Shown: piece after piece, positions 1-64,000 of the stretch | How the letters are laid out: the number at the start of each line of letters is the position of its first letter | Position numbering within the stretch: the stretch's first letter is position 1 | DNA from: Pseudobdellovibrionaceae bacterium | Lineage (GTDB): Bacteria; Bdellovibrionota; Bdellovibrionia; Bdellovibrionales; UBA1609 | Length of the DNA: 64,000 bases | NCBI GenBank assembly: GCA_023954155.1 | Contig: JAMLIO010000008.1 | Location: forward strand, 69,229 to 133,228 | Direction of reading: 5' to 3' | Notes under the pieces: generated by a model | Databases searched by the model: none | What the model was told of the DNA's origin: nothing | Seen by the model: the letters and a program-made list of their open reading frames with translations, nothing else | Made by a program: the position numbers and the translations under genes

Positions 1-30
1 AAACCTAAGGCTCAAACTGTAGACGCTTAA
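1..30 (+). CDS. C-terminal end of an upstream gene (partial), possibly TolQ/ExbB-like
   Basis: The first 30 bases read as nine sense codons (KPKAQTVDA) followed by TAA in frame 1. The rest of the gene lies outside the window. In Agl/Tol/Exb loci a TolQ/ExbB/MotA-like membrane protein usually comes directly before the two TolR-like genes, so that is the likeliest identity. This is inferred from context only; nine residues cannot identify a family. A small inverted repeat (142-147 with 155-160) lies in the 156-base spacer before the next gene but has no T-run, so read-through is plausible. Confidence 0.35.
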   Translation, partial: KPKAQTVDA

Positions 31-186
31 TTTAAAACGAAAAAGGCCTATATGTGTCTAAAAGACCATGTGGGTGAAGGTCTAAGGAAGTATCTCTCAC
101 GGTTCAGTAAAAAACTTAAGAGATACAAGAAGAGAGAGTAAGAGCTTAAAAATCAAGCTCAAAAAAACGTCCTAGAGGGGTGTAAG

Positions 187-651
187 TTGAAAAGAGATAA
201 GAAAAACCTAGATGTGGAAGTGGATTTAGTATCCTTTATTTCGCTACTCTCAGTATGTATCTGTTTCTTGCTATTAACAGCAGTGTGGATACAAATTGGT
301 TCTCTTAATGTAAAGCAAGCAGTAGGTGGTCAGTCTGCAGCAGAAACTAAAAAAGTTCCTGCAGTGTGGACGCAGATGCAGAAAGATGGAAGTTTGGTTC
401 TTAAATTTCAAGATTTCCCCAACACAGCTTTACGTTCTTTAGGGAAGCAAACTGTAGTGAATCCTGGTGAAGAAGGAAAAATCAATTATGAAGAGCTTGA
501 AGCCAAGCTCGCCTCTTTAATCAAAGTGGTTCCAGACCTTAACACAGGTTTGATTTTACCTTTAGGTGACACAGAATACGAAAATGTCATCCAGCTTATG
601 GATAATTTAAAAAAATCAGGGCTTACTAACTTAGGCGTATCTCCGCTTTAA
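187..651 (+). CDS. ExbD/TolR-family stator protein lacking the channel aspartate
   Basis: 154 residues with a short charged cytoplasmic N-terminus, one membrane helix at about residues 14-36, and a periplasmic domain, as in ExbD/TolR. These proteins pair with a TolQ/ExbB channel and transmit proton flow to envelope machinery. TTG start, chosen because AGAGGGG lies just upstream (about 174-180). When the helix is aligned to the TolR pattern E-x-N-x-x-P-L-x-D, Glu11 matches the Glu but the normally essential Asp is Ser19 (EVDLVSFISLL). It is therefore probably a structural rather than proton-carrying partner of the next gene. The two genes are 19 bases apart. Family certain; role in a gliding-type motor inferred. 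Confidence 0.82.
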   Translation: MKRDKKNLDVEVDLVSFISLLSVCICFLLLTAVWIQIGSLNVKQAVGGQSAAETKKVPAVWTQMQKDGSLVLKFQDFPNTALRSLGKQTVVNPGEEGKINYEELEAKLASLIKVVPDLNTGLILPLGDTEYENVIQLMDNLKKSGLTNLGVSPL

Positions 652-670
652 AAAGGAATGAGGGGTAATT

Positions 671-1168
671 GTGGCAGAAAGTGTTTTAGAACAAACAAGT
701 TTAAACAGTCCTATTGAAGGAAGCTCAACGCTAAATCCAAAAGGACAAAGGTTCAAAAAGAATCTAGTCCAAACGGTGATGTTGACTTCACTAGTAGATG
801 CCTTTTCAATTCTAGTGGTTTACCTGCTGATGAGTTATAGCAGTTCTGGTGAGATCATGTACATCTCTAAGGACATGGTGTTGCCCACGGCTATGGAAGC
901 AGAGACTTTAAACCGTCAAATCACCATTAAATATGAGGATGGTAGCTACTTCGTTGAAGACATTCAAGTGACTAAGGATGAGCTATTCCCAACCTTACTA
1001 AAAATGAAATTAGACTTTAAAGAAAAGTATCCTGAGTTGGATTCAGAAAACCAAATCATTATCCAAGCGGATAAGGGCGAGAAGTTTATTGATTTAAATT
1101 GGATCATTCATGCCAGTGCACAAGCAGGTTTTGAAGAGATTAAATTTGCGGTGTTGACTGCAGGGTAA
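671..1168 (+). CDS. ExbD/TolR-family stator protein with channel aspartate
   Basis: 165 residues: a 30-residue cytoplasmic lead, one membrane helix at about 36-56, and a periplasmic domain of about 100 residues. The helix carries SLVDAFSILVVYLL, with Asp43 at the position of the proton-accepting Asp of TolR/ExbD. This copy can thus carry the ion-flow function that its upstream neighbour seems to have lost. GTG start at 671, preceded by AATGAGGGG. The two paralogues together resemble AglQ/AglS of the myxobacterial gliding motor, which also uses two TolR-like subunits per locus. The following gene begins 11 bases downstream, so co-translation is likely. Confidence 0.85.
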   Translation: MAESVLEQTSLNSPIEGSSTLNPKGQRFKKNLVQTVMLTSLVDAFSILVVYLLMSYSSSGEIMYISKDMVLPTAMEAETLNRQITIKYEDGSYFVEDIQVTKDELFPTLLKMKLDFKEKYPELDSENQIIIQADKGEKFIDLNWIIHASAQAGFEEIKFAVLTAG

Positions 1169-1178
1169 GGGGACATAG

Positions 1179-4100
1179 ATGAAACAAGGGTTGATTTTCA
1201 GTCTTTTAGCGATCTTGATGATGCCTACTGCACACGCATCAATGGATGAGGCCACTCGTGAACGTCTAATTGAGAAGTTCACTAAGGTTTACCAGCAAAT
1301 CGCTGATGAAGAAGAGGCTAAAGTGAATGTGACACTCAGATTGGGTGACATGTTGGCTGAAAAAGGTCGTGACCTTGCCAATAAAGAATTAGGTGAAGGT
1401 TGTGGGGTTTGTACTGCGGGTGATGAACCTCGAAAACAGGCTCTAAGATATTATAGCGAGGCTGTGGGATTCTTAAAAGATGACAGAAAAGCTTCAGTTC
1501 AATTGCAAATGGGACACTTACAAGAGCTTTTAGCACTAGAATTAGACGCTATTAAGTCCTATGAGTCTGTCTTTAAAAATGCAAAAAATGAAAAGCTCAC
1601 GGCAGAAGCCAACTTTTCATTAGGTGAACTTTATTTTAAGAAAAGAAACTTTCCGTTAGCTGCATCCTACTTTCTAAAGGTGATGAATGCTTCAGACGGT
1701 GTAGGTAGAAAAGGTCTTTCTGCTTATAGAAAAGCATGGTGTGAGTTTAATGCTGGGAACTACTCTAAAGGCACAAATGAACTTGTAACGATATTGCAGT
1801 CACCCAAGTTTTTAACTCGTTCTGCGGATACAGGCGTTGTTTCTGTGGATGAAGAGTTTAAAGATGAGATCACTAGAGACCTAGTGGTTTTTATGGTTAA
1901 ACGCGGCTACCAAGCTAACGATTTTGACGTCATTTATAAATTAGGAAAAGACGACACAAAGATTGATCACTTGACCAACTTTGCTGAAGAGTTAGAGCGA
2001 CTAGGTGAAGTGAACAACTCTATTGAAGTTTGGAACAAATTATTAGGAAAATTAAAAGACCCTATTCAAAAATGGGGTGGACAAGTCAGATATGCGAACT
2101 TGTTAAGAGAAAATAAAAAAATCGAAGACTCTTTAAAAGCCTTTGACCGTGCGTTGTCTTTTGGGGCGGGTCAAGATTCATGTCAAACAGACACATGTAA
2201 AGAAATCAGACTTAGAGAAAGAAAGTATGTTTTAGATTGGCATAATAGCATTAAGAAGAATCCTACCGAGGATCTTTCTAAGGCTTATGCGATTTATAAC
2301 CGTTATAATAAAAACGAGCCTGATATGATGTATTGGGCGGCTGAAATTGATTTGACTCTTAAAAAACCAAAAGAAGCTTTTACTGGTTTTGCTAAAACTG
2401 TAGAAATTTATCCTAAAGCACAAGCTGAAGATGAAAAGAAACAAAAAGAGTTAGCCCAAATGTATGAGGCTTCTTTGCTTAAAAGAATCGAGATTGCGGA
2501 AGATCAAAAACTTCCTGAGCTAGCAAAAGTGTATGAAGCTTACTTAGCGGGCTCTAAAGATAAAGCTCAAGACGTCAAAGTGAAGTATCAATTGGCGCGT
2601 TTGGCTTATGACAATAAAGACTACATCAAAGCTTTTAATCAGTTTAAAGATTTTGCGATAAAAACTAAATCTACTGATGCTGAGGATGTTAAGCTAAAAG
2701 AACAAGCGGCGGATTTGGCGTTAGACTCTTTGGTTCTAGCTAAAAGAGATGATCTTATGATCTCTGCTGCAGAAGAACTTTCAGAAGCTCTTCCGCAAAA
2801 ATCAGCAGAATACCAAGGTATTGTTCGTAAGGCTGTGATCAACCAGTCTTTAGAATTAGCACAAGATAATGGTGGTAAGGCTCAGGCAGGAAGTAAAAAG
2901 GCCTTAGACTTACTTAAAAAAGCGGATTTTAGTGGTGCTACAGAACAAGAAAAAGAAGTGATTTTAAAGAACAAAATCATTCTTGCTGAACAGATGGGTC
3001 AGATCAGTGAAGCTATTGGTTATGTGAATCAATACCTCACTTTACCGAAGCTCTCTAAAGAAAATCAGCAGTTTGCATACACTAAAAAAGCATGGCTATC
3101 AGAGCTTGTATTTGATTTTTCTGGCGCACTAGAAGCCACAAAAAATATTGAAAGCTTAAAAGAGCCTGCACGTACATTACAATTAGCGCTTTTAACGGAT
3201 TTAGCTGGCGGAGATTCTTCTGTTCTGTTTAAAGAGTATATTGAGAAGAACCCTAAAGCCGCTGAATCTCCAGAAATGGCTTTAGACCTTATTAAGAAAT
3301 CAAATGCGGCGTGGGCAGAGTTTAATAAATACAAAACTGTATTGGAAAGTAATCCTGCACTTTGGAAAGACGCTTTGCTGGTCTCCTATGAACAGAATCC
3401 TTCTTTACCAGAGCTTGCTAAAGTTCTGAAATGGAACGAAACGGATAAGAAGTTCAGAGTTGAAATTTTACAGACTCAGATGATCAAACCTGAAATTGCC
3501 ACTCGTGCTCAAGCTTTAGCGGCGATGGCAGTGGATACAGAAGATCAAAACAAAATGGGCAAAGACATTCAAGCAAGAACCAAAGCCATTAAAGATTATG
3601 AAGCCTTTGTGGCCGACATCTTAAAAGCGGATATTTGGTTTGGACAAGTCTATGCTCTTGATGTTTTGGCTAAAGAATCACAAAGATTCTATGAAGAGGT
3701 GATGAGCCTTCCTATTCCAGAGGAACTGACTCCAGAAGAGCAAAACCAGTATATGAACTTACTGGCTCAAAGTGCTTCTCCATACCAAGCTAAAAATCAA
3801 CAGATCACAACAAAGCTTGCTGAGATTTGGAACGAAAAGAAGGCCGTAAAATCTGTGTTCTCTGAATTAGGTAAACAGCCTAAGTGGGTGCAAAACCTTT
3901 GGGTGAAAGAATATCAAGACCTAGCAGGTGTCGCTCCTAAGGAGTTCAACACTTTCGTGGCTTCTGAAGTGGGCAAGTTCCAAGGTGCTGAGGTTGTAGT
4001 GGCTAAAAAATCTGCGGATGTTCCTTTGAAAGACATGATGAAGGTGCGCTCCAAAGTTATGGCTGAGCCTTTTAACAAAGGTGTCTTAGGGCAATTATTA

Positions 4101-4196
4101 GATATCGAAAAACAAAGAAAACAAGACAAGATGGTCATTTATTTAGAACAAAGACTATCAAAGATTGATCAATTAAAAGGTGGGGTAACGAAATGA
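1179..4196 (+). CDS. Large periplasmic tetratricopeptide-repeat protein
   Basis: 1005 residues beginning with a signal peptide (cleavage plausible after THA-SMDEA, near residue 20). The body is almost entirely paired amphipathic helices; TPR-like units such as GELYFKKRNFPLAASYFLKV recur. A Cys pair (GCGVC) sits near residue 75 and another (CQTDTC) in the middle. Such long TPR solenoids act as periplasmic scaffolds; in the Glt gliding machinery TPR proteins bridge the inner-membrane motor and the outer membrane. ATG start behind AAGGGGACAT. It is translationally coupled to the next gene through an ATGA overlap at 4193-4196. The repeats are clear; the Glt-like role is inferred from neighbours. 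Confidence 0.75.
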   Translation: MKQGLIFSLLAILMMPTAHASMDEATRERLIEKFTKVYQQIADEEEAKVNVTLRLGDMLAEKGRDLANKELGEGCGVCTAGDEPRKQALRYYSEAVGFLKDDRKASVQLQMGHLQELLALELDAIKSYESVFKNAKNEKLTAEANFSLGELYFKKRNFPLAASYFLKVMNASDGVGRKGLSAYRKAWCEFNAGNYSKGTNELVTILQSPKFLTRSADTGVVSVDEEFKDEITRDLVVFMVKRGYQANDFDVIYKLGKDDTKIDHLTNFAEELERLGEVNNSIEVWNKLLGKLKDPIQKWGGQVRYANLLRENKKIEDSLKAFDRALSFGAGQDSCQTDTCKEIRLRERKYVLDWHNSIKKNPTEDLSKAYAIYNRYNKNEPDMMYWAAEIDLTLKKPKEAFTGFAKTVEIYPKAQAEDEKKQKELAQMYEASLLKRIEIAEDQKLPELAKVYEAYLAGSKDKAQDVKVKYQLARLAYDNKDYIKAFNQFKDFAIKTKSTDAEDVKLKEQAADLALDSLVLAKRDDLMISAAEELSEALPQKSAEYQGIVRKAVINQSLELAQDNGGKAQAGSKKALDLLKKADFSGATEQEKEVILKNKIILAEQMGQISEAIGYVNQYLTLPKLSKENQQFAYTKKAWLSELVFDFSGALEATKNIESLKEPARTLQLALLTDLAGGDSSVLFKEYIEKNPKAAESPEMALDLIKKSNAAWAEFNKYKTVLESNPALWKDALLVSYEQNPSLPELAKVLKWNETDKKFRVEILQTQMIKPEIATRAQALAAMAVDTEDQNKMGKDIQARTKAIKDYEAFVADILKADIWFGQVYALDVLAKESQRFYEEVMSLPIPEELTPEEQNQYMNLLAQSASPYQAKNQQITTKLAEIWNEKKAVKSVFSELGKQPKWVQNLWVKEYQDLAGVAPKEFNTFVASEVGKFQGAEVVVAKKSADVPLKDMMKVRSKVMAEPFNKGVLGQLLDIEKQRKQDKMVIYLEQRLSKIDQLKGGVTK

Positions 4197-4423
4197 GGAT
4201 ACTAATCGCAATTCTATTGTCACTGAGCTTTGCAAGTGTAGGTTTGGCAGCTCCCAAAAAGAAATCAACAGAAGTCAGTTTTGATGAGCTGTTGATTCAA
4301 GGTCAGTACCACTTTTCTGATGAGATCGTAACTACAGTGGAACAAGATAAAGTTTTGGACGCGTTACTAGGTTTAAGAAAAGACTTTAAAGATAAAATGA
4401 AAAGATCGGCAAGTAGGTACTAA
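4193..4423 (+). CDS. Small exported protein of the envelope-machine operon
   Basis: 76 residues starting with a signal peptide (cleavage about residue 20, GLAAPKKK). The mature part is about 56 residues, charged and likely helical, with FDELLIQGQYHFSDE and a basic C-terminus. It overlaps the TPR gene stop by ATGA and lies four bases before the TonB-like gene, so it is embedded in the operon. I do not recognise a family. A small exported protein in exactly this place between the TPR scaffold and the AgmX-type protein suggests an accessory subunit of the same complex. Expression is supported by coupling and an intact frame; function is unknown. Confidence 0.65.
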   Translation: MRILIAILLSLSFASVGLAAPKKKSTEVSFDELLIQGQYHFSDEIVTTVEQDKVLDALLGLRKDFKDKMKRSASRY

Positions 4424-4426
4424 CAC

Positions 4427-5575
4427 ATGAAGAATTTATGTTTAAAAAATAACGAAGGAAAGGTAGTCAGACTGATACCTGTAGATGCGGTGGACGAGAT
4501 CTTAGTTGTAAGATCCCCATTGGATCAGCGGTTATTGTTTCGACCTGCTTATGAGCAAGAGCTTCTTGAGTCTGAAGGCTGGGAAGTTCTAAAGAAATTT
4601 TCTAGTGAACAGGCTTTAAAGTCTCCTATCGTCTTAACGCCACAGTTATCTTTGGCAGCTTGTGATACAGACGAAGTGATCGTGAATTCTGCTATCTCTG
4701 AAGAAGATAACAGAACGTGGAAGATTTCTGCTATTTCTACTTTGCTTTTGGGTTTTTTACTGATGGTGGGTGTTTTGAGAATGCCTGCTCCAGAACCCCA
4801 AGAAATCAAAGAAGAGCAAAGACAAGAAGTGGTAAAGATTGTTAAGTTGCAAAAACCAGAGCCAATTAAAATTAAGAGCACGCATACAACCACAACGACT
4901 GTGACTCAAACTCCAACAACGAATGCTCCCAAAGTCAGATCCACTCAAACCATTAAAAGAATGGGAGCGTTGGCTGCTTTGGGCAATGCGACCTCGAACA
5001 ATGGTCAGCAAGGTGGTTTAGATTTGGGTGCGGTTAAGACATCAGCAGGTCCTGGACTTGGTGGTGGTACTGAAGGAAGTGGCGGAGTGCAAACTTCTTT
5101 ATATGGTAAAGGCATTGTCTCTGCTCCTGTAGGCGTAGGTGGAAACTTGCAAGGTGCTGGTGGATACGGAACAAAAGGTAAAGGTGGTGGCCAAGCAGGT
5201 TACGGAACGTTATCTTTAGTAGGTTCATCTGGAGCTTCAGTGATTCCAGTCGGTGAAGAAGTCATCGCTGGTGGTGGATTAGATCAAGGCTTAATTTGGG
5301 ATGTGATCCGTAGAAACTCTGGTCAAATCCGTTTTTGCTACGAGCAAGGACTACAATCTGATCCTAATCTTAAAGGGCGTGTTGTGACGGATTTCACCAT
5401 TGGGTCCAATGGACAGGTGACATCTTTAAAGATCGCAAACACAACCATCAATTCAAAAATTGTTGAAGACTGTATTTCTCTTAGAATTAAAGCTTGGAAA
5501 TTTCCATTACCTGAGGGCGGAAAATCAGTCAGCGTTAAAGTTCCATTTAATTTAAACAGACAAGGAAGGGGTTAA
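4427..5575 (+). CDS. TonB-like trans-envelope protein with AgmX/PglI C-terminal domain
   Basis: 382 residues in four parts: a cytoplasmic N-domain (about 1-98), one membrane helix (about 100-118), a Pro/Thr- then Gly-rich periplasmic linker (about 119-280), and a C-terminal domain (about 285-382). The C-domain has RRNSGQIRFCYEQGL, GRVVTDFTI and a second conserved Cys in VEDCISLRI. This is the AgmX/PglI tail found in GltG/GltJ of the Myxococcus gliding complex and related to TonB tails. The architecture fits a protein that spans the periplasm and contacts an outer-membrane partner when driven by a TolQR-type motor. It follows the small exported gene by 4 bases and precedes a lipoprotein. Confidence 0.82.
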   Translation: MKNLCLKNNEGKVVRLIPVDAVDEILVVRSPLDQRLLFRPAYEQELLESEGWEVLKKFSSEQALKSPIVLTPQLSLAACDTDEVIVNSAISEEDNRTWKISAISTLLLGFLLMVGVLRMPAPEPQEIKEEQRQEVVKIVKLQKPEPIKIKSTHTTTTTVTQTPTTNAPKVRSTQTIKRMGALAALGNATSNNGQQGGLDLGAVKTSAGPGLGGGTEGSGGVQTSLYGKGIVSAPVGVGGNLQGAGGYGTKGKGGGQAGYGTLSLVGSSGASVIPVGEEVIAGGGLDQGLIWDVIRRNSGQIRFCYEQGLQSDPNLKGRVVTDFTIGSNGQVTSLKIANTTINSKIVEDCISLRIKAWKFPLPEGGKSVSVKVPFNLNRQGRG

Positions 5576-5578
5576 TCT

Positions 5579-6991
5579 GTGAAAACAAAACCTTTATTAT
5601 TAACATTACTAGCCGTACTTGGATTGGGCGTATCTTGTAGTTTTTCAAACGACCCTTTTGAAGACTATGATGATTCTATCCGCGAGGCCACTGTTGAAGA
5701 GACTAAGCCTCCTGTGCCTCCAGGGATCAACTCAAATTCAGTTTTGATCAATCCTTCTAAGCATGTATTTCTTTTTACAGAAGGAGTGCAATCTGCTTAT
5801 GAAGTGGAAGCTAAGGTCTTTATTCCAGACGCCGAATTCACTATGGAGCTTGTTGATCCGCCTCCAGGGATGACCATTGAGTTGGTGACAACAGCTGCTG
5901 ATGACTTGGCTGCTACTGGGCCTGTGTTACCTGGCGATACTGATGCTGATGCTGATGTGGCTGATGAAGATGAAGTGGTTGTGCCGCCTCCATCAAACTT
6001 GAATAGAAAAGTTTTTGTGATCAAGTGGCAACCAGACCATAACACAATCACTGATGATAATATTGGCAGTATCGTAAAACACATTTCAGTCAGAGTGCTT
6101 GTAGATGATGACATTCTTGTTCCCAGAGAGATCCCTTATGTGGTCTTCCAAAGCGAAAAAGAACTTAAGGTCACCTCAGCAGATATTCCCAATGAATTTC
6201 TTGAAGGTGAAAAGACACAGTTTAAAGTTTATGTGGATTATCCAAACTTTATGGGATCAAAATTCCCAGCTATGGCTGTGTTCACTAAAGGGAACTCTTC
6301 TGGTGTTGTGACAGATGGTTGTGCCAACCTACAAAATTGGATTAAAACTACAGGGCAAAAGCTTATCAACGATCCTACTGACCCTAATAACGGGAAGATC
6401 GAATACACTTTTGAAGCGAACTTCACAAAATTAGATATCACAACGTCAAGAACGACTTGTACTATTGAAGTGAAAGTCAGTGACACAAGAAACGTTTCGG
6501 CTCCTTACGAAATTGCTCTACGCGTGAAGAACACGATTAAAGCTCCAAAAACATCTTGGAGTGAGTCTATGGTGTATGAGTTACAACAAGGAACACAAAC
6601 CATTGTGCCTTTCTTCTTCTTTGGAATTCAAGACGAAGGAACTGTAGAGCTTACTTTTGAAACTCCTTGCATCACACTTTTTGGTGGAATGTTAGATTGT
6701 TCTTGTAAACAAGAATCAGGGGTTAGCAACCGTCATATTCTTAACTGTACAATTTTTGGTACGCATAAGGTATTTGACCGTGCAGTAGAGTACAACTTGG
6801 TCATGAAAGCTAAGGTCAAAAACCTAAGTGAAGAGTCTGAGCAGATTACATTTAGAAGAAAAATTAAATTTTATCCTCCTGGCACAAAAGCAGACAACTC
6901 AATTGGAGTCGGCATGGGCGAAGACAGTGGTTCAGCAAATGCTAACCCAAGTCCAGTTATGGATACTAATAACTACGGAGGAGGAATCTAA
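5579..6991 (+). CDS. Lipoprotein of the envelope-machine operon, beta-rich
   Basis: 470 residues. The N-terminus is a lipoprotein signal with lipobox LGVSC (Cys20), followed by an acidic stretch and then beta-rich sequence that could form Ig/cadherin-like modules. An Asp/Ala-rich insert with ADADVADED lies near residue 120. Two Cys-rich spots near the C-terminal third may form disulfides. GTG start three bases after the preceding stop; the stop overlaps the next start (TAATG at 6989-6993). No family is recognised with confidence. By position it may be the outer-membrane lipoprotein partner of the following barrel, as GltK is thought to be for GltA/GltB; this is inference. Confidence 0.65.
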   Translation: MKTKPLLLTLLAVLGLGVSCSFSNDPFEDYDDSIREATVEETKPPVPPGINSNSVLINPSKHVFLFTEGVQSAYEVEAKVFIPDAEFTMELVDPPPGMTIELVTTAADDLAATGPVLPGDTDADADVADEDEVVVPPPSNLNRKVFVIKWQPDHNTITDDNIGSIVKHISVRVLVDDDILVPREIPYVVFQSEKELKVTSADIPNEFLEGEKTQFKVYVDYPNFMGSKFPAMAVFTKGNSSGVVTDGCANLQNWIKTTGQKLINDPTDPNNGKIEYTFEANFTKLDITTSRTTCTIEVKVSDTRNVSAPYEIALRVKNTIKAPKTSWSESMVYELQQGTQTIVPFFFFGIQDEGTVELTFETPCITLFGGMLDCSCKQESGVSNRHILNCTIFGTHKVFDRAVEYNLVMKAKVKNLSEESEQITFRRKIKFYPPGTKADNSIGVGMGEDSGSANANPSPVMDTNNYGGGI

Positions 6992-7671
6992 TGAAAAAGT
7001 TAATACTGATTTTAGCGACTTGGATGGGATTGAGTGCATCCGCTTTGGGTTCTGAAATTTTAAAAGATTTTGACTCTTTAGGTGGAAACGCAGACATTTA
7101 TGAAAAGACAAGTGCTTTGAATCCAGAGATTAAAACTCAAGTGATTCAAAACAGAATCGTAAATCGTAGAATGCGTTTTGAACTTTCTCCTTCAGTGACT
7201 TCATTTTGGGGTGGAAACCCTTACATGAAAACAAGCACTGTGGGCTTGGATGTGAACTTCCATCTAACACCTAGATGGTCTATCGGTGTGGCTTATAACT
7301 TTCATGCCATGAACGAACTTTCTGGTGAAGGTGATAGAATGATTCGCATTGATAGCCGCGTTCAGGATGTGGACTATCTTAAGCAAAGTGTACTTGCCAA
7401 AGTATCTTACTACCCATTTTATGGAAAACTAAACTTATTTAACAATATTGTTCACTTTGACATCTATACATCTTTAGGTGGTGGAACTGTGATGCTAAGA
7501 CATGGCAACCAACAAGCTTTAGCGGCTGACATTGGTCTGGCCGTTTGGTGGAGCCAACATTTAACAACACGTATAGGTTACCAATACATGACTTATGAAG
7601 CGCAACTTTTAAATGGACCAGTAAGACTGGATCTGTCTTCAGCTGTGCTTTCTGTGGGGTATTTACTATGA
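6991..7671 (+). CDS. Outer-membrane beta-barrel protein
   Basis: 226 residues with a signal peptide (cleavage near ALG-SEI), an N-terminal soluble stretch of about 40 residues, then alternating amphipathic strands (FELSPSVTSFWGGNP, LDVNFHLTPRWSIGVAYNF, TRIGYQYMTYEAQLL) ending in SVGYLL with a C-terminal hydrophobic residue, typical of small OMP barrels. It resembles the outer-membrane beta-barrel family found in myxobacterial gliding loci (GltA/GltB type). It overlaps both neighbours by one to four bases (TAATG, ATGA), so co-translation is strong. Probably the outer-membrane channel or anchor of the complex. Barrel assignment is firm; homology to GltA/B is inferred. Confidence 0.75.
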   Translation: MKKLILILATWMGLSASALGSEILKDFDSLGGNADIYEKTSALNPEIKTQVIQNRIVNRRMRFELSPSVTSFWGGNPYMKTSTVGLDVNFHLTPRWSIGVAYNFHAMNELSGEGDRMIRIDSRVQDVDYLKQSVLAKVSYYPFYGKLNLFNNIVHFDIYTSLGGGTVMLRHGNQQALAADIGLAVWWSQHLTTRIGYQYMTYEAQLLNGPVRLDLSSAVLSVGYLL

Positions 7672-9275
7672 TAAAGTCACTACAATATGTACTGGCAGCA
7701 CTGTTGTGCATGCCGCTCACTTGGAATGCGGCCTATGCTGATGATATTATCAATCTCTTAGGTGGAGCCAAAGACGAGGTTAAGATTGGTCAAGATACAA
7801 GCTTAACTCAGCAGCTTCGTAAAGCGGTGGGATCTTTGACGGCAGAACAGACCATCCTATTTAACTTTATCGACAATAAAGAGTTTAAAAAAGCTTTTTA
7901 TCAATGGGGTGCTGCTTTTGATGGTAAAACCTTTGAAAGATCGGCTACAGGCCAAGCTTTAAAAGCGTATTTATTTTATAAAGTAGGTCTTGAGATCAAT
8001 GGTCTTGAGATGCTTATGCAAATCAAAAATCCTGAAGCGATTCACTCTGAAATGGTGGCCTTCTGGAAAGAAGCTGCTCCTGTAGATTCTAAAGCGTGGA
8101 AGCTTGCGGATTTTGATTGGAACCCAAAATGGACTAATATTTTTGGTCGCGATGCTGAGGTTCAAGTCAGAAGTCGTAAGGTGTTTGATGCGTCTAATTA
8201 CGCTCAGATCGAAGAGCTTTTAAGAAAATCTAAAGAGAACACTGAAGAAAGAGCGTGGTTAGAGTGGCAATTGGCTCTTTACTTTGCACTTAATGATGAT
8301 GCGGGTAAAGGCGCTCAGGTACTAAGCCTATTGATGAAGGAAAAGCAAAACTTCATCGATCATGACCTAATGAACATTACAGCAGCTAGAATGCTTTATG
8401 AAAAAGGCTATCTTGATGCTGCAATCAAGTACTATAAAGAAGTTCCAAAAAAATCTGACTATTGGACAGAAGCTCAAGAAGAGATGGCGTGGTCTTATAT
8501 CAGAAAAGGTGAACCGCAAAACACAATGGCTGTCACAAAGTCCCTTGTTCACCCTGCATTTAAATCTTTAATTGGACCAGAGACTGTGTTTTTAAGAGCA
8601 CTTTCTCAACTTAAGGTTTGTGATTACCAAGGTGTAGCGCAATCTCTAGAAGACTATAAAACGTTTTTTAGACCTAAAGCTGCGAACCTTCAAAAGTTAC
8701 AAACTGATGATGTTGAGCCCATCGACTTTTTCTACAAAAGCATTCAAGAAAAAGGCCGTATGCCACTTAAGAGTTTAAAAACTTATGCAGCTAAACTTCC
8801 TAGATATATCACTCGAGATGAAGTGTTATATCGCTTGGCTCAAAGATCTGCGGGTTTAGAGACAGAGTCTAAAATTGCACTCGATCTTTACACTCAAAGT
8901 CTACAAGGTGGAACGGCTAAAGTGGGCTTCCAAGCTGATATTGATAGAGTGAAAGTGGCAACAAAAGATAAATCTCAAACTGCAAAAAATGCCTTTTACA
9001 GCCGTGTAAAGAGATTGGCTGATGAAGAAGTAACGGAGATTGGTCAAATTCTGCAAAAGATGCACATCGTTGAAGCCGAGCTTTTACAGCAGATTTCAGT
9101 TTCAAGTGCCATTGCAGCGACTGACAAAAAAGACATTGATGAGAAAAAAGGAAGTACAGGTGCTGAAGGACGTGATGTCTTAAAGTTCCCTGCCTCTTCA
9201 GAAGTTTGGTTTGATGAAATTTCAAACTTTAAGATCGATGTGAAAAAAGGGTGTCAAATATCTACTAAAAAGTAG
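7668..9275 (+). CDS. Periplasmic helical-repeat (TPR-like) protein
   Basis: 535 residues with a signal peptide (cleavage near AYA-DDI, about residue 24) and an all-helical body. Units such as YEKGYLDAAIKYYKEVPKKSDYWTEAQEEMAWSYIRKGEP are TPR-like. A single Cys lies mid-protein (KVCDYQG) and another near the C-terminus (KGCQIS). The start overlaps the stop of the barrel gene by ATGA. In Glt loci a TPR protein (GltC) accompanies the GltA/GltB barrels, which makes this a plausible functional analogue. The last member of the strictly overlapping gene run; the VWA lipoprotein follows 20 bases later. Confidence 0.65.
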   Translation: MIKSLQYVLAALLCMPLTWNAAYADDIINLLGGAKDEVKIGQDTSLTQQLRKAVGSLTAEQTILFNFIDNKEFKKAFYQWGAAFDGKTFERSATGQALKAYLFYKVGLEINGLEMLMQIKNPEAIHSEMVAFWKEAAPVDSKAWKLADFDWNPKWTNIFGRDAEVQVRSRKVFDASNYAQIEELLRKSKENTEERAWLEWQLALYFALNDDAGKGAQVLSLLMKEKQNFIDHDLMNITAARMLYEKGYLDAAIKYYKEVPKKSDYWTEAQEEMAWSYIRKGEPQNTMAVTKSLVHPAFKSLIGPETVFLRALSQLKVCDYQGVAQSLEDYKTFFRPKAANLQKLQTDDVEPIDFFYKSIQEKGRMPLKSLKTYAAKLPRYITRDEVLYRLAQRSAGLETESKIALDLYTQSLQGGTAKVGFQADIDRVKVATKDKSQTAKNAFYSRVKRLADEEVTEIGQILQKMHIVEAELLQQISVSSAIAATDKKDIDEKKGSTGAEGRDVLKFPASSEVWFDEISNFKIDVKKGCQISTKK

Positions 9276-9295
9276 TGAAGGATTAGGAAAAGAAT

Positions 9296-10426
9296 ATGAC
9301 TTTAAAACTTAAAAGTGCATTTCTAGCTTTAATTTTAATGGGTGCAGGAGGTTGCTACTCAAGTGATCACACCCTTGTCCCCAAGCCACCACCAGAAAGA
9401 AAAGTCCTCGAAGAGAGCTATGCTGTAAAATACCAACCTATGGTGGACATTCTATTCGTGGTGGATGACTCAGGAAGTATGGGTACGCATCAGCAGAACT
9501 TAGCTACTAACATTTCTAAGTTTACTGCAGCGATGGAGAAGAATAAATTTTTAGATTATCATATTGGTGTTGTATCTACGAGTATGGATAAGCCTGCGCT
9601 TGCGGGTGTCCTGAGAGGCAATCCTAGTTTTGTGACCCGTGAAACGGATTTTGTGTCTCAATTCTTAGCCAAAAATATTACAGATCTAGGCACTAGTGGG
9701 GATTACATTGAAAAGATGGCTGACCCTATTTATGTGGCTTTGGGACCTAACACAGCTCAAATCAACCCTGGTTTTTTAAGACCTGAGGCCTTTCTAGTTG
9801 TGATCCTGATCACTGATGCCGAAGAACAGAGTGAGCTTGTTACAAATTATAAAGCTTACGATACCATGCTGCGCTCTAAGTCGGGGGATGAAAATAAGGT
9901 TCTAGGTTATGGCGTGCTTTCTTACCCTGATCTTTTCGGTGATCGTTGTGCTTCTGATGGTAATGGGCAGCCTGTGATCAATGAGATGTTTATGTCAATG
10001 TTTAGCAATGCCCATAACTCACTGGTGTCTACAAATACCCCAGGGCCTCTTCCTGGATCTAGAAATATTTTAACAAATATATTTAGTTTGTGCGATGCGG
10101 ATTATGGTCAAAAATTAGCAAATATTGGGGAAGACATTCGTATCCGTGTTTCTAGAAAGTTACCTTTGCCTCGGTTACCCGTCAGAGGAACTATACACCT
10201 TAAATATGGTACACAGTTTGTGGACCCCAAGTGGTGGAAGTATGATCCTACCTCACAAAGCTTGATTCTTCTTCCAGGTATTGAGCTGGTAGAAGAAGAA
10301 GGTGCCCAGTTTTCCGTTGTGTTAGATCAATCTAACCCTAACGAAACTATCGGTGTGCCACCTGAAGGTGAAGTTGTGGGTGGTGGAATTACTTTTATGA
10401 ATTCTCCTGCAGATCAAGAAGAGTAG
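9296..10426 (+). CDS. VWA-domain lipoprotein, copy 1
   Basis: 376 residues. Lipoprotein signal with lipobox GAGGC (Cys20), a proline-rich linker, then a von Willebrand A domain with the MIDAS motif VVDDSGSMG (D-x-S-x-S) and a later Asp in VILITDAEEQ. After about residue 285 comes a conserved tail (LPRLPVRGTI, VDPKWWKYD, IELVEEEGAQFS). VWA domains bind metal and protein ligands; on a lipoprotein it may sit at the outer membrane and act as an adhesin or docking part. It follows the TPR gene by 20 bases and ends in a strong terminator at 10482-10507, so it probably closes the operon. A close paralogue follows. Confidence 0.85.
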   Translation: MTLKLKSAFLALILMGAGGCYSSDHTLVPKPPPERKVLEESYAVKYQPMVDILFVVDDSGSMGTHQQNLATNISKFTAAMEKNKFLDYHIGVVSTSMDKPALAGVLRGNPSFVTRETDFVSQFLAKNITDLGTSGDYIEKMADPIYVALGPNTAQINPGFLRPEAFLVVILITDAEEQSELVTNYKAYDTMLRSKSGDENKVLGYGVLSYPDLFGDRCASDGNGQPVINEMFMSMFSNAHNSLVSTNTPGPLPGSRNILTNIFSLCDADYGQKLANIGEDIRIRVSRKLPLPRLPVRGTIHLKYGTQFVDPKWWKYDPTSQSLILLPGIELVEEEGAQFSVVLDQSNPNETIGVPPEGEVVGGGITFMNSPADQEE

Positions 10427-10481
10427 TTGTTTAGGAGTCGGGAGGACATTTAAAATTTAGCTCAAATTTTATAAGCAACTG

Positions 10482-10512
10482 AAGCTGCCAGTGAAAACTG
10501 GCAGCTTTTTTA
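10482..10512 (+). terminator. Rho-independent terminator after VWA gene 1
   Basis: A perfect 11-bp stem (AAGCTGCCAGT with ACTGGCAGCTT) around a GAAA tetraloop is followed by a run of T. It lies 56 bases after the VWA stop and probably ends the envelope-machine transcript. Confidence 0.9.
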
Positions 10513-10535
10513 TTTAAGACGCTGCGTTTTGAAAC

Positions 10536-10615
10536 CTAGACCTTAGATGAGTTTTTGTCGCCTGCACATTTGTGCAGTCCTTTGTATTGAAGCTAGACCT
10601 TACAGATTCTGTAAG
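10536..10615. repeat. Repeat and palindrome cluster upstream of the second VWA gene
   Basis: A 10-base direct repeat CTAGACCTTA occurs at 10536-10545 and 10593-10602. Between and after are two palindromes: CTGCACA-TT-TGTGCAG at 10562-10577 and CTTACAGA-T-TCTGTAAG at 10599-10615. Together they fill the spacer between the terminator and the second VWA gene and may hold operator sites. Function is not established. Confidence 0.5.
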
Positions 10616-10686
10616 CCGCTGAGGTGAGATTGTACAATGTTATAAAAATAGTCATACTTGAAAAGGATAAGCAGCAAGGGGGGCAC

Positions 10687-11784
10687 TTGAAATTTAATTC
10701 CATTTTTAATTTTCTATATATAAGTGGTTTTTTGACTCTCATCTTAGGGTGTTACGCCAGTGATCAGACTTTAGTTCCTAAACCACCCTATGAACCCACT
10801 TCCATTCAAGAAGGGTACAATATTAAATTTGAACCCAAGGTTGATATTGTATTTGTCGTGGATGACTCGGGAAGTATGTACACCCATCAAAGAAACCTCT
10901 CTACAAACTTAGGGCTTTTTACGGGTGCAATGGAATTGAACAAATTTTTAGATTACCACATTGGTGTGATGAGCACGTCCACAGACAGTTGGAGTTGGTC
11001 CTCTACCGTCCCAGGTAAGTTGCAGGGTACCCCACACTTTGTGACTCGTGAGACGCCCCAAGGTTTAATGACTTTGCAAAGAAACATCGAGGCTCTTGGA
11101 ACAAGTGGATCAGCAACAGAGCGTATGTTTGATCCTCTTTATGCGGGTCTTGTGCGTGACCGCGATAAGATCAACCCTGGCTTCTTAAGACCCGAAGCCT
11201 TTTTGGTGGTGATCCTTGTGACAGATGCTGAAGACCAGAGTGCTCTGATCTCGGGATCAAAAGTCTATAACGAGCTTTTGCGCTTAAAATCTGGAGATGA
11301 AAAGAAACTATTAGGTTACAGTGTTTTGGCCTACCCCAACTTTTTTAACGATCGTTGCTCTCAGGACGGTTGGGAAGATCCTACTGAGGTCGTGAAGTTT
11401 ATGTCTCTCTTTTCAAATGTCTATAACTCTCGCATTTCAGGTACATCAAACACCAGCTCGACGGGTGCGTTACAGCCAACAAATATATTCAGTTTATGCG
11501 ATAACAGTTATGGTCAAAAGCTCTCTAATATTGGGGAAGACATTCGTTATAGAGTGTCGCAAGTTTTACCTCTTCCACGACTTCCAGTTAGAGGCACCAT
11601 CCGCTTAAAATATGGCAGTAACTATGTCGACCCTAAGTGGTACAAGTATGACCCGACAACACAAAGCTTAATTTTACATCCTGACATCGAGTTGATCGAA
11701 GAAGAAGGGGCTCAGTTTTCTGTAGAGATGGACCTTTCTAATCCTGATGAAACGATCGGTGCTCCGCCTCCAGGTGAATTGTAA
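10687..11784 (+). CDS. VWA-domain lipoprotein, copy 2
   Basis: 365 residues from a TTG start at 10687, selected because AAGGGGGGC lies just upstream (10676-10684) and it gives a standard lipoprotein signal with LILGC (Cys22). A GTG at 10624 in the same frame would add an unlikely charged lead. Domain order is as in copy 1: linker, VWA domain with VVDDSGSMY and VTDAEDQ, and the same tail (LPRLPVRGTI, VDPKWYKYD). The two copies align end to end with only short indels, so they are a tandem duplication that has diverged. It has its own upstream region after the terminator of copy 1, so it may be regulated separately. Confidence 0.85.
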   Translation: MKFNSIFNFLYISGFLTLILGCYASDQTLVPKPPYEPTSIQEGYNIKFEPKVDIVFVVDDSGSMYTHQRNLSTNLGLFTGAMELNKFLDYHIGVMSTSTDSWSWSSTVPGKLQGTPHFVTRETPQGLMTLQRNIEALGTSGSATERMFDPLYAGLVRDRDKINPGFLRPEAFLVVILVTDAEDQSALISGSKVYNELLRLKSGDEKKLLGYSVLAYPNFFNDRCSQDGWEDPTEVVKFMSLFSNVYNSRISGTSNTSSTGALQPTNIFSLCDNSYGQKLSNIGEDIRYRVSQVLPLPRLPVRGTIRLKYGSNYVDPKWYKYDPTTQSLILHPDIELIEEEGAQFSVEMDLSNPDETIGAPPPGEL

Positions 11785-11801
11785 AGATTCATCTTCATTT
11801 T

Positions 11802-11853
11802 TTGTGAAGAGCTCTATTTTTTGATCCATTGAGCGAGAACATGTCTCGCTCAA
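11802..11853 (+). terminator. Hairpins after VWA gene 2
   Basis: Just after the stop there is a weak hairpin (CTTCA with TGAAG, then a T-rich stretch). It is followed by a strong 10-bp stem TTGAGCGAGA / TCTCGCTCAA at 11829-11853 with loop ACATG but no T-run. Together they probably end the message and separate it from the tRNA promoter. Confidence 0.5.
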
Positions 11854-11900
11854 TCTGCGAAAGGGAGAGGTTTATTCTTAAGAAGGAACACGGGAATAGG

Positions 11901-11929
11901 TTGACACCCCTCCCATAGAGGTCTAAAAC
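11901..11929 (+). promoter_or_regulatory. Sigma70-like promoter of tRNA-fMet
   Basis: TTGACA (11901-11906), a 17-base spacer and TAAAAC (11924-11929). The predicted start near 11936 is six bases before the mature tRNA. The perfect -35 and position make this a confident call. Confidence 0.75.
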
Positions 11930-11941
11930 TAAGTCTCTAGG

Positions 11942-12018
<77 letters not shown>

Positions 12019-12237
12019 ATTTTCCAATATACCACCCAACGACAACAAATTTTTAGAAGCCTCTTTAGGATCACCTCACATAACTGCATAGAACGCCGCG
12101 CACCCTAAGAAATTCCTAGGAAATTTTCCCCTGAATCAAATGTCCTTGCGTAGAGTCTTTAGTTGCTTTTAACGGCTATTTTGCTCACACTCACTGTTAC
12201 AGTCTGTTTATAGTTTTGCCTTAAAGCGAGGTTTAAA
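12019..12237. other. Spacer between tRNA and gcdH
   Basis: No gene is seen. It contains the presumed promoter region of the following acyl-CoA dehydrogenase, but no convincing -35/-10 pair. Confidence 0.4.
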
Positions 12238-13407
12238 ATGGAAAAGTTTGCGGCACCCGATTTACTTTTATTAGAAGATGAATTTTCTCAAGAAGAAAGA
12301 ATGATTCGAGACAGTGTGCGATCGTTTGTCGATGAAGAGCTTTTACCCGTAATTGGTGAGGCCTTTGATAAAGGGATATTTCCAAAAGACTTAATAAAAC
12401 CTTTAGGAGAAATGGGGACTTTAGGTGCTAGCCTTCATGGCTATGAGTGTGCTGGTGTGTCCTCAACAGCTTATGGCTTGATCATGCGTGAGCTTGAAAG
12501 AGGGGACTCAGGGATCAGAAGTTTTGTGAGTGTGCAGGGGGCTCTTTGTATGTTCCCCATCCATAGCTATGCTTCAGAGGAGCTTAAAAATAAATACCTT
12601 CCGAAGATGGCCAAAGGGGAACTGATTGGCTGCTTTGGTCTTACCGAAGCAGATTTTGGTTCTAATCCCTCAGGTATGCGAACCACAGTCAAAAAAGACG
12701 GTTCGGATTATATTTTAAATGGTTCAAAGATGTGGATCACCAATGGAACTATGGCCGATCTTGCCATAGTCTGGGCTAAAAATGAAGAAGGTCGCATAGA
12801 AGGTTTTATTGTTGATAAGGATCTTCCTGGATTTAGTGCTAATGACATTCAAAAAAAATTCTCTCTAAGAGCTTCTGTGACTTCTGAGTTGGTCTTTGAG
12901 GACTGTCGTGTACCTGCTTCTCATAAACTTGAAGTGACAGGACTTCGTGGGCCTTTTTCTTGTCTGAACGAGGCTCGTTACGGGATTGCTTGGGGGGCAT
13001 TGGGCTCGTCCATGGCCTGTTATGATGAGGCTCTTCGCTACGCTAAATCCAGAATCCAGTTTGATGATAAACCTATTGCGGGCCACCAGCTTGTGCAGGC
13101 GAAGCTTGTAGAGATGTACTCAGATATCACCGAAGGACAGCTCTTAGCTCTTCGCTTAGGACGTTTAAAAGAAGAGGGGAAGGTGATCCCTCAGATGATC
13201 TCACTGGCAAAGATGAACAATGTCTCTCGTGCTCTTAAACATGCAAGGCTTACAAGGGATATTTTAGGGGCCAGCGGGATCACCTATGAGTATCAGTGTG
13301 GGCGCCATCTTTTGAATTTAGAAAGTGTAAACACCTATGAGGGCACCGAAGACATTCATCGCTTGATTCTTGGGCAACATATTACTGGGCTGCCTGCTTT
13401 TCAATAA
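12238..13407 (+). CDS. gcdH: Glutaryl-CoA dehydrogenase
   Basis: 389 residues, usual length for the acyl-CoA dehydrogenase family. It has the FAD-binding ACADS_1-like stretch GCFGLTEADFGSNPSGM, the substrate region KMWITNGTMADLAIVW, and C-terminal VNTYEGTEDIHRLILGQ, whose Glu after YEGT is the catalytic base in glutaryl-CoA dehydrogenase. The enzyme oxidises and decarboxylates glutaryl-CoA to crotonyl-CoA in lysine/tryptophan degradation, using FAD in the cytoplasm. ATG start after AAGCGAGG. The next gene follows within 16 bases, so the two may be co-transcribed. No companion lysine-catabolic genes are seen nearby. Confidence 0.9.
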   Translation: MEKFAAPDLLLLEDEFSQEERMIRDSVRSFVDEELLPVIGEAFDKGIFPKDLIKPLGEMGTLGASLHGYECAGVSSTAYGLIMRELERGDSGIRSFVSVQGALCMFPIHSYASEELKNKYLPKMAKGELIGCFGLTEADFGSNPSGMRTTVKKDGSDYILNGSKMWITNGTMADLAIVWAKNEEGRIEGFIVDKDLPGFSANDIQKKFSLRASVTSELVFEDCRVPASHKLEVTGLRGPFSCLNEARYGIAWGALGSSMACYDEALRYAKSRIQFDDKPIAGHQLVQAKLVEMYSDITEGQLLALRLGRLKEEGKVIPQMISLAKMNNVSRALKHARLTRDILGASGITYEYQCGRHLLNLESVNTYEGTEDIHRLILGQHITGLPAFQ

Positions 13408-13422
13408 GTGAGGTCTTTGATT

Positions 13423-14211
13423 ATGAAAATGCCAGTTTTTTTTATCGGTCATGGGTCACCTACAAATGCGCTAGAAGATAATGCCTTCACACGCAGCTTG
13501 CAAGGAATGCGCAAGCTTTGTCCTGAGGACCCTAAGGCGGTTCTTTGTATTTCTGCTCACTGGTTGACCGAAGGAAGTTGGATTACACATATGAAAACAC
13601 CTAAAACTATTCATGACTTCTACGGATTTCCACAACCACTTTTTGAAGTGCAATATCCTGCAATGGGCTCCCCAGAGCTGGCTGACCTGATTGTGGACAA
13701 GATATCTGATCCACACATTCATCCCGATGATGATCTGTGGGGCTTAGATCATGGCACATGGTCAGTGCTTCGACATATTTATCCCGATGCCGAGATCCCC
13801 GTCTTACAGCTGAGTATTGATCTGACTCAGCCCGCTCAATACCACTATGATCTTGGAGTGAAACTGCGCAAGTTACGGGATCGCGGGGTGCTGATTGTGG
13901 GCAGTGGTAATGTCGTTCACAATTTACGCAAAATCCGTTGGTCTAAAGAGGCTGAGCCCTATGATTGGGCGATTGAATGTGATGAGTGGGTGAAAACTGC
14001 TCTGTTGAGTCGCAATGATAAAACTTTAATTGAAGACTTTGCCGCCACAGAGGCAAGAAGATTAAGTGTGCCTACAACGGACCATTATTATCCTTTGCTC
14101 TACTCTTTAGGAGCGGCGGAGCCAGATGAAGTCCCTCAATTTACTTTTGAAGATATCCAATTGGGTTCTATTTCTATGCTGACCATGGCATTTGGAGCTA
14201 ATTTTATATAA
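13423..14211 (+). CDS. DODA-type extradiol dioxygenase (YgiD-like)
   Basis: 262 residues from ATG 13423, chosen because AGTGAGG precedes it; the GTG at 13408 merely follows the previous stop. The start MKMPVFFIGHGSP, ISAHW, the YGFPQ region, DHGTWSVLRH and GSGNVVHNLR are the hallmarks of the class III extradiol ring-opening family that includes 4,5-DOPA dioxygenase YgiD. The His of GHGS, the His of SAHW, and the His of DHGTW/NVVHNL are expected metal ligands. Likely a soluble cytoplasmic Fe/Zn enzyme acting on a catechol-type substrate; the real substrate is not known. Probably in an operon with gcdH. Confidence 0.85.
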   Translation: MKMPVFFIGHGSPTNALEDNAFTRSLQGMRKLCPEDPKAVLCISAHWLTEGSWITHMKTPKTIHDFYGFPQPLFEVQYPAMGSPELADLIVDKISDPHIHPDDDLWGLDHGTWSVLRHIYPDAEIPVLQLSIDLTQPAQYHYDLGVKLRKLRDRGVLIVGSGNVVHNLRKIRWSKEAEPYDWAIECDEWVKTALLSRNDKTLIEDFAATEARRLSVPTTDHYYPLLYSLGAAEPDEVPQFTFEDIQLGSISMLTMAFGANFI

Positions 14212-14234
14212 AATTTACAAAAAAAGTTTAAAAA

Positions 14235-14264
14235 TTGCGCTTTTTTGTCACTTTGCCGTATGAT
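14235..14264 (+). promoter_or_regulatory. Putative promoter of the cold-shock-like gene
   Basis: TTGCGC (14235-14240), 18 bases, TATGAT (14259-14264). It lies 30 bases before the start codon, with AAGGAG at 14281-14286. Fits a sigma70-type promoter; untested. Confidence 0.5.
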
Positions 14265-14293
14265 CCAGTCTTTAAAAAAGAAGGAGATCAAGG

Positions 14294-14641
14294 ATGATTA
14301 AAAAAGCCTTTGCATTTTGGATTGTATTGATGAGTCTAAGCCTACAAGCAAGAGCTTATGAGGGTGTTATTAAATTCTACAACAATTCGAGAGGATTTGG
14401 TTTTGTCACTCCCACTTCTGATTCGGCTAAAGTCATTGGATATAAAGATCGCGTATTTGTAGCGGCAAGTCTGCTTAACCTCACTGAAGATGTGGATGTT
14501 TTTGATCTGCATGGGTACTGTGTGCGCTTTGATCTTTCTGATGATCCTCAAGGTACAGTGCAAGCCCCTGATCTTGATATGTCCCAAACTCTATACGCGA
14601 TTAACGTGTACTTGATTCAAGACTGTAAAACGTCTTTATAA
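14294..14641 (+). CDS. Exported protein with a cold-shock-domain-like fold
   Basis: 115 residues. A clear signal peptide (about 1-22, ending LQARA-YEG) leads straight into GVIKFYNNSRGFGFVTP, which matches the start of bacterial cold-shock proteins (G-x-V-K-W-F-x-x-x-K-G-F-G-F-I-x-P), and then DRVFVAASLL, matching the second RNA-binding strand D-V-F-V-H. The rest is longer than in CspA and has two Cys, suiting an oxidising compartment. Cold-shock proteins are normally cytoplasmic RNA chaperones, so an exported version is unusual; it may have lost nucleic-acid binding. ATG with AAGGAG seven bases upstream. The similarity was spotted by eye and needs a profile search. Confidence 0.65.
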   Translation: MIKKAFAFWIVLMSLSLQARAYEGVIKFYNNSRGFGFVTPTSDSAKVIGYKDRVFVAASLLNLTEDVDVFDLHGYCVRFDLSDDPQGTVQAPDLDMSQTLYAINVYLIQDCKTSL

Positions 14642-14758
14642 ATTTAAGACAAAAAAACTTATTAAGCTCAGTGATATTAAAATAAGAAAAAACTAAGATC
14701 GAAACGCAGGTGAATTAGAATTGTATTTTAAACTTGAATACACTGAGTTTTAAAAAAG

Positions 14759-14800
14759 AGCCAGACATCAGTTGAAAGCTAGGGTGTCTGGCTTTAATAT
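14759..14800 (+). terminator. Hairpin after the cold-shock-like gene
   Basis: AGCCAGACA (14759-14767) pairs with TGTCTGGCT (14785-14793), followed by TTTAAT. A good stem with a modest T-run, so a plausible terminator before the next gene. Confidence 0.65.
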
Positions 14801-14824
14801 AAAGACTTCTGTAGGAGTCTTCCC

Positions 14825-15298
14825 ATGAGTCTTGAAAATGTAAAACTCACTGCCCTTGTGAATGGAATCGGTTTCTTAAAACTCCCTCTGTTGGCTTTTT
14901 GCTTTCCGAAAGTCAAAGAGCTTTCAGAACATAAAAGTGTGATTAAGATCAGATTGGGGTATAGAACAAAGAATCACATACGATCTATGTACTTTGGCGC
15001 TTTAGCCATTGGGGCTGAGCTGTCCGTGGCCATCACCGCTGTGGATCAGATTCAGAAGAGTAAAAAAAGAATTGATTTTATCTTTAAGGATTTCAAAGCT
15101 GAATTTTTAAAAAGAGCAGACGGTCATGTGCTTTTTATTTGTGAAGAGGCAGGTGGAGTAAAGCAGTTGATCGCCGAGGCGGCTGAAAAAGAAGACCGTT
15201 TAGAAAAGGAGTTCCGTGGTTATGCCGTTGTAGAAGGTCGTCCCGAAGACAAGATCATGACCTATTCTCTCACACTTTCAGTGAAAAAAAGAGGATAA
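14825..15298 (+). CDS. DUF4442 / hotdog thioesterase-like protein
   Basis: 157 residues. The order of features, a hydrophobic N-terminal helix, KIRLGYRTKNHIRSMYFGALAIGAELS, a strand IDFIFKDFKAEFLKRADG, and a C-terminal strand TYSLTLSVKKRG, matches the DUF4442 branch of the hotdog fold, related to PaaI-type acyl-CoA thioesterases. Substrate and role are unknown; a cytoplasmic acyl-CoA or acyl-ACP hydrolase is likely. ATG start with AGGAG nine bases upstream (TGTAGGAGTCTTCCC). It stands alone, between a terminator and a convergent methionine sulfoxide reductase gene. Fold assignment is by sequence pattern. Confidence 0.65.
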   Translation: MSLENVKLTALVNGIGFLKLPLLAFCFPKVKELSEHKSVIKIRLGYRTKNHIRSMYFGALAIGAELSVAITAVDQIQKSKKRIDFIFKDFKAEFLKRADGHVLFICEEAGGVKQLIAEAAEKEDRLEKEFRGYAVVEGRPEDKIMTYSLTLSVKKRG

Positions 15299-15399
15299 GT
15301 AAGTACACCCAAAAATCTATTGTGGACTTGTTTTTGAATTTGTATGGCGTCCATAGTAAAGCGAAACAAAGCTTGTCCTATTCTAAAATAAGAAAACAA

Positions 15400-15413
15400 A
15401 ACCCTTTAGGGTT
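15400..15413. terminator. Small hairpin between convergent genes
   Basis: AACCCTTTAGGGTT forms a short perfect palindrome between the DUF4442 gene (+) and msrBA (-). It has no strong T-run; weak bidirectional terminator at best. Confidence 0.3.
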
Positions 15414-15441
15414 ATAAGAAATTTTACATCTGCGAATGTGG

Positions 15442-16527
15442 TCAAAATTTATAAGGACGTCGCAGGTGGCAAGAATATCCGTTGGGGAACTTTTCTAAAT
15501 ACTTTTGATGATCCTCTTCGGCACGCCAAAAGGCGTTTGCTGATTTAAGTTCAGTCACCACATCCTTTTTCCAATCCTTAGAACTATTGACTCTTTGGAT
15601 GACTTTTTTAGCCACTTGCTTTTGCTCGTCGTTTTCATAAAAGATCGCTGATCTATACTGGGTTCCTTTGTCATTGCCTTGTTGATTTACGGTTGTAGGG
15701 TCGTGAATGCGGAAGAATTCTAAAAGGAGGTCTTCGTAGGTGATAAGCTTAGGATCAAACAGCACTTGTACGGCTTCGGCATGACCTGTTTTTCCTGTGC
15801 GTACATCTTCATAGGTGGGCTTTTGTAAAGCCCCTCCTGCGTACCCCACTTGGGTTTCGATCACGCCTTTTAATGAACCTAAAAGTTTTTCCATTCCCCA
15901 AAAACAACCACCAGCAAGATTTGCAGTTTGCCATTTTTCTTTGTCTTTAAAATGAAACAGAAAAGGACCGTATCCTTGTTTTTTCATGTCTTTAAGGGGA
16001 ATAAATTTAAGGGCGGCAGAGTTCATGCAATATCTTTTTCCACCCCGATCCTTAGGGCCATCATCAAACACATGTCCCAGATGAGAATCTCCAGAGTAGG
16101 ATTTCACCTCTATGCGCTCCACGCTGAGTTTGTGGTCTGGAACAAGCTTAAGATGTTTAGGGTCAATGGGTTTGGTAAAGCTTGGCCATCCTGAGCCTGA
16201 GTCATACTTATCAAGAGATAAAAATAAGGGCTCACCCGTAGCCACATCCACGTAAATGCCATCTTCTTTATTATCCCAGTAGGCGTTCTTAAAGGGAGCT
16301 TCTGTGGCTCCCTCTTGAGTGCAGGCATACTGCTCCTTAGTGAGTTTAGTTTTGAGTTCATCAAGAGTAGGTTTTTTATATGGGCTAGAGTGAGATTTTG
16401 TATCCATCTTTGTGTGTCCTTCGTGAAGGGGTAATAAAATAAGCAGCGCAAAAGTTATAAAAGCAATTATAGAAGAGTCTTTAGACCATTGTAGAAAGCT
16501 AAATTTAAAAGCTAAAAGAGAAGGCAT
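15442..16527 (-). CDS. Bifunctional methionine sulfoxide reductase MsrB-MsrA
   Basis: 361 residues with an N-terminal hydrophobic segment (about 14-34) that is a signal peptide or anchor, so it likely acts in the periplasm. Domain order is MsrB (about 50-185; GSGWPSF, SYSGDSHLGHVF, catalytic Cys in GKRYCMNSAALKF) then MsrA (about 195-361; catalytic Cys in GGCFWGMEKLLG, VGYAGG). MsrA reduces S- and MsrB R-methionine sulfoxide in oxidised proteins. The MsrB part lacks the two CxxC zinc pairs of many MsrB proteins. Fusions of both orders are known. An internal ATG at 16407 would give a cytoplasmic form. Monocistronic, convergent with the DUF4442 gene. Confidence 0.9.
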   Translation of the reverse strand: MPSLLAFKFSFLQWSKDSSIIAFITFALLILLPLHEGHTKMDTKSHSSPYKKPTLDELKTKLTKEQYACTQEGATEAPFKNAYWDNKEDGIYVDVATGEPLFLSLDKYDSGSGWPSFTKPIDPKHLKLVPDHKLSVERIEVKSYSGDSHLGHVFDDGPKDRGGKRYCMNSAALKFIPLKDMKKQGYGPFLFHFKDKEKWQTANLAGGCFWGMEKLLGSLKGVIETQVGYAGGALQKPTYEDVRTGKTGHAEAVQVLFDPKLITYEDLLLEFFRIHDPTTVNQQGNDKGTQYRSAIFYENDEQKQVAKKVIQRVNSSKDWKKDVVTELKSANAFWRAEEDHQKYLEKFPNGYSCHLRRPYKF

Positions 16528-16594
16528 AATTTCAGTCCTGTTCTAGCCCTCCATTATAGCAGAAGTTAAGGGTGAGAAAAAGGGAGGGGCGGCC

Positions 16595-16662
16595 TACTGT
16601 ATTGCACGGCGCAGTATTGTGCATTTGACACTACTGTATGGTGCAAGGTACTGTGTGATGTA
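16595..16662 (+). promoter_or_regulatory. Array of TACTGTAT-like repeats upstream of padR (operator/promoter)
   Basis: Four related sites read in the same direction: TACTGTATTGCAC (16595), GCAGTATTGTGCA (16611), TACTGTATGGTGCA (16632) and TACTGTGTGATGTA (16649). TTGACA at 16625-16630 lies among them. PadR proteins often repress their own operon through AT/TG repeats near the promoter, so these are likely the autoregulatory operator. The sites are seen directly; the binding partner is inferred. Confidence 0.6.
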
Positions 16663-16675
16663 TAAAGGATGAGCT

Positions 16676-16996
16676 ATGAATACACAATTTAAAAAGGGCG
16701 TGATCGAAATGTGCGTTTTAAATCTTGTGGCTAGTGAAGACCGCTATGGTTACGAGTTGATTGAAACCATCTCTAAGTCCATCGAGATTTCTGAGGGCAC
16801 GATCTACCCCATTTTACGAAGGCTATCAAAAGAAGGTTATTTTGAAACTTATCTGGTGGAGTCCACAAGCGGGCCCCCGAGGAAGTACTACAAGATCACC
16901 AAACTGGGGAAAGAAGCAGCCCTAGATTTAACAAAAGAATGGAAAAGTTTTGCAGAAAAGGTCAACCAAATTTTAAAAAGTAATAATAACAGGTGA
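16676..16996 (+). CDS. PadR-family transcriptional regulator
   Basis: 106 residues, typical for the short PadR class. The winged helix shows YGYELIETISKSIEISEGTIYPILRRLSKEGYFET followed by the wing GPPRKYYKITKLGKEA, the family's signature. PadR proteins are usually repressors that respond to ligands or envelope stress. ATG start after AAAGGATGAGCT. It is followed directly by a HAAS-domain membrane protein and a DUF4097 protein, a combination widespread in Firmicutes and some Proteobacteria that controls envelope functions. The upstream repeat array at 16595-16662 suggests autoregulation. Confidence 0.88.
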   Translation: MNTQFKKGVIEMCVLNLVASEDRYGYELIETISKSIEISEGTIYPILRRLSKEGYFETYLVESTSGPPRKYYKITKLGKEAALDLTKEWKSFAEKVNQILKSNNNR

Positions 16997-17004
16997 AAGG
17001 AATC

Positions 17005-17589
17005 ATGAAAAAAGAAGAATTTATATCCCAATTAAAAGTCGAGTTGATAGGAGAATTGAGCACCTCAGAAATTCAAGAGATTCTTGAAGATCAAGTGGAG
17101 TTCATCCACGAAGCCATAGCTTCTGGTCGTAATGAAGAAGAGGTGATTGCAAGTTTAGGGAATCCCAAAAATTTTGCCGACTCTCTGAAGCTAGAAAATC
17201 AAGTCAAAAAGATCAAGAGCACAGAAGACATGTGGGGAAAGTCCAAAGAGACATGGAAGGCCACAGGACTTCTAGTTGCCCTTATGCCCTTAAATTTGTT
17301 TTTGATTTTAGTTCCAGGAATTGCTGTGCTTAGTTTTTTATTTTCTTGGTTGAGTGTCGGAGCCACTTTGGTTTTTGCGGGCACAATCCTAGTGTTCATT
17401 TCCTTTTTTAGTATGCTTTTGGGTTTCACATTTCCGCAGTTCATTGGGTTTGTGCTTTTAAGTCTGGGAGTTTTTAGCCTTGGGGTGAGTGCCTTGTCCT
17501 TGCTTTATAAAGTGTTACAAGTGGGATTTGATTTATTAGTAAAGTATTTTAATTGGAACGTGAAGGTATTTAAAGGAGCAAATTTATGA
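17005..17589 (+). CDS. HAAS-domain (DUF1700-like) membrane protein
   Basis: 194 residues from ATG 17005, behind GAAAGG; a GTG at 16993 overlapping the padR stop is a weaker alternative. The N-terminal HAAS domain (about 1-65: KEEFISQLKVELIGELST, EILEDQVEFIHEAIASGRNEEEVIASLGNP) is a helical sensor domain that typically follows PadR genes. Then come four or so membrane helices (about 82-190). Thought to sense the membrane state and interact with PadR or with the following protein. Overlaps the next start by four bases (ATGA-type, 17586-17589). Confidence 0.8.
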   Translation: MKKEEFISQLKVELIGELSTSEIQEILEDQVEFIHEAIASGRNEEEVIASLGNPKNFADSLKLENQVKKIKSTEDMWGKSKETWKATGLLVALMPLNLFLILVPGIAVLSFLFSWLSVGATLVFAGTILVFISFFSMLLGFTFPQFIGFVLLSLGVFSLGVSALSLLYKVLQVGFDLLVKYFNWNVKVFKGANL

Positions 17590-18554
17590 AACTTTTTTTA
17601 ATTTCTGGTGTTGTGGGGATGTGTGCTGTGGTTGTAGGAGCCATGTTGATAGGGACAGGTGACTTTACGGGAGTGAATGAGAATTTAAAATTTTTGGAAA
17701 ATTTGGATGTTCGTGTGGACGAATCTGGAGATAAAACCAATGTCAGTGTGAAGTTAGGTGATGGGACAAAAGGAGGAAAAGGTACTATTGTGGTTCGTGA
17801 TGACGACCGTATAGAAGTGTCTTTAAATAAAAACACCAAATTTACAGAGGAAAACTTTGTCTTTGAGGATTCAAAAATCAAAGAGATCAAGATCAAGGGA
17901 TTTTCCGCTAATATAGAAATCTCGGGCAGTACAGATTCCAAGGAGTTCACTATAGAAATGGAATGTGCCAAGGAGTACCAAGACACCTGTCAAAAGATGA
18001 TCCAAGAACAAGCAGGGGTGTTAAGCATTGAAGGCCCAGGGCACAGTGGATTTAAATTTGGCAAAGGTCAGATTGTTAAAAATATTGAGATCGAGTTTCC
18101 TGCCAGTAGCACTAAAAAGTTAAATATGGATTTGGGTGCAGGAAATATTGAGATTGAAGAGGCCGCCTTTTCTGAAGTGCAGCTTAACACAGGGGCTGGC
18201 AATATCAGTATGGATGAGGTCAGTGTGAATCGTCTTGAAATTAAAAATGGAGCAGGAAAGATTGCTTTAGAAAGTTTGGACGCCAGAGGTGAGGTGCTCA
18301 TCAGCAGCGGTACGGGGGCTATTAAAATAGAAAGCTTAAATCCAGAACCTAATATTACAGTCAAAACAGGAGCTGGAAGTATTGAATTTAAAAATAAAGC
18401 TAAAATGAGCGATTATAAAATCAAAGCCAAGACAGGGATCGGTTCTGTAAGTCTACCCCAGGCCGATAAGGTCGTAAATGGCTACAGCTACTTTGGATCA
18501 GGCAAGGGCACTGTGGAACTTAAGACAGGAACAGGGTCTATAAAAGTCAAATAA
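17586..18554 (+). CDS. DUF4097-type beta-helix protein, exported or membrane-anchored
   Basis: 322 residues. One N-terminal hydrophobic segment (about 1-26) and a body of repeated beta-strand turns with Gly pairs, such as MDLGAGNIEIEEAAFSEV, LNTGAGNISMDEVSV, IKNGAGKIALESLD and VKTGAGSIEFK, the pattern of the DUF4097 right-handed beta-helix. The third gene of the PadR-HAAS-DUF4097 set; in other bacteria such proteins sit at the membrane face and take part in envelope stress or autotransported complexes. It starts within the end of the HAAS gene and is followed by a terminator. Two Cys in CAKEYQDTC could form a disulfide. Confidence 0.8.
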   Translation: MKLFLISGVVGMCAVVVGAMLIGTGDFTGVNENLKFLENLDVRVDESGDKTNVSVKLGDGTKGGKGTIVVRDDDRIEVSLNKNTKFTEENFVFEDSKIKEIKIKGFSANIEISGSTDSKEFTIEMECAKEYQDTCQKMIQEQAGVLSIEGPGHSGFKFGKGQIVKNIEIEFPASSTKKLNMDLGAGNIEIEEAAFSEVQLNTGAGNISMDEVSVNRLEIKNGAGKIALESLDARGEVLISSGTGAIKIESLNPEPNITVKTGAGSIEFKNKAKMSDYKIKAKTGIGSVSLPQADKVVNGYSYFGSGKGTVELKTGTGSIKVK

Positions 18555-18560
18555 ATTAAA

Positions 18561-18607
18561 AAAGCGTGATGGCTTTCTCACGGAAAGTTTCTTCACGCTT
18601 TTTTTGC
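18561..18607 (+). terminator. Terminator of the padR operon
   Basis: AAAGCGTGA (18561-18569) pairs with TCACGCTTT (18593-18601), with an inner CTTTC/GAAAG stem in the loop, then a T-run. Ends the three-gene operon. Confidence 0.8.
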
Positions 18608-18650
18608 AAAATAAAGTCCTGTCATCAATAAGAGGGACTTGTAGCTAAGA

Positions 18651-19367
18651 TCAGTAAGTGTATCGTCCTTTGATGTGACAGCCGTTGCTAAAGTGGGCGT
18701 GGTCTCGGTGACCAAGGGTGATATGCTTCCCGTTTCTATAAAGAGTCTTCATCTGACCTCGCATGCAACCCACAAACTCACTGAATCTTCCACCGTTGAT
18801 GGCCTTATAGGTTTGACCTTTACAGATGATGGCCCCGACATCCACGGCTCGACCCGAAGGATGGCAAGAACGCCCTCCACGTTTTCCATAAGTGCCATAG
18901 TTAGCAGGAATACATCCAGGTGCACACTTTTTAAAATTGGTAATAAAAGAAGGCCAGATGGGAGCGGAGTTACTGGGCATCTTTAAATTCGCTTTATAAA
19001 TACGAGCTTCTCTTTTTAGAAGAGAGTCGTTACCGTTCTCGTGGCTAGAGTCCAACTCATAAGAGGTTCCATTGTCTAAGTCCTCCTCCTCTAGATCATT
19101 CTCCTCGGTATAGGAGAGACCATCGCTTAGATCATAATCCTCATCATGAAAATCGTAGTGCTCCCAATTTAAGCTATCCAAAAATCGTTGGTCAATGGTG
19201 TCTTCTGTATCTAACTTAAGGGCCTCTCTAAGCTCGCTGTCTGAAAAATCACAAGTCAGGTCTTCTCCTGTGCATGGAGTTGCAGAGTTTGGATTAGCTT
19301 GAAACTTAAAAGCGTAAGTGGACAGTGGCAATAACGACATGATGTATATAAATACTGTTTTCTTCAT
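18651..19367 (-). CDS. Exported M15/LAS-type metallopeptidase-like protein
   Basis: 238 residues with a signal peptide (about 1-19, STYA-FKF). Residues about 45-115 are strongly acidic low-complexity (SDGLSYTEENDLEEEDL). The C-terminal domain carries GRSCHPSGRAVDVGAI (H-x6-D) and TLGHRDHAHFSNGC (H-x-H), the zinc-ligand pattern of LAS-superfamily peptidases (M15 D-Ala-D-Ala carboxypeptidases and relatives), plus several Cys. It probably cuts peptidoglycan cross-links or stems in the periplasm or in prey, where such enzymes are abundant in predatory bacteria. The activity is inferred. No close neighbours on the same strand. Confidence 0.7.
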   Translation of the reverse strand: MKKTVFIYIMSLLPLSTYAFKFQANPNSATPCTGEDLTCDFSDSELREALKLDTEDTIDQRFLDSLNWEHYDFHDEDYDLSDGLSYTEENDLEEEDLDNGTSYELDSSHENGNDSLLKREARIYKANLKMPSNSAPIWPSFITNFKKCAPGCIPANYGTYGKRGGRSCHPSGRAVDVGAIICKGQTYKAINGGRFSEFVGCMRGQMKTLYRNGKHITLGHRDHAHFSNGCHIKGRYTY

Positions 19368-19668
19368 AATGCTCCTCGTGTTGGTTATGTTTTTTTTGTG
19401 TCTGAACTATAAGAGCAGCAAGGAACGGATTAAAAGTTAAAACTCATTTGTGTAGGAATCTAAAAATTAAAGATCGAATTTATAAAATAAATTCTGCTTC
19501 TGACCTGAATCCAAGCATCAGAGGGGCAAGATAAAAAGGCAAACATGATTTGGCATGATTCATATTTGATTATAAGGTGAGCTTAAATGTCGTTGGGTTG
19601 AAGCTATAAGGGCACGCCCCCAGTATTGAAGGAGCTACGAGCTTACATGTAAAGTTTGAAAGTGAGAG
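19368..19668. other. Gene-free spacer upstream of the M15-like gene
   Basis: About 300 bases, AT-rich. It must hold the promoter of the M15-like gene and the 3' end of the trhO message, but I see no strong promoter, terminator or repeat here. Confidence 0.4.
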
Positions 19669-19755
19669 TTAAAATTTGCTGAGGATATCTAAGCAATAAG
19701 ACAGTAAGGCCAGCAGAGTGAAACCGAAAAGAAAAATTTCATCAGGTAAAAACAT
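19669..19755 (-). CDS. Possible 28-residue single-helix membrane protein downstream of trhO
   Basis: An ATG at 19755 opens a 28-codon frame, MFLPDEIFLFGFTLLALLSYC then LDILSKF and stop, which is one hydrophobic helix with a charged end. GAGGT (19764-19768) lies 8 bases before the start, and the start is 14 bases after the trhO stop, as for a co-transcribed small gene. Very short frames arise easily by chance, so this is a candidate and not a firm gene. Conservation downstream of trhO in relatives would settle it. Confidence 0.35.
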   Translation of the reverse strand: MFLPDEIFLFGFTLLALLSYCLDILSKF

Positions 19756-19769
19756 GTCTGTGACCTCGA

Positions 19770-20756
19770 TTAAGCGTTTTTGACTTTATTTGGTAGAGAT
19801 GAAAGCTTTTTGTATTCTCGTTTAGCATCCCAATGGGTCTTAGTGCTCTTATGTCCCATCTTATAGTGATGGCGACAGTTTTTAGAGCAGGTTTGAATAG
19901 AGGCATCCTCTTGATGGTCATCCAGGCAATGGTTGCACACAATGGCGGGCTCATGGCACTGAACGCACTCTAAGGGATCTAATGAAGCAGGTTGACCGCA
20001 GTGAACGCAAAGCCCGTAACGCAGCGAAGGTTTAAGCTCTTGATCGACAGCCACACGGTGGTCAAAAACAAAACATTCCCCTTCAAATTCACCATTTGGA
20101 CGTTCTTTGATGTAGTTTAAAATTCCACCATCAAGTTGGTAGACATTTTTGTAGCCTTGACGGCGCATTTCGATCGAAGCCTTTTCACAGCGGATCCCCC
20201 CTGTGCAGTACATAAGGATAGGTTCTTCTTTATCAAGTTCCAGCTCCTCGACAAGCTTAGGAAATTCGGTGAATTCTTTCATGGCCCAGTCTTTGGCGGT
20301 TCTGAACTTGCCGATCTCCATTTCGTAATCGTTTCTGACATCTAGGACCACAGGGTTTTTAGTGCGGATAAAATTCTCCCACTCTTCTGGGCTTAAATGC
20401 GAAGGGTCTTTTTCTGAAGCAGGCAGAACGGTTTCATCCCCCAGGGTGACGATTTCTTTTTTGACCTTTACTTTGGCTCGTCGAAAGGGTTGGAAGTCAG
20501 ACAGGCTCTCTTTGTATTCAAAAGTTAAAGGAGCGCAAAAAGATTGCAATTTGGCTAACCACATATCGCGGGCCTCTTCACTTGGACAGGACATTGTGCC
20601 GTTAAAGCCTTCTTTTCCAATTAAAAGTAAGCCTAAAATCCCATGCTCTGAAGCCCAGTTTTCAATCTCGGTGGCTTTAGCTTTGAAGTCTGTGCCTTCG
20701 GGCCACGAGAAAAACTTATACGAAGCAATGATTCGGTACGGATTTGTGTGTGTCAT
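19770..20756 (-). CDS. trhO: tRNA uridine(34) hydroxylase, rhodanese family
   Basis: 328 residues. N-terminal UPF0176/acylphosphatase-like part (about 1-100), central rhodanese domain with LDVRNDYEMEIGKF and active-site loop MYCTGGIRCEKA, then a Cys-rich tail (CVHCG, CVQCH, CNHC, CSKNC) that probably binds zinc. TrhO (YceA) hydroxylates U34 of tRNAs as the first step to 5-(carboxy)methoxyuridine. The long Cys-rich tail is typical of one TrhO subgroup. ATG start at 20756. Transcribed divergently from the lipoprotein gene at 20920; a possible small ORF follows downstream. Confidence 0.9.
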   Translation of the reverse strand: MTHTNPYRIIASYKFFSWPEGTDFKAKATEIENWASEHGILGLLLIGKEGFNGTMSCPSEEARDMWLAKLQSFCAPLTFEYKESLSDFQPFRRAKVKVKKEIVTLGDETVLPASEKDPSHLSPEEWENFIRTKNPVVLDVRNDYEMEIGKFRTAKDWAMKEFTEFPKLVEELELDKEEPILMYCTGGIRCEKASIEMRRQGYKNVYQLDGGILNYIKERPNGEFEGECFVFDHRVAVDQELKPSLRYGLCVHCGQPASLDPLECVQCHEPAIVCNHCLDDHQEDASIQTCSKNCRHHYKMGHKSTKTHWDAKREYKKLSSLPNKVKNA

Positions 20757-20854
20757 GCTCTCTTATATCCAAAAAATGTGAAGAATTGTCAAAAAATAAT
20801 AACAGACCTTGTAGGGGATTCATAACGCAAAGGGGACTTCGGTAGGGATTTCTT

Positions 20855-20884
20855 TTGTCAGTGGAGTGCTCTTTTTTGTATGAT
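20855..20884 (+). promoter_or_regulatory. Putative promoter of the 20.9-kb lipoprotein
   Basis: TTGTCA (20855-20860), 18 bases, TATGAT (20879-20884). It lies about 36 bases before the start codon, in the divergent spacer with trhO. Same -10 as the promoter proposed at 14259. Confidence 0.45.
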
Positions 20885-20919
20885 AGGGGTATACTGTAAA
20901 AACTTGGGGGATTTTAAGG

Positions 20920-21567
20920 ATGATGAAAACAGTAAATGCACTTTGTATTGGGATTTTAATGTTAGGAGTTTGGGGATGTAAGACTGCGGAAAAGCAAAGC
21001 GGGTCGGCGACTCCTATTGCGAATTCTGATAATACAGCCGCAGGGGGAACCGAATACGGGGTGTGTGCAATTAAAATCGAAGAGCAGACCATGAGCCCTA
21101 AAAATTCCCTCTTTCTTTCCATGAACCCTAAGATGAAGTGTGGGGAGTATCAACGCTGTTACCACATGACCTTAGAGGGCACCTGTGATGTGCAATTCAC
21201 TCCTGTGATTTATGTAGAAGCTCAAGAGCGCAACACGGAGAACTTTTCGCCTAACCCTGAAAAGAATGGAAGCTATAGATTTAAGAAAAACGCGCCATGC
21301 GTCGACGGCACATTCCGCGTAGGAGTCTGGTTGCAGCTCAAAGGGACCGATTCTTTTGAAGTGAAAACCAAGCATTTCCAAAGTCTTAAGGCTTTACAGG
21401 CGGACACCTCTGATTATGTGATGATGAACACCAGCCTTTTTCAGCCTGATTTTGATGCAGGCACAGGGGAAGTTAAGGGGTTTACAGATAGCTCTTCAAC
21501 TTATAAGAGTAAGCTGTCGCAATGTCGTCGCAAGTTTCCGACGACATATTTAAAGCAAAGACAGTAA
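20920..21567 (+). CDS. Lipoprotein of unknown function
   Basis: 215 residues with lipoprotein signal and lipobox LGVWGC (Cys near 20). The mature part has three or four Cys (VCAIKIE, KCGEYQRCYHM, TCDVQF, PCVDG) and beta-rich sequence. ATG at 20920 or the adjacent ATG at 20923; a GGGGG tract at 20906-20910 fits either. I recognise no family. It is followed after 20 bases by ffh on the same strand, so its transcript may run into the SRP gene. Likely outer-membrane anchored. Confidence 0.65.
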   Translation: MMKTVNALCIGILMLGVWGCKTAEKQSGSATPIANSDNTAAGGTEYGVCAIKIEEQTMSPKNSLFLSMNPKMKCGEYQRCYHMTLEGTCDVQFTPVIYVEAQERNTENFSPNPEKNGSYRFKKNAPCVDGTFRVGVWLQLKGTDSFEVKTKHFQSLKALQADTSDYVMMNTSLFQPDFDAGTGEVKGFTDSSSTYKSKLSQCRRKFPTTYLKQRQ

Positions 21568-21586
21568 ACTTTAAAATAGGTTGTAA

Positions 21587-22912
21587 ATGTTTAATAATCT
21601 TTCAGATAAGCTCTTAGGGTCGATCAAAAAAATTTCAGGTCGCTCTAAGATTTCAGAATCTAATATAGAAGAAGTTTTAAAAGACATTCGCATGGGGCTG
21701 TTAGAGGCCGATGTGAACTTTAAGGTGGTCAAAACCTTTATTGATAATGTCAAAGCCAAAGCTTTGGGGCAGGCCGTTTTAAATAGTGTTACCCCTGACC
21801 AGCAATTTACAAAAATTGTATATGACGAGCTAGTCGCACTTTTAGGTGGAGAAGCCCCCTTTATTGATGTGAAGAAATCACCTTCACACATTATGCTTGT
21901 GGGGCTACAAGGGGTGGGGAAGACCACGACCACGGCTAAACTGGCAGTTTACATTCGTCAAAAACTCCAAAAACGTGTGGGACTAGTTCCTTTGGATGTC
22001 TATCGACCTGCGGCCATAGAACAGCTGCAAACCTTAGCAAAACAAATAGATATCCCCTGCTTTTCCAGTCAGTTAGGGGAAAAACCTCAAGAACTTTTGC
22101 GACAAGCTGAAGAGTGGCGTAAGCAAAACGACCTCGAAGTTTTGATCTTAGACACCGCGGGACGTTTGCAAATTGATGAGACCCTGATGGATGAACTGCA
22201 GGGGCTTAAAGAACTCGTTCAGCCCAAAGAGATTCTGCTTGTGGCCGATGCCATGTTAGGACAGCAGTCGGTCAATGTGGCTAAGGGCTTTCATGATAAA
22301 TTGGGACTTTCAGGTCTGATTTTGACTAAAGTCGATGGGGATGCGCGTGGTGGGGCGGCCTTAAGTATTCGTGAAACCGTCGGTATACCCATTAAGTTTT
22401 TAGGTATAGGCGAAAAGGTTTCAGCCCTTGAGGTGTTTCACCCTGATCGTTTAGCCTCTCGAATTTTGGATCGTGGGGATGTTGTGGGTCTAGTGGAAAA
22501 GGCCCAAGAGATGATCAATGAAAAAGATGCTAAAGAGGCCGCTCGTAAACTTTCAAAGAATGAGTTTACAGTGGAAGACTTCCTCAAGCAGATTCAGATG
22601 ATGAAAAAGATGGGGGGGCTGGGAAGCATTATGGGTATGCTCCCTGGTATGGGGCAGGCGATGAAGCAGCTTAAAAATCAGGCGATGCCCGATGATGAGC
22701 TTAAAAAAGTAGAGGCCATCATCAATTCCATGACGCGTCAGGAGCGTCAGAATCATAAAATTCTTTCAGGGTCTAGAAGGTTACGAATCGCGAAGGGCTC
22801 TGGAACGCGAGTGCAGGATGTGAATAAATTTGTAAAACAATTTGAGCAGGCCAAAAAGATGATGAGCACCATGATGAAGATGGGCTTTAAAGGTGGCCGT
22901 ATGCCATTTTAA
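21587..22912 (+). CDS. ffh: Signal recognition particle GTPase
   Basis: 441 residues, standard for bacterial Ffh. N domain, then G domain with GLQGVGKTTTTAKLA (P-loop), DTAGRLQID, LTKVDGDARGGAALS, and the Met-rich M domain (about 300-441: MMKKMGGLGSIMGMLPGMGQ, MMSTMMKMGF). It binds 4.5S RNA and signal sequences and delivers ribosomes to FtsY at the membrane. ATG start behind AATAGGTTGTAA. First gene of the conserved ffh-rpsP-khpA-rimM-trmD-rplS order. No 4.5S RNA gene was recognised in the window. Confidence 0.97.
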   Translation: MFNNLSDKLLGSIKKISGRSKISESNIEEVLKDIRMGLLEADVNFKVVKTFIDNVKAKALGQAVLNSVTPDQQFTKIVYDELVALLGGEAPFIDVKKSPSHIMLVGLQGVGKTTTTAKLAVYIRQKLQKRVGLVPLDVYRPAAIEQLQTLAKQIDIPCFSSQLGEKPQELLRQAEEWRKQNDLEVLILDTAGRLQIDETLMDELQGLKELVQPKEILLVADAMLGQQSVNVAKGFHDKLGLSGLILTKVDGDARGGAALSIRETVGIPIKFLGIGEKVSALEVFHPDRLASRILDRGDVVGLVEKAQEMINEKDAKEAARKLSKNEFTVEDFLKQIQMMKKMGGLGSIMGMLPGMGQAMKQLKNQAMPDDELKKVEAIINSMTRQERQNHKILSGSRRLRIAKGSGTRVQDVNKFVKQFEQAKKMMSTMMKMGFKGGRMPF

Positions 22913-23017
22913 TGGGATTTGAAGAGGCGTATTTTTCTGGTTGAATTATTTTAAGTCTACAGGTAAAACTTTAGCCGCTAGATGGCATTTTGCCATAGGA
23001 ATTAAGGAGTTAAGTTA

Positions 23018-23266
23018 ATGGTTGTAATTCGTTTATCTCGTGTTGGAGCAAAGCATAGTCCTAAGTATCGTGTGACTGTTGCTGATTCTAGAAGAGCTCG
23101 TGGTGGAAAATTTATCGAAGTGGTAGGAAGTTACAATCCTATTCCTAGCGGTAAAGCTCCTGAAGTGGTCTTGGATATGGACAAGGTCAATGCTTGGATC
23201 GCAAAAGGTGCACAACCTTCAGATACAGTGAGATCCTTGATCAGAAAAGTGCAGGCGGCAAAGTAA
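23018..23266 (+). CDS. rpsP: 30S ribosomal protein S16
   Basis: 82 residues; MVVIRLSRVGAKHSPKYRVTVADSRRARGGKFIEVVGSYNP is the S16 signature (split here: RLSRVG, ADSRRARGG, VGSYNP). Needed for 30S assembly. Strong AAGGAG eight to nine bases before ATG (AATTAAGGAGTTAAGTT). It lies between ffh and khpA, as in most bacteria. The 105-base spacer from ffh may hold a promoter. Confidence 0.97.
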   Translation: MVVIRLSRVGAKHSPKYRVTVADSRRARGGKFIEVVGSYNPIPSGKAPEVVLDMDKVNAWIAKGAQPSDTVRSLIRKVQAAK

Positions 23267-23276
23267 ATTTAATTAT

Positions 23277-23385
23277 TTTGTCATGCTTTGACTTCCCTTA
23301 AATGATATAGTTTATCTATTAGGGTTACGTTGAAGCAAAGGCTCTTAAAGTTAGGTCATAACTTAAAAATCGACAGCATGACAAA
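23277..23385 (+). promoter_or_regulatory. Long-range inverted repeat between rpsP and khpA (structured RNA candidate)
   Basis: TTTGTCATGCT (23277-23287) is perfectly complementary to AGCATGACAAA (23375-23385), enclosing 87 bases with a smaller AAGTTA/TAACTT hairpin. In RNA this would form a closed multi-branch domain between the two genes. Function unknown; could be a processing or attenuation element. Confidence 0.45.
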
Positions 23386-23432
23386 GCTTTACAAACCTAG
23401 CATCAAAACTGAGCGACTGACTGTAATATAAC

Positions 23433-23438
23433 TATAAT
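23433..23438 (+). promoter_or_regulatory. Putative -10 element of a khpA promoter
   Basis: A perfect TATAAT lies 48 bases before the khpA start, but no good -35 is 16-18 bases upstream. Tentative. Confidence 0.35.
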
Positions 23439-23485
23439 AACGATGGGTAAGTGTAATTTTACTACGGGATGATAAAGAGGGAGTT

Positions 23486-23728
23486 ATGGAAACAAGTTTA
23501 AAAGATCTAGTTGAGTTCATGGCCAAGTCATTGGTGGACAAGCCAGAAGAAGTGTTTGTGAAAGAAGTTGTGGGCGAGCAAACTACGGTTGTTGAGCTTA
23601 AGGTGGCTAAAGAAGACCTGGGTAAAGTGATTGGAAAGCAAGGACGTACGGCAAGATCAATGCGCACGATCCTTACTGCTGCGAGCACTAAACTGCAAAA
23701 GCGCAGTGTTCTTGAAATCGTTGAATAG
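23486..23728 (+). CDS. khpA: KH-domain RNA-binding protein KhpA
   Basis: 80 residues; the whole protein is one KH domain with [20 protein letters not shown], including the GxxG-type loop IGKQG. KhpA partners KhpB in binding small and messenger RNAs and affects cell division and translation. ATG with GAGGGAG seven bases upstream. Located between rpsP and rimM, its conserved place. A strong terminator follows (23768-23794), so rimM may start a new transcription unit. Confidence 0.93.
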
Positions 23729-23767
23729 TTAAGCCTGCGATTTATAAAATTTTACGACTTTGAAAAG

Positions 23768-23794
23768 ACCAAGACGTTTTGTCTTGGTTTTTTT
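23768..23794 (+). terminator. Rho-independent terminator between khpA and rimM
   Basis: ACCAAGAC (23768-23775), loop GTTTT, GTCTTGGT (23781-23788), then seven T. A textbook terminator that splits the cluster, unless it acts as an attenuator. Confidence 0.9.
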
Positions 23795-23838
23795 ATTTTA
23801 GAGCTTTATATGAGTTAAAGATCAAAGAGTGGAGAAGT

Positions 23839-24468
23839 ATGTTGGTTTGTATAGGTAAAATTGTAGATGCTCATGGTTTAAAGGGTGAGGTGAAAGTTAG
23901 ATTTATCTCTGAAGACCCTGAGTGGATCGAAGATCTTTTTCGCCTCTATATCCATCCCGAGGAGTCAGGCAGTTTTTTAAATGCTGCGGTCTCGTCCTCT
24001 GAGATTTATGCTGCAGATGAAAAGTTGAAGACTCACAACGGACAGAAAGACAAAGGGGTTCCAGCCACGGACACCTCTCTGCCCGTTTATGATGTGGAAG
24101 AGGTGAGATACACCAACCAACTTTGGATTTTAAAATTGTCGGATGTGCATGATCGCACTCAAGCGGAAGCCCTTAAAAATCACTTTGTTTTTGTGACGCA
24201 AGATTTTTTTAAAACTTCAGATCAAGAAGCACCCTACTTGCTTGAACTTAAAGGTTACCAAGTAGAGGTTCAGGGGCAGGAGTGCGGAGAGGTAGTGGGG
24301 TTTTTAGAAACCCCCGCTCACAGTCTCATACTCTTAAAAACCCTAAGTGGTGAGTATGAAATCCCTTGGGTTTCAGATTTTATTGGGGAGATTGATCGTG
24401 AACAGAAAATTATAAAAATGACATTTCCCTTAGATCTTTTGTCTGAGGATTTTAATACTAAAAAATAA
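23839..24468 (+). CDS. rimM: 16S rRNA processing protein RimM
   Basis: 209 residues from ATG 23839, with GGAGAAG directly upstream; earlier in-frame start codons lie in or next to the terminator and are rejected. CIGKIVDAHGLKGEVKV is the RimM N-domain signature, and the C-terminal PRC-barrel has YLLELKGYQVEVQG and IPWVSDFIGEIDREQKIIKM. A hydrophilic insertion (about residues 55-85) makes it longer than E. coli RimM. It helps mature the 30S head with S19. It precedes trmD by 18 bases. Confidence 0.93.
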   Translation: MLVCIGKIVDAHGLKGEVKVRFISEDPEWIEDLFRLYIHPEESGSFLNAAVSSSEIYAADEKLKTHNGQKDKGVPATDTSLPVYDVEEVRYTNQLWILKLSDVHDRTQAEALKNHFVFVTQDFFKTSDQEAPYLLELKGYQVEVQGQECGEVVGFLETPAHSLILLKTLSGEYEIPWVSDFIGEIDREQKIIKMTFPLDLLSEDFNTKK

Positions 24469-24486
24469 AAAAGGTTTTTTAAACGT

Positions 24487-25317
24487 ATGAAGTTTGCAGT
24501 GCTGAGTCTTTTTCCAGAAGTGATCACAGGAGGTCTTGTCGGCCTTGTGGGAAGTGCTAAAGAGAAGGGACTTTACGAACTTCAAGTGTGTGATCTACGC
24601 GCTTTTGGAAAGGGCACCCATAAAGCTCTGGATGATGTTCCTTATGGGGGTGGTGATGGAATGCTCTTACAAGCCGAACCCCTTAAGGAGGCTCTTGAGC
24701 ATATCCGAACTTCTGATCCTAGTTTTAAAGAGGCAAAGGTCATCTGTTTAAGCCCTAAGGGCAAACTATGGACTCAACGCGAGGCCTTGCTGTGGGCCAA
24801 GGATGCAAGCCCTAAGATTTTAGTGTGTGGGAGATACGCGGGCCTAGATCAGCGTTTTATTGAGGAGTGCTGTGATGAAGAGATCTCTATAGGAGATTAC
24901 ATTCTCAATGGGGGAGAGTTAGGGGCTTTGGTCATTATGGAGTCTGTGATTCGTTTACAGGAAGGGGCTTTGGGCAATGCCCAGTCTTCGTGTGTGGATA
25001 GCTTCAGCCAAGACGATGGACTCTTAGAGGCCCCCCAATACACGCGTCCAAGGCAGTGGCAGGGACGCGAGGTGCCCGAGGTGCTACTTTCAGGCCATCA
25101 CGATCACATCACCAAATGGACGCGCTATATGGCTCTGTTAGAAACAGGTTATCGTCGCCCTGAGCTTCTGACTTTGGCGGTGTGGGAAGAGTTGTGCGAG
25201 CTTTTAAACTCCAAAGACACTTTGGCCGTACAGACTTTGAAGGACTTCGGCGAGTCTAAAGTGCAAGAGCTCAAAAAACGAGTTCGCAATAGAGGAGAGT
25301 CTTATGGCAGGGGCTGA
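24487..25317 (+). CDS. trmD: tRNA (guanine37-N1)-methyltransferase
   Basis: 276 residues. MKFAVLSLFPEVITGG start, PYGGGDGMLLQ, CGRYAGLDQRF, SIGDYILNGGELGALV (the SPOUT trefoil knot that binds SAM) and the C-terminal DNA/tRNA helical domain. It makes m1G37, which prevents frameshifting. ATG start seven bases after AAAAAGG. It overlaps the next gene (start at 25304) by 14 bases, so the two SPOUT proteins are translationally coupled. Confidence 0.96.
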   Translation: MKFAVLSLFPEVITGGLVGLVGSAKEKGLYELQVCDLRAFGKGTHKALDDVPYGGGDGMLLQAEPLKEALEHIRTSDPSFKEAKVICLSPKGKLWTQREALLWAKDASPKILVCGRYAGLDQRFIEECCDEEISIGDYILNGGELGALVIMESVIRLQEGALGNAQSSCVDSFSQDDGLLEAPQYTRPRQWQGREVPEVLLSGHHDHITKWTRYMALLETGYRRPELLTLAVWEELCELLNSKDTLAVQTLKDFGESKVQELKKRVRNRGESYGRG

Positions 25318-25870
25318 GATTCATGTGGGACTGGTCCACCACCCTGTTTATGATCGCCAAAAAAAGATCGTAGCGACAAACATCACCAACTTTGATGTCC
25401 ATGATATTGCGCGCGTGTGCCGTTGTTATGGGGTGAAATCTTACAGTTTGATTCATCCCTCAGAGGAACAACTGATGTTTGTCTCACGCATTCGAGACCA
25501 CTGGGTGACGGGTTATGGTAAAAAATTTAATCCACTCAGGTCAGAAGCTTTGGATTATATCTATACAGCCAAATCCATTGCGGAAGCGGCTAAAAATCAT
25601 GGAATCACCCAAATTTATGCCACTAGTGCCAGAGTTCATGAGGGCTTTAAGAGCCTAAGCTTTAAGTCCCTCAAAGAGCAGATTCTCACTGAGGAATCTC
25701 AGGAACAGATTTTATTATTATTCGGAACAGGCTTTGGCTTATCCAGAGAGGTTTTTGAGCAATGTGATGGCATTCTGGAGCCCATTGCGGGGAGTTCTAG
25801 AACGGATTTTCGCCACCTTTCGGTGCGTTCAGCCGTAGGAATTGCTCTTGACCGACTCGTAGGGTCATGA
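25304..25870 (+). CDS. Predicted SPOUT RNA methyltransferase (Methyltrn_RNA_4 type)
   Basis: 188 residues. IHVGLVHHPVYDRQKKIVATNITNFDVHDIARVCRCYGV at the start, LLLFGTGFGLSREVFEQCD and the C-terminal ILEPIAGSSRTDFRHLSVRSAVGIALDRL are the pattern of a SPOUT trefoil-knot methyltransferase of the Methyltrn_RNA_4 type, seen next to TrmD in delta-proteobacteria and Aquificae. The RNA target is not known. ATG 25304 lies inside the trmD end with AGGAGAG upstream (GAGGAGAGTCTT). It is followed by rplS. Confidence 0.83.
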   Translation: MAGAEIHVGLVHHPVYDRQKKIVATNITNFDVHDIARVCRCYGVKSYSLIHPSEEQLMFVSRIRDHWVTGYGKKFNPLRSEALDYIYTAKSIAEAAKNHGITQIYATSARVHEGFKSLSFKSLKEQILTEESQEQILLLFGTGFGLSREVFEQCDGILEPIAGSSRTDFRHLSVRSAVGIALDRLVGS

Positions 25871-25932
25871 TAGCTAATCACCTTTGGCAATTCATTATTT
25901 TTTTGAAAGTTAATTATTATTTGAGGTGCACC

Positions 25933-26313
25933 ATGAACTTTGTAGAATCTGTTATTTCTGCTCTGACTCCTAAACCAAAATTTCCAGCATTTAAAACTGG
26001 GGACACTTTATCTGTTCATGTGAAAGTTAAAGAAGGTGAAAAAGAAAGAATTCAGATCTTCAAAGGGACTGTGATCAAGGTTCAGGGTTCTGGCCTAGGT
26101 CGCTCGTTTACCGTAAGAAAGATGTCTGACGGTGTAGGTGTGGAAAGAACTTGGCCGTTCACGAGTCCTGCTGTGGACAAAGTGGAGCTTCATAGCATCG
26201 GTAAAGTTCGTCGCTCTCGTATTTTCTATCTTCGCAAGCTTAAAGGTCGTGCCGCTCGTCTTGAGTCTGAGTACGCTCCCGCTGTTAAAGATAACCAGAA
26301 CGCTAAAAACTAA
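25933..26313 (+). CDS. rplS: 50S ribosomal protein L19
   Basis: 126 residues from ATG 25933, with GAGGTG five bases upstream; an ATG at 25867 in the same frame would add an atypical hydrophobic lead. FKTGDTLSVHVKVKEGEKER, FKGTVIK, GVGVERTWPF and GKVRRSRIFYLR are L19 signatures. It sits at the subunit interface. It occupies its conserved place after trmD. Confidence 0.95.
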   Translation: MNFVESVISALTPKPKFPAFKTGDTLSVHVKVKEGEKERIQIFKGTVIKVQGSGLGRSFTVRKMSDGVGVERTWPFTSPAVDKVELHSIGKVRRSRIFYLRKLKGRAARLESEYAPAVKDNQNAKN

Positions 26314-26333
26314 AAAATATAGTGTAATTCACC

Positions 26334-26948
26334 ATGGATTTGATTCAATGGTCCTCTACGGAAACTGGGCTGCCTGTGATCGGTGTCGATGAGGCAGGAC
26401 GGGGTTGCCTATGTGGGCCTGTGTATGCGGCGGCTGTGATTTTTAACTCCAAAGCAGAAAAAGGGTTTTACAAAGACTCCAAACTTTTAAGTGAAAAAAA
26501 ACGAGAAGAACTTTATGAACAGATTCTTGCCACCCATAAAGTCGGAGTGGGTTTTGCCACAGCTAAAGAGATAGATCAGATCAATATTTTACAAGCTACC
26601 TTTTTAGCAATGAAAAGAGCCATAGCAAGTCTTTCGGATGTGACCGAGGCCCATGTTATGATTGATGGCAATCAACTTTTACCGCAATTTCAAAGCTTTC
26701 CACAGAGTGCGATTATAAAAGGGGACCAAAAGGTTCCAGAAATTTCTGCGGCCAGCATTGTGGCCAAAGTGTCCAGAGATCGGTACTTAAAACAGATCAG
26801 TGCGACCTATCCTGAGTACGAATTTAGCAAACACAAGGGATATGGAACCGCAGTACATAAAAAACTCATTGAAAAATATGGGCCTTGTCAGGAGCATCGA
26901 CTCACCTTTAAAGGCGTTCGCGAATTTTATAAACCATCCGCCCAATGA
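26334..26948 (+). CDS. rnhB: Ribonuclease HII
   Basis: 204 residues. VIGVDEAGRGCLCGPVYAAAVI (catalytic DEAGRG), KDSKLLSEKKRE, MIDGNQ, KGDQKVPEISAASIVAKVSRD and the C-terminal KHKGYGTAVHK match RNase HII. It removes ribonucleotides and RNA-DNA hybrids. ATG start shortly after rplS. The 3' end overlaps the following YraN-family gene in another frame. Confidence 0.95.
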   Translation: MDLIQWSSTETGLPVIGVDEAGRGCLCGPVYAAAVIFNSKAEKGFYKDSKLLSEKKREELYEQILATHKVGVGFATAKEIDQINILQATFLAMKRAIASLSDVTEAHVMIDGNQLLPQFQSFPQSAIIKGDQKVPEISAASIVAKVSRDRYLKQISATYPEYEFSKHKGYGTAVHKKLIEKYGPCQEHRLTFKGVREFYKPSAQ

Positions 26949-27294
26949 TTATTACAAGGGACTGACTTACGAACTGTTAGTGGCTTCAGTTTTGTGGGCT
27001 AGAGGTTGGGAACTGATCTATCACAGAAAAAAAATCGCAGGTTATGAAATTGATTTAGTCCTAAAATGGGGTTCATCACTTCGTGCTCAAAATCAGATTT
27101 TACTTATTGAAGTGAAGTCCAAACCTCCAAGTCCTGTATGGCATTGTTTTCCGCGTTTTGCATTTGATCAAAATGAACGATTTAAAAATGTAGTTTTAAA
27201 ACTGCAAAATAAATATCCCCATCACAATATCATGGGAGTGCTGGCTTTAGTGGACCAGCGCAGGGTTGAGTTTTTGTTTTTAGACGAGGTTTAA
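26878..27294 (+). CDS. YraN/UPF0102-family predicted endonuclease
   Basis: About 138 residues if the ATG at 26878 is used; the true start is uncertain because the conserved part (KGLTYELLVASVLWARGWELIYHRKKIAGYEIDLVLKWG, here YELLVASVLWARGW, GYEIDLV, LLIEVKSKP) begins just at the rnhB stop. YEIDL and EVKSK correspond to the D-x(n)-E-x-K nuclease core of the Holliday-junction-resolvase-like YraN fold. It overlaps rnhB by up to 71 bases, an unusually long overlap. YraN following rnhB is a common order. Biological role unknown. Confidence 0.75.
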   Translation: MGLVRSIDSPLKAFANFINHPPNDYYKGLTYELLVASVLWARGWELIYHRKKIAGYEIDLVLKWGSSLRAQNQILLIEVKSKPPSPVWHCFPRFAFDQNERFKNVVLKLQNKYPHHNIMGVLALVDQRRVEFLFLDEV

Positions 27295-27356
27295 ATAGCC
27301 TAACACTCAGAAATAGATTAAGTTTTTAAGAAAGAGGACGTTTAAAAACTTAGCTA

Positions 27357-28130
27357 ATGAAACATAATACTTCTTTTCTGTTTTTGCGAGGTCTTGGGCG
27401 GAACCAATATCATTGGGGGGATCAAAGTGCTTTTAGAATGGCCTTTGGCAATCAAGTGTATTTTTTGGATCAGCCAGGATTCGGAGAAAACATCAATGTC
27501 AGGTCCCCAGCTTCGGTGCCTGCGATCACAGATCGTCTGAATGAACAGTGGGAAAGTTTAAACGTCGATAAAGATTCAAAGAAAGTTTTAGTGGGTTTGT
27601 CTTTGGGAGGCATGGTCTCCATGGACTGGGTGAGCAGATATCCTGAGACTTGGGACTATTTGATTTTAATCAACTCCAGTGTAAAAGATTTAAGTCCATT
27701 TTGGCAGCGTTTGAAAATGCAAAATTATATCTCCTTGATTAAAATCTCTATGATGAGTGATCCTCTTGAAAGAGAAGAAGCTGTTTTTGATCTGACATGT
27801 AATATGAGTGACAAAGAATCTACACTGAATTGGTGGGATGAGATCTATCAAAAATATCCTCCTGATATTGTTGACATCACCAACCAACTTTATGCAGCCA
27901 GTAAGTTTAAGTCACCTAAGAGTTTACCTGAACGTCTTAAAACATTAGTGTTGACTTCCAAGGCCGATCGTTTGGTGTCATACAAGTGCTCTGTGGCTAT
28001 TTCTAAAAAATATAATACGGATATAAGGTTTCATAACCAAGCAGGGCACGATCTTGTTCTAGATGATCTATTTTGGTGTGTGGCCCAGATTAAAGAGTGG
28101 CTGAACACTCAGGACGATTTTAATTTTTAG
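27357..28130 (+). CDS. Alpha/beta-hydrolase
   Basis: 257 residues. FLFLRGLGRNQYHW (oxyanion-type start), nucleophile elbow GLSLGGMVS, an Asp in TSKADRLVS and a His in QAGHDLVLDD complete the catalytic triad. No signal peptide. Substrate not predictable; BioH/MenH-like esterases have similar layout. ATG start with AGAGGACG further upstream. Possibly read together with the DUF455 gene 130 bases downstream. Confidence 0.82.
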   Translation: MKHNTSFLFLRGLGRNQYHWGDQSAFRMAFGNQVYFLDQPGFGENINVRSPASVPAITDRLNEQWESLNVDKDSKKVLVGLSLGGMVSMDWVSRYPETWDYLILINSSVKDLSPFWQRLKMQNYISLIKISMMSDPLEREEAVFDLTCNMSDKESTLNWWDEIYQKYPPDIVDITNQLYAASKFKSPKSLPERLKTLVLTSKADRLVSYKCSVAISKKYNTDIRFHNQAGHDLVLDDLFWCVAQIKEWLNTQDDFNF

Positions 28131-28260
28131 AAAGATATTTGATTTTGTCGCTGGATTTTTAAAAATTCGAACCTATTTTATTTAAATGGGGATTAAATCA
28201 AGTCAAAAGTATAAAAATGATTTACTACTCAAAGCGAGATGGAAATTAAACGGATAATAT

Positions 28261-29043
28261 ATGAAAGAGTTTAAATTAAATACTTTTTTAACATCACAGG
28301 CCCAAGATAAACTTTATGGACTAGGTGATGATATTGAGTTGTGTTTAAAACAAACTCAAAAAAATTTACATATTCCCCATAGACCCGCCAGAGACGTAGA
28401 AGTTTTGGATATTTTTAAGATGCCCCCAAAATCTAACTTAGACTCTGTGGATGGACAAATGCGTCTTATTCATGATCTAGCACATATTGAAATGCAAGCC
28501 ATGGAATTAGGTTTAAGAACTTTAACTGAATTTCCTGAGGCACCCCTAGAATTTAAAGAACAACTGATCGAAGTGATCTTAGATGAATCCAGACATTTAA
28601 AAATGCTATTGGACTGTTTGGAGCACCACAAACGACCGTGGGGGAGTTACCCTGTTCATTTAAGTCTTTGGTTTGCAACAAGTTCAGAGGACAGTTTATT
28701 AGATCGCATTTTGATTGTGCATCGTTATTTGGAAGGTTCTGGTCTTGATGCGGGAGAAAAGATCACCAAAAAACTTTGGGGCGCAGGACAAAAAGGACTT
28801 TTAGATATTGTTAAAGTGATTGTAGATGAAGAGGTGTCGCATGTGAGTTTTGGATCTAGGTGGTTTAAACAGTTATGTGAAGAACAGAAAATGGATTCAG
28901 ACCATGTCTTTACGCAAAGGATGCAAGCGCTTCATCATCGGCTTCCTAAACGTGTCCTTAAACTAAATCGTCAACTAAGGACAGAGGCTGGATTTACAGA
29001 AACCGAAATGAATGTACTTGAAGGATTAAATTCTGTTATTTGA
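28261..29043 (+). CDS. DUF455 ferritin-like di-iron protein
   Basis: 260 residues. LIHDLAHIEMQAMELGLRTL, EQLIEVILDESRHLKMLLDCLE, GLDAGEKI and VIVDEEVSHVSFG provide the repeated E/E-x-x-H ligands of a ferritin-like four-helix bundle, as in DUF455 (related to the tRNA hydroxylase MiaE). Reaction unknown; a di-iron oxygenase or hydroxylase is possible. ATG start. It converges with a - strand gene, overlapping it by 8 bases at the 3' ends. Confidence 0.8.
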   Translation: MKEFKLNTFLTSQAQDKLYGLGDDIELCLKQTQKNLHIPHRPARDVEVLDIFKMPPKSNLDSVDGQMRLIHDLAHIEMQAMELGLRTLTEFPEAPLEFKEQLIEVILDESRHLKMLLDCLEHHKRPWGSYPVHLSLWFATSSEDSLLDRILIVHRYLEGSGLDAGEKITKKLWGAGQKGLLDIVKVIVDEEVSHVSFGSRWFKQLCEEQKMDSDHVFTQRMQALHHRLPKRVLKLNRQLRTEAGFTETEMNVLEGLNSVI

Positions 29044-29572
29044 TATTGCAAACTACAGCGGCATTGGCCCAGTCGCCTGCGGTGTAGATCATTTTTTTGC
29101 TAGCAAGTTTGATTGCCGCATTAAGTTCATTCTGAGTTTGGAAAGGTCCATACTCTTCAGCAAAGTTAAGGGCTTTAATATTTAGTGTAGACAGACTGAG
29201 GGTGAGTTTTTGTTTGTTTCTTTTCACACCTGAAGTCGTAGCGTAAAAATCGGAAACGGCAGAATCATTACTACGAATGTATGTCAGTAAACTGTAAAAA
29301 TCTTGTTTGCTGGCACTGTTGTCGCTGTGTAAAACCCTGACTCGAACCATGTGGTTGCCACCTAAAAACACATCTTTGATATTTTCTTGATTCTTTTCCA
29401 CATCCAAAGATAATGTTCTGCTGATTGTTTCTTGAGTGGGTGCGCCTGTTTTTTTATCGAAGGCATTGATACTTAAAGAAACATCACAGGCTACCTTTTG
29501 TGCGGTGTTGGCAAAAGATAGGGTAGGCATGATCATAAGGGTTATAAAAAGTACTAATAATTTGTGGCTCAT
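29036..29572 (-). CDS. Exported protein of unknown function
   Basis: 178 residues with a signal peptide (about 1-22, SFA-NTAQ). The mature part is beta-rich with two Cys far apart (CDVSLS near the start, CNIK at the end) that could form a disulfide. No family recognised. ATG with AGAGGAACC upstream and a small palindrome (CCATTTT-T-AAAATGG) in the leader. It converges on the DUF455 gene with an 8-base overlap. Confidence 0.6.
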   Translation of the reverse strand: MSHKLLVLFITLMIMPTLSFANTAQKVACDVSLSINAFDKKTGAPTQETISRTLSLDVEKNQENIKDVFLGGNHMVRVRVLHSDNSASKQDFYSLLTYIRSNDSAVSDFYATTSGVKRNKQKLTLSLSTLNIKALNFAEEYGPFQTQNELNAAIKLASKKMIYTAGDWANAAVVCNIK

Positions 29573-29898
29573 GGGTTCCTCTTTTTAGCTTCCATTTTTA
29601 AAATGGGAGACTTATTTTTCTTATAAACACTTCAATATTGATGCCAAAGCCACTGAATTTTTGATCTCAAAATGAGTCATTGAAATGACATATATTTTAT
29701 TTGATGGGGATTTACAGTGTATTTTGAATTTAAGCTCTAGATGTAAACAGAATCATTAACAGTCTTTAGAGCGGGTGTTTAAGACTTGGACAGCTTTTTT
29801 AAAGCGGGCAAGTGATCAATTATAATTTATTACTCTTGACGTTCTAAGAGATTTAAACTTTGACGTTACAGAGAAGGGGAAGTTAGGGCCTTGTTAAA
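29573..29898. other. Gene-free spacer, about 330 bases
   Basis: Upstream region of the exported protein and downstream region of the pseudouridine synthase, both on the - strand. It has a small palindrome at about 29589-29605 and two TTGACGTT copies near 29835 and 29862. No gene or clear terminator is seen. Confidence 0.4.
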
Positions 29899-30654
29899 CT
29901 AGATCGTGTGTGTGTTGGGATCTAAAAATTGCCATTTGCCTTCAGGTAGGTCGTTCAGATGTAATTTCCCGATGCGCACCCGTAAAAGATCTATGACTTG
30001 TAAATCCACGAGCTGGCACATTCTGCGAATTTGACGATTTTTTCCTTCACGAAGAATGAAACGTAATATTTTTTGGTCCTTATTCACCAAAGTGACTTCA
30101 GCTGGTTTTAACTTTTGACCATCTAAGCTTAAACCAAACCCCAATTTTTTAAGTTTATCAGGAGTAATAGAACCCCTGACTTTTACAATATACTCTTTAT
30201 CAATTTCTGAGGCTTCACCAATAATTTTTTTAGCTAAAGTTCCGTCTTGCGTGTAAAGCATTAAGCCTCTTGAAGGAGCATCTAGTCGTCCTGCAGGTCC
30301 AAGCTTTACAGGGTCAAATTCTTTATAAGAAAGGGAATAGCTGGAAGTGTCTGCATCTTTAGGAGTGTAGAAGTTCTTTTTCTGGATCAGCGATAAAGCG
30401 TGGGCGTACTTGGGATCATTAAAGGTGGATACAAATCCAGGAGGTTTATTTAAAATCACAGTCACCTGGTCAGAGATTTCATGTTGGGCCTTAACGTTGA
30501 CTAAGATCAAAGAGCGAGGATCAATAACTTGTCCAGGAGATTTTAAGATTTCACCATCTACAGAGATCCATTGATTTTCCACCCACTTTTCTGTGGTTCG
30601 ACGGGATGCAATCTGCTTCTCAGAAAAAAGTTTAGAGATGCGCACCTTATCCAT
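29899..30654 (-). CDS. RsuA/RluF-type pseudouridine synthase
   Basis: 251 residues. N-terminal S4 RNA-binding domain (RISKLFSEKQIASRRTTEKWV), then the catalytic domain with LGPAGRLDAPSRGLML (catalytic Asp in GRLD), and KNRQIRRMCQLVDLQVIDLLRVRIG near the end. The family isomerises uridine in rRNA or tRNA; RluF-like members act on 23S rRNA and tRNA-Tyr. The exact target cannot be told from sequence. ATG start at 30654. It is followed by, and probably co-transcribed after, an SDR gene upstream on the same strand. Confidence 0.85.
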   Translation of the reverse strand: MDKVRISKLFSEKQIASRRTTEKWVENQWISVDGEILKSPGQVIDPRSLILVNVKAQHEISDQVTVILNKPPGFVSTFNDPKYAHALSLIQKKNFYTPKDADTSSYSLSYKEFDPVKLGPAGRLDAPSRGLMLYTQDGTLAKKIIGEASEIDKEYIVKVRGSITPDKLKKLGFGLSLDGQKLKPAEVTLVNKDQKILRFILREGKNRQIRRMCQLVDLQVIDLLRVRIGKLHLNDLPEGKWQFLDPNTHTI

Positions 30655-30711
30655 AAAAACAGGGACCTCTATCTAACAGCTCGATGATGCGTGGAAAAAT
30701 TTGACCTTTAC

Positions 30712-31458
30712 TCATACCAGTAAGATGCCTCCATCCACAGGCACTAGAGTTCCAGTGATCCACTCACTAGCATTTTCAGCATAAAAGCAGACCACTTTAG
30801 CAATGTCTTCAGGCTGTCCAATACGCCCTATAGGTTGAGCGGCGTTGAGTTGCTCTCTGAGTTTTGCATCTTCTGTTTGATAAAACTCTTGGATTGGAGT
30901 TTCCACAATACCAGGACAGATGGCATTGACAGGAATTTTTAAAGGAGCCAGTTCAAGAGCCAAAGCTTGTGTTAATGAGTTTAATGCGGCTTTGGACGCC
31001 GAATAAATGGAGGTATTAGGGATGGGTCTTAATCCTAAAGAGGAAGAGATGTTAATGATCCTTGCTTCTTTTTGGTCTTTTAAAAAAGGCAGAAGACCTT
31101 GAGTGAGAATAGCAGGGGAGAAGAGGTTGACCTGAAACTGTCTTTGCCATTCTTCCATTGAGTTTTCAGAAAAAGGCATTCGAGAAACAACACCTGCGTT
31201 GTTCACTAAAACCACTCTATTAAAATTTTTGTCTTTAAAGCTACCAGCCAGACTGCTGCTGATTTTGGTCACTTGATCTACATCATCTAAATCACATTGG
31301 TAGTATTCGCTGCCAGGTAAAGACGTAGATACGCTTTTAAGACGCTCAGTGTTTCTTCCCAAAAGAACAAGATGGTATCCTAAAGGATGTAGGGCCTGTG
31401 CTATAGCGTGGCCAATACCCGAGCTGGCTCCTGTAATAATGGCAAGTTTAGTATTCAT
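30712..31458 (-). CDS. Short-chain dehydrogenase/reductase
   Basis: 248 residues. TGASSGIGHA (NAD(P)-binding), VNNAGVV, ISSSLG, catalytic YSASKAALN and a C-terminal PVDGGILLV make it a classical SDR. Substrate unknown. ATG start behind AAGGACACC. Same strand as its neighbours: the substrate-binding protein upstream (30 bases away) and the pseudouridine synthase downstream. Confidence 0.88.
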   Translation of the reverse strand: MNTKLAIITGASSGIGHAIAQALHPLGYHLVLLGRNTERLKSVSTSLPGSEYYQCDLDDVDQVTKISSSLAGSFKDKNFNRVVLVNNAGVVSRMPFSENSMEEWQRQFQVNLFSPAILTQGLLPFLKDQKEARIINISSSLGLRPIPNTSIYSASKAALNSLTQALALELAPLKIPVNAICPGIVETPIQEFYQTEDAKLREQLNAAQPIGRIGQPEDIAKVVCFYAENASEWITGTLVPVDGGILLV

Positions 31459-31488
31459 AGAGGTGTCCTTCTGTTTGATTGTGGAGTT

Positions 31489-33012
31489 TTAGTCATTGTG
31501 GGTCGAAAGCTCTTCTAAATTTAACATATTAAACGAATTGATACTCCAGTTTTTATATCTACCGTTGGACAGAAAGGCAAAGTACATTTCACCAAGGGGA
31601 ATAAAGGAGTAGGTTTTTTTTAATTCCATTAGACCTTTTGAGCACAGATCTTGCTGTTTTTGCCTCTGATCTAAGGATAAAATCTTAAGTTGTTTTACAA
31701 TTTGGTCTAATTTGGTGTTTTGAATTTCAGTAAAGTTATTTACAGAATCTGATGTAAAAGACTCCAGAGCTTCAGCGCATGTAGGGGTCAGCAAAGGAAG
31801 ACCTTTTCGGATGATTTCAAAGTTTCTGTCTCTGATTTTTTGAAAAAATTGCCCCGACTCCAGAGGAAGGATTCTGACCTCTAAGCCTAAATGCTTTTTC
31901 CACTGATAGGCGATCCACTCCATGCCTTTTTGGATGTCTGTGCCGCCGACCTCAGAAAAGTTAAGAGTGAAGGCCTTAGTTTTGAGTGCTGAAGGGACTT
32001 TATCGTAATGGGCTTGGGCTTTTTTAAGATCAAAAGTGTAACAGTGTTCTGACGCTTCAGAAGAAGGTGAGGACTTATAAAACTTGCTGGGCAAAGCAGG
32101 ACATCCAGGGAGGCCCTTGGACTTATAAATGGTTTGCAGTTCAGAAAAGTTGAGGGAGTAGCTAAGAGCTTTTTTGAGGTCCATATTATCCACAGTCTTA
32201 GAGAGACCAATGCCATCCATACGCATCATGGTTTGAAAGTGGAGCTGCTCTTTGTATTTATTAAAAAATGCGCGAGGGACATTTTTAATAAAATCTAACT
32301 TTTGCGACTCAAACATTCTAATGGCCGTTCCTTCATCCTCAATAAAATAAACGGTCACGTTGGGGCGGGGACTAGAGTTAAAAACTTCATTGTTGATGGT
32401 ATTTGCGGTCAGAGTGACATGCTGTCCTTTCTTATAACTTAGAACTTTATAGGACCCCGACGAGATCAGCTCTTCAGGTTTCTTGTAAAACATTTTTTGT
32501 GGACGAGGAGAAAATTCAGTTTTGGCTAACAGGTAAATGTCTTGAGGGGAATATGTTTTAAATGCGAATTGCAGGGTCTTGTCATCAGGTGTGAGAATGT
32601 CGAGATGTGGGTCTTGATTTTTAAGATTAAGGAAAAATCCCGAAGTTTCAGTGACCTGTTCAAAGGCAAGTTCAAAGGAATATTTAAAATGCTTGGAAGT
32701 GATAGGGGTTCCATCTTGGAATTTGAGGTGGTCTTTGAGGGTGCATGTAAAAAGGTTTTGTGAAGTCCATACACATTCTTTAGCGGCATTGAAATAAAGC
32801 TGGTCCCCAGCATCTATGCTGACCAAAGGGCGAAAAAGATGATTGAGCAAAAACCAAGAGGAGGTGCCTTTTTGTAAAATGGGATCAAAGGTAAGGGGGG
32901 TTACAGGGATATGATAGCGGAACCCCAAATCCTTTTGAGTGAGATGAGTGTTCTTGGAACAAGCGGTTGCCACAAACACGGTAAAACAAATCACAGCAAG
33001 ATACTTAATCAT
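31489..33012 (-). CDS. Peptide/solute-binding lipoprotein of ABC type (SBP family 5)
   Basis: 507 residues. Lipoprotein signal with lipobox VATAC (Cys near 18). FDPILQKGTSSWFLLNHLFRPL, LKFQDGTPITSKHFKYSFE, and a later solute-binding lobe match the OppA/DppA family that delivers peptides or other ligands to ABC importers. No permease or ATPase genes are beside it, so it may work with a distant transporter. ATG at 33012 with ACTATG context. It sits directly upstream of the SDR gene. Confidence 0.78.
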   Translation of the reverse strand: MIKYLAVICFTVFVATACSKNTHLTQKDLGFRYHIPVTPLTFDPILQKGTSSWFLLNHLFRPLVSIDAGDQLYFNAAKECVWTSQNLFTCTLKDHLKFQDGTPITSKHFKYSFELAFEQVTETSGFFLNLKNQDPHLDILTPDDKTLQFAFKTYSPQDIYLLAKTEFSPRPQKMFYKKPEELISSGSYKVLSYKKGQHVTLTANTINNEVFNSSPRPNVTVYFIEDEGTAIRMFESQKLDFIKNVPRAFFNKYKEQLHFQTMMRMDGIGLSKTVDNMDLKKALSYSLNFSELQTIYKSKGLPGCPALPSKFYKSSPSSEASEHCYTFDLKKAQAHYDKVPSALKTKAFTLNFSEVGGTDIQKGMEWIAYQWKKHLGLEVRILPLESGQFFQKIRDRNFEIIRKGLPLLTPTCAEALESFTSDSVNNFTEIQNTKLDQIVKQLKILSLDQRQKQQDLCSKGLMELKKTYSFIPLGEMYFAFLSNGRYKNWSINSFNMLNLEELSTHND

Positions 33013-33020
33013 AGTAGGGT

Positions 33021-33121
33021 TTTAAGATGGAATTATGTTATTGGCTATTCAAAAAAGTGCATGCCCTTGAAGTGGTAGGCGTACATAGGTTTAAGATGGA
33101 ATATGTATTTGGCTATTCAAA
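33021..33121. repeat. Imperfect direct repeat of a gene 3' end (about 33 bases, two copies)
   Basis: 33021-33053 and 33089-33121 share TTTAAGATGGAAT, a TGT-ATT core and TTGGCTATTCAAA with a few differences. The second copy covers the last codons and stop of the lipoprotein gene at 33113-33637; the first lies just downstream, up to the start region of the binding-protein gene. A local duplication of that gene's 3' end and downstream region. Confidence 0.75.
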
Positions 33122-33637
33122 GGCGTGTAGTTTGATCTCTTTTTGGCCAGCCAGAGTATTTCTGTATTCTGTACCGTTGATATCCCGACCAATCACAGCA
33201 ATCACAAGGGTGTGCTGCTGATTATAACGAGGATCGCCTGAAGGATAGGCCCCTGTGATGTCCACTTGAAAACGGAATCGACCGCTTTTACAGCCATTAA
33301 AGATTCTTTGACTGGTATGAACAGGATACGAGCTTTCTGTGTGAAATAGAGACCATTCGATATAATTTTCGGGAAAGTCGCCTTCGTTACATAAGCCATT
33401 GATGTCAAAGCGTCGGGCCGCGGCTCTATTGATCACATGGGGGTCATTCCCTGCGATAAAGATACCTAGGAGCCCAGCACCTGTAGCAGACTCACACTCA
33501 GCCCCACTGGCCTCACATTCGCTGATATCCGTATTTAAGCTATAGCCCTCTTGGTACACATCACAGCCTATGATTCCCCCCAAAAGGGAAAGGATAAAGG
33601 TACACATAAAAAGGCGGTTCAAACTATGATTTACCAC
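33113..33637 (-). CDS. Cys-containing lipoprotein of unknown function
   Basis: 174 residues with a lipobox-like GIIGC (Cys near 25) after a hydrophobic lead. The mature part has CEASGAEC near the front and single Cys later (LCNEG, NGCKSG). Beta-rich, no family recognised. Start ATG at 33637; the first residues before the hydrophobic segment (VNHSLNR) fit a type II signal. Its 3' end is duplicated downstream (33021-33053). No operon partner is obvious. Confidence 0.55.
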   Translation of the reverse strand: MVNHSLNRLFMCTFILSLLGGIIGCDVYQEGYSLNTDISECEASGAECESATGAGLLGIFIAGNDPHVINRAAARRFDINGLCNEGDFPENYIEWSLFHTESSYPVHTSQRIFNGCKSGRFRFQVDITGAYPSGDPRYNQQHTLVIAVIGRDINGTEYRNTLAGQKEIKLHAFE

Positions 33638-33825
33638 ACTACTTTATCGGTAAAATAGAAGATGAAATTGAGGGTATTGGGACGTTTCAGTAGGGAGGCG
33701 TAGGGCTCAAATCAAAGAAAAAAGGGGGTAGTGTCTTATTTTGAGGCAATTGACGCTTAGTTTCATGCGCTAGACTGGCCTCTAGTCTGGAGTCTAAAGC
33801 AATTAGACTTATTTGAAAGAAGACC
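33638..33825. other. Spacer upstream of the lipoprotein and the candidate small RNA
   Basis: No gene is seen. It must hold the - strand promoter of the lipoprotein gene. Confidence 0.35.
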
Positions 33826-33855
33826 TTGCATTTTTTTCATGCAATTTCTTAGAAT
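33826..33855 (+). promoter_or_regulatory. Putative promoter of the candidate small RNA
   Basis: TTGCAT (33826-33831), 18 bases, TAGAAT (33850-33855). The predicted start is near 33862. The -35 also forms a TTGCAT/ATGCAA inverted repeat with the spacer. Confidence 0.45.
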
Positions 33856-33861
33856 ATAAGT

Positions 33862-33921
33862 GGGGGGGCGATGTTGACCAGAAGGACGCTTGAAGCACGG
33901 ATGCTTCACATCGCCTTTTTT
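33862..33921 (+). ncRNA. Candidate orphan small RNA of about 60 nt
   Basis: After the promoter, a G-tract leads into GGCGATGT (33867-33874), which pairs perfectly with ACATCGCC (33908-33915), followed by TTTTTT. Inside is a second perfect stem GAAGCA-CGGA-TGCTTC (33892-33907) stacked directly on the outer right arm. No + strand gene ends here, so the terminator-like stem has no host gene and fits a stand-alone short RNA. It matches no RNA class I know; in particular it lacks the GEMM (c-di-GMP-I) core. Confidence 0.5.
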
Positions 33922-33934
33922 ATATCTAGGGTAA

Positions 33935-34558
33935 TTAGCAGTTTTCTACTTCGAGTAATGATTTAGATTTAAACAGAGTTAGTAATTCTGCATAAATTGT
34001 TTCGATCTCTTTTTCATCAATACTACGTTTGCTTAAGTTTGAAGTTAAAACAATCTCCGCTGCTTTTTGCATTTTGTTTAAGCTGTACTCAAGATTTTCA
34101 TTTTCTAATTTTTCTTTTAAGCGAGAGCCTATGAAAGAAAACATAAGATCAGCAATCTCTTGGGTCTTTGCGTTTTGTGTAGAGTTGTTTTTAATTGCAA
34201 TCGCTGCAGAAAGAACCGTCTCTACATAAGTTTCAACTTTAGAAATTTGAATGTTTGAGTTTTTGTTGGTGTTGTGAACTCTAACGGCTTCAATAAGAGA
34301 TTCTAGTGATCTGGCAAACTTAGTTTGAGATTGAACATCGAATCGTCCTGATTGCTCGTTAATGGCACGGCTGATTTCGGAAGACACTCTTTGCGCGCCT
34401 AAGTCTCTTAAAGTCATGGCGACTTTATCGGCAACACGTGCACGACTTTCTGCGCTTTTTAGGTCCTTAACCTCAATCTTAATTCCACCACCACGATTTG
34501 CAAAAGCAGGAATCGCCAAAGTCATCGCTGTGCAAACCATAATTAGTTTTTTAATCAT
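33935..34558 (-). CDS. Exported helical protein of unknown function
   Basis: 207 residues from ATG 34558, with AGGAGAGGGT right upstream; a longer frame from 34576 has no better site. Signal peptide about 1-20 (PAFA-NRGG). The rest is mainly charged helices (VADKVAMTLRDLGAQRVSSEI, SLESLIEAVRVHN) and ends with a single Cys. No family recognised. It lies between the candidate small RNA and the giant exported protein, on the same strand as the latter, 62 bases or more apart. Confidence 0.6.
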   Translation of the reverse strand: MIKKLIMVCTAMTLAIPAFANRGGGIKIEVKDLKSAESRARVADKVAMTLRDLGAQRVSSEISRAINEQSGRFDVQSQTKFARSLESLIEAVRVHNTNKNSNIQISKVETYVETVLSAAIAIKNNSTQNAKTQEIADLMFSFIGSRLKEKLENENLEYSLNKMQKAAEIVLTSNLSKRSIDEKEIETIYAELLTLFKSKSLLEVENC

Positions 34559-34637
34559 ATACCCTCTCCTATTCATAAAATACGAAATCTTTTAAATTCC
34601 TCTGTAAAATAAATCAAGCAAGCCAAATGCCAAACTG

Positions 34638-37600
34638 TTATTGCTCAAGTTGTAAATTATTCAAGTAGAACTTATTTCCGTGTATCCAATCGTCTAAATA
34701 TTGCGCTTTTAACTCTCCAGTGAGACCTAAAAGGTCACCTCTTAGCCTTTGAACCAACCAGTCCTTAAACAGGTCAGACGTAGAGGCTTCGGCTAGTGTT
34801 ATCACTCCGTTTTCATTATCACTTAACAGCTGTTCAAAAAGGGCATCAGGGGTGATCTCATCATTATCAAGTTTGTAAAATAAGGGTCTTAAATACTGCT
34901 CAAGAGCGCCCATATCTTTGGGTTCAAATAAGAGAGCATTTTTAAGATGGTAGTTGTTAGTACCGAAAAGATCGGCAGGATCAGGGTTGCGATCTGAGTC
35001 GTTTTTCAGAGTCACAAAGTAGTCTACGATTCTGATGGCCACAAGGTCATCCACCTTAGTGAGCGCATCTGCCACTTTCACCTGAGACATGAAACGAGCA
35101 CGGTCTTCTCTGTTGATCCAATCAATGGGTGAACCAATGCCATCAAAGGTTTCATTGATCAGATTGGTAAGGTGTTCGCTGCGCTTTTGCATGATGTTGT
35201 CATGGTAGGCCTTTTTCACTTTCATCTCTTGGATAAAAGCATCACCTTCTAAGGTGTAATCCACCGCTGTTCTTTGCATGGTGGTGATGTAGAAGTTTAA
35301 AGTCGAAAGAATATTCTCTGCTTTATCGTCGCTAAGATCTGAAACTTTTTGTACCAGTTGCAAATACAAACGGGCTTGTTGGATGAAACTTTCTCTTAAA
35401 TTTTTAGAGGTAAACTGCACATAATGAGACATTGGAGTATATTGCAGGTCTCCATAAGATCCCGTAGGCACCCAATTGACCATATAATCGTAAGCATTAT
35501 CCATACGATCTAAATTAGCAAAAAGGTTAATTTGGTCTTTACCCTTCATGAGATTATTATAATCAAGGTAGTAATCATCCTGTTTAAAGAGTGGCAGTAA
35601 TTTATCAATGATCACTTTTTGGTAGTGTTTATATAAGTTTTGAGCGATCTCTTTGGCTGTAGGGAAGACATAAGTGTTCCAATAAGCTTCAAGAGAATTG
35701 ATGTCGTCACTGATGATCCAAGGGTTAGAGGGATCAGTGACGAGCCCTAAAGCACCGTAATAGGTTTTATTATTCACTCGAATTAAACTTCTGTGTAAGT
35801 CCATGGTGTCGCTAGGTGAGAACTCAAGGTCACCAAAGTTATAAGAGATAGACTTACAAGCAGGAGCACCTTTAAGTAAATTAGGCGGAGTGAAGACGGC
35901 CGAGAAGTTTTCTGAATTATATAAAGGCCCAGAGCCTACAAAGTTTTTAGGTCCATCTGTCGTACTTAAATAAGGTCGGTTGGAAATCCCACAAGCCATG
36001 TGAGCTAAAATTTGATCACTGAATTGTGGAGTTTTAAACCTAGCATTATAAGGATTGCCGTTAGCATCTTTAAGCCCCTTAGAAAACCAACATGTAGGAT
36101 TGTCAGAACCAAATAAACTAAAAGTGGTGCAGTTAGGATCAAAGGTATTTGGAAATTCATATCCCGCACTTGCGATCACGCCATCAATGTTGGATCTGTC
36201 TCCAGAGGAGATATCGTAACCTAAATCTACAGACACACTGTCCATCATTGGAATATAGGAATCCACTAAATCTAAAATCTCTTCAGGAGTTAAAGAACAC
36301 ACACCCTCACCTTCAAGTGAACCTTTACATTTTTCATTCTGTCTCAGCACTAGGAGTTCTTCTTGTTGACTGGGTTCAAGTTCCATAAAGTGCTTGTTGA
36401 TGGGTACTCTGTGGGCGGTGGCTGCTCCTAGATAGTCACTCATAAATGGAAAAACAGGAGTAAAGACGCGTCTTAATACAGAAGTCATAGGTTTTGTAGC
36501 GTAGTGCCCAGAACCTTCAATCATGTGTCGGAGTTTGATCAGCCCTTCAGCAAGTAAGAGTGGGTCCCTCACATCCAGAAGTTTTTCCAGAGCAGGTTTA
36601 TGATGGGTCTTCCAAGTGATTGTAGGACGGTTGGCAAATCTTTTATCAGCAGTGGCAATGCTGCTTCGAATCCATTCATGGACGTTGTTGACCAGTTGCA
36701 CGTGGTCAACACCCATACCATGTTTACCATATACGGCATCCTTAGCATTTAGGATTTCTGCTTCAAATCCATAAAGAGGATTAAAGAGTTCATCAAAAAC
36801 TTCAACAGAAGAACGTTTGGCTAAATCAAAACCATATTTTTGATCCATGTCTACGGGACCTAAACGCTCACGATGCTCTCTGCGGTATTGCGCCAGTTGG
36901 TCTAGCATTTTCATAGAGGCCATATAGTTGTAATAAAAACCTGACCATTTATTTTGCCAAATACTAATAGTAGAGCTGACACCACTTAAAATGTTTAAGT
37001 TTCTATGCTCAGACATGGCCAAGGAAAATTCTGTAAGAGCTTGGTCTAACAAAATGGGATTGTCACACTTCGCTTTGCCTTCAAACACACGTTTGACATA
37101 GTTGTTCTCAACTAAATAATCATAGAAGTTAGAAATTCTTTCTTTAAGGCACAATTCGCCTTCTTCGCGCTCGCTGATGGGGTTTGCCCACTTGATCTGT
37201 TCTTGTCGATGCACAATATCTATCATGTTATCTAGCGAATGACGGATGGCGCGTGGTTTAGAATAATTGTACCACCAGGATTCAATATAAGGTGAAATCA
37301 TGTGATCAAATCTTAAGAATAGATATGTGCTGCCCACATAGATCACAGCTCCAGCAACCCAACCTGCAGGTCCTAAAGGAATCAAGCCTAAGGCCACATG
37401 CATACCTGCACGAACACCGTGGGTGATGGCCTGCTTAGCAGCAAAAGCACCCACACGAGCCGCGTGCACAGCACCCTGTAATGGGATTTGCGCTACTGTA
37501 TTCATGGCAAAGGCTGAAAGCAAAGAGCCTGCACTGATGATCATGCGGTCTTGCGCTGCCGAGTTGATCAACAAAAAGTCCTTATAGGCTTCCGTACAGT

Positions 37601-38627
37601 AGCCGCCAAACCAACCCGAGGCTGAGATATCTTTAAAGCAAGCTTTTAAGTTTTGGTTCTCTTTAAGTTGATGGATGTAATCAGAAACCGTCAAACCCGC
37701 AGCCATACCTAAACCATTTGCTGCAATATTTGTAACAAACTTATAAAATGCAATCTGTTTTTGCAAAAAAGGCATTTTAGAATTTGATAAAGCCGCACCT
37801 AGTTTTTGAAACGCGAAGTTGGACAGTCTTGGAGCTAAAGCGTGGTTGGTCATGATGAAACCATAAAATCCCAGCCAGCCGATAGGGTCTTGTAAACTTT
37901 TGATAAAATGCTCTTCACATAAAGGGTCTTTTTTCTCGCCCAAAGTTTTTGTTCTGTATAAGGACTCAAAAGATAAAACCGACTTTCCAGAAAACCACTC
38001 GACTTGGCACATCTCCCAAGTCACGGCAAAGGACACACTCATGAAGCGCAGATACTCACGAGGAAAGAATTGCACGTGTTGGGGATTAGCTGAATTTTTA
38101 ACGTTTTGTAAAACACTGACATCACGAACATGGGCATTAAAGTGTTCTTCGACAGACACTAAACTTCCGTGTTCGATATTTCCACTTTTAAGCGGTGGGA
38201 AGGCCATATAGTTTTTCCCATCTTTAGAACGATAAAAGAAAGGATTACTTGGATTTACAGCGCTTAGATTTTGTTTGAAAAACTTTGTGGATTCTGCATC
38301 TAAATTTAAGATCTGTGAAGCTTGGTTCATATACCAGCGATTGATCTTGTTGTGGTCTGGGGTTTGTTTTTTTAATTCTTCTTTAACCAGTCGATTGTAG
38401 GCTTGAATCAACAAAGAACTTTGGGCTCTGGAATTATTAAGCCCTTCTCTTTGCAATTGACTGATTTGGGCTTGGGCATCAAGCATGATGGTTTTTGAAA
38501 GCTCAATACCTTCTGCGGGGAAGATCTCTTCAGCTGCAAATGTGGCTTGAGAAAAACCCAAAACAAGAACAAGCATACACAGTGCATGCTGTACCAAATT
38601 GAGACGAAGAGAGGGTCTATGTTTCAT
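34638..38627 (-). CDS. Giant exported protein with hydrophobic patches, unknown function
   Basis: About 1329 residues from ATG 38627 (MKHRPSLRLNLVQHALCM), which gives a proper signal peptide cleaved near TFA-AEE; an ATG at 38645 adds six residues. N-terminal third is soluble and helical. About residues 240-460 hold several hydrophobic stretches (GWLGFYGFIM, NIAANGLGMAAGLTVSD, LLSAFAMNTVAQIPL, GPAGWVAGAVIYVGSTYLF). The C-terminal two thirds are soluble. No enzyme motif or known family was recognised. It lies alone, between an exported protein and a recombinase. Proteins of this size and type are common lineage-specific genes in predatory bacteria. Confidence 0.7.
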   Translation of the reverse strand: MKHRPSLRLNLVQHALCMLVLVLGFSQATFAAEEIFPAEGIELSKTIMLDAQAQISQLQREGLNNSRAQSSLLIQAYNRLVKEELKKQTPDHNKINRWYMNQASQILNLDAESTKFFKQNLSAVNPSNPFFYRSKDGKNYMAFPPLKSGNIEHGSLVSVEEHFNAHVRDVSVLQNVKNSANPQHVQFFPREYLRFMSVSFAVTWEMCQVEWFSGKSVLSFESLYRTKTLGEKKDPLCEEHFIKSLQDPIGWLGFYGFIMTNHALAPRLSNFAFQKLGAALSNSKMPFLQKQIAFYKFVTNIAANGLGMAAGLTVSDYIHQLKENQNLKACFKDISASGWFGGYCTEAYKDFLLINSAAQDRMIISAGSLLSAFAMNTVAQIPLQGAVHAARVGAFAAKQAITHGVRAGMHVALGLIPLGPAGWVAGAVIYVGSTYLFLRFDHMISPYIESWWYNYSKPRAIRHSLDNMIDIVHRQEQIKWANPISEREEGELCLKERISNFYDYLVENNYVKRVFEGKAKCDNPILLDQALTEFSLAMSEHRNLNILSGVSSTISIWQNKWSGFYYNYMASMKMLDQLAQYRREHRERLGPVDMDQKYGFDLAKRSSVEVFDELFNPLYGFEAEILNAKDAVYGKHGMGVDHVQLVNNVHEWIRSSIATADKRFANRPTITWKTHHKPALEKLLDVRDPLLLAEGLIKLRHMIEGSGHYATKPMTSVLRRVFTPVFPFMSDYLGAATAHRVPINKHFMELEPSQQEELLVLRQNEKCKGSLEGEGVCSLTPEEILDLVDSYIPMMDSVSVDLGYDISSGDRSNIDGVIASAGYEFPNTFDPNCTTFSLFGSDNPTCWFSKGLKDANGNPYNARFKTPQFSDQILAHMACGISNRPYLSTTDGPKNFVGSGPLYNSENFSAVFTPPNLLKGAPACKSISYNFGDLEFSPSDTMDLHRSLIRVNNKTYYGALGLVTDPSNPWIISDDINSLEAYWNTYVFPTAKEIAQNLYKHYQKVIIDKLLPLFKQDDYYLDYNNLMKGKDQINLFANLDRMDNAYDYMVNWVPTGSYGDLQYTPMSHYVQFTSKNLRESFIQQARLYLQLVQKVSDLSDDKAENILSTLNFYITTMQRTAVDYTLEGDAFIQEMKVKKAYHDNIMQKRSEHLTNLINETFDGIGSPIDWINREDRARFMSQVKVADALTKVDDLVAIRIVDYFVTLKNDSDRNPDPADLFGTNNYHLKNALLFEPKDMGALEQYLRPLFYKLDNDEITPDALFEQLLSDNENGVITLAEASTSDLFKDWLVQRLRGDLLGLTGELKAQYLDDWIHGNKFYLNNLQLEQ

Positions 38628-38764
38628 TAAATTTTCCCTTATCACAAAGCCATTTCATGGCTTAAAAGTCGTTTTTAAAGCCACAGCTTTATGTCTAGTT
38701 GCTAAAACCATGCCTTATGGGAGTTCAAATAATTGCAAATGAAGGCATTTTGACGAGAGTGAAC

Positions 38765-38781
38765 TGTCAAAACTTTTGACA
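38765..38781. promoter_or_regulatory. 17-base palindrome upstream of the giant-protein gene
   Basis: TGTCAAAA-C-TTTTGACA, perfect 8-base arms. It contains TTGACA on both strands. It lies about 140 bases upstream of the giant-protein start and may be an operator. Not assigned to a known regulator. Confidence 0.45.
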
Positions 38782-38884
38782 AATTTTAGGTGCATGGACA
38801 AATAAAAGTAATACTAGAGGGAATAAATATAAGTAGCTGAAAACTCTTTGAAAACAGACTATGTAAAAGAAACAAAAAATAGGG

Positions 38885-39418
38885 TTAAAGAATCAAACGT
38901 CTTAGCTCTTGTTGTGAGTACACATAGTCGGCATAAATCATGGTGTTGGCAATATTTCGATGCCCAAGAGCCACTTGAAGCAGACGAATGTCACGGGTTT
39001 TTTTATAGAGACGAATGGCAAAGGTGTGCCTAAGAGAGTGGAACTTTTTATGAGTAGGGCGGTACATCAGCCAAATTTGAATGAGCCTAGGGTAGGAGAT
39101 ATCAAAAACCAAATCTTGCGGGGACTTGTCTTCGCAGTGACGAATCAAACTATTAAACAGTGTTTTTTTAAGTGGCAATTCTCGATCGTTGCTGCCTTTG
39201 ATTCCAAAAATATAGACGCTGCCTTCTTTTTTATCTAAATCTTTGACCCTTATATTTAAAAGCTCAGTGGCTCGAGCGCCCGTAGCCAGAGCTAACTTCA
39301 GTAATAAAACGTTGCGTGTGTCTTGAGCTTCAAAGTGATCCAAAATCCCCATTAAATACTCAAACTCTTCATCGAGTAGATATTTATCTTTATTTAAAGA
39401 GTAGGGCTTTTGTCTCAT
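38885..39418 (-). CDS. Minimal tyrosine recombinase (catalytic domain only)
   Basis: 177 residues, about half the size of XerC/XerD. It contains only a catalytic domain: Arg in ATGARATELLNI, Lys in FGIKGSND, H-x-x-R in HSLRHTFAIRLY, His in LGHRNIANT and the nucleophile Tyr in TMIYADYVYSQ. All five catalytic residues are present, so it may be active. The N-terminal core-binding (SAM-like) domain is missing. It faces a membrane-tethered HTH gene across an AT-rich spacer with palindromes. It may be a solitary integrase of a decayed element or an inversion enzyme. Confidence 0.82.
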   Translation of the reverse strand: MRQKPYSLNKDKYLLDEEFEYLMGILDHFEAQDTRNVLLLKLALATGARATELLNIRVKDLDKKEGSVYIFGIKGSNDRELPLKKTLFNSLIRHCEDKSPQDLVFDISYPRLIQIWLMYRPTHKKFHSLRHTFAIRLYKKTRDIRLLQVALGHRNIANTMIYADYVYSQQELRRLIL

Positions 39419-39620
39419 GTGTGTAAATCCTGCTGCTTCTTAGAGTATATCATTAGCCACAGAAGCCTGACTATAGAGATGTCTATAGTGCAAAAAAACT
39501 TAGCATAAAATATGTGAAAGACCTCCTTTTAGATTCAGTTAAAAAATTGCGTGTATGAAAAGAGCCTTACTACCTATTTAAAAATTAAAATGTGAATTTA
39601 TTAAAAAAAAGGATTTAAAA

Positions 39621-39841
39621 ATCTGCCGAGTGAAAATCATTTTGCTAAATTTTAGCACGACCTTTGTCGATAAAGAGATGCAGGAGACGAAGTATAAATA
39701 AATACCTATTATATTTCAGTGCTTTAGGTATATAGCTTATAACTATAAGCTATAGGTTATTTCAAAAAATAGGGTACCTACGCCTATAGAATTAAAAAGC
39801 GTTGCGATTTTAGATAGTTATAAATCCACGATCTGCCGAGT
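39621..39841. repeat. Direct repeat ATCTGCCGAGT, 210 bases apart
   Basis: Identical 11-base copies at 39621-39631 and 39831-39841, both GC-richer than the AT-rich surroundings. They flank the palindrome at 39731-39754. Could be recombinase accessory or attachment sites. Confidence 0.6.
39731..39754. repeat. Perfect inverted repeat with 11-base arms
   Basis: TATAGCTTATA-AC-TATAAGCTATA. Two 11-base arms separated by 2 bases, a shape close to the core of tyrosine-recombinase sites (two arms about an overlap region) or an operator. Confidence 0.6.
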
Positions 39842-39866
39842 CTAGATTTGCTGATATACTCAACGA

Positions 39867-39891
39867 TATTTATTGAATTATTCAATAAATA
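39867..39891 (+). promoter_or_regulatory. Perfect inverted repeat upstream of the HTH gene (possible operator)
   Basis: TATTTATTGAA-TTA-TTCAATAAATA, 11-base arms and a 3-base centre, 37 bases before the start of the HTH gene. Likely the gene's own operator, by position. Confidence 0.5.
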
Positions 39892-39927
39892 ATTGAAAAT
39901 AGAAATATATAAATAGAGGTTACAACT

Positions 39928-40422
39928 ATGGAATTCACAACAGACGAACCCAAAGCTAAGGGGTTATATTTCGCCGAAAAAGAACAGATCAAGAAAGAAG
40001 TGGGCTCGCTTGAGGATATTAGGCAGGCCTTAGGCTTAAGCCGTCGTAAAGTCTGTCAGATGCTGTTGGTAGATCCTTCCTCATGGACCAAGTGGACTAG
40101 AGACGGGCAGGATGCGCCTGCCTATATCTATCGTTCTTTGCAGTGGGCTTTAGCGATCTTAGATAAATATCCCGAGACTCACCCTTTGGCTTTGCAGTTA
40201 TTAAGGGAAAAGTCGGGAAAGATAGATCATATTTCTGAAAAGTTAGAATCTAAGCTTCAATTGCATAAATCCATACTTTTTGATCTGGATATGAAGGTGG
40301 AAAAGGCTCAAAAAGACAGGGAATTGCTATTAAAAGAAAATGCCAAAATGAAAAAAGTGTCTTTCATTTTGGCGTTGGGTTTAGCGGCTATGGCTGTGTT
40401 TTTAATTTGGCGAACACACTAA
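39928..40422 (+). CDS. Membrane-tethered helix-turn-helix protein
   Basis: 164 residues. N-terminal helix-turn-helix region (about 27-62: SLEDIRQALGLSRRKVCQML, DPSSWTKWTRDG), reminiscent of XRE/Cro-type domains, a charged coiled coil (about 95-140), and one C-terminal membrane helix (about 142-160, SFILALGLAAMAVFLIW). A DNA-binding protein anchored by its C-terminus would place its target at the membrane. ATG start. An inverted repeat lies just upstream. It converges with the next gene and overlaps it by 21 bases at the 3' ends. Confidence 0.65.
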   Translation: MEFTTDEPKAKGLYFAEKEQIKKEVGSLEDIRQALGLSRRKVCQMLLVDPSSWTKWTRDGQDAPAYIYRSLQWALAILDKYPETHPLALQLLREKSGKIDHISEKLESKLQLHKSILFDLDMKVEKAQKDRELLLKENAKMKKVSFILALGLAAMAVFLIWRTH

Positions 40423-40740
40423 AACACGAATGTCTAAACCTGTAGTCATGGAAGGAATCATGCTTGTGATGATCACAAGTTTGTGGCCGTCTTCATCTGT
40501 GGCATGAAGAAACCCAAGTTCTGGTTCTTTTCCTTGTAACTTTGTGACTTTAAAAGATTCATCGGGAGCATATTCTGTAATTTCAGCTGTATTAGGTGTG
40601 TTGAAATCTTTAGATTCTTGAAATGTGGCGGTGATCAACATCGCTTTTTGTCCTGACTCCAGACACATATAAACGTCTGTCCCAGCAGCAAAGACCGTTG
40701 TGGACAACAAAGTTCCTAATACAAGACCTAGAAATTTCAT
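40402..40740 (-). CDS. Small exported protein
   Basis: 112 residues from ATG 40740, with AGGAGG four bases upstream; the frame extends further but without a better start. Signal peptide about 1-18 (VFA-AGTD). Two Cys, one early (YMCLES) and one near the end (VLVCSPN), could form a disulfide; the rest is beta-rich. No family recognised. 3' end overlaps the convergent HTH gene by 21 bases. Confidence 0.6.
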   Translation of the reverse strand: MKFLGLVLGTLLSTTVFAAGTDVYMCLESGQKAMLITATFQESKDFNTPNTAEITEYAPDESFKVTKLQGKEPELGFLHATDEDGHKLVIITSMIPSMTTGLDIRVLVCSPN

Positions 40741-40887
40741 AAAACCTCCTGATTTTATTTTAAAATGGATCATTTGAATGAGTCAGAAGGTACCATAAAG
40801 GCGTAAATTTCTAAATATTGGAAGCTTAGGATGAATTATTTTTATGGGCGAAAGAGATGATCTCAAAATTAAAGGGTCAGAACGCAA

Positions 40888-40920
40888 TAAAAAAAGCGAC
40901 CCCATAGGAGTCGCTTTTAA
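40888..40920 (-). terminator. Terminator of the OMP gene
   Basis: Read on the - strand: AAAAGCGAC, loop TCCTATGGG, GTCGCTTTT (40892-40918) followed by TTTATTG. A 9-bp stem with a T-run just after the OMP stop. Confidence 0.85.
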
Positions 40921-40944
40921 ATTTCGTTCTTAAGAACTTAGAGC

Positions 40945-41451
40945 TTAGTCTAAGAAACCAGAGAAAGAAAGTAAGTTAAGAGCGATAACATGTCCTTCAT
41001 CAATGTCACCAGCTACGTTAAGAACTACAGTTAAGTTTGGAGTCCAAGTAAGTGTGTCAGAAATAGCAAATCTCTTACCAGCTTGAACCATAACACCGAT
41101 GCTGTCACCAGGTCCGAAGTCAGTGTAAATTACTCCGCCACCAACAAAGATAGAGTTTCTTAACTCGCTATCTAAGTTGTATCTAGCAGCAACACCTAGT
41201 GACATAGCCATATCAGCCATAGAGTCACCGTCAGCAAGAGCAAGCATACCACCTACTTGTAGGTTATCGCTTAAACCCCAGTAAGCTTCGCCAGATAGGC
41301 TCCAGTCTGTACCGTCAGTAGCGCCGTTATCCCACATTTCGAAACCGCCGCTTGTGCCTAAGCCAGATCCGTTGATTTGTATTTCGATTCCAGCAAATGC
41401 ACTTGCAGAGAATCCTAGAGTTACGATTAAAGCTAAAACGTTTTTCAACAT
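40945..41451 (-). CDS. Small outer-membrane beta-barrel protein, probably highly expressed
   Basis: 168 residues with a signal peptide (about 1-20, AFA-GIEI) and about eight amphipathic strands (WSLSGEAYWGLSDNLQVGGML, LGVAARYNLDSELRNSIFVGGGVIY, VMVQAGKRFAI, LTWTPNLTVVLNVAG). Acidic and low in Lys/Arg. ATG behind AAGGAGACAACA. The 5' leader is a long CAA/AAC-rich unstructured stretch and the gene ends in a strong terminator, both common for abundant OMPs. Function not known; OmpW/OmpX-like size. Confidence 0.75.
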   Translation of the reverse strand: MLKNVLALIVTLGFSASAFAGIEIQINGSGLGTSGGFEMWDNGATDGTDWSLSGEAYWGLSDNLQVGGMLALADGDSMADMAMSLGVAARYNLDSELRNSIFVGGGVIYTDFGPGDSIGVMVQAGKRFAISDTLTWTPNLTVVLNVAGDIDEGHVIALNLLSFSGFLD

Positions 41452-41862
41452 TGTTGTCTCCTTTGTTGTTTTAGTTTGTTGTTATTATTGTTGTTCTGTA
41501 CACAATTAGGGTCTTAGTCTTTTGCAATTTGGTCAATAGGATTTACGCGCGGTGTACATAAATCGACAGACATTTTATGTTTTTGTATAATTACTCAGCA
41601 AAAATATAGAGAAACTAGGTTTATTTGATTTTTATAAACACTATATATAACGATTGCTTTGTAAAAAGCAAAATAACAGACCCAAACCGTCATTTTTTTT
41701 ACTCTTTTGGGCTTTTTGAATTTCTTTATAGAATAACCGAATAAGATTTTGATTTCTTAATAAGTGTTGCACAATCTCTACAGTCACTTTATGTGTTGCA
41801 AAGTAAAGGGAAAAGTTGTTTGCGGTGTGAGCGGGAGTTTATTCTATCTCTTTAAAAATCTA
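41452..41862. other. Spacer, about 410 bases, with the OMP leader
   Basis: Near 41455-41500 is the CAA-repeat 5' leader of the OMP gene on the - strand. The rest is AT-rich; GTGTTGCA is repeated at 41764-41771 and 41793-41800. No gene seen. Confidence 0.45.
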
Positions 41863-43407
41863 TCAATTAGATCCGCAACTTCCTGTAGAAGAAGAGTACT
41901 TCATAATATAACAAATACGAACTTGTTTAAATATAGAAAGTTGTCCTGGATGAATATGGTGTGTCGTGTGCCAGTTGGTGTAACCTCTAGAGTTCTGAGA
42001 GGTCATAGTTTCAAATCCTGCAGCTCGGCGCATGGCTTTTTGCATCGCAGATGAATTGATAGCTCTATTATAAACGTCATTTATTTTTGGAGCATATTTA
42101 CTAGGATCAAATGAAGCATCTAATTGTTGTCCATTTTGATCAAAACCTACTTTTCTGGCGACTTGCTTAGTGACGGTTCCAGGTTGTGCGGGGTCGTTAG
42201 AAAGGATGGAACCACTGCTTCCTTCACCTTCTGATCTACTACTGTATAAGGTTTTGTCTTTCTTTTTAGGTCGACGAACGGTGCGGCCAGAAGAAGCAGG
42301 AGGAGTACCTCCACTTGGAGCTTGCCCCATCATTCCACCTGCCATCATAGAGCCGCCTTGTCCGCCTCTAGGTGCTGCGCCACCTTGGTTATTATTGAAG
42401 TTTTTAAAGTTAGCTCCTTGACCATTGCCACCTTCATCAAGAAAAGGCTCGTCAAAGTCCATCTCACCTGTATTGCCTGTATTGAAATAATCTGGAGAAT
42501 CAAAGGCACTGCGATAAGGTTGGGCCCCATACTGCTCTATGGGTTTTGCAACTGAATAGTCAGTTCCAGGAGCGTAATTTGTTGTAGGCGGCATCAAAAA
42601 GGGTTGAGCCATCTGGGCCAATTGATTGACCGTATTCATGCCTTGAGTGACAGGGTTTGTATTGGTCTTTTCTTTCTCTTCCTTATCCTTCTCTTTATCA
42701 TCATCAGGAGGGTTTGCTGGAGGATCTGGCGTGGGAGGAGATGGCTGCTGGCATTGCTGTTGAGCCAGAGCTTGTCTTTTGTGAGCATTATAGTTGGTTA
42801 ACAAAGATTCAAAACTATTTATACGATCTACAGGTGTGCTCCATTTTTGCGCGCAACCACGTTCAAAGGCTTGAGTTGAATGCTCTGCAATCATGTTGGC
42901 ATATATGGTATAGTTTCCACTTACTCGGTAATGCACACGTTCTGTCTCACACTCCAATTTGCATGAGTAGTAAGTCTTTACGCAGTCCAATTCATTAAAG
43001 GCAGTAAATTCAGGTGAAGTTTGTTCGCATCTGTCATGCGCTCGCTTTGCAGCATCTATGTGCGATATGGCCAAATTAAGTTGGGCATGGGAGCAGGCGT
43101 TTTCCATCTCATTAGGGCGTCTTTTGGTACACTGTAGAGCTTTGGTTTGGTATTGCTCCATAAGCTTATCTAAGTCACGACAGTTGACTTGTCCGTTTTG
43201 AGGGCGACCTTGTTCGACAGTGTCATTACAACTGTCAGAGCAAGCGCTTCGGCAAAGGCTGTTTACATCACTAGTTTCATTATTGACCCAACATCTTTTA
43301 CACTCATCATTGACTCTGGGTGTGATCTGATTCTGCGAAAATGCCGCATGAGGCAATAACCCTATTGTAAGGAAATTTAAAAGTAAGAGTGTGGAGATGG
43401 CCTTCAT
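41863..43407 (-). CDS. Secreted Cys-rich and Gly/Pro-rich protein
   Basis: 514 residues. Signal peptide about 1-24 (AFS-QNQ). Residues about 30-215 hold many Cys (CKRCW, CRSACSDSCND, CTKRR, CEQTS, CKLECETE, CAQKW, CQQP), likely disulfide-bonded. A Pro-rich and charged linker (about 218-250) leads into a Gly/Met/Asn-rich disordered zone (about 330-400, with GGSMMAGGMMGQAPSGG), then a basic segment (RRPKKKDK) and a Ser/Cys end. No family recognised. Probably cell-surface or secreted. ATG start at 43407. Confidence 0.65.
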   Translation of the reverse strand: MKAISTLLLLNFLTIGLLPHAAFSQNQITPRVNDECKRCWVNNETSDVNSLCRSACSDSCNDTVEQGRPQNGQVNCRDLDKLMEQYQTKALQCTKRRPNEMENACSHAQLNLAISHIDAAKRAHDRCEQTSPEFTAFNELDCVKTYYSCKLECETERVHYRVSGNYTIYANMIAEHSTQAFERGCAQKWSTPVDRINSFESLLTNYNAHKRQALAQQQCQQPSPPTPDPPANPPDDDKEKDKEEKEKTNTNPVTQGMNTVNQLAQMAQPFLMPPTTNYAPGTDYSVAKPIEQYGAQPYRSAFDSPDYFNTGNTGEMDFDEPFLDEGGNGQGANFKNFNNNQGGAAPRGGQGGSMMAGGMMGQAPSGGTPPASSGRTVRRPKKKDKTLYSSRSEGEGSSGSILSNDPAQPGTVTKQVARKVGFDQNGQQLDASFDPSKYAPKINDVYNRAINSSAMQKAMRRAAGFETMTSQNSRGYTNWHTTHHIHPGQLSIFKQVRICYIMKYSSSTGSCGSN

Positions 43408-43565
43408 TTTATCTCTTTTCGGTACACTTTGCTCTAAGCTTGAACAGAATGGGGACTAAAATGTCTCAAAAAGACTGTGTCGGCTAAACTTTCGCAACAC
43501 TATATAACATCTTGCCAATTTTGCATTTTAAAGCGAAATTATGAGCCTCATATAAGGGAGAGGGT

Positions 43566-44684
43566 ATGTCATTTGAATTGATTGAAGCCAATGGCGGTCA
43601 TGAGAAAGTTGTTTTTTGCCATAATAAAGAGGTGGGGTTAAAAGCCATCATTGCCATCCACAACACCAACTTAGGTCCAGCTTTGGGTGGAACAAGGATG
43701 TGGCCCTACAAAAACGACCAAGAAGCTCTAGTGGATGTCTTAAGACTTTCCGCAGGGATGAGCTATAAAGCGTCCGCAGCAGGTTTAAACTTAGGTGGCG
43801 GTAAAGCTGTGATCATCGGTGACCCTAAAAAAGATAAAAGTGAAGGGCTATTTCGAGCCTTTGGGACTTTTGTGAACTCACTGGGTGGAAATTATATCAC
43901 CGCAGAAGATGTGGGAACCACAGTGAAGGATATGGAGTATGTGTTTTGCGAAACTCCTTACGTGACAGGAATTCCTGAAGCTCTTGGAGGTTCAGGTGAT
44001 CCAAGTCCTTATACAGCGTATGGTGTTTTGATGTCGATTAAGGCTTCGGCTAAAACCAAATTTGGGAAGGACTCTTTAGAAGGTCTTAAAATTGCGGTTC
44101 AAGGTTTGGGAAATGTTGGAAGTAATCTTGTAAAGTATTTAGTTGAAGAAAAGGCTCAGGTGATTGTCGCTGATATCGATGCGGCAAAAGTCGCAGCCGT
44201 ATGCAATAAGTACGGGGTGGAGAACATGGATCCTGATGAGATCATCACTTCGAAGTGTGACATCTTAGCCCCTTGTGCCTTAGGGGCCGTGATTAACGAC
44301 GACACGATTGATCGTTTGCAATGCCAAGTGATCTCAGGCGGGGCGAACAACGTGTTAGCGCGTGCAGAGCATGGTGAACTTTTAGAAAAAAGATCCATCC
44401 TTTATGCCCCTGACTTTGTGGCTAATGCAGGCGGGTTGATGAATGTGTATGTGGAGCTAGAAGGTTACTCTAAGGACAGAGCCTTTGAAAAAGTAGAAGC
44501 TGTGTATGAGAATATGATGAATGTTTTTAGCATGGCTCAAAAAGAAGGAATCTCTACCGCAAAAGCAGCGTTGAAGTTTGCAGAAAAGCGCATTGAGACT
44601 ATCGGGGCTTTACACAGAACCCATCAAGCTCGTAATGGAAGACCATTTTCAACACTTAAAGAAGTTTTAGCAAGGAAGGGCTAG
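43566..44684 (+). CDS. Leucine/phenylalanine/valine dehydrogenase family (leucine dehydrogenase-like)
   Basis: 372 residues. LGPALGGTRMWPY, catalytic Lys region SAAGLNLGGGKAVI, AEDVGTTVKDM, Rossmann motif VQGLGNVGSNLVKYL and APCALGAVIN are typical. It reversibly deaminates branched-chain or aromatic amino acids to 2-oxo acids with NAD+. A predator living on prey protein would have use for it. ATG behind AGGGAGAGGGT. Followed in 3 bases by yfgM, so the three genes to bamB form one operon. Confidence 0.9.
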   Translation: MSFELIEANGGHEKVVFCHNKEVGLKAIIAIHNTNLGPALGGTRMWPYKNDQEALVDVLRLSAGMSYKASAAGLNLGGGKAVIIGDPKKDKSEGLFRAFGTFVNSLGGNYITAEDVGTTVKDMEYVFCETPYVTGIPEALGGSGDPSPYTAYGVLMSIKASAKTKFGKDSLEGLKIAVQGLGNVGSNLVKYLVEEKAQVIVADIDAAKVAAVCNKYGVENMDPDEIITSKCDILAPCALGAVINDDTIDRLQCQVISGGANNVLARAEHGELLEKRSILYAPDFVANAGGLMNVYVELEGYSKDRAFEKVEAVYENMMNVFSMAQKEGISTAKAALKFAEKRIETIGALHRTHQARNGRPFSTLKEVLARKG

Positions 44685-44687
44685 TAT

Positions 44688-45461
44688 ATGGCAGCACAGA
44701 ATAAACCAACACCTACAGTAAAAAAACAATTTTCAATTATTGATTTCTTTGAAGACCTTGGGACATGGGCAGAAAACAATGCCACAGCTTTAGTGATCGC
44801 TTTTACTGGCGTGGTCGTGGCCTGTATCTTTGCTGTAGGTCTTAGCATTTATCAAAACAGTGTTGAAGAAAAACGTTTTGCTGAAGCTTACGAGATTGAA
44901 AAGCAATTTGTAGAACTGATGACGGCCGCAGAAGCCAACAATCCAGAAAATCCCACACCCATGATGAGTTCTCTCACACCTGCAAAAGTGGAAGAGGTTC
45001 AACCTAAGGTTCTTGCTTTTGTAAAGGCTCACCCTAAATCTGATGCGGCTAGAAATTTAGCGATCAAGTGGGTTTCAAAACTTTATGATATCAAATCTTA
45101 CGATCAGGCAGTAAATATCATGAACGAACTTAAGCCTAATTCAAAAAGCAGCATTTCAGGTTTGGCTTTACTCCTTAAGGGCACCACACTGATGGAAGCA
45201 GGACAAAACTCTGAGGCCATCAAAGTGTTTCAGGACATTTTAAAGCAAGACAATTGGGCGTATGTTCACCCTGAAGCCTCTTACCACTTAAGCATGGCAC
45301 AGATTAAAGACAACGATCCTGATGCCGCCATTTTAAGTTTAAAAAATATCCATGATACTTATGCCGACAAAAAAGAAGTCAGTGCCCAAGCCACAAAAGT
45401 GATGCGTTGGTTGCAATATCAAAAGGCCCAAAAGTCTAAGGCAGAAGCGGCCACGAATTAA
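44688..45461 (+). CDS. yfgM: YfgM-like membrane-anchored TPR protein
   Basis: 257 residues. A short cytoplasmic N-terminus, one membrane helix (about 33-55, TALVIAFTGVVVACIFAVGL), then periplasmic TPR-type helices (about 60-250: ASYHLSMAQIKDNDPDAAIL). In E. coli YfgM binds SecYEG and periplasmic chaperones and lies just before bamB, as here. Longer than E. coli YfgM. ATG start three bases after the dehydrogenase stop. Confidence 0.8.
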   Translation: MAAQNKPTPTVKKQFSIIDFFEDLGTWAENNATALVIAFTGVVVACIFAVGLSIYQNSVEEKRFAEAYEIEKQFVELMTAAEANNPENPTPMMSSLTPAKVEEVQPKVLAFVKAHPKSDAARNLAIKWVSKLYDIKSYDQAVNIMNELKPNSKSSISGLALLLKGTTLMEAGQNSEAIKVFQDILKQDNWAYVHPEASYHLSMAQIKDNDPDAAILSLKNIHDTYADKKEVSAQATKVMRWLQYQKAQKSKAEAATN

Positions 45462-45481
45462 ATTAAGGGAGCCTTTAAAGT

Positions 45482-46720
45482 ATGTGGAGTTGTAAGCTCA
45501 TTATTGTTACTGCGGTTATATTTGGTCTATTTACTCAAATGGGCTGCACTTCGACTTATAAAAATGAGGATGTCTTTTTACGACGGTGGGTTCGAGATAC
45601 AAAATCTCAAAGCTACACTGGCAACTACAACAATATGGTCTTTCACCCTTTGGTTTTTGATGATCTAGTTGTGGCGGGCAACAATGTAGATGGACTGGTG
45701 GCCTACTCTAAAGTGATGGGTCTAAAAAAATGGACTTATAAAGAAGAGGGTGGGGTTTCTAATCCTGGCATTGCTGTAGGGTCTTATATCTTTTTCAGTA
45801 CTTATAATGGTAAAGCCATAGCCCTTAATGCGGCCAATGGAAAATTATTTTGGTCTACTGACATTAACTATCCCACATTTAAACCTTTTGTATTTGATAA
45901 CGGTAGAATTTATATCCACACTCAGAATGATGAAATGATCAGCCTTGAAGCGTCGTCAGGTGAGCGTATATGGACCCATAAACATGGTGGCGCACAAAAC
46001 ATTCAAGTCAGTTCCACCAACACTCCTGTGCTGTTAGGCTCACTCATTGTCAGTGGGTTTTCTGATGGAAGCATTGTGGCTTTAGAAAAAACCAGTGGAC
46101 GTGAACGCTGGAGCCGCCGTTTGAATTTTCAAAGCCGTTTTCGTGACCTTACTGCCATCACTATTTTTGATAAAGATAAGCTTCTGGTGGGAGGTTATGA
46201 TGATGGGGTGTATGCCTTAAATGGTCTGGATGGTTCTGTAATTTGGAAAAAAGATTTAGCTGTCACCTCAAATTTTATTCTTATTGAGGAAGAAGGACCA
46301 CAGACGACATCTGTAGGCGATAGCCTTTCTTCTACCGAAGGGAAAACAGGGGCAGTAAAAGACGAAAATAGTGGAGGAGGTTCATCACCAGTAGCGACAT
46401 CTGCCTCAAGAACCCGCTCACAAGCCTGCGCGAGTTCACTGGATGAAAAGATCTACTGTTTAAATCCTCAAAATGGCCAGCAGATTCAAGTGATTCGAAC
46501 TGTTTCTCCTGCCACGCAACTGGCTTTTTATAATAAAAAGCTTTTTTATGGATTGTCAGAAGGGGGATTAGGAGTGTTCGATTTGGTTTCCAGAAAGGCT
46601 TATAGATATCCTACCTTTGCTGGAGTTTCGGCATTACCTGTTGCTGATCCCAAACAAGATTCCGTGGTGTATTTCAGCTCCAATGCTGGAAATGTATATT
46701 CCTTAAGATACACTTTTTAA
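45482..46720 (+). CDS. bamB: Outer-membrane assembly lipoprotein BamB
   Basis: 412 residues. Lipoprotein signal with lipobox QMGC (Cys near 22) and a beta-propeller of PQQ-like blades, shown by regular Trp repeats: KKWTYKEEGG, GKLFWSTDIN, GERIWTHKHGG, GRERWSRRLN, GSVIWKKDLA. A Ser/Thr/Gly insertion (about 275-310) is not in E. coli BamB. It scaffolds BamA-dependent insertion of outer-membrane barrels. ATG start; operon with yfgM. The usual next gene der is absent. Confidence 0.9.
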   Translation: MWSCKLIIVTAVIFGLFTQMGCTSTYKNEDVFLRRWVRDTKSQSYTGNYNNMVFHPLVFDDLVVAGNNVDGLVAYSKVMGLKKWTYKEEGGVSNPGIAVGSYIFFSTYNGKAIALNAANGKLFWSTDINYPTFKPFVFDNGRIYIHTQNDEMISLEASSGERIWTHKHGGAQNIQVSSTNTPVLLGSLIVSGFSDGSIVALEKTSGRERWSRRLNFQSRFRDLTAITIFDKDKLLVGGYDDGVYALNGLDGSVIWKKDLAVTSNFILIEEEGPQTTSVGDSLSSTEGKTGAVKDENSGGGSSPVATSASRTRSQACASSLDEKIYCLNPQNGQQIQVIRTVSPATQLAFYNKKLFYGLSEGGLGVFDLVSRKAYRYPTFAGVSALPVADPKQDSVVYFSSNAGNVYSLRYTF

Positions 46721-46867
46721 TAGATCTATGAATAGTGGTGAAGGAACTCCAGAGGAATTTTCGACAACAGGAATTAGAATACTAGATAACGGTGTTCACA
46801 TCATTTGAATCTTCTTAATTTTTAAACGTGAGTGTTATGATTTAAGGGTATGTAAGGAGTTTTTTCT

Positions 46868-47242
46868 TTGAAAATTTTAAATTTAAATCTATGGCAATAC
46901 GTTTTAGCTGCTATGTTTGCATGTGCAGCAGTAGGATGTGCTACTGGGCATTGTCCACGTGAAGGCGACAAGGTCGTTAGCCCCGCAAGTGAAGTGGATC
47001 GTCGGATTTGGGTGTATAAGTATGATAACTCCAAACAGTGTGAACCAGAGTCGGGCACTAAGCCTGAAGAGATGCTCAAAGACTTCCAAGGCATTAAGGT
47101 CTGGGACACAAAAAAACAAAACGACGGCCAGCAAAGAGTTCAGTTTTGTGGTGCCTATACAGGAAACGCCTATTTATTTTTAGTGGAAAAAAAAGATTTA
47201 CCTGTCCTAAAAGCTAAAGGCTACGAAATTTGGGATTTCTAG
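46868..47242 (+). CDS. Small lipoprotein of unknown function
   Basis: 124 residues from TTG 46868, chosen because AAGGAG (46854-46859) is 8 bases upstream. Lipobox AVGC (Cys near 24) follows a signal. The mature part includes GHCPREG, KQCEPESG and QFCGAYTG, so three further Cys. No family recognised. Standalone, about 150 bases after bamB. Confidence 0.6.
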   Translation: MKILNLNLWQYVLAAMFACAAVGCATGHCPREGDKVVSPASEVDRRIWVYKYDNSKQCEPESGTKPEEMLKDFQGIKVWDTKKQNDGQQRVQFCGAYTGNAYLFLVEKKDLPVLKAKGYEIWDF

Positions 47243-47411
47243 AATATAAATGTGCCCTCTAATTTTGCCTTTATGAAGAGAAGTGTGTTTTTTATTTGAA
47301 ATGAGTTTTTGGAGAGATCTTGCAAGTTTCCTATAATTTATCTTATGTTTCACATAGTCCATGTCCCAGTTCAAAGTCATGCTTCAATCTGGGACAAAGT
47401 AAGCTTAAACT

Positions 47412-47440
47412 TTGACTTTTGTATATACATGTATATACAA
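47412..47440 (+). promoter_or_regulatory. Promoter with overlapping 22-base palindromic operator
   Basis: TTGACT (47412-47417), 16 bases, TATACA (47434-47439). The perfect palindrome TTGTATATACA-TGTATATACAA (47419-47440) covers the spacer and the -10. The start of transcription is expected near 47446, two bases before the ATG, so the message looks leaderless. Best read as an autoregulatory operator of the pair below. An 8-base inverted repeat (TGTCCCAG/CTGGGACA, 47362-47396) lies upstream. Confidence 0.65.
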
Positions 47441-47447
47441 TAATACA

Positions 47448-47936
47448 ATGTTACTTTATGAAGTCATTGATATATTAAAAAGTCACAGGCTTAAATATGC
47501 TCTAGTGGGCGGATACGCTTTGGCCCTACACGGTATCATAAGAGCCACTGTGGATGTGGACCTTGTGTTAAATCTTACGCTTTCAGATTTTGAACACGCC
47601 GAAAAGGCTTTGATGAAAATAGGTTTAAAATCGCGTTTACCTATTCGAGCCCAAGACGTGATTAAAATGCGTAAAGAATATATCGAAAACAGAAACCTTA
47701 TGGCTTGGTCCTTTGTCGATTATCAAAACCCCTCCCGCCAGGTAGATATTCTTATTACTGAAAATTTGAGTGATTTAGATGTTGAGTCTGTCTCTGTAAG
47801 TGGGCGTAAAATTTCTGTTGTTTCTTTAGAAGGTCTTTTAAAAATGAAGCTCAAATCTCATCGCGACAAAGATCAGCTCGATATTAAATTGATAAAGGAA
47901 AAGCTCGGTGAAAAAAACCATCCCCCAAAAAAATGA
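47448..47936 (+). CDS. Nucleotidyltransferase-fold protein (AbiEii/MNT-like)
   Basis: 162 residues from ATG 47448, two bases after the predicted transcription start; the upstream GACTTTT frame lies inside the operator. The motif ALVGGYALALHGIIRATVDVDLVLN gives the GG-x(n)-D-x-D core of the polymerase-beta nucleotidyltransferase fold, and DILIT supplies the third Asp. Such proteins are toxins of AbiEii-type and MNT systems or antitoxins of HEPN/MNT. Its partner starts within its last 29 bases. A two-gene toxin-antitoxin-like pair is likely; which part is toxic is not known. Confidence 0.72.
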   Translation: MLLYEVIDILKSHRLKYALVGGYALALHGIIRATVDVDLVLNLTLSDFEHAEKALMKIGLKSRLPIRAQDVIKMRKEYIENRNLMAWSFVDYQNPSRQVDILITENLSDLDVESVSVSGRKISVVSLEGLLKMKLKSHRDKDQLDIKLIKEKLGEKNHPPKK

Positions 47937-48144
47937 GAACATTTCCCCTGAAGAGGCTTTAAACTTCTTAGAAGGCATGAGGCAGCTCATGGAACAAAAA
48001 GATTTGCCCACCACCCCTATTAGCATAAGAATTCCTGCTAACCTTTTAAATCTTCTTAAGTCCAAAGCAAAAATTGAGAAGAAAAAATACCAATCTTTAA
48101 TCATTGAATACATCCGCGAAGGGCTTACACATCCTACGAAATGA
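47908..48144 (+). CDS. Ribbon-helix-helix (CopG-like) protein
   Basis: 78 residues. GTG start at 47908 with AAGGA 8 bases upstream, overlapping the nucleotidyltransferase gene by 29 bases. The end PISIRIPANLLNLLKSKAKIE plus KKKYQSLIIEYIREGL gives one beta strand and two helices, the ribbon-helix-helix DNA-binding fold typical of antitoxins. It probably binds the palindrome at 47419-47440. Weakly conserved N-terminal tail (PQKNENISPEE) may contact the partner. Confidence 0.72.
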   Translation: MKKTIPQKNENISPEEALNFLEGMRQLMEQKDLPTTPISIRIPANLLNLLKSKAKIEKKKYQSLIIEYIREGLTHPTK

Positions 48145-48274
48145 CCTTCCTAAAAAAAGGGGCTTAAAACTGCCCTTGTGTGATTCTTAGACAGTCAGAG
48201 TCTCTATATTGAATTTGAAGGGGTATATCACTTGCTGAATACGTCTTATCAAAATAACAAAATGGAGACTTATT

Positions 48275-50242
48275 ATGCCAATAAAACCCCTCATTTCTAA
48301 ACAGAATTTCGCGTATTTAGCGACCACATTAACAACCACAGTGTTGTTTTCGGTGTCGACTTTTGCCCAAAGTACAGGATTTTCTATTGATAAATACTTA
48401 CAAGAATGTGGTGGAAAGATTTATTCTACTTGTGATTCTGGAAAATTAAATCAAGAAACAATTTATAACGATGCTAAACAAGTAGCCATTCAAGAAAATA
48501 AACAGATTATGCTTGTTATTGGTGCTGACTGGTGTCCCGCATGTAGACAGTTCTCTGCGATGCTTAAAAGCGATGAAAAAAGAGAGCTTTTATTAAGTAA
48601 AGTGGTTCTTGTGGAATTAAATGGGGATTTGCGTTCAACTAAAGAACTGGCTGAAAAGCTTAACATTTCTTATTACGCCTACCCTCAAGCCTTTGTTTTA
48701 GATGCTAAAACCGATGCCGTAGATAAAATGTTTTATCCTTCGATGTTCCACAACGTTCAGGCTTTGGCTGATCATTTAGATTTAAAATCTTCTGTAGATG
48801 CTCAAATTCCGAAACCTCCACGCGTGGGGAATGTAGATGTGAGCGTGCTAGAGTCTGACATCGCACTTACAGATGATTTTGGTCCTTCCACTTTTTATAA
48901 AAACCCTACAACGACAGAACAAAAATTTATCAATCAAGGTATTGCTGCGATACATGTGTTCCATTATTTAGATGCCTACAGATCATTCAGTATGGCTGCA
49001 AAAGCCAATCCTAAATCTCCTATGGCTTATGTAGGTCAGATTATGGCAATGACCAACATTGATAGTTTTAACGGAGATTATTTCAATAAAAAGTCAGTAC
49101 AACAACTTATGGAGATCTCTAAAGACCCTAATCTGACTGCCGAAGACAAAGTATGGATTCAGTTTGGTAAATCTTTAGCCATCAGTAAAGCTTCTAGTTA
49201 TACACAAGACGAACTTGCAGGCACAAAACCCATGATGTTTGCTTATCAAGATGTGATCACCGTAGATAAAGACAACTACGATGGACACGGACTTATCACT
49301 TGGCTTTTGATCTCTATGATGCCGTCTCCTGATAAGGTATTTAACGAGATTCTTAAAAAAGACCCTCAAAACGCAGGAGCCCATCACTATCTGACCCACG
49401 TGGCAGAAATGCGCAATGATATGCAAAAGGCCAGACACCATGCTGCGATTTTAAAAGACATCGCCAAAGGTTCTGCCCATGCTCAACACATGTATGGTCA
49501 CACCTTACCGCAAAGAGGAGATTGGGAAGAGGCTTTAAAGTATTTTAAACTGGCTCACCAAATTCATATTGATTGGGCTAACAAATATAAAATCGCCCCT
49601 GAACAAGATTGGCACTATGGTCATAACTTAGATTTAATGGCAGCAGCTTACTTAGGTTTAAATCAATTTGATATGGCCATTCAAGTGTGGGGTGAAGCGC
49701 AGAAGTTCGACTCCAGAGCCCTTCCGCATTTGATTGCACTGATGGTGATCAATGACGACAAAGACGTCGACCAGATTATCGCTTATTATGAAAGAGCGGG
49801 TTACGTTGACTACTTCAAACCACTAAGAACGGAGCTTGATTTAACAACTAGCAATGTCACCAATGCCCTTCTAGGAGAATCAAAGCTTGATAAATTGATG
49901 CAAAGAGTACGAGTGGAATACCTCGCTCGCCAAGGAAAAAGTGGCAACGCTGTCTCTGATTTCTTGGGTGGAATTTTAGGTTCTAAACCTGCTACTGATG
50001 AAACTTTTGATAAGACACTCAACACAGATATCACCTCTTACCTAGCTAATAAATTTACACAAGGTGGATTTGATGGCTGGAGTAATGCGTATCTTGAACT
50101 TTTAAGACTAAAACGTGTGGCTAAGATTTTATCTTTAGATGATCTCACATCTGCACTTATGCCTCTTGAGTTTACTGTGCAAGCTGGTGGTCTGTGCAGT
50201 TCAAACCCCGAAGGAAAGAGTCTGACTAAATGTTTAGAATAG
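48275..50242 (+). CDS. Exported thioredoxin-fold protein with TPR repeats
   Basis: 655 residues. Signal peptide about 1-32 (TFA-QST). Thioredoxin-like domain with active site ADWCPACRQF near residue 95. From about 210 onward TPR units (AIHVFHYLDAYRSFSMAAKANPKSPMAYVGQIM, HQIHIDWANKY, LGLNQFDMAIQVWGEA) form a solenoid. A periplasmic or secreted disulfide enzyme with a protein-binding platform; two Cys pairs (ECGGKIYSTC near the start, CSSNPEGKSLTKC at the end) could be substrates or structural. ATG start behind ATGGAGACTT. Standalone. Confidence 0.75.
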   Translation: MPIKPLISKQNFAYLATTLTTTVLFSVSTFAQSTGFSIDKYLQECGGKIYSTCDSGKLNQETIYNDAKQVAIQENKQIMLVIGADWCPACRQFSAMLKSDEKRELLLSKVVLVELNGDLRSTKELAEKLNISYYAYPQAFVLDAKTDAVDKMFYPSMFHNVQALADHLDLKSSVDAQIPKPPRVGNVDVSVLESDIALTDDFGPSTFYKNPTTTEQKFINQGIAAIHVFHYLDAYRSFSMAAKANPKSPMAYVGQIMAMTNIDSFNGDYFNKKSVQQLMEISKDPNLTAEDKVWIQFGKSLAISKASSYTQDELAGTKPMMFAYQDVITVDKDNYDGHGLITWLLISMMPSPDKVFNEILKKDPQNAGAHHYLTHVAEMRNDMQKARHHAAILKDIAKGSAHAQHMYGHTLPQRGDWEEALKYFKLAHQIHIDWANKYKIAPEQDWHYGHNLDLMAAAYLGLNQFDMAIQVWGEAQKFDSRALPHLIALMVINDDKDVDQIIAYYERAGYVDYFKPLRTELDLTTSNVTNALLGESKLDKLMQRVRVEYLARQGKSGNAVSDFLGGILGSKPATDETFDKTLNTDITSYLANKFTQGGFDGWSNAYLELLRLKRVAKILSLDDLTSALMPLEFTVQAGGLCSSNPEGKSLTKCLE

Positions 50243-50250
50243 CTCTAAAG

Positions 50251-50275
50251 GCCCTTCCTAAAGGGCTTCCCTTAT
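50251..50275 (+). terminator. Hairpin after the thioredoxin-TPR gene
   Basis: GCCCTT-CCTA-AAGGGC (50251-50266) with TTCCCTTATTTTTA after it. Short stem and interrupted T-run; moderate. Confidence 0.5.
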
Positions 50276-50405
50276 TTTTACTTTTTAAATCTGTAGGGCC
50301 AAAATTGCGCCCTACTTTTTTTGATCTTCGATATATGAGGTCTGATAAGGCCCACCCTTGGCACTGTTTTTGTATTTCTATTAGTTTATTTGGAGGAAGT
50401 GTTTT

Positions 50406-51272
50406 ATGAAAAACCTTAAACTGATTTTGATCGCTCTACTTACTGTAAGTGTCCTTACAGCATGTGATGATGGCGGTAATGGTGGTTCTTCTTCAGAGCA
50501 TAGCGACATTAAAAAAGCAAAGCAGCTTGTTAAAAAGTTTGAAACAAGCAATGTCATCGTTAAAGGTTATATCCGCCCACAAAATTCTTATGATGTGATT
50601 CGTACTCTATCCATGCACGGTATAAATACAGCCCAGTCTTTTTATCAAATGCATGAGATTGGATGTATTAAGACTGATGGCGAATTGCAACTGACTTTAG
50701 ACAAAGAGATCAACACCGCTTCACTTATTGTGGGGACGGTTCATTCTAATAAAAACAAAGAAAAGGCCACTTATGTTCAAACCAATAAGCCTGACTCTTG
50801 CTATATGGGAGCGTCAAGACTGACTGTAGGATTTGGACCTTATGCACACTCTAGAGATTGGAAATGGAAGAAGATTTCAAATTGTAACACTTTAGTGACT
50901 CATGCGGCTTTAAAACGTGTGGATAAAGAACAAATCAATCAATACTCTTATTCCAGTCTAACTCCACCTAACTACCCTGCTTATAATAGTTTTGATGTGG
51001 ATTATTGGAGTACCCCTCGTTGGAGTCCTTATAGACCTAATATAGAACGCGAAGACTCTTACTTTTTACTTCAGTCTCGTGGAACAAGATATTATGGCCC
51101 CGCTAAAAACGATCACTTTGCTTCTTTTCATGATCGCGCAGTGTTTGTAAGTGAAACGGTGTCTTTGGCTAATGTCAGTTCTGGTTGTGCAAAGACAGTA
51201 TACTATGGCCGTGCGATGTCGCCACAGGGTCCTGTTGTCTCTGCAAACATTCAAATTCAATTGATCCCCTAG
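50406..51272 (+). CDS. Lipoprotein of unknown function
   Basis: 288 residues. Lipoprotein signal with lipobox VLTAC (Cys near 20) then acidic and Gly/Ser-rich DDGGNGGSSSE. The mature part has basic and Tyr-rich stretches (SYSSLTPPNYPAYNSFDVDYW) and several Cys. No family recognised. ATG with TTGGAGGAAG upstream. Ends in a terminator (51309-51333). Confidence 0.65.
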   Translation: MKNLKLILIALLTVSVLTACDDGGNGGSSSEHSDIKKAKQLVKKFETSNVIVKGYIRPQNSYDVIRTLSMHGINTAQSFYQMHEIGCIKTDGELQLTLDKEINTASLIVGTVHSNKNKEKATYVQTNKPDSCYMGASRLTVGFGPYAHSRDWKWKKISNCNTLVTHAALKRVDKEQINQYSYSSLTPPNYPAYNSFDVDYWSTPRWSPYRPNIEREDSYFLLQSRGTRYYGPAKNDHFASFHDRAVFVSETVSLANVSSGCAKTVYYGRAMSPQGPVVSANIQIQLIP

Positions 51273-51308
51273 AAAATAAAATTCGCAGCTATTAACACCA
51301 ACACAATA

Positions 51309-51340
51309 AAACCCACAGTCACCATGTGGGTTTATTTTTT
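51309..51340 (+). terminator. Terminator of the 50.4-kb lipoprotein
   Basis: AAACCCACA (51309-51317) pairs with TGTGGGTTT (51325-51333), then ATTTTTT. Confidence 0.85.
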
Positions 51341-51473
51341 CCAAAGTGAAGTCCGATCCGCATGCAAACCCTATATAGTAATATCGCAAAACTTCTTTGC
51401 GTCCCAACGATCCATCTGGTCTCTCATCGCTACAATTCTTGGCGGATAGGGACTGAAGTTTTTTCTTGAATAT

Positions 51474-51518
51474 AAGGGGCACTATCTTTTTCCTGTCGCC
51501 CATGATAAGCCCCTTTTT
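51474..51518 (+). promoter_or_regulatory. Terminator-like hairpin abutting the yceD start
   Basis: AAGGGGC (51474-51480) pairs with GCCCCTT (51509-51515), followed by TTT and then ATG at 51519. No Shine-Dalgarno remains between. It may attenuate or control entry into the yceD-fab operon. Confidence 0.5.
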
Positions 51519-52046
51519 ATGTCTAAATTATGTTTTATTCCTTTAAATGAGATTGATGATCAAGGCCGTAGCTTGGTTTTTGATTCCTACGAAGCCTTGG
51601 GGGGCGACCCTAAAGAGCTGGATTTGTTTAATTTTAACTGCCAAGTTAAAATCCATAAAGCGGGAGACGGATACTATATCAATGGCAAGGTGCAGTTTAA
51701 GCGCGCCCTGCCCTGTTCTTTATGTGGGGCCGACTCCTCTTATTCACAAAACCTTAAAATTGAAGAGTTTTTGCGTTTAGACCCTTCTTTTGATGCCGCC
51801 GATGAGGATGTGGCCAAAAGTGATGAGTCTAATTCTTTAGTGGTGCGCTCGGCGATGTGGAACTTTAAAGAGTTCATCAGAGAGACCATTTTGCTTGAAG
51901 AGCCTGTTCAATTCTACGCCCATGATGAGAACCCCTTAGACACCTGCCCCGAGTACGAAAACCTCGTTAAAAAGGGCATTTTAACGGGTGAGGACGAAAA
52001 TAAAGGCTCTAATGCCTTTGAAGCTCTAAAAAATTTAAGATTCTAG
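51519..52046 (+). CDS. yceD: YceD/DUF177-family 23S rRNA accumulation protein
   Basis: 175 residues. FNCQVKIHKAGDGYYINGKVQFKRALPCSLCGADSSYSQNLKIEEFLRL includes the family's C-x-x-C (CSLC) motif; DTCPEYENLVKKG lies near the end. YceD (DUF177) is linked to 23S rRNA maturation and always precedes rpmF and the fab genes, as here. No Shine-Dalgarno is visible before the ATG because a hairpin ends there. It is followed by rpmF. Confidence 0.85.
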   Translation: MSKLCFIPLNEIDDQGRSLVFDSYEALGGDPKELDLFNFNCQVKIHKAGDGYYINGKVQFKRALPCSLCGADSSYSQNLKIEEFLRLDPSFDAADEDVAKSDESNSLVVRSAMWNFKEFIRETILLEEPVQFYAHDENPLDTCPEYENLVKKGILTGEDENKGSNAFEALKNLRF

Positions 52047-52134
52047 GTTGATTTTTTAACTAAAGCCTGTAAAAACAGTAGCTTAATTGTACGGCTTAAT
52101 ATTATTTTTGCGCCTAATTTGAGGAGGTCTCTAT

Positions 52135-52314
52135 ATGCCGATGCCTAAGAGTAAAATTTCTAGATCTAAAAAAGGGATGAGACGTTCTCATGACGCTTTA
52201 AAAGCACCAACTGCAAGCAAGTGTTCAAACTGTGGAGCTTATCATAAGCCTCATCACCTATGCTTATCTTGCGGTTACTACAACGGTAAAGAAGTCGTTT
52301 CAGCTCAATTATAA
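52135..52314 (+). CDS. rpmF: 50S ribosomal protein L32
   Basis: 59 residues, ATG at 52135 ([19 protein letters not shown]) with GAGGAGG ten bases upstream; an ATG two codons later is an alternative. Four Cys in CSNCG and CLSCGYY make the zinc ribbon of L32. It follows yceD and precedes fabH, its conserved place. Short, but certain by sequence and context. Confidence 0.95.
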
Positions 52315-52321
52315 TTGGCAA

Positions 52322-52347
52322 CGCTGTCGGTGTTTAAACTGACAGCG
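52322..52347 (+). terminator. Hairpin after rpmF
   Basis: CGCTGTC (52322-52328) pairs with GACAGCG (52341-52347) around GGTGTTTAAACT. No T-run follows, so it may be a processing or attenuation stem rather than a terminator. Confidence 0.45.
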
Positions 52348-52437
52348 ACCTACGACTTAAGATTTGCTGTGTGAACTCAAAAAATAAAAATTAAAAGTGC
52401 AAATCTAAGTCTTACAAAGCCTTGGGGGAGTGCTTCT

Positions 52438-53424
52438 ATGTACCAGTCGTGTGTTAAAGGAACAGGTTCCTACCTACCTAAAAAAGAACTTACAAATAAA
52501 GACTTAGAAAAACTTGTCGAAACTTCTGATGAGTGGATATTAAGTCGCACAGGCATTGCCTCGAGGCATATTGCCGCTGACAATGAGGTGACCAGTGATC
52601 TCGCTAAGGTCGCTGCGGAACGTGCCATCGAAGCCGCAGGAATCTCGGTCAAAGATATTGATTTTATCTTTTTTGCCACCACTACCCCTGATCAAATCAT
52701 GCCCAACTCGGCCTCTGTACTCCAGCACAAATTAGGGGCTTCTCATTGCGGAGCCTTAGATGTTACAGCCGCCTGCTCTGGGTTTTTATATTGTCATTCA
52801 ATTGCTGACCAAATGATCCGCTCTGGGGCCTATAAAAATATTCTTGTTGTGGGAGCTGAAGTGCTCTCACGTTTTGTCGATTATGAAGATCGCACTACAT
52901 GTATTTTATTTGGTGATGGTGCAGGGGCTGCAATCATCTCTCGTGCGGATCAAAATTCAGAGTCTAAGGTCTATGGGCACAAATTAGCTGCCGATGGGTC
53001 TTTAGGTGATCTGTTGGCACTTCCTGCAGGGGGTTCTGCTCTTCCTGCCCGCCAGAATACGGTGGATGAAAAGTTACACTTTGTAAAAATGAACGGTCGT
53101 GAAATTTTTAAAGCGGCTGTACGTACAATGGCGAAATGCTGTGCGGAAGTTTTAGAAGAAACAAAAATGCAAGCAGAACAGATTGATTGGTTAGTTCCAC
53201 ACCAAGCCAACACTCGTATTGTTGAAGCCGTAGTGAAGCAATTTGATTTTCCTATGGACAAAGTCATCATTGAAATTGAACGCATGGGGAACACTTCAGC
53301 AGCCACTATCCCTGTAGCCCTTGATAAGGCCGTTCGTGATGGACGCATTCAGCGTGGTCAAAATATCATGTTCACTGCCTTTGGCGGTGGACTGACCAGT
53401 GGAAGTTTATTTATTAAATACTAA
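52438..53424 (+). CDS. fabH: Beta-ketoacyl-ACP synthase III
   Basis: 328 residues. SYLPKKELTNKDLEKLVETSDEWI start, catalytic Cys in DVTAACSGFLYCH, His in VPHQANTRI and Asn in RMGNTSAATIPVAL. It condenses acetyl-CoA (or branched acyl-CoA) with malonyl-ACP to begin fatty-acid synthesis. ATG start behind TGGGGGAGTGCTTCT. plsX, which usually sits between rpmF and fabH, is absent. Confidence 0.96.
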   Translation: MYQSCVKGTGSYLPKKELTNKDLEKLVETSDEWILSRTGIASRHIAADNEVTSDLAKVAAERAIEAAGISVKDIDFIFFATTTPDQIMPNSASVLQHKLGASHCGALDVTAACSGFLYCHSIADQMIRSGAYKNILVVGAEVLSRFVDYEDRTTCILFGDGAGAAIISRADQNSESKVYGHKLAADGSLGDLLALPAGGSALPARQNTVDEKLHFVKMNGREIFKAAVRTMAKCCAEVLEETKMQAEQIDWLVPHQANTRIVEAVVKQFDFPMDKVIIEIERMGNTSAATIPVALDKAVRDGRIQRGQNIMFTAFGGGLTSGSLFIKY

Positions 53425-53444
53425 TTTTTAACAAGGTAAGATGT

Positions 53445-54398
53445 ATGTCATTAGCTTTTGTTTATCCAGGTCAAGGAAGCCAATCCGTAGGAATGGGAAA
53501 GTTTTTATTTGAAAACTTCACCACAGCTAAAAGAGCTTTTGAAGAGAGTTCGGATGCCATTTCAGTGGATATGAAAAAACTCTGCTTTGAAGGCCCTGAA
53601 GAGACTTTGATGCTCACAGAAAACACACAGCCCGCCATTGTGACTGTGTCTGCCGCAGCCACTTTAGTTTTAAAAGAAGAGTTTGGGCTAAATCCCAGTA
53701 CAGTTGCAGGTCACTCTGTGGGTGAATATGCCGCGTGCATCGCCGCCGAAGTCTTAAGTCTATCTGATGCTGTTGTGGCAGTTAAAAACCGAGGCCAATA
53801 CATGCAAGAGGCCGTACCCGCAGGCGTAGGTGCTATGGCCGCCTTTATGGGTGTAGAAGCCAGTGATGTGGTGAGCATCTGCAAATGGGCCGAGTCTACA
53901 AGTGGTTTAGGTGCACTTGAACCAGCTAATTTTAATGCTCCTGGACAGATTGTGATCAGTGGTCATGCAAAGGTGTTAAGTTGGCTTTCTGATCATTTAG
54001 ATCAGTATCCATGGCCTGGGGAAAAACCTAAAAGACTCAAAGTGATTCCTCTTAAGGTCTCTGCCCCTTTCCATTGCTCTTTGATGTTACCTGCACAAGA
54101 AAAAATGCAAGTGCTTTTAGAAGGCATGAATTTTAATGCTCCTAAGTGTCAGATCATTCAAAATGTCACTGCAGATGTAACTACTGATCCTGCATTGATT
54201 CGTAAAAACTTAGTCACTCAAATGAGTGGATCTGTGCGCTGGATTGAAAGCATGGAAAAGTTAAGTGAGCTAGGCGTCACTCGGGCCATTGAAGTCGGAT
54301 CAGGACAAGTGCTTAAAGGGCTTATGAAAAAGATTTTGCCTGAGTTTGAAAACTTTAAAAACATCAACAGCTTAGAAGAGATTAAAAGTTTATCGTAA
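53445..54398 (+). CDS. fabD: Malonyl-CoA:ACP transacylase
   Basis: 317 residues. FVYPGQGSQSVGMGK, GHSVGEYAAC (catalytic Ser), and His in VSAPFHCSLM. Loads malonate onto ACP for FabH and FabF. ATG start behind AAGGTAAG, 20 bases after fabH. A small hairpin (54415-54437) separates it from fabG. Confidence 0.95.
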   Translation: MSLAFVYPGQGSQSVGMGKFLFENFTTAKRAFEESSDAISVDMKKLCFEGPEETLMLTENTQPAIVTVSAAATLVLKEEFGLNPSTVAGHSVGEYAACIAAEVLSLSDAVVAVKNRGQYMQEAVPAGVGAMAAFMGVEASDVVSICKWAESTSGLGALEPANFNAPGQIVISGHAKVLSWLSDHLDQYPWPGEKPKRLKVIPLKVSAPFHCSLMLPAQEKMQVLLEGMNFNAPKCQIIQNVTADVTTDPALIRKNLVTQMSGSVRWIESMEKLSELGVTRAIEVGSGQVLKGLMKKILPEFENFKNINSLEEIKSLS

Positions 54399-54414
54399 AT
54401 TTAGGCTTGAGTGC

Positions 54415-54437
54415 CAAAAGCAAAACTTTAGCTTTTG
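54415..54437 (+). terminator. Small hairpin between fabD and fabG
   Basis: CAAAAGC (54415-54421) pairs with GCTTTTG (54431-54437), then CGTTTTAT. A possible attenuator inside the operon. Confidence 0.4.
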
Positions 54438-54458
54438 CGTTTTATAGAGGGGGAAATC

Positions 54459-55205
54459 ATGTTCTCAGTTCAGGACAAAAATATTTTTATTACAGGTTCC
54501 AGTCGAGGCATTGGTGCGGGACTCGCACAACTGTTAGCGCAAGCAGGTGCTAAAGTGACCATCACCTATGGGGCGTCTAAAGAAGCTGCGGAAAAACTTC
54601 ACAGTGATCTTCCAGGTGCAGGTCATCTGCTTTTACACATGGACATGAATAACGAAGACTCTGTCACTAAGGCGTTTAACGAAGCTTTAGAGAAGTGGGG
54701 TGGAAAATTAGATGGTCTAGTGAATAACGCAGGTATCACCCGTGACCAACTGCTTTTAAGAATGAAATCTCAGGATTTTGATGATGTATATCAGACCAAT
54801 CTACGAGGCAGCTTTTACACTACGAAATTGGCTCTTAAGCCCATGATGAAGCAAAAAAAAGGCTCCATTGTGAACATCTCTAGTGTGGTGGGCTCTATGG
54901 GAAATCCTGGACAGGCCAACTATGCCGCCACTAAAGCAGGCTTAGAGGCCTTCACTAAGTCTGTGGCTAAAGAGATTGGCTCTCGTGGTATACGAGTCAA
55001 CTCGGTGGCCCCTGGGTTTATCAAAACAGATATGACTGAAAATCTGTCTGAAGATCAGAAAACAGCCCTCACTGAAGGACTCCCCTTAGGACGTTTAGGG
55101 GAAGTGCAAGACATTGCAGCGGCTGTGATCTTTCTTTTAAGCGATGCCTCGTCCTATGTGACAGGCCATACGCTCCATGTAAACGGCGGAATGTATATGG
55201 ACTAG
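54459..55205 (+). CDS. fabG: 3-oxoacyl-ACP reductase
   Basis: 248 residues from ATG 54459, with GAGGGGG five bases upstream; an in-frame TTG at 54435 lies in the preceding hairpin. TGSSRGIGAGLAQ, VNNAGITRD, SSVVGSMGN and catalytic YAATKAGLEAF. Reduces 3-oxoacyl-ACP with NADPH. In order after fabD and before acpP. Confidence 0.96.
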   Translation: MFSVQDKNIFITGSSRGIGAGLAQLLAQAGAKVTITYGASKEAAEKLHSDLPGAGHLLLHMDMNNEDSVTKAFNEALEKWGGKLDGLVNNAGITRDQLLLRMKSQDFDDVYQTNLRGSFYTTKLALKPMMKQKKGSIVNISSVVGSMGNPGQANYAATKAGLEAFTKSVAKEIGSRGIRVNSVAPGFIKTDMTENLSEDQKTALTEGLPLGRLGEVQDIAAAVIFLLSDASSYVTGHTLHVNGGMYMD

Positions 55206-55348
55206 TGCCGTTAGGGGCATTATAGAGGTCATAGGCACTATATGAAGTTTGAGTTATGACAAAGAGCATCTTAAGTGCAGTTAAATGTGGAAATGAAAAT
55301 TTAAAAGTTTATATTTACTAGGTTAAATTAACAGAAAAAAAATATTAG

Positions 55349-55603
<255 letters not shown>

Positions 55604-55625
55604 TTTTATTATTTAAATTTTAAAG

Positions 55626-55659
55626 AGACTCTTAAAAGCCAATTGGTGTTTTTTAAGGG
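55626..55659 (+). terminator. Terminator between acpP and fabF
   Basis: AGACTCTTAAAA (55626-55637) pairs with TTTTAAGGGTCT (55641-55652, one G-U), then seven T. Probably ends part of the fab transcripts. Confidence 0.85.
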
Positions 55660-55711
55660 TCTTTTTTTTAACTGTTAATTCAAAGATGCCAACATAATAA
55701 GGAAGGTTTAT

Positions 55712-56968
55712 ATGTTTAACAGAACTCCCAAAGAACAAAGACGTGTTGTAGTCACAGGGATGGGTGCATTGTCCCCTCTGGGTCTAAGTGTGACCGAGTC
55801 ATGGGAAAAGGCCATCAATGCTCAATCTGGAATTGGAAAAATTGAAAGTTTTGATACAGAAAATTACGCCGTAAAATTTGCAGGCGAAGTTAAAGGTTTT
55901 GATCCAGAAGCCTATGTTTCCAAAAAAGATATTAAAAAAATGGATCGCTTTATCCCCTTCTGTTTGGCCGCAACGGATATGGCCATTAAAGATTCGGGTT
56001 TAGATTTAGATAAAATCAATTTACAACGAGTAGGTACACTGATTGGTGTGGGATTAGGTGGTCTACCTTATATCGAACAGCAGCACCAAGTGCTTATGGA
56101 AAGAGGGCCCAGCCGACTTTCTCCATTTTTTATTCCTTCTACTATTTCTAACTTAGCCCCTGGGCATGTTTCTATGAAATATGGATTTCAAGGACCTAAT
56201 TTCACCGTGACTTCGGCTTGCGCTTCTGGGGCTCACGCGATTGGAGAAGCCGCAAAATACATTCGTGATGGTCATTGCGATGTGATGATTGCAGGAGGCT
56301 CTGAGTCCGTGGTGTGTGGTATGGCTATAGGTGGGTTTGCGGCTATGAAAGCCCTTTCCACTCGGAATGACTCTCCTCAAACTGCGTCCCGTCCCTTTGA
56401 TAAAACTCGCGATGGATTTGTGCTTTCTGAAGGTGCGGCCACTTTAATTTTAGAAGACTACGAAGTAGCTAAAAAACGTGGAGCTAAGATTTATGCTGAA
56501 GTCTTGGGTTATGGTTTATCTTCTGATGCTTACCATATGACTTCCCCTGCTCCTGAAGGTCGTGGGGCCGCACTGGCTATGCGTGTGGCTTTAGAAGACG
56601 CTGAAATCAATCCTGAAGACATTCAGTACATCAACGCCCATGGCACAAGTACTCCTGCGGGAGACGAACTGGAAAGCATGGCCGTAGAAAGTGTTTTTGG
56701 GGATCATGCTAAGAAACTTTGGATGAGCAGCACAAAAGGCGTGATGGGTCACTCTTTAGGAGCCGCAGGAGCCATTGAAAGTGTATTTTCCATTATGGCC
56801 TTACACACAGGTGTTGTGCCCCCAACGGCTAACCTTGAAACTCCTGATGAGAACTGTCGTTTAGACTATGTCCCAGGTGCGGCAAGAGAAAAGGCCTTAT
56901 CCGCAGTTTTAAATAACAGCTTCGGTTTTGGTGGTACAAACTGCTCTTTGATTTTTAGTAAAATTTAA
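55712..56968 (+). CDS. fabF: Beta-ketoacyl-ACP synthase II
   Basis: 418 residues. VVVTGMGALSPLG start, catalytic Cys in TSACASGAHAIG, His in NAHGTSTPAGD and GVMGHSLGAAGA. Elongates acyl-ACP with malonyl-ACP. ATG start behind AAGGAAGG. A decayed copy of its last 32 bases follows 71 bases downstream (57010-57041). Confidence 0.96.
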   Translation: MFNRTPKEQRRVVVTGMGALSPLGLSVTESWEKAINAQSGIGKIESFDTENYAVKFAGEVKGFDPEAYVSKKDIKKMDRFIPFCLAATDMAIKDSGLDLDKINLQRVGTLIGVGLGGLPYIEQQHQVLMERGPSRLSPFFIPSTISNLAPGHVSMKYGFQGPNFTVTSACASGAHAIGEAAKYIRDGHCDVMIAGGSESVVCGMAIGGFAAMKALSTRNDSPQTASRPFDKTRDGFVLSEGAATLILEDYEVAKKRGAKIYAEVLGYGLSSDAYHMTSPAPEGRGAALAMRVALEDAEINPEDIQYINAHGTSTPAGDELESMAVESVFGDHAKKLWMSSTKGVMGHSLGAAGAIESVFSIMALHTGVVPPTANLETPDENCRLDYVPGAAREKALSAVLNNSFGFGGTNCSLIFSKI

Positions 56969-57041
56969 ACCTTCATAAGCTGCAAGCCACGTCGGTAAAC
57001 TTACGCACAAACTATTCTTAGATCTTTAATAAAATTTAAAC
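56939..57041. repeat. Duplicated 3' end of fabF
   Basis: 56939-56970 (last codons, stop and AAC) and 57010-57041 match at 27 of 32 positions. In the downstream copy the tail I-F-S-K-I-stop of FabF reappears as I-F-N-K-I-stop, with an earlier stop codon. A small tandem duplication, now decayed. Confidence 0.7.
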
Positions 57042-57047
57042 TTTAGA

Positions 57048-57080
57048 ACACCCTTTGATTTATCAAGGGGTGTGTTTTTA
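57048..57080. terminator. Terminator between convergent fabF and GNAT genes
   Basis: ACACCCTTTGAT (57048-57059) pairs with ATCAAGGGGTGT (57062-57073), followed by GTTTTTA. Serves fabF; may act both ways. Confidence 0.8.
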
Positions 57081-57099
57081 AAACGGATATTTTTATACC

Positions 57100-57639
57100 C
57101 TAAAGCTCTAGCCAGTATCTTCTTAAAAATTCATTTTTCTCTTCGTCAAAGAGCTTGTTCTCAAGACATCCACCAAACTTTTCAATGATCTTTTGTGAAG
57201 CCACATTTGAGTCTGAACAAGTGATAAGTATCTTTGTAAGCCCTAGGTCCTTACAGCACTGAAGTCCTTGCCTTAGTATTTCTGTTGCATATCCCTTTTG
57301 GCGATGCTTAGGACTCACCGCATACCCCACATGCCCTCCCCTTTGAAACAAAAAATCGTTGAGTTCATGGCGGATACTCAGACGACCTACGATGACCTCT
57401 TTACTCTTGCCATGTTCTGTTACTGTGACAAAACCATAAAGCATCGTTGAAGGTACTCTGTGGGATGGAATTTTGTTTTTATCCTTTTGATCTTTAAGAA
57501 CTTGTAAGTGCTCACTATGAGTCATTTCTTTAGTCCAAACAAACGAATACCACTCAGGGTCTTCGCCTACCCAATCTTTAAGACCTTCCCTAAAGGCCCG
57601 CTCGTCATCGGCGGTGAGTTCTCTTAATATCAACTTCAA
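57100..57639 (-). CDS. GNAT-family acetyltransferase
   Basis: 179 residues. HVGYAVSPKHRQKGYATEILRQGL is the acetyl-CoA-binding motif A (Q/R-x-x-G-x-A), and VASQKIIEKFGG is motif B. Substrate unknown; the closest style is RimJ/YkwB-type N-acyltransferases. ATG at 57639. It lies on the - strand between fabF and rpiB, interrupting the usual fabF-rpiB-glyA order. Confidence 0.82.
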   Translation of the reverse strand: MKLILRELTADDERAFREGLKDWVGEDPEWYSFVWTKEMTHSEHLQVLKDQKDKNKIPSHRVPSTMLYGFVTVTEHGKSKEVIVGRLSIRHELNDFLFQRGGHVGYAVSPKHRQKGYATEILRQGLQCCKDLGLTKILITCSDSNVASQKIIEKFGGCLENKLFDEEKNEFLRRYWLEL

Positions 57640-57746
57640 GGTTCTTTCTCCCCTATTTCTTTTTCTTTACAATAAGAAATTTGGAATATCCATAACACTT
57701 TAGACAAAAGCTTTTCTAAAGGGCTCATCTATACTACAAATAGTTT

Positions 57747-58181
57747 ATGACACAAAGAATATATATTGCTTCGGACCATGCGGGTTTTGCCCTTAAAGAG
57801 TCTTTAAAAGACAGATTTCAGGATATAGCCTGGGTGGATTTGGGACCCTTTGATGATCAAAGAGTCGATTATCCCGACTTTGCTAGGCACCTTACACTTA
57901 AAGTGAGTCAATCTGATTTTAAAACCTTAGGGGTTCTTATTTGTGGTTCAGGACAAGGAATGGCTATCGCTGCCAACAAGCAAGGCGGCATTCGTGCAGC
58001 CCTCTGCTGGAACGAAGAGGTGGCCAAGCTGGCTAGAGAACACAATGACGCCAACGTGCTTTGTTTAAGTTCACGCCTTGTAGACACTGAAACTAATTTT
58101 TTGATCTTCCAAACTTTTTTAAATACAGAATTTGAAGGTGGACGACACTTAGAAAGAGTCAAAAAAATTGAAAAGGACTAG
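57747..58181 (+). CDS. rpiB: Ribose-5-phosphate isomerase B
   Basis: 144 residues. IYIASDHAGFALKESLK, GVLICGSGQGMAIAANKQGGIRAALCWNEE and HNDANVLCLSSRLVD are RpiB signatures, including the active-site Cys in ICGSG. Interconverts ribose-5-P and ribulose-5-P. ATG; weak ribosome site. Followed by glyA within 100 bases. Confidence 0.94.
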   Translation: MTQRIYIASDHAGFALKESLKDRFQDIAWVDLGPFDDQRVDYPDFARHLTLKVSQSDFKTLGVLICGSGQGMAIAANKQGGIRAALCWNEEVAKLAREHNDANVLCLSSRLVDTETNFLIFQTFLNTEFEGGRHLERVKKIEKD

Positions 58182-58279
58182 TCTTCATTCATACGGAATA
58201 ACATAAGAGCAAATTAAAAAGACTAGGGCTAAAGAGATACAAAATGGATTTTAAAATTTAAACCATAAAGGACACTGTC

Positions 58280-59518
58280 ATGGATTTTTTAAAACAAACT
58301 GACCCCGAAGTTGCAAGTCTGATTTCCCAAGAAAATGAACGTCAGATTTCTGGTCTAGAGATGATCGCTTCAGAGAACTACACCTCGCAAGCGGTGATGC
58401 AGGCTCAAGGTTCTATTCTGACTAACAAGTATGCGGAAGGTTATCCTAAAAAACGTTATTACGGAGGATGTGAGTTTGTGGATGGCATCGAGCAATTAGC
58501 CATTGATCGTGCGTGCAAGCTGTTTAAATGTGATCATGCCAACGTTCAACCTCACTCTGGATCTCAAGCCAATATGGCCGTGTATATGGCCGCCCTTGAA
58601 CCAGGCGACACGGTTCTAGGAATGGACCTGTCCCAAGGTGGACACTTGACTCATGGGTCTCCTGTGAATTTTTCGGGCCGTTTGTATAATGTGGTGGGGT
58701 ATGGGATTGATCCTCAATCACACCGCATAGATTACGATCATGTTTTAGATCAAGCCAAAAAAGTAAAACCTAAAATGATCATTGCAGGATACAGTGCTTA
58801 TCCCAGAGAGTTAGACTTTAAAAAATTTCGAGACATTGCTGACCAAGTTGGAGCCAAACTACATGTGGACATGGCCCACTTTGCGGGACTTGTAGCTACA
58901 GGCCACCACTCCTCTCCTGTGGGCCACGCTCATTTTATCACCACAACCACACACAAAACTTTACGTGGCCCGCGTGGCGGAATGATCTTGTGTGATGAAG
59001 AGAATAAAAAACTGATCAACTCCAGAATCTTTCCTGGCATTCAAGGCGGACCTCTTGAGCATATTATTGCCGCAAAAGCCGTTTCGTTTAAAGAAGCTCT
59101 AGAACCTTCATTTACAGACTACATTGATCAAGTGGTGAAGAATGCTAAAGTTCTTGCGGAAGCCTTAATGTCTTATGGATATGAGCTGGTCAGCGGTGGA
59201 ACAGACAACCATCTTATGCTGATTGATTTACGCAATAAAGGTCTAACGGGCAAAAAAGCAGAAGAAGTTTTAGACAAAGCAGGTATCACTACCAATAAAA
59301 ACACAGTTCCTAACGAAACAGAAAGTCCTTTTGTGACTAGCGGTATCCGCATTGGAACTCCAGCCCTGACCACACGTGGGATGAAAGAGGAAGAGATGCG
59401 AAAGATTGCCGCGTGGATGAACGAAGCTCTGACTCATGCTGATCACGCCGAGACTTTGAGTAAAATCAAACAGGAAGTTTACGCCTTCACAAGAGACTTC
59501 CCTATCTATAAAAGTTAA
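58280..59518 (+). CDS. glyA: Serine hydroxymethyltransferase
   Basis: 412 residues. [31 protein letters not shown] Lys in [14 protein letters not shown] and [13 protein letters not shown]. Makes glycine and 5,10-methylene-THF from serine. ATG with AAAGGAC upstream. Ends in terminator hairpins (59521-59625). Confidence 0.96.
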
Positions 59519-59594
59519 GACACCCCTCTTCTTTTTGCAAAGACGAGGTGCCGTCTTTCCTTTTTTATTATCTATTTTATAACTAAAGAATTTT

Positions 59595-59626
59595 TTAAAG
59601 CGACAATAGACGTCGCTTTAATTTTT
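59595..59626. terminator. Terminator hairpin after glyA
   Basis: TTAAAGCGAC (59595-59604), loop AATAGAC, GTCGCTTTAA (59612-59621), then TTTTTG. A perfect 10-bp stem between convergent glyA and the CHI-like gene. Confidence 0.85.
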
Positions 59627-59677
59627 GCATCTAACTTTAGAAGAAACCTAAACTTCTTGACATGGGGATTGCAAATT

Positions 59678-60385
59678 TTATTTGCCAGCGCCAAGTAAAG
59701 ATTGTTTTACGGATTCTAGTTGTTTGTCTACGGTTTTACCTAACCACACAGCAAAAACTTCGTTCACAAAACCTTCGTGGCCCGTGATGGCTTCAAACTG
59801 CTCGCCTCTTTTGATGTACAGGGTTTCAGCTTTAGCATCCTTAGAACCAAAAATGATAATTTGCTCTGCTTTTTGAATTTTTGCAGCACTGATAAGTTTC
59901 ATAAAGTCTTGATGGGCTTGTTGTTCTCCATCAATGCTGTTCACTTTATAAGAATCTATTAAGGCTTCCTTAAGTTTATCCCCACCAAAACTTCTTAAGG
60001 GTGTCATCACCACGGCTTTTTGTGGTGAGGATAAAATTTTAAATTCACTCTGTTCAGATAGTAGTTCTTGTGTTGTGTACAGAGTAATTTTGTACACATC
60101 TACGTTTACAATAGCCACTTTCTTTTTTCTAATACCTTCGCCGTGTTTTTTTAAAGCTTTTTCTGCAGCAGACGTCGTAAAAACCACTTCATCGTTTTTA
60201 ATTTCTAAACTTTTTATGGTAGAATCAGAAGTGGACTTTGTGGCTTCTGCTTTTTTGTTCACAGGTGTCACTGCAAAAGCAGTTACAGCAAAAGTCAAAG
60301 TGAGAAGCACGGCAGTGGCTATAATGGTAGAAATCGAAAATAAAGGGCGAGTAAAGGACTGATGATTGTTAAACTTAAAGCTCAT
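59678..60385 (-). CDS. Chalcone-isomerase-like exported protein
   Basis: 235 residues. Signal peptide about 1-38 (long), then KSLEIKNDEVVFTTSAAEKALKKHGEGIRKKKVAIVNVDVYKITLYTTQ, matching CHI-like proteins (GxGxRxK...VYKxxLY). Bacterial members have no proven chalcone isomerase activity and often bind fatty acids. ATG with TAAGGAG 8 bases upstream. It is divergent to the LytM lipoprotein gene, and the two start regions overlap by 24 bases. Confidence 0.75.
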   Translation of the reverse strand: MSFKFNNHQSFTRPLFSISTIIATAVLLTLTFAVTAFAVTPVNKKAEATKSTSDSTIKSLEIKNDEVVFTTSAAEKALKKHGEGIRKKKVAIVNVDVYKITLYTTQELLSEQSEFKILSSPQKAVVMTPLRSFGGDKLKEALIDSYKVNSIDGEQQAHQDFMKLISAAKIQKAEQIIIFGSKDAKAETLYIKRGEQFEAITGHEGFVNEVFAVWLGKTVDKQLESVKQSLLGAGK

Positions 60386-60961
60386 ACTATAAACTCCTTA
60401 AAATGTGTTTTAGCACTTACCCTAAAGTCTAATCTAAATTTTACAGCTGACAAGTTGCAAACTCTCATGTCCCTAGTTCTTATTGCAATCTTGTCAGGGT
60501 CTTGTGCCACCGCGCCTAAAGAAGGCGATCCTCGATATTTTAAACCTTATGATACAGAAAACGCCTATAACACTTGGACATCTCCCACAGATCCCAACGT
60601 GACATTGACGCAAAAATTTAAACCTCCTAAAAATCCCAGACACCGTGGAGTGGACCTTGCGGGCAAATCAGGGCAACCCATCTATGCGGCAAGAGCAGGT
60701 ACAGTGGTTTATGCAGGGCAAAAGTTTCAAGGGTATGGGAAAATGCTTTTAGTGGAACATGATTCCTCATGGACCACTTTGTACTCGCATTTAAGTCAGT
60801 TTAAGGTTCGTAGTGGTGACACCGTAAAACAAGGCCAAATCATTGGTTTAATGGGACGTACAGGACGAGCCTCAGGTGTGCATTTACATTTTGAAGTGTA
60901 CTACAACAAGATCCCACAAGACCCTTTAAAAATTGTACCGATGAAATATAAAACCAGATAA
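60362..60961 (+). CDS. LytM/M23-family lipoprotein
   Basis: 199 residues if started at ATG 60362 (AAAGGA upstream). A hydrophobic MSLVLIAILSGSC with lipobox Cys near 48 points to a lipoprotein, and the ATG at 60467 would give only 12 residues before the Cys, so the start is uncertain. The C-terminal LytM domain has HRGVDLAG, SGVHLHFEVYYN (H-x-H), and GYGKMLLVEHD. It either cleaves peptidoglycan or, like EnvC/NlpD, activates amidases. Start overlaps the divergent CHI-like gene. Confidence 0.8.
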   Translation: MIVKLKAHTINSLKCVLALTLKSNLNFTADKLQTLMSLVLIAILSGSCATAPKEGDPRYFKPYDTENAYNTWTSPTDPNVTLTQKFKPPKNPRHRGVDLAGKSGQPIYAARAGTVVYAGQKFQGYGKMLLVEHDSSWTTLYSHLSQFKVRSGDTVKQGQIIGLMGRTGRASGVHLHFEVYYNKIPQDPLKIVPMKYKTR

Positions 60962-61119
60962 GAATTCAAAAATTAAAAAGACCCTGCCCAACGCAAATGG
61001 ACTCAAGTTCTGAAGTTTTACAGTTTTTTTGAAAGAGTCGTCCTCAGGGCCATCACAGTGCAAACCTAGATAGATAAGTCGATCTGCATGCTATGAGCTT
61101 TAAAAATATGATTTAACTT

Positions 61120-61845
61120 TTATCCCGCTAAAATAATGGGATTGTCTTCAGAGTTCACGCGCATAAAATCACTGCGACGTAGACCTAAATTGACAAAGTC
61201 GATCTGAGATTCCAAAGCTTCAAAGGTCTTCATCTGTCTATAGATGTGATTCACCTTTTTTTGTACAAAGCGAAGAATTTGTTTTTTGTATTTGGCTCTA
61301 AGCCCCACAAACTGAATACTAAAAGTTTCACTGTGGTTTTTACCATCTACAATGCTTAATTTTTCTTGCCTTAGAATCACAGCTCTAGAATTAAAAGATT
61401 TTAATTTAAATTTGGAATTAAAAGGAACATGGACCTTCACTTCATCATTAAGTGCCACTTCTCCATAAGGGATTTCCACACGCGCACCCCCTGCGCTAAG
61501 CTGTAAGCATTTGGCATTTAAAACCTTGCCATTATGAATGATCACAATGGGATGGGATTGTAATTCAATACGAATATGAGAACGAATTTGTGCGATCTCT
61601 TTACGAGGGCTGTAATTGTATAAGAAGTTTTCAATAAACTTTTGAGAAAAACAAGTGTACTCCGTAATCTTTTTCCAATTGTCTTCCAGATTAGAACGCA
61701 CATACTGATGTCTGGTGATACTTTTTGATAAGATCATTAACGAAAGTTCAGGATAACTGTAAGGGCCCATCCAGCGCTGCCCACACTTAAGATACCAAAT
61801 CTGACTTAACAAACGTATTTCCTGAGAAGTAAAATATACTTGCAT
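61120..61845 (-). CDS. GYF_2-PilZ domain protein
   Basis: 241 residues. N-terminal WYLKCGQRWMGPYSYPELSLM resembles the GYF_2 (DUF4339) domain; the second half has IRSHIRIEL (R-x-x-x-R) and LQLSAGGARVEIP (x-S-x-x-G), the c-di-GMP-binding PilZ signature. A c-di-GMP-responsive adaptor, fitting the rich c-di-GMP signalling of predatory bacteria. ATG at 61845. Neighbours give no further hint. Confidence 0.8.
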   Translation of the reverse strand: MQVYFTSQEIRLLSQIWYLKCGQRWMGPYSYPELSLMILSKSITRHQYVRSNLEDNWKKITEYTCFSQKFIENFLYNYSPRKEIAQIRSHIRIELQSHPIVIIHNGKVLNAKCLQLSAGGARVEIPYGEVALNDEVKVHVPFNSKFKLKSFNSRAVILRQEKLSIVDGKNHSETFSIQFVGLRAKYKKQILRFVQKKVNHIYRQMKTFEALESQIDFVNLGLRRSDFMRVNSEDNPIILAG

Positions 61846-62058
61846 AAGCTACTGTCCTTAGGGCCTAGGGCTTTTACCCCACCCACTAGACAACTCTTCG
61901 GCAAGACTTCCCTGCGACTTAAGTCCTTGATCTCATTTTGATGCGTTTTAATCTTAAAAGCTCTGCCAATGCAACGCGTCGTCTGCAGGGCTCCTTGTGT
62001 TATGCCCCGACTTTGGCAATCCTAACCTTAAGTCAGGATGAACGATGAGGGGTGTATA

Positions 62059-63030
62059 ATGTCTATTTTGTCCGCTTTATCTATAAAAAAAACTCTATCT
62101 AGTGGCTTTGTTGCCTGTTTACTTAGCGCAACCCTTACGACAGGCGCGTGGGCTGACACTCAGATCGCAGAGCCTGCTCGGGCTAGTTTGGCCACTCCCG
62201 ATTGGTCTTTGATCAACTTACGCTTAGAAGATGTCGCTCAAGATCATATCAATGCCTTTGGGTTTATCATTGATGCCCATGCCGAGATCGACCTTCAAAA
62301 TACAGATTGGGATGCAGGGAATTTGAGTTTTCGCTTTGATGTTCAGTCCTCAGATCTTTTGCTGCTTTCAACACCCAATCCACTCAGCGTTCAGCTTTCT
62401 GGTCAATTCGATGTGAAAACCACTGACCTAGGTGCGGACAAAAAAGTCGACCTGACAGCAGAGGTGTCGCTCAATGGGGATGTGGTTTCTGTTTTACGTC
62501 ATATCAATGAACTCATCGCTGATTGCAGCACTTATGATCTATCAGATATGTTTATGGTTCACTTTTGTGCTTACTCTGAACATGTCGCACAGAACGATGA
62601 TGCTTCCACTTACCAACCTGCTTTAGAATCCTTAAGAGACGCTTTGGTGACTCTAGCACCTAATAATAACAGAGTGCCTTTGATTCCTCCTTTTAATAAT
62701 CAAAAAGGTTGGATGGATGAGTTTTTTAATGTTCTTATAGGAGCTTTAATCACAGGAGATGACACGTCTTCTAGTGTGGTGGCCGAGATTGATCTGTCTA
62801 CACTTTTAAATTTCCCTGCGCAAGGACAAGCGGTTTTAAAAATCAGCAATGGTTCTTTATTGGTATCACTTACGGGTGAAGCGATTCTGTCTGAGGCCGA
62901 GTATTCTTCATATAAAAACACTTTGCAAAGAGGACTACTCTTGCTTCAAGATGGCGATCCAGATTTTATGTCTGAGATTTACCAATACAGCTTTTTAGTT
63001 TTTGGTTTGATTGAAGGGTTTTTAAACTAG
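62059..63030 (+). CDS. Exported protein of unknown function
   Basis: 323 residues from ATG 62059 with GATGAGGGGT upstream (an ATG at 62038 would add seven residues). Signal peptide about 1-33 (AWA-DTQ). The mature part is acidic and strand-rich, with repeats of L-x-V-Q-S/L-S-G type (LSVQLSGQFDVKT, SLNGDVVSVL). One Cys pair (DCSTYD, HFCAYSE). No family recognised. Converges with the partial gene at 63042. Confidence 0.6.
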   Translation: MSILSALSIKKTLSSGFVACLLSATLTTGAWADTQIAEPARASLATPDWSLINLRLEDVAQDHINAFGFIIDAHAEIDLQNTDWDAGNLSFRFDVQSSDLLLLSTPNPLSVQLSGQFDVKTTDLGADKKVDLTAEVSLNGDVVSVLRHINELIADCSTYDLSDMFMVHFCAYSEHVAQNDDASTYQPALESLRDALVTLAPNNNRVPLIPPFNNQKGWMDEFFNVLIGALITGDDTSSSVVAEIDLSTLLNFPAQGQAVLKISNGSLLVSLTGEAILSEAEYSSYKNTLQRGLLLLQDGDPDFMSEIYQYSFLVFGLIEGFLN

Positions 63031-63041
63031 ATTTAATAAAT

Positions 63042-64000
63042 CTAAAATTCTACTTGTATTGTAAATAAATATCTATTTCGGTTGATTTCAGCAATGGAAG
63101 ATGGTGGCGTGACTCCGCTTCCGTATTTGTAGCTGTTTAACTCGTAGGCCAAAGAAAGTTCGTAGGCCCAAATGTCATTCTGATTTTTCAAAACCAATGC
63201 CGTATGGTAGTCTTTGGCTTTATACTCATCTGTGCTGTCTAAGCCTTTACCGTATATGCCTACCAGTCCCCATTTTCCTAATGTGGATTCGTTGAATATC
63301 CATTCAAATTTTAGAGCACCGATATTGACCTGTTGCCTAAAAGATTCAAGCACAAAAATAGGTGTAGTTCTTTGATATAGGAGCCATCTGCTTTCTTTAA
63401 GATTAGCTCCCACACTCAGATGATCTGAAAGATGCAAATTAAAGCCCAAAGTCAGCTGGCGATCGTATTCACCCACAAGATCAGATTGGGTAAGGTCTTT
63501 GGACTCGGCATTGACAATAAGAATGTATCTATACAGGCCATATACAGAAAACCAGTCCGTAAAGTACTTAGAGGTCCCCACCTCGATTCCCGTGGTTAAA
63601 AGACTGATCTCATCCACGATGCCCATTCCTTTTGCGTTGGAAAATTCTGCCCCATTGATAATTCCTAGAACCAACGACCACTCATACTTATTGACCTCTT
63701 GATTTGAAATTTTAGCGATCTTAGGGGTCTGCTGTGAATCGTATCTTAAAGCTTGGTTTGGCTTTGCCGTAGACGAATCTTTAAAATCATGAGGGTCTGT
63801 CTGTGGAGGATTGAATGTATGCCGTGCTTGAGTATCTATTGGAACTTCTGGAGGAACGACTGAAGGCGAAAGAGGAGCCATCAAGGCGATTTCTTTTTCT
63901 TTTAAAGAGTAAAACGTTTCAATATCTGTAAACCTAAGATTTTTAGCGCTTAAAGAGGACCAAATGCTTGCAGGAGTTTGAGTTAAAACCTCTTCAGACA
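63042..64000 (-). CDS. Outer-membrane-like protein, partial at window edge
   Basis: The frame continues without a stop from 63042 to the window end, so the true start lies beyond 64000. The visible part reads as at least 319 residues; codons upstream of the ATG at 63881 read as sensible protein (FTDIETFYSLKEKEI). The N-terminal visible part is a Pro/Gln-rich linker, and the rest has amphipathic strands (EWSLVLGIINGAEF, VGTSKYFTDWFSVYGLYRYI, LTLGFNLHLSDHLSVGANLKE) ending in YLFTIQVEF with terminal Phe, as in outer-membrane barrels. Family not recognised. Confidence 0.65.
   Translation of the reverse strand, partial: SEEVLTQTPASIWSSLSAKNLRFTDIETFYSLKEKEIALMAPLSPSVVPPEVPIDTQARHTFNPPQTDPHDFKDSSTAKPNQALRYDSQQTPKIAKISNQEVNKYEWSLVLGIINGAEFSNAKGMGIVDEISLLTTGIEVGTSKYFTDWFSVYGLYRYILIVNAESKDLTQSDLVGEYDRQLTLGFNLHLSDHLSVGANLKESRWLLYQRTTPIFVLESFRQQVNIGALKFEWIFNESTLGKWGLVGIYGKGLDSTDEYKAKDYHTALVLKNQNDIWAYELSLAYELNSYKYGSGVTPPSSIAEINRNRYLFTIQVEF

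Follow-up and report, generated by a model that had tools for sequence, protein, structure and literature searches.

The gliding machinery of Myxococcus xanthus, the AglRQS-Glt complex, is encoded in three gene clusters (M1, G1 and G2), none of which contains a VWA gene, and the genes of its core complex (AglR, AglQ, AglS, GltC, GltD, GltE and GltG) have been classified as Group B (PMC3169522). VWA proteins nevertheless take part in gliding of this species, in the form of the lipoproteins CglB and CglD (PMC4488436; PMC13104615).

Four clusters of the same general type have been published for Bdellovibrio bacteriovorus: bd0412-0420, bd0828-0838, bd1473-1483 and bd2368-2377 (PMC2797640; PMC3169522). 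The second of these, and bd1480 within the third, have been tied to gliding or attachment (PMC3169522, PMC9140294). In published proteomics the bd0411-type cluster peaks early in prey, and Bd2368-Bd2375 together with Bd2377 are listed as upregulated by 2.1-3.2 log2 at prey exit (PMC12546842), a step that needs gliding (PMC9140294). The VWA gene bd3099 has been named among the gliding genes of this organism (PMC9140294), and deletion of bd1483, a MIDAS gene beside another of the motor clusters, gave no predation phenotype (PMC11003981). In the open literature that we searched, the published deletions of MIDAS genes concern bd0767, bd0875, bd1483 and bd3132; we found there neither deletion mutants of bd2368-2377 nor tests of Bd2368 or of the VWA protein of bd0411-0421. 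A 2026 review counts the motor, the adhesins and the force path of Bdellovibrio gliding among the major open challenges (PMC13104615).

The operon and its setting

The window, by which we mean the whole stretch of 64,000 nucleotides that was analysed, belongs to contig 8 of a genome of 2.44 Mb that is 99% complete; close relatives found by database search carry the names Bdellovibrionaceae or Bdellovibrionales. At its start is a ten-gene operon of the order ExbB-ExbD-ExbD-TPR-CglF-GltG-LP-OMP-GltC-VWA, followed by a second VWA gene (Table 1). All genes listed in a preliminary description of this DNA are present where they had been placed, and intact. The operon itself starts upstream of the window, which contains only the last 30 bases of the ExbB/TolQ-like gene. 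A search for a conserved gene upstream of ExbB gave a GYF-PilZ gene, which was found only in clusters of the bd1473/C7 type and not in those of the window type.

Overlaps of one to four bases had been described for most of the genes. This holds for three junctions (TPR/small protein, 4 bp; lipoprotein/barrel, 1 bp; barrel/GltC-like, 4 bp), but five others in the operon are gaps of 3-20 bp, and wider spacers separate ExbB from ExbD1 (156 bp) and VWA1 from VWA2 (197 bp).

Table 1. Features of the motor operon and of the adjacent VWA gene, in window coordinates
Feature	Position	Strand	Evidence and remarks
ExbB/TolQ/AglR-like motor gene (233 aa in full), 3' end	1..30	+	ORF; TolQ 3.1e-22, ExbB 1.9e-16; remainder upstream of window, L009:9558-10259; first gene of conserved operon
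ExbD/TolR-like stator protein 1 (AglQ/AglS-like)	187..651	+	PF02472 9.2e-14
ExbD/TolR-like stator protein 2 (AglQ/AglS-like)	671..1168	+	PF02472 1.6e-9
Exported TPR protein, 1005 aa, GltD position	1179..4196	+	TPR_2 5.2e-7; position from synteny
Exported CglF/GltF-like protein, 76 aa	4193..4423	+	NF033764 0.0037 alone; 14/20 orthologs match, best 2.6e-7
GltG-like trans-envelope coupler	4427..5575	+	NF033760 3.7e-36, NF033768 5.3e-29; alignment
Lipoprotein, 470 aa, predicted Ig-like beta-sandwich chain	5579..6991	+	Conserved lipobox Cys20; AF2 model; Foldseek
Outer-membrane beta-barrel, GltA/GltB position	6991..7671	+	TIGR04565 (OMP_myx_plus) 1.8e-22, above cut-off
GltC-like periplasmic TPR protein	7668..9275	+	NF033756 4.6e-15, C-terminal half
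VWA1, MIDAS lipoprotein, last operon gene	9296..10426	+	Invariant lipobox Cys and DxSxS; model; Foldseek; ortholog of terminal gene of bd2368-bd2377
Intrinsic-terminator-like hairpin closing the operon	10481..10508	+	12 pairs, T-rich tail
VWA2, VWA1 duplicate past the terminator	10687..11784 (ORF open from 10624)	+	61% identity to VWA1

Relationship to the Agl/Glt core complex

Judged from its sequences, the encoded machine is a distant homolog of the Agl/Glt core complex, as had been supposed in the preliminary description. One ExbB-like and two ExbD-like motor proteins are encoded in a single unit, as expected for an Agl/Glt core complex. The GltG-like protein combines a short cytoplasmic domain, one transmembrane segment and a Gly-rich linker with an AgmX/PglI (TonB-like) tail, which reaches 100 bits with NF033768 (cut-off 40). 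The GltC model matches not only the window protein but also its relatives. To these are added the OMP_myx_plus barrel and a CglF-like protein that is recognised more clearly in its orthologs than by itself. Compared with the M. xanthus complex (PMC3169522), the operon shares an AglR/Q/S-type motor, a TPR protein at the GltD position, a GltF/CglF-like protein, a GltG-like tail, an outer-membrane barrel and a GltC-like protein.

Searches with models of the Glt subunits, proposed earlier as a check, matched for GltG, the AgmX tail, GltC, OMP_myx_plus and CglF, but the scores stayed below the Glt equivalog cut-offs (125 of 650 bits for GltG, 55 of 450 for GltC, 17 of 90 for CglF and 37 of 400 for CglD). 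The same models gave 1072 bits for GltG, matched over its full length, 757 for GltE and 142 for CglF in Hyalangium versicolor, the myxobacterial positive control used in place of M. xanthus sequences. Because these scores are so much higher, we regard the window proteins as relatives of the Glt subunits and not as equivalogs. Position and TPR content of the 1005-aa protein fit GltD, but it matched no GltD-specific model, and we do not argue homology to GltD from its TPR repeats, as these align unspecifically.

Several parts of the M. xanthus system were not found. Neither the operon nor its relatives contain a gene for the TPR lipoprotein GltE, which is present in the Hyalangium control, and no counterparts of GltH, GltI, GltJ or GltK were detected in the operon. 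A domain profile search found no FHA domain at the N-terminus of the GltG-like protein; such a domain is present in two of its three paralogs from the same genome (those of clusters C2 and C7) and in the bd0828-type protein of B. bacteriovorus. The 470-aa lipoprotein was modelled with AF2 as a chain of Ig-like domains (pLDDT 73, pTM 0.49), and its Foldseek matches to Ig chains of titin, cadherin and ICAM (TM 0.16-0.35) are at the level of the fold only and do not name a function. The genome also encodes an MglA-like GTPase, in keeping with a gliding-type motor.

Orthology to a Bdellovibrio bacteriovorus cluster

There are four ExbB-ExbD-ExbD/AgmX-tail clusters in the window's genome. The one described here is set apart from the other three by the VWA gene that forms part of it; two of them also have a recognisable FHA domain, which it lacks. 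For comparison we used the genome of a relative which we take to be B. bacteriovorus HD100, where four clusters lie at 0.39, 0.79, 1.40 and 2.28 Mb, positions that fit those of the four published clusters. Each gene of the window operon has its counterpart in the 2.28-Mb cluster, which is matched more closely than the 0.39-Mb cluster wherever BLAST found both. With locus tags assigned from gene order, we infer that the operon is orthologous to bd2368-bd2377, where VWA would be Bd2368 and ExbB, at the other end, Bd2377. This mapping is supported by the secretion-signal marks reported for Bd2369, Bd2370, Bd2373 and Bd2374 (PMC12546842), because these fall on the GltC-like protein, the barrel, the CglF-like protein and the TPR protein.

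Both loci consist of ten corresponding genes in identical order, ending with a VWA gene, and have proteins of similar length (GltC-like, 535 vs 534 aa; TPR, 1005 vs 996 aa) (PMC2797640, PMC12546842). They differ in the second VWA gene that the window has behind a terminator; protein identity is mostly 30-57%, and the organisms belong to different families of the order. The cluster bd0411/0412-bd0420/0421 has the same order, also with VWA last, but its GltC-like protein is shorter (358 aa), its VWA protein longer (423 aa) and the identity lower, and it represents a sister subtype among the VWA-tailed motors.

Conservation of gene order, and the VWA gene as a probable part of the motor

Within the order, some 30 loci have this same gene order, as does one Bacteriovoracaceae contig, a recurrence which puts the arrangement far beyond chance. 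Synteny across Bdellovibrionota, which had been suggested as a check, is retained in Bdellovibrionales loci and in the Bacteriovoracaceae contig. By the same result the order of the operon, presented as novel in the preliminary description, must be considered conserved; it is also already published for B. bacteriovorus (PMC2797640, PMC3169522, PMC12546842), and we reject the claim of novelty.

The VWA gene is a regular companion of this motor. In a survey of 290 genomes of the phylum, with the best 150 matches considered per list, at least 117 of the best 150 GltG-like matches (91 genomes) were followed by a VWA match on the same strand at a distance of 2.8-4.4 kb, a lower bound also since some cases are lost at contig ends. 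The distance between the GltC-like and VWA genes has a median of -4 bp across loci. Terminator-like hairpins were seen behind VWA in 17 of 43 cases but in 0-1 of 34-39 after each of the other operon genes, counts that are not fully independent as some loci are near-identical.

Trees point in the same direction. In a tree of the motor proteins (ExbB, both ExbDs and the AgmX tail), the VWA-tailed motors are split from those of bd1473/C7/C1 type and bd0828/C2 type with an UFBoot value of 100; on the VWA-tailed side itself the backbone is poorly supported (28-54%). A single clade (SH-like 0.998) holds all 50 tail VWAs and five further sequences not seen as tails; two of these begin near the edge of the retrieved stretch, with their upstream neighbours outside the view. 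Outside this clade are Bd1483, the putative Bd0875 (assigned from position and length) and a Hyalangium protein that we take as the CglD-like VWA. The deep subtypes, bd2368-like and bd0411-like, are each paired with the matching VWA subtype, which argues against swapping of VWA genes between motors. From linkage and trees, the VWA tail appears as an ancestral and dedicated part of this motor subtype and not as an odd add-on.

VWA1 possesses the MIDAS motif DxSxS, the downstream T/D metal site, a lipobox and the VWA fold, and both the lipobox Cys and DxSxS are invariant in alignments of the VWA proteins. In the model (pLDDT 82) the VWA domain is inserted in a small beta domain, and Foldseek against the PDB returned integrin beta headpieces, matching at domain level (TM about 0.4). 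All structure predictions were based on proteins of the window and of its related loci. The tail VWAs gave only weak matches to a MIDAS adhesin model. VWA-profile matches number 18 in the window's genome and twelve in that taken to be HD100. Bd0875 and Bd1483 likewise have a lipobox, and in both of them a small beta-rich domain harbours the MIDAS VWA domain as an insertion (PMC11003981). We consider VWA1 a candidate surface adhesin of integrin-like MIDAS type, and the earlier view of the VWA lipoproteins as surface parts is likely to be correct.

The novelty earlier ascribed to the VWA tail needs to be divided. That VWA proteins act in gliding is known (PMC4488436, PMC9140294), but the ancestral and dedicated nature of the tail was undersold. 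Among the open papers searched, we found none in which VWA is described as the gene that closes the operon in a subclass of motors, where it is conserved and translationally coupled and forms a clade of its own. The worthwhile new part is this dedicated pairing of a motor with a putative adhesin; the cluster and, in kind, the gliding role of VWA proteins were already known.

Proposed function and alternatives

We favour, with a probability of roughly 0.65, a PMF-driven motor of Agl/Glt type that is orthologous to bd2368-bd2377 and equipped with a surface adhesin of its own. An inner-membrane stator of the ExbB5-ExbD2 type would move the GltG-like coupler, whose TonB-like tail would reach through the wall to a periplasmic assembly of TPR protein, lipoprotein and barrel. 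The 1005-aa TPR protein, the GltC-like and CglF-like proteins and the Ig-chain lipoprotein would transmit the force through the periplasm as far as the OMP_myx barrel. The VWA/MIDAS lipoprotein, displayed at the surface, would grip the substrate or a prey-derived surface by metal-dependent catch and release, and the moving complexes would push the cell along. The VWA protein would then act in gliding, as do CglB and CglD in M. xanthus, but be encoded within the motor operon itself. As other B. bacteriovorus clusters have been tied to gliding or attachment, it may be another motor than the window-type one that mainly drives gliding. The absence of a predation phenotype in the bd1483 deletion also counts against the favoured view.

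Instead of moving the cell, such a motor could move or export a surface polymer, comparable to M. xanthus Nfs, which works with AglRQS in spore coat assembly, and the VWA protein would hold polymer or cell-surface material. Agl-type motors are indeed versatile (PMC3858216), bacteria that do not glide can also have core complexes (PMC3169522), and with four clusters in the genome gliding need not be the role of all. We nevertheless think this unlikely: the operon contains no gene for polymer synthesis or export, the bd2368 ortholog cluster peaks at the gliding-dependent exit from prey, and adhesion suits a MIDAS lipoprotein better than polymer handling. Less probable again is a Tol- or TonB-like envelope system that takes no part in movement and serves to stabilise the outer membrane or to energise uptake or secretion. 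The logic of ExbB, ExbD and TonB tail would fit, and a role in uptake or secretion was left open by the predatosome paper (PMC2797640), but GltC-, CglF- and GltG-type parts and an OMP_myx barrel are companions of the Agl/Glt type, the operon encodes no TonB-dependent receptor and no Pal/TolB, and a dedicated VWA lipoprotein would be unexpected.

It is extremely unlikely that the VWA gene is a mere passenger unrelated to the motor, and we reject this explanation. VWA genes are common, as the profile matches given above illustrate, but linkage on the same strand at a near-constant distance, a single shared clade for all tail VWAs, the translational overlap with the GltC-like gene and the terminator after VWA all speak against it, and the ortholog is upregulated together with its motor (PMC12546842).

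Returning to the motor with its own adhesin, a wider proposal can be made, to which we give somewhat less than even odds. Bdellovibrionota would possess a distinct and ancient class of Agl/Glt-type motors, each with an integrin-like VWA adhesin as its obligate last subunit; bd2368-2377 and bd0411-0421 would be separate motor-adhesin pairs, for prey exit and for the phase after prey entry, respectively, and their VWA proteins would be the missing gliding adhesins. The conserved co-inheritance suggests Bd2368 and its counterpart in bd0411-0421 as candidate gliding adhesins, and allows a genetic test of whether separate motors with separate grips serve different steps of predation.

The end of the operon and the second VWA gene

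Both VWA genes had been described as members of the operon, which is correct for VWA1 only. The spacer behind VWA1 contains a strong terminator-like hairpin, followed by TTTATTT, and the operon ends at VWA1. Since this hairpin separates the two genes, VWA2 is probably a transcription unit of its own; together with the 197-bp gap, it leads us to reject VWA2 as an operon member. As start of VWA2, the TTG at 10687 behind AAGGGGGG, giving 365 aa, is more likely than the GTG at 10624. VWA1 and VWA2 are far more similar to each other than to relatives (each about 22-41% identical), and therefore result from a duplication within the lineage. Tandem VWA genes also occur in three other genomes of the phylum.

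Genes accompanying the motor clusters

Motor clusters of the bd1473-1483 type, so called after one of those of Bdellovibrio bacteriovorus HD100, carry a gene for a GYF_2-PilZ protein immediately upstream of ExbB (L011, L075, L201, L129, L079), with both domains confirmed at L011 and L075 and the proteins of the other three loci resembling these at the start of their sequence. No GYF_2-PilZ gene was found directly upstream of ExbB in motor clusters of the window type. The protein is a candidate c-di-GMP/cGAMP reader.

In the GltG-like proteins (trans-envelope couplers) of the window type, a small conserved N-terminal cytoplasmic domain occupies the position where an FHA domain would stand; its pattern in our alignment (A6) is LVLEN..G.VVR, and it is possibly a degenerate FHA domain. 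The genome also encodes an MglA-like GTPase with a TVPGQV motif, which resembles its HD100 counterpart (L220).

VWA genes and their surroundings

The VWA profile has 18 matches in this genome, and contig 11 contributes some that are very long (frames of 1261 and 1358 aa); this suggests a VWA expansion. Two lipoprotein genes lie divergently beside the ExbB gene of C1, a third motor cluster, one of the two products being degenerate and VWA-like. At four loci from one family within the order (L053, L054, L056, L059), about seven further conserved genes occur downstream of the VWA tail gene, with products of approximately 127, 200, 285, 240, 340, 165 and 430 aa.

Coordinates of the features discussed
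Feature	Position	Remarks
GYF_2-PilZ gene	L011:12769-13353	own genome, C7 cluster; PilZ 5.3e-10, GYF 8.1e-7
GYF_2-PilZ gene	L075:17727-18347	HD100
GltG-like protein	window 4427-5575	
MglA-like GTPase	L219 (C3:247165)	own genome
VWA-like lipoprotein	L012:11043-13446 (region)	own genome, C1 cluster; 440 aa
Second lipoprotein	L012:11043-13446 (region)	own genome, C1 cluster; 332 aa
tRNA-Met gene	window 11942-12018	directly downstream of VWA2, the second VWA lipoprotein gene
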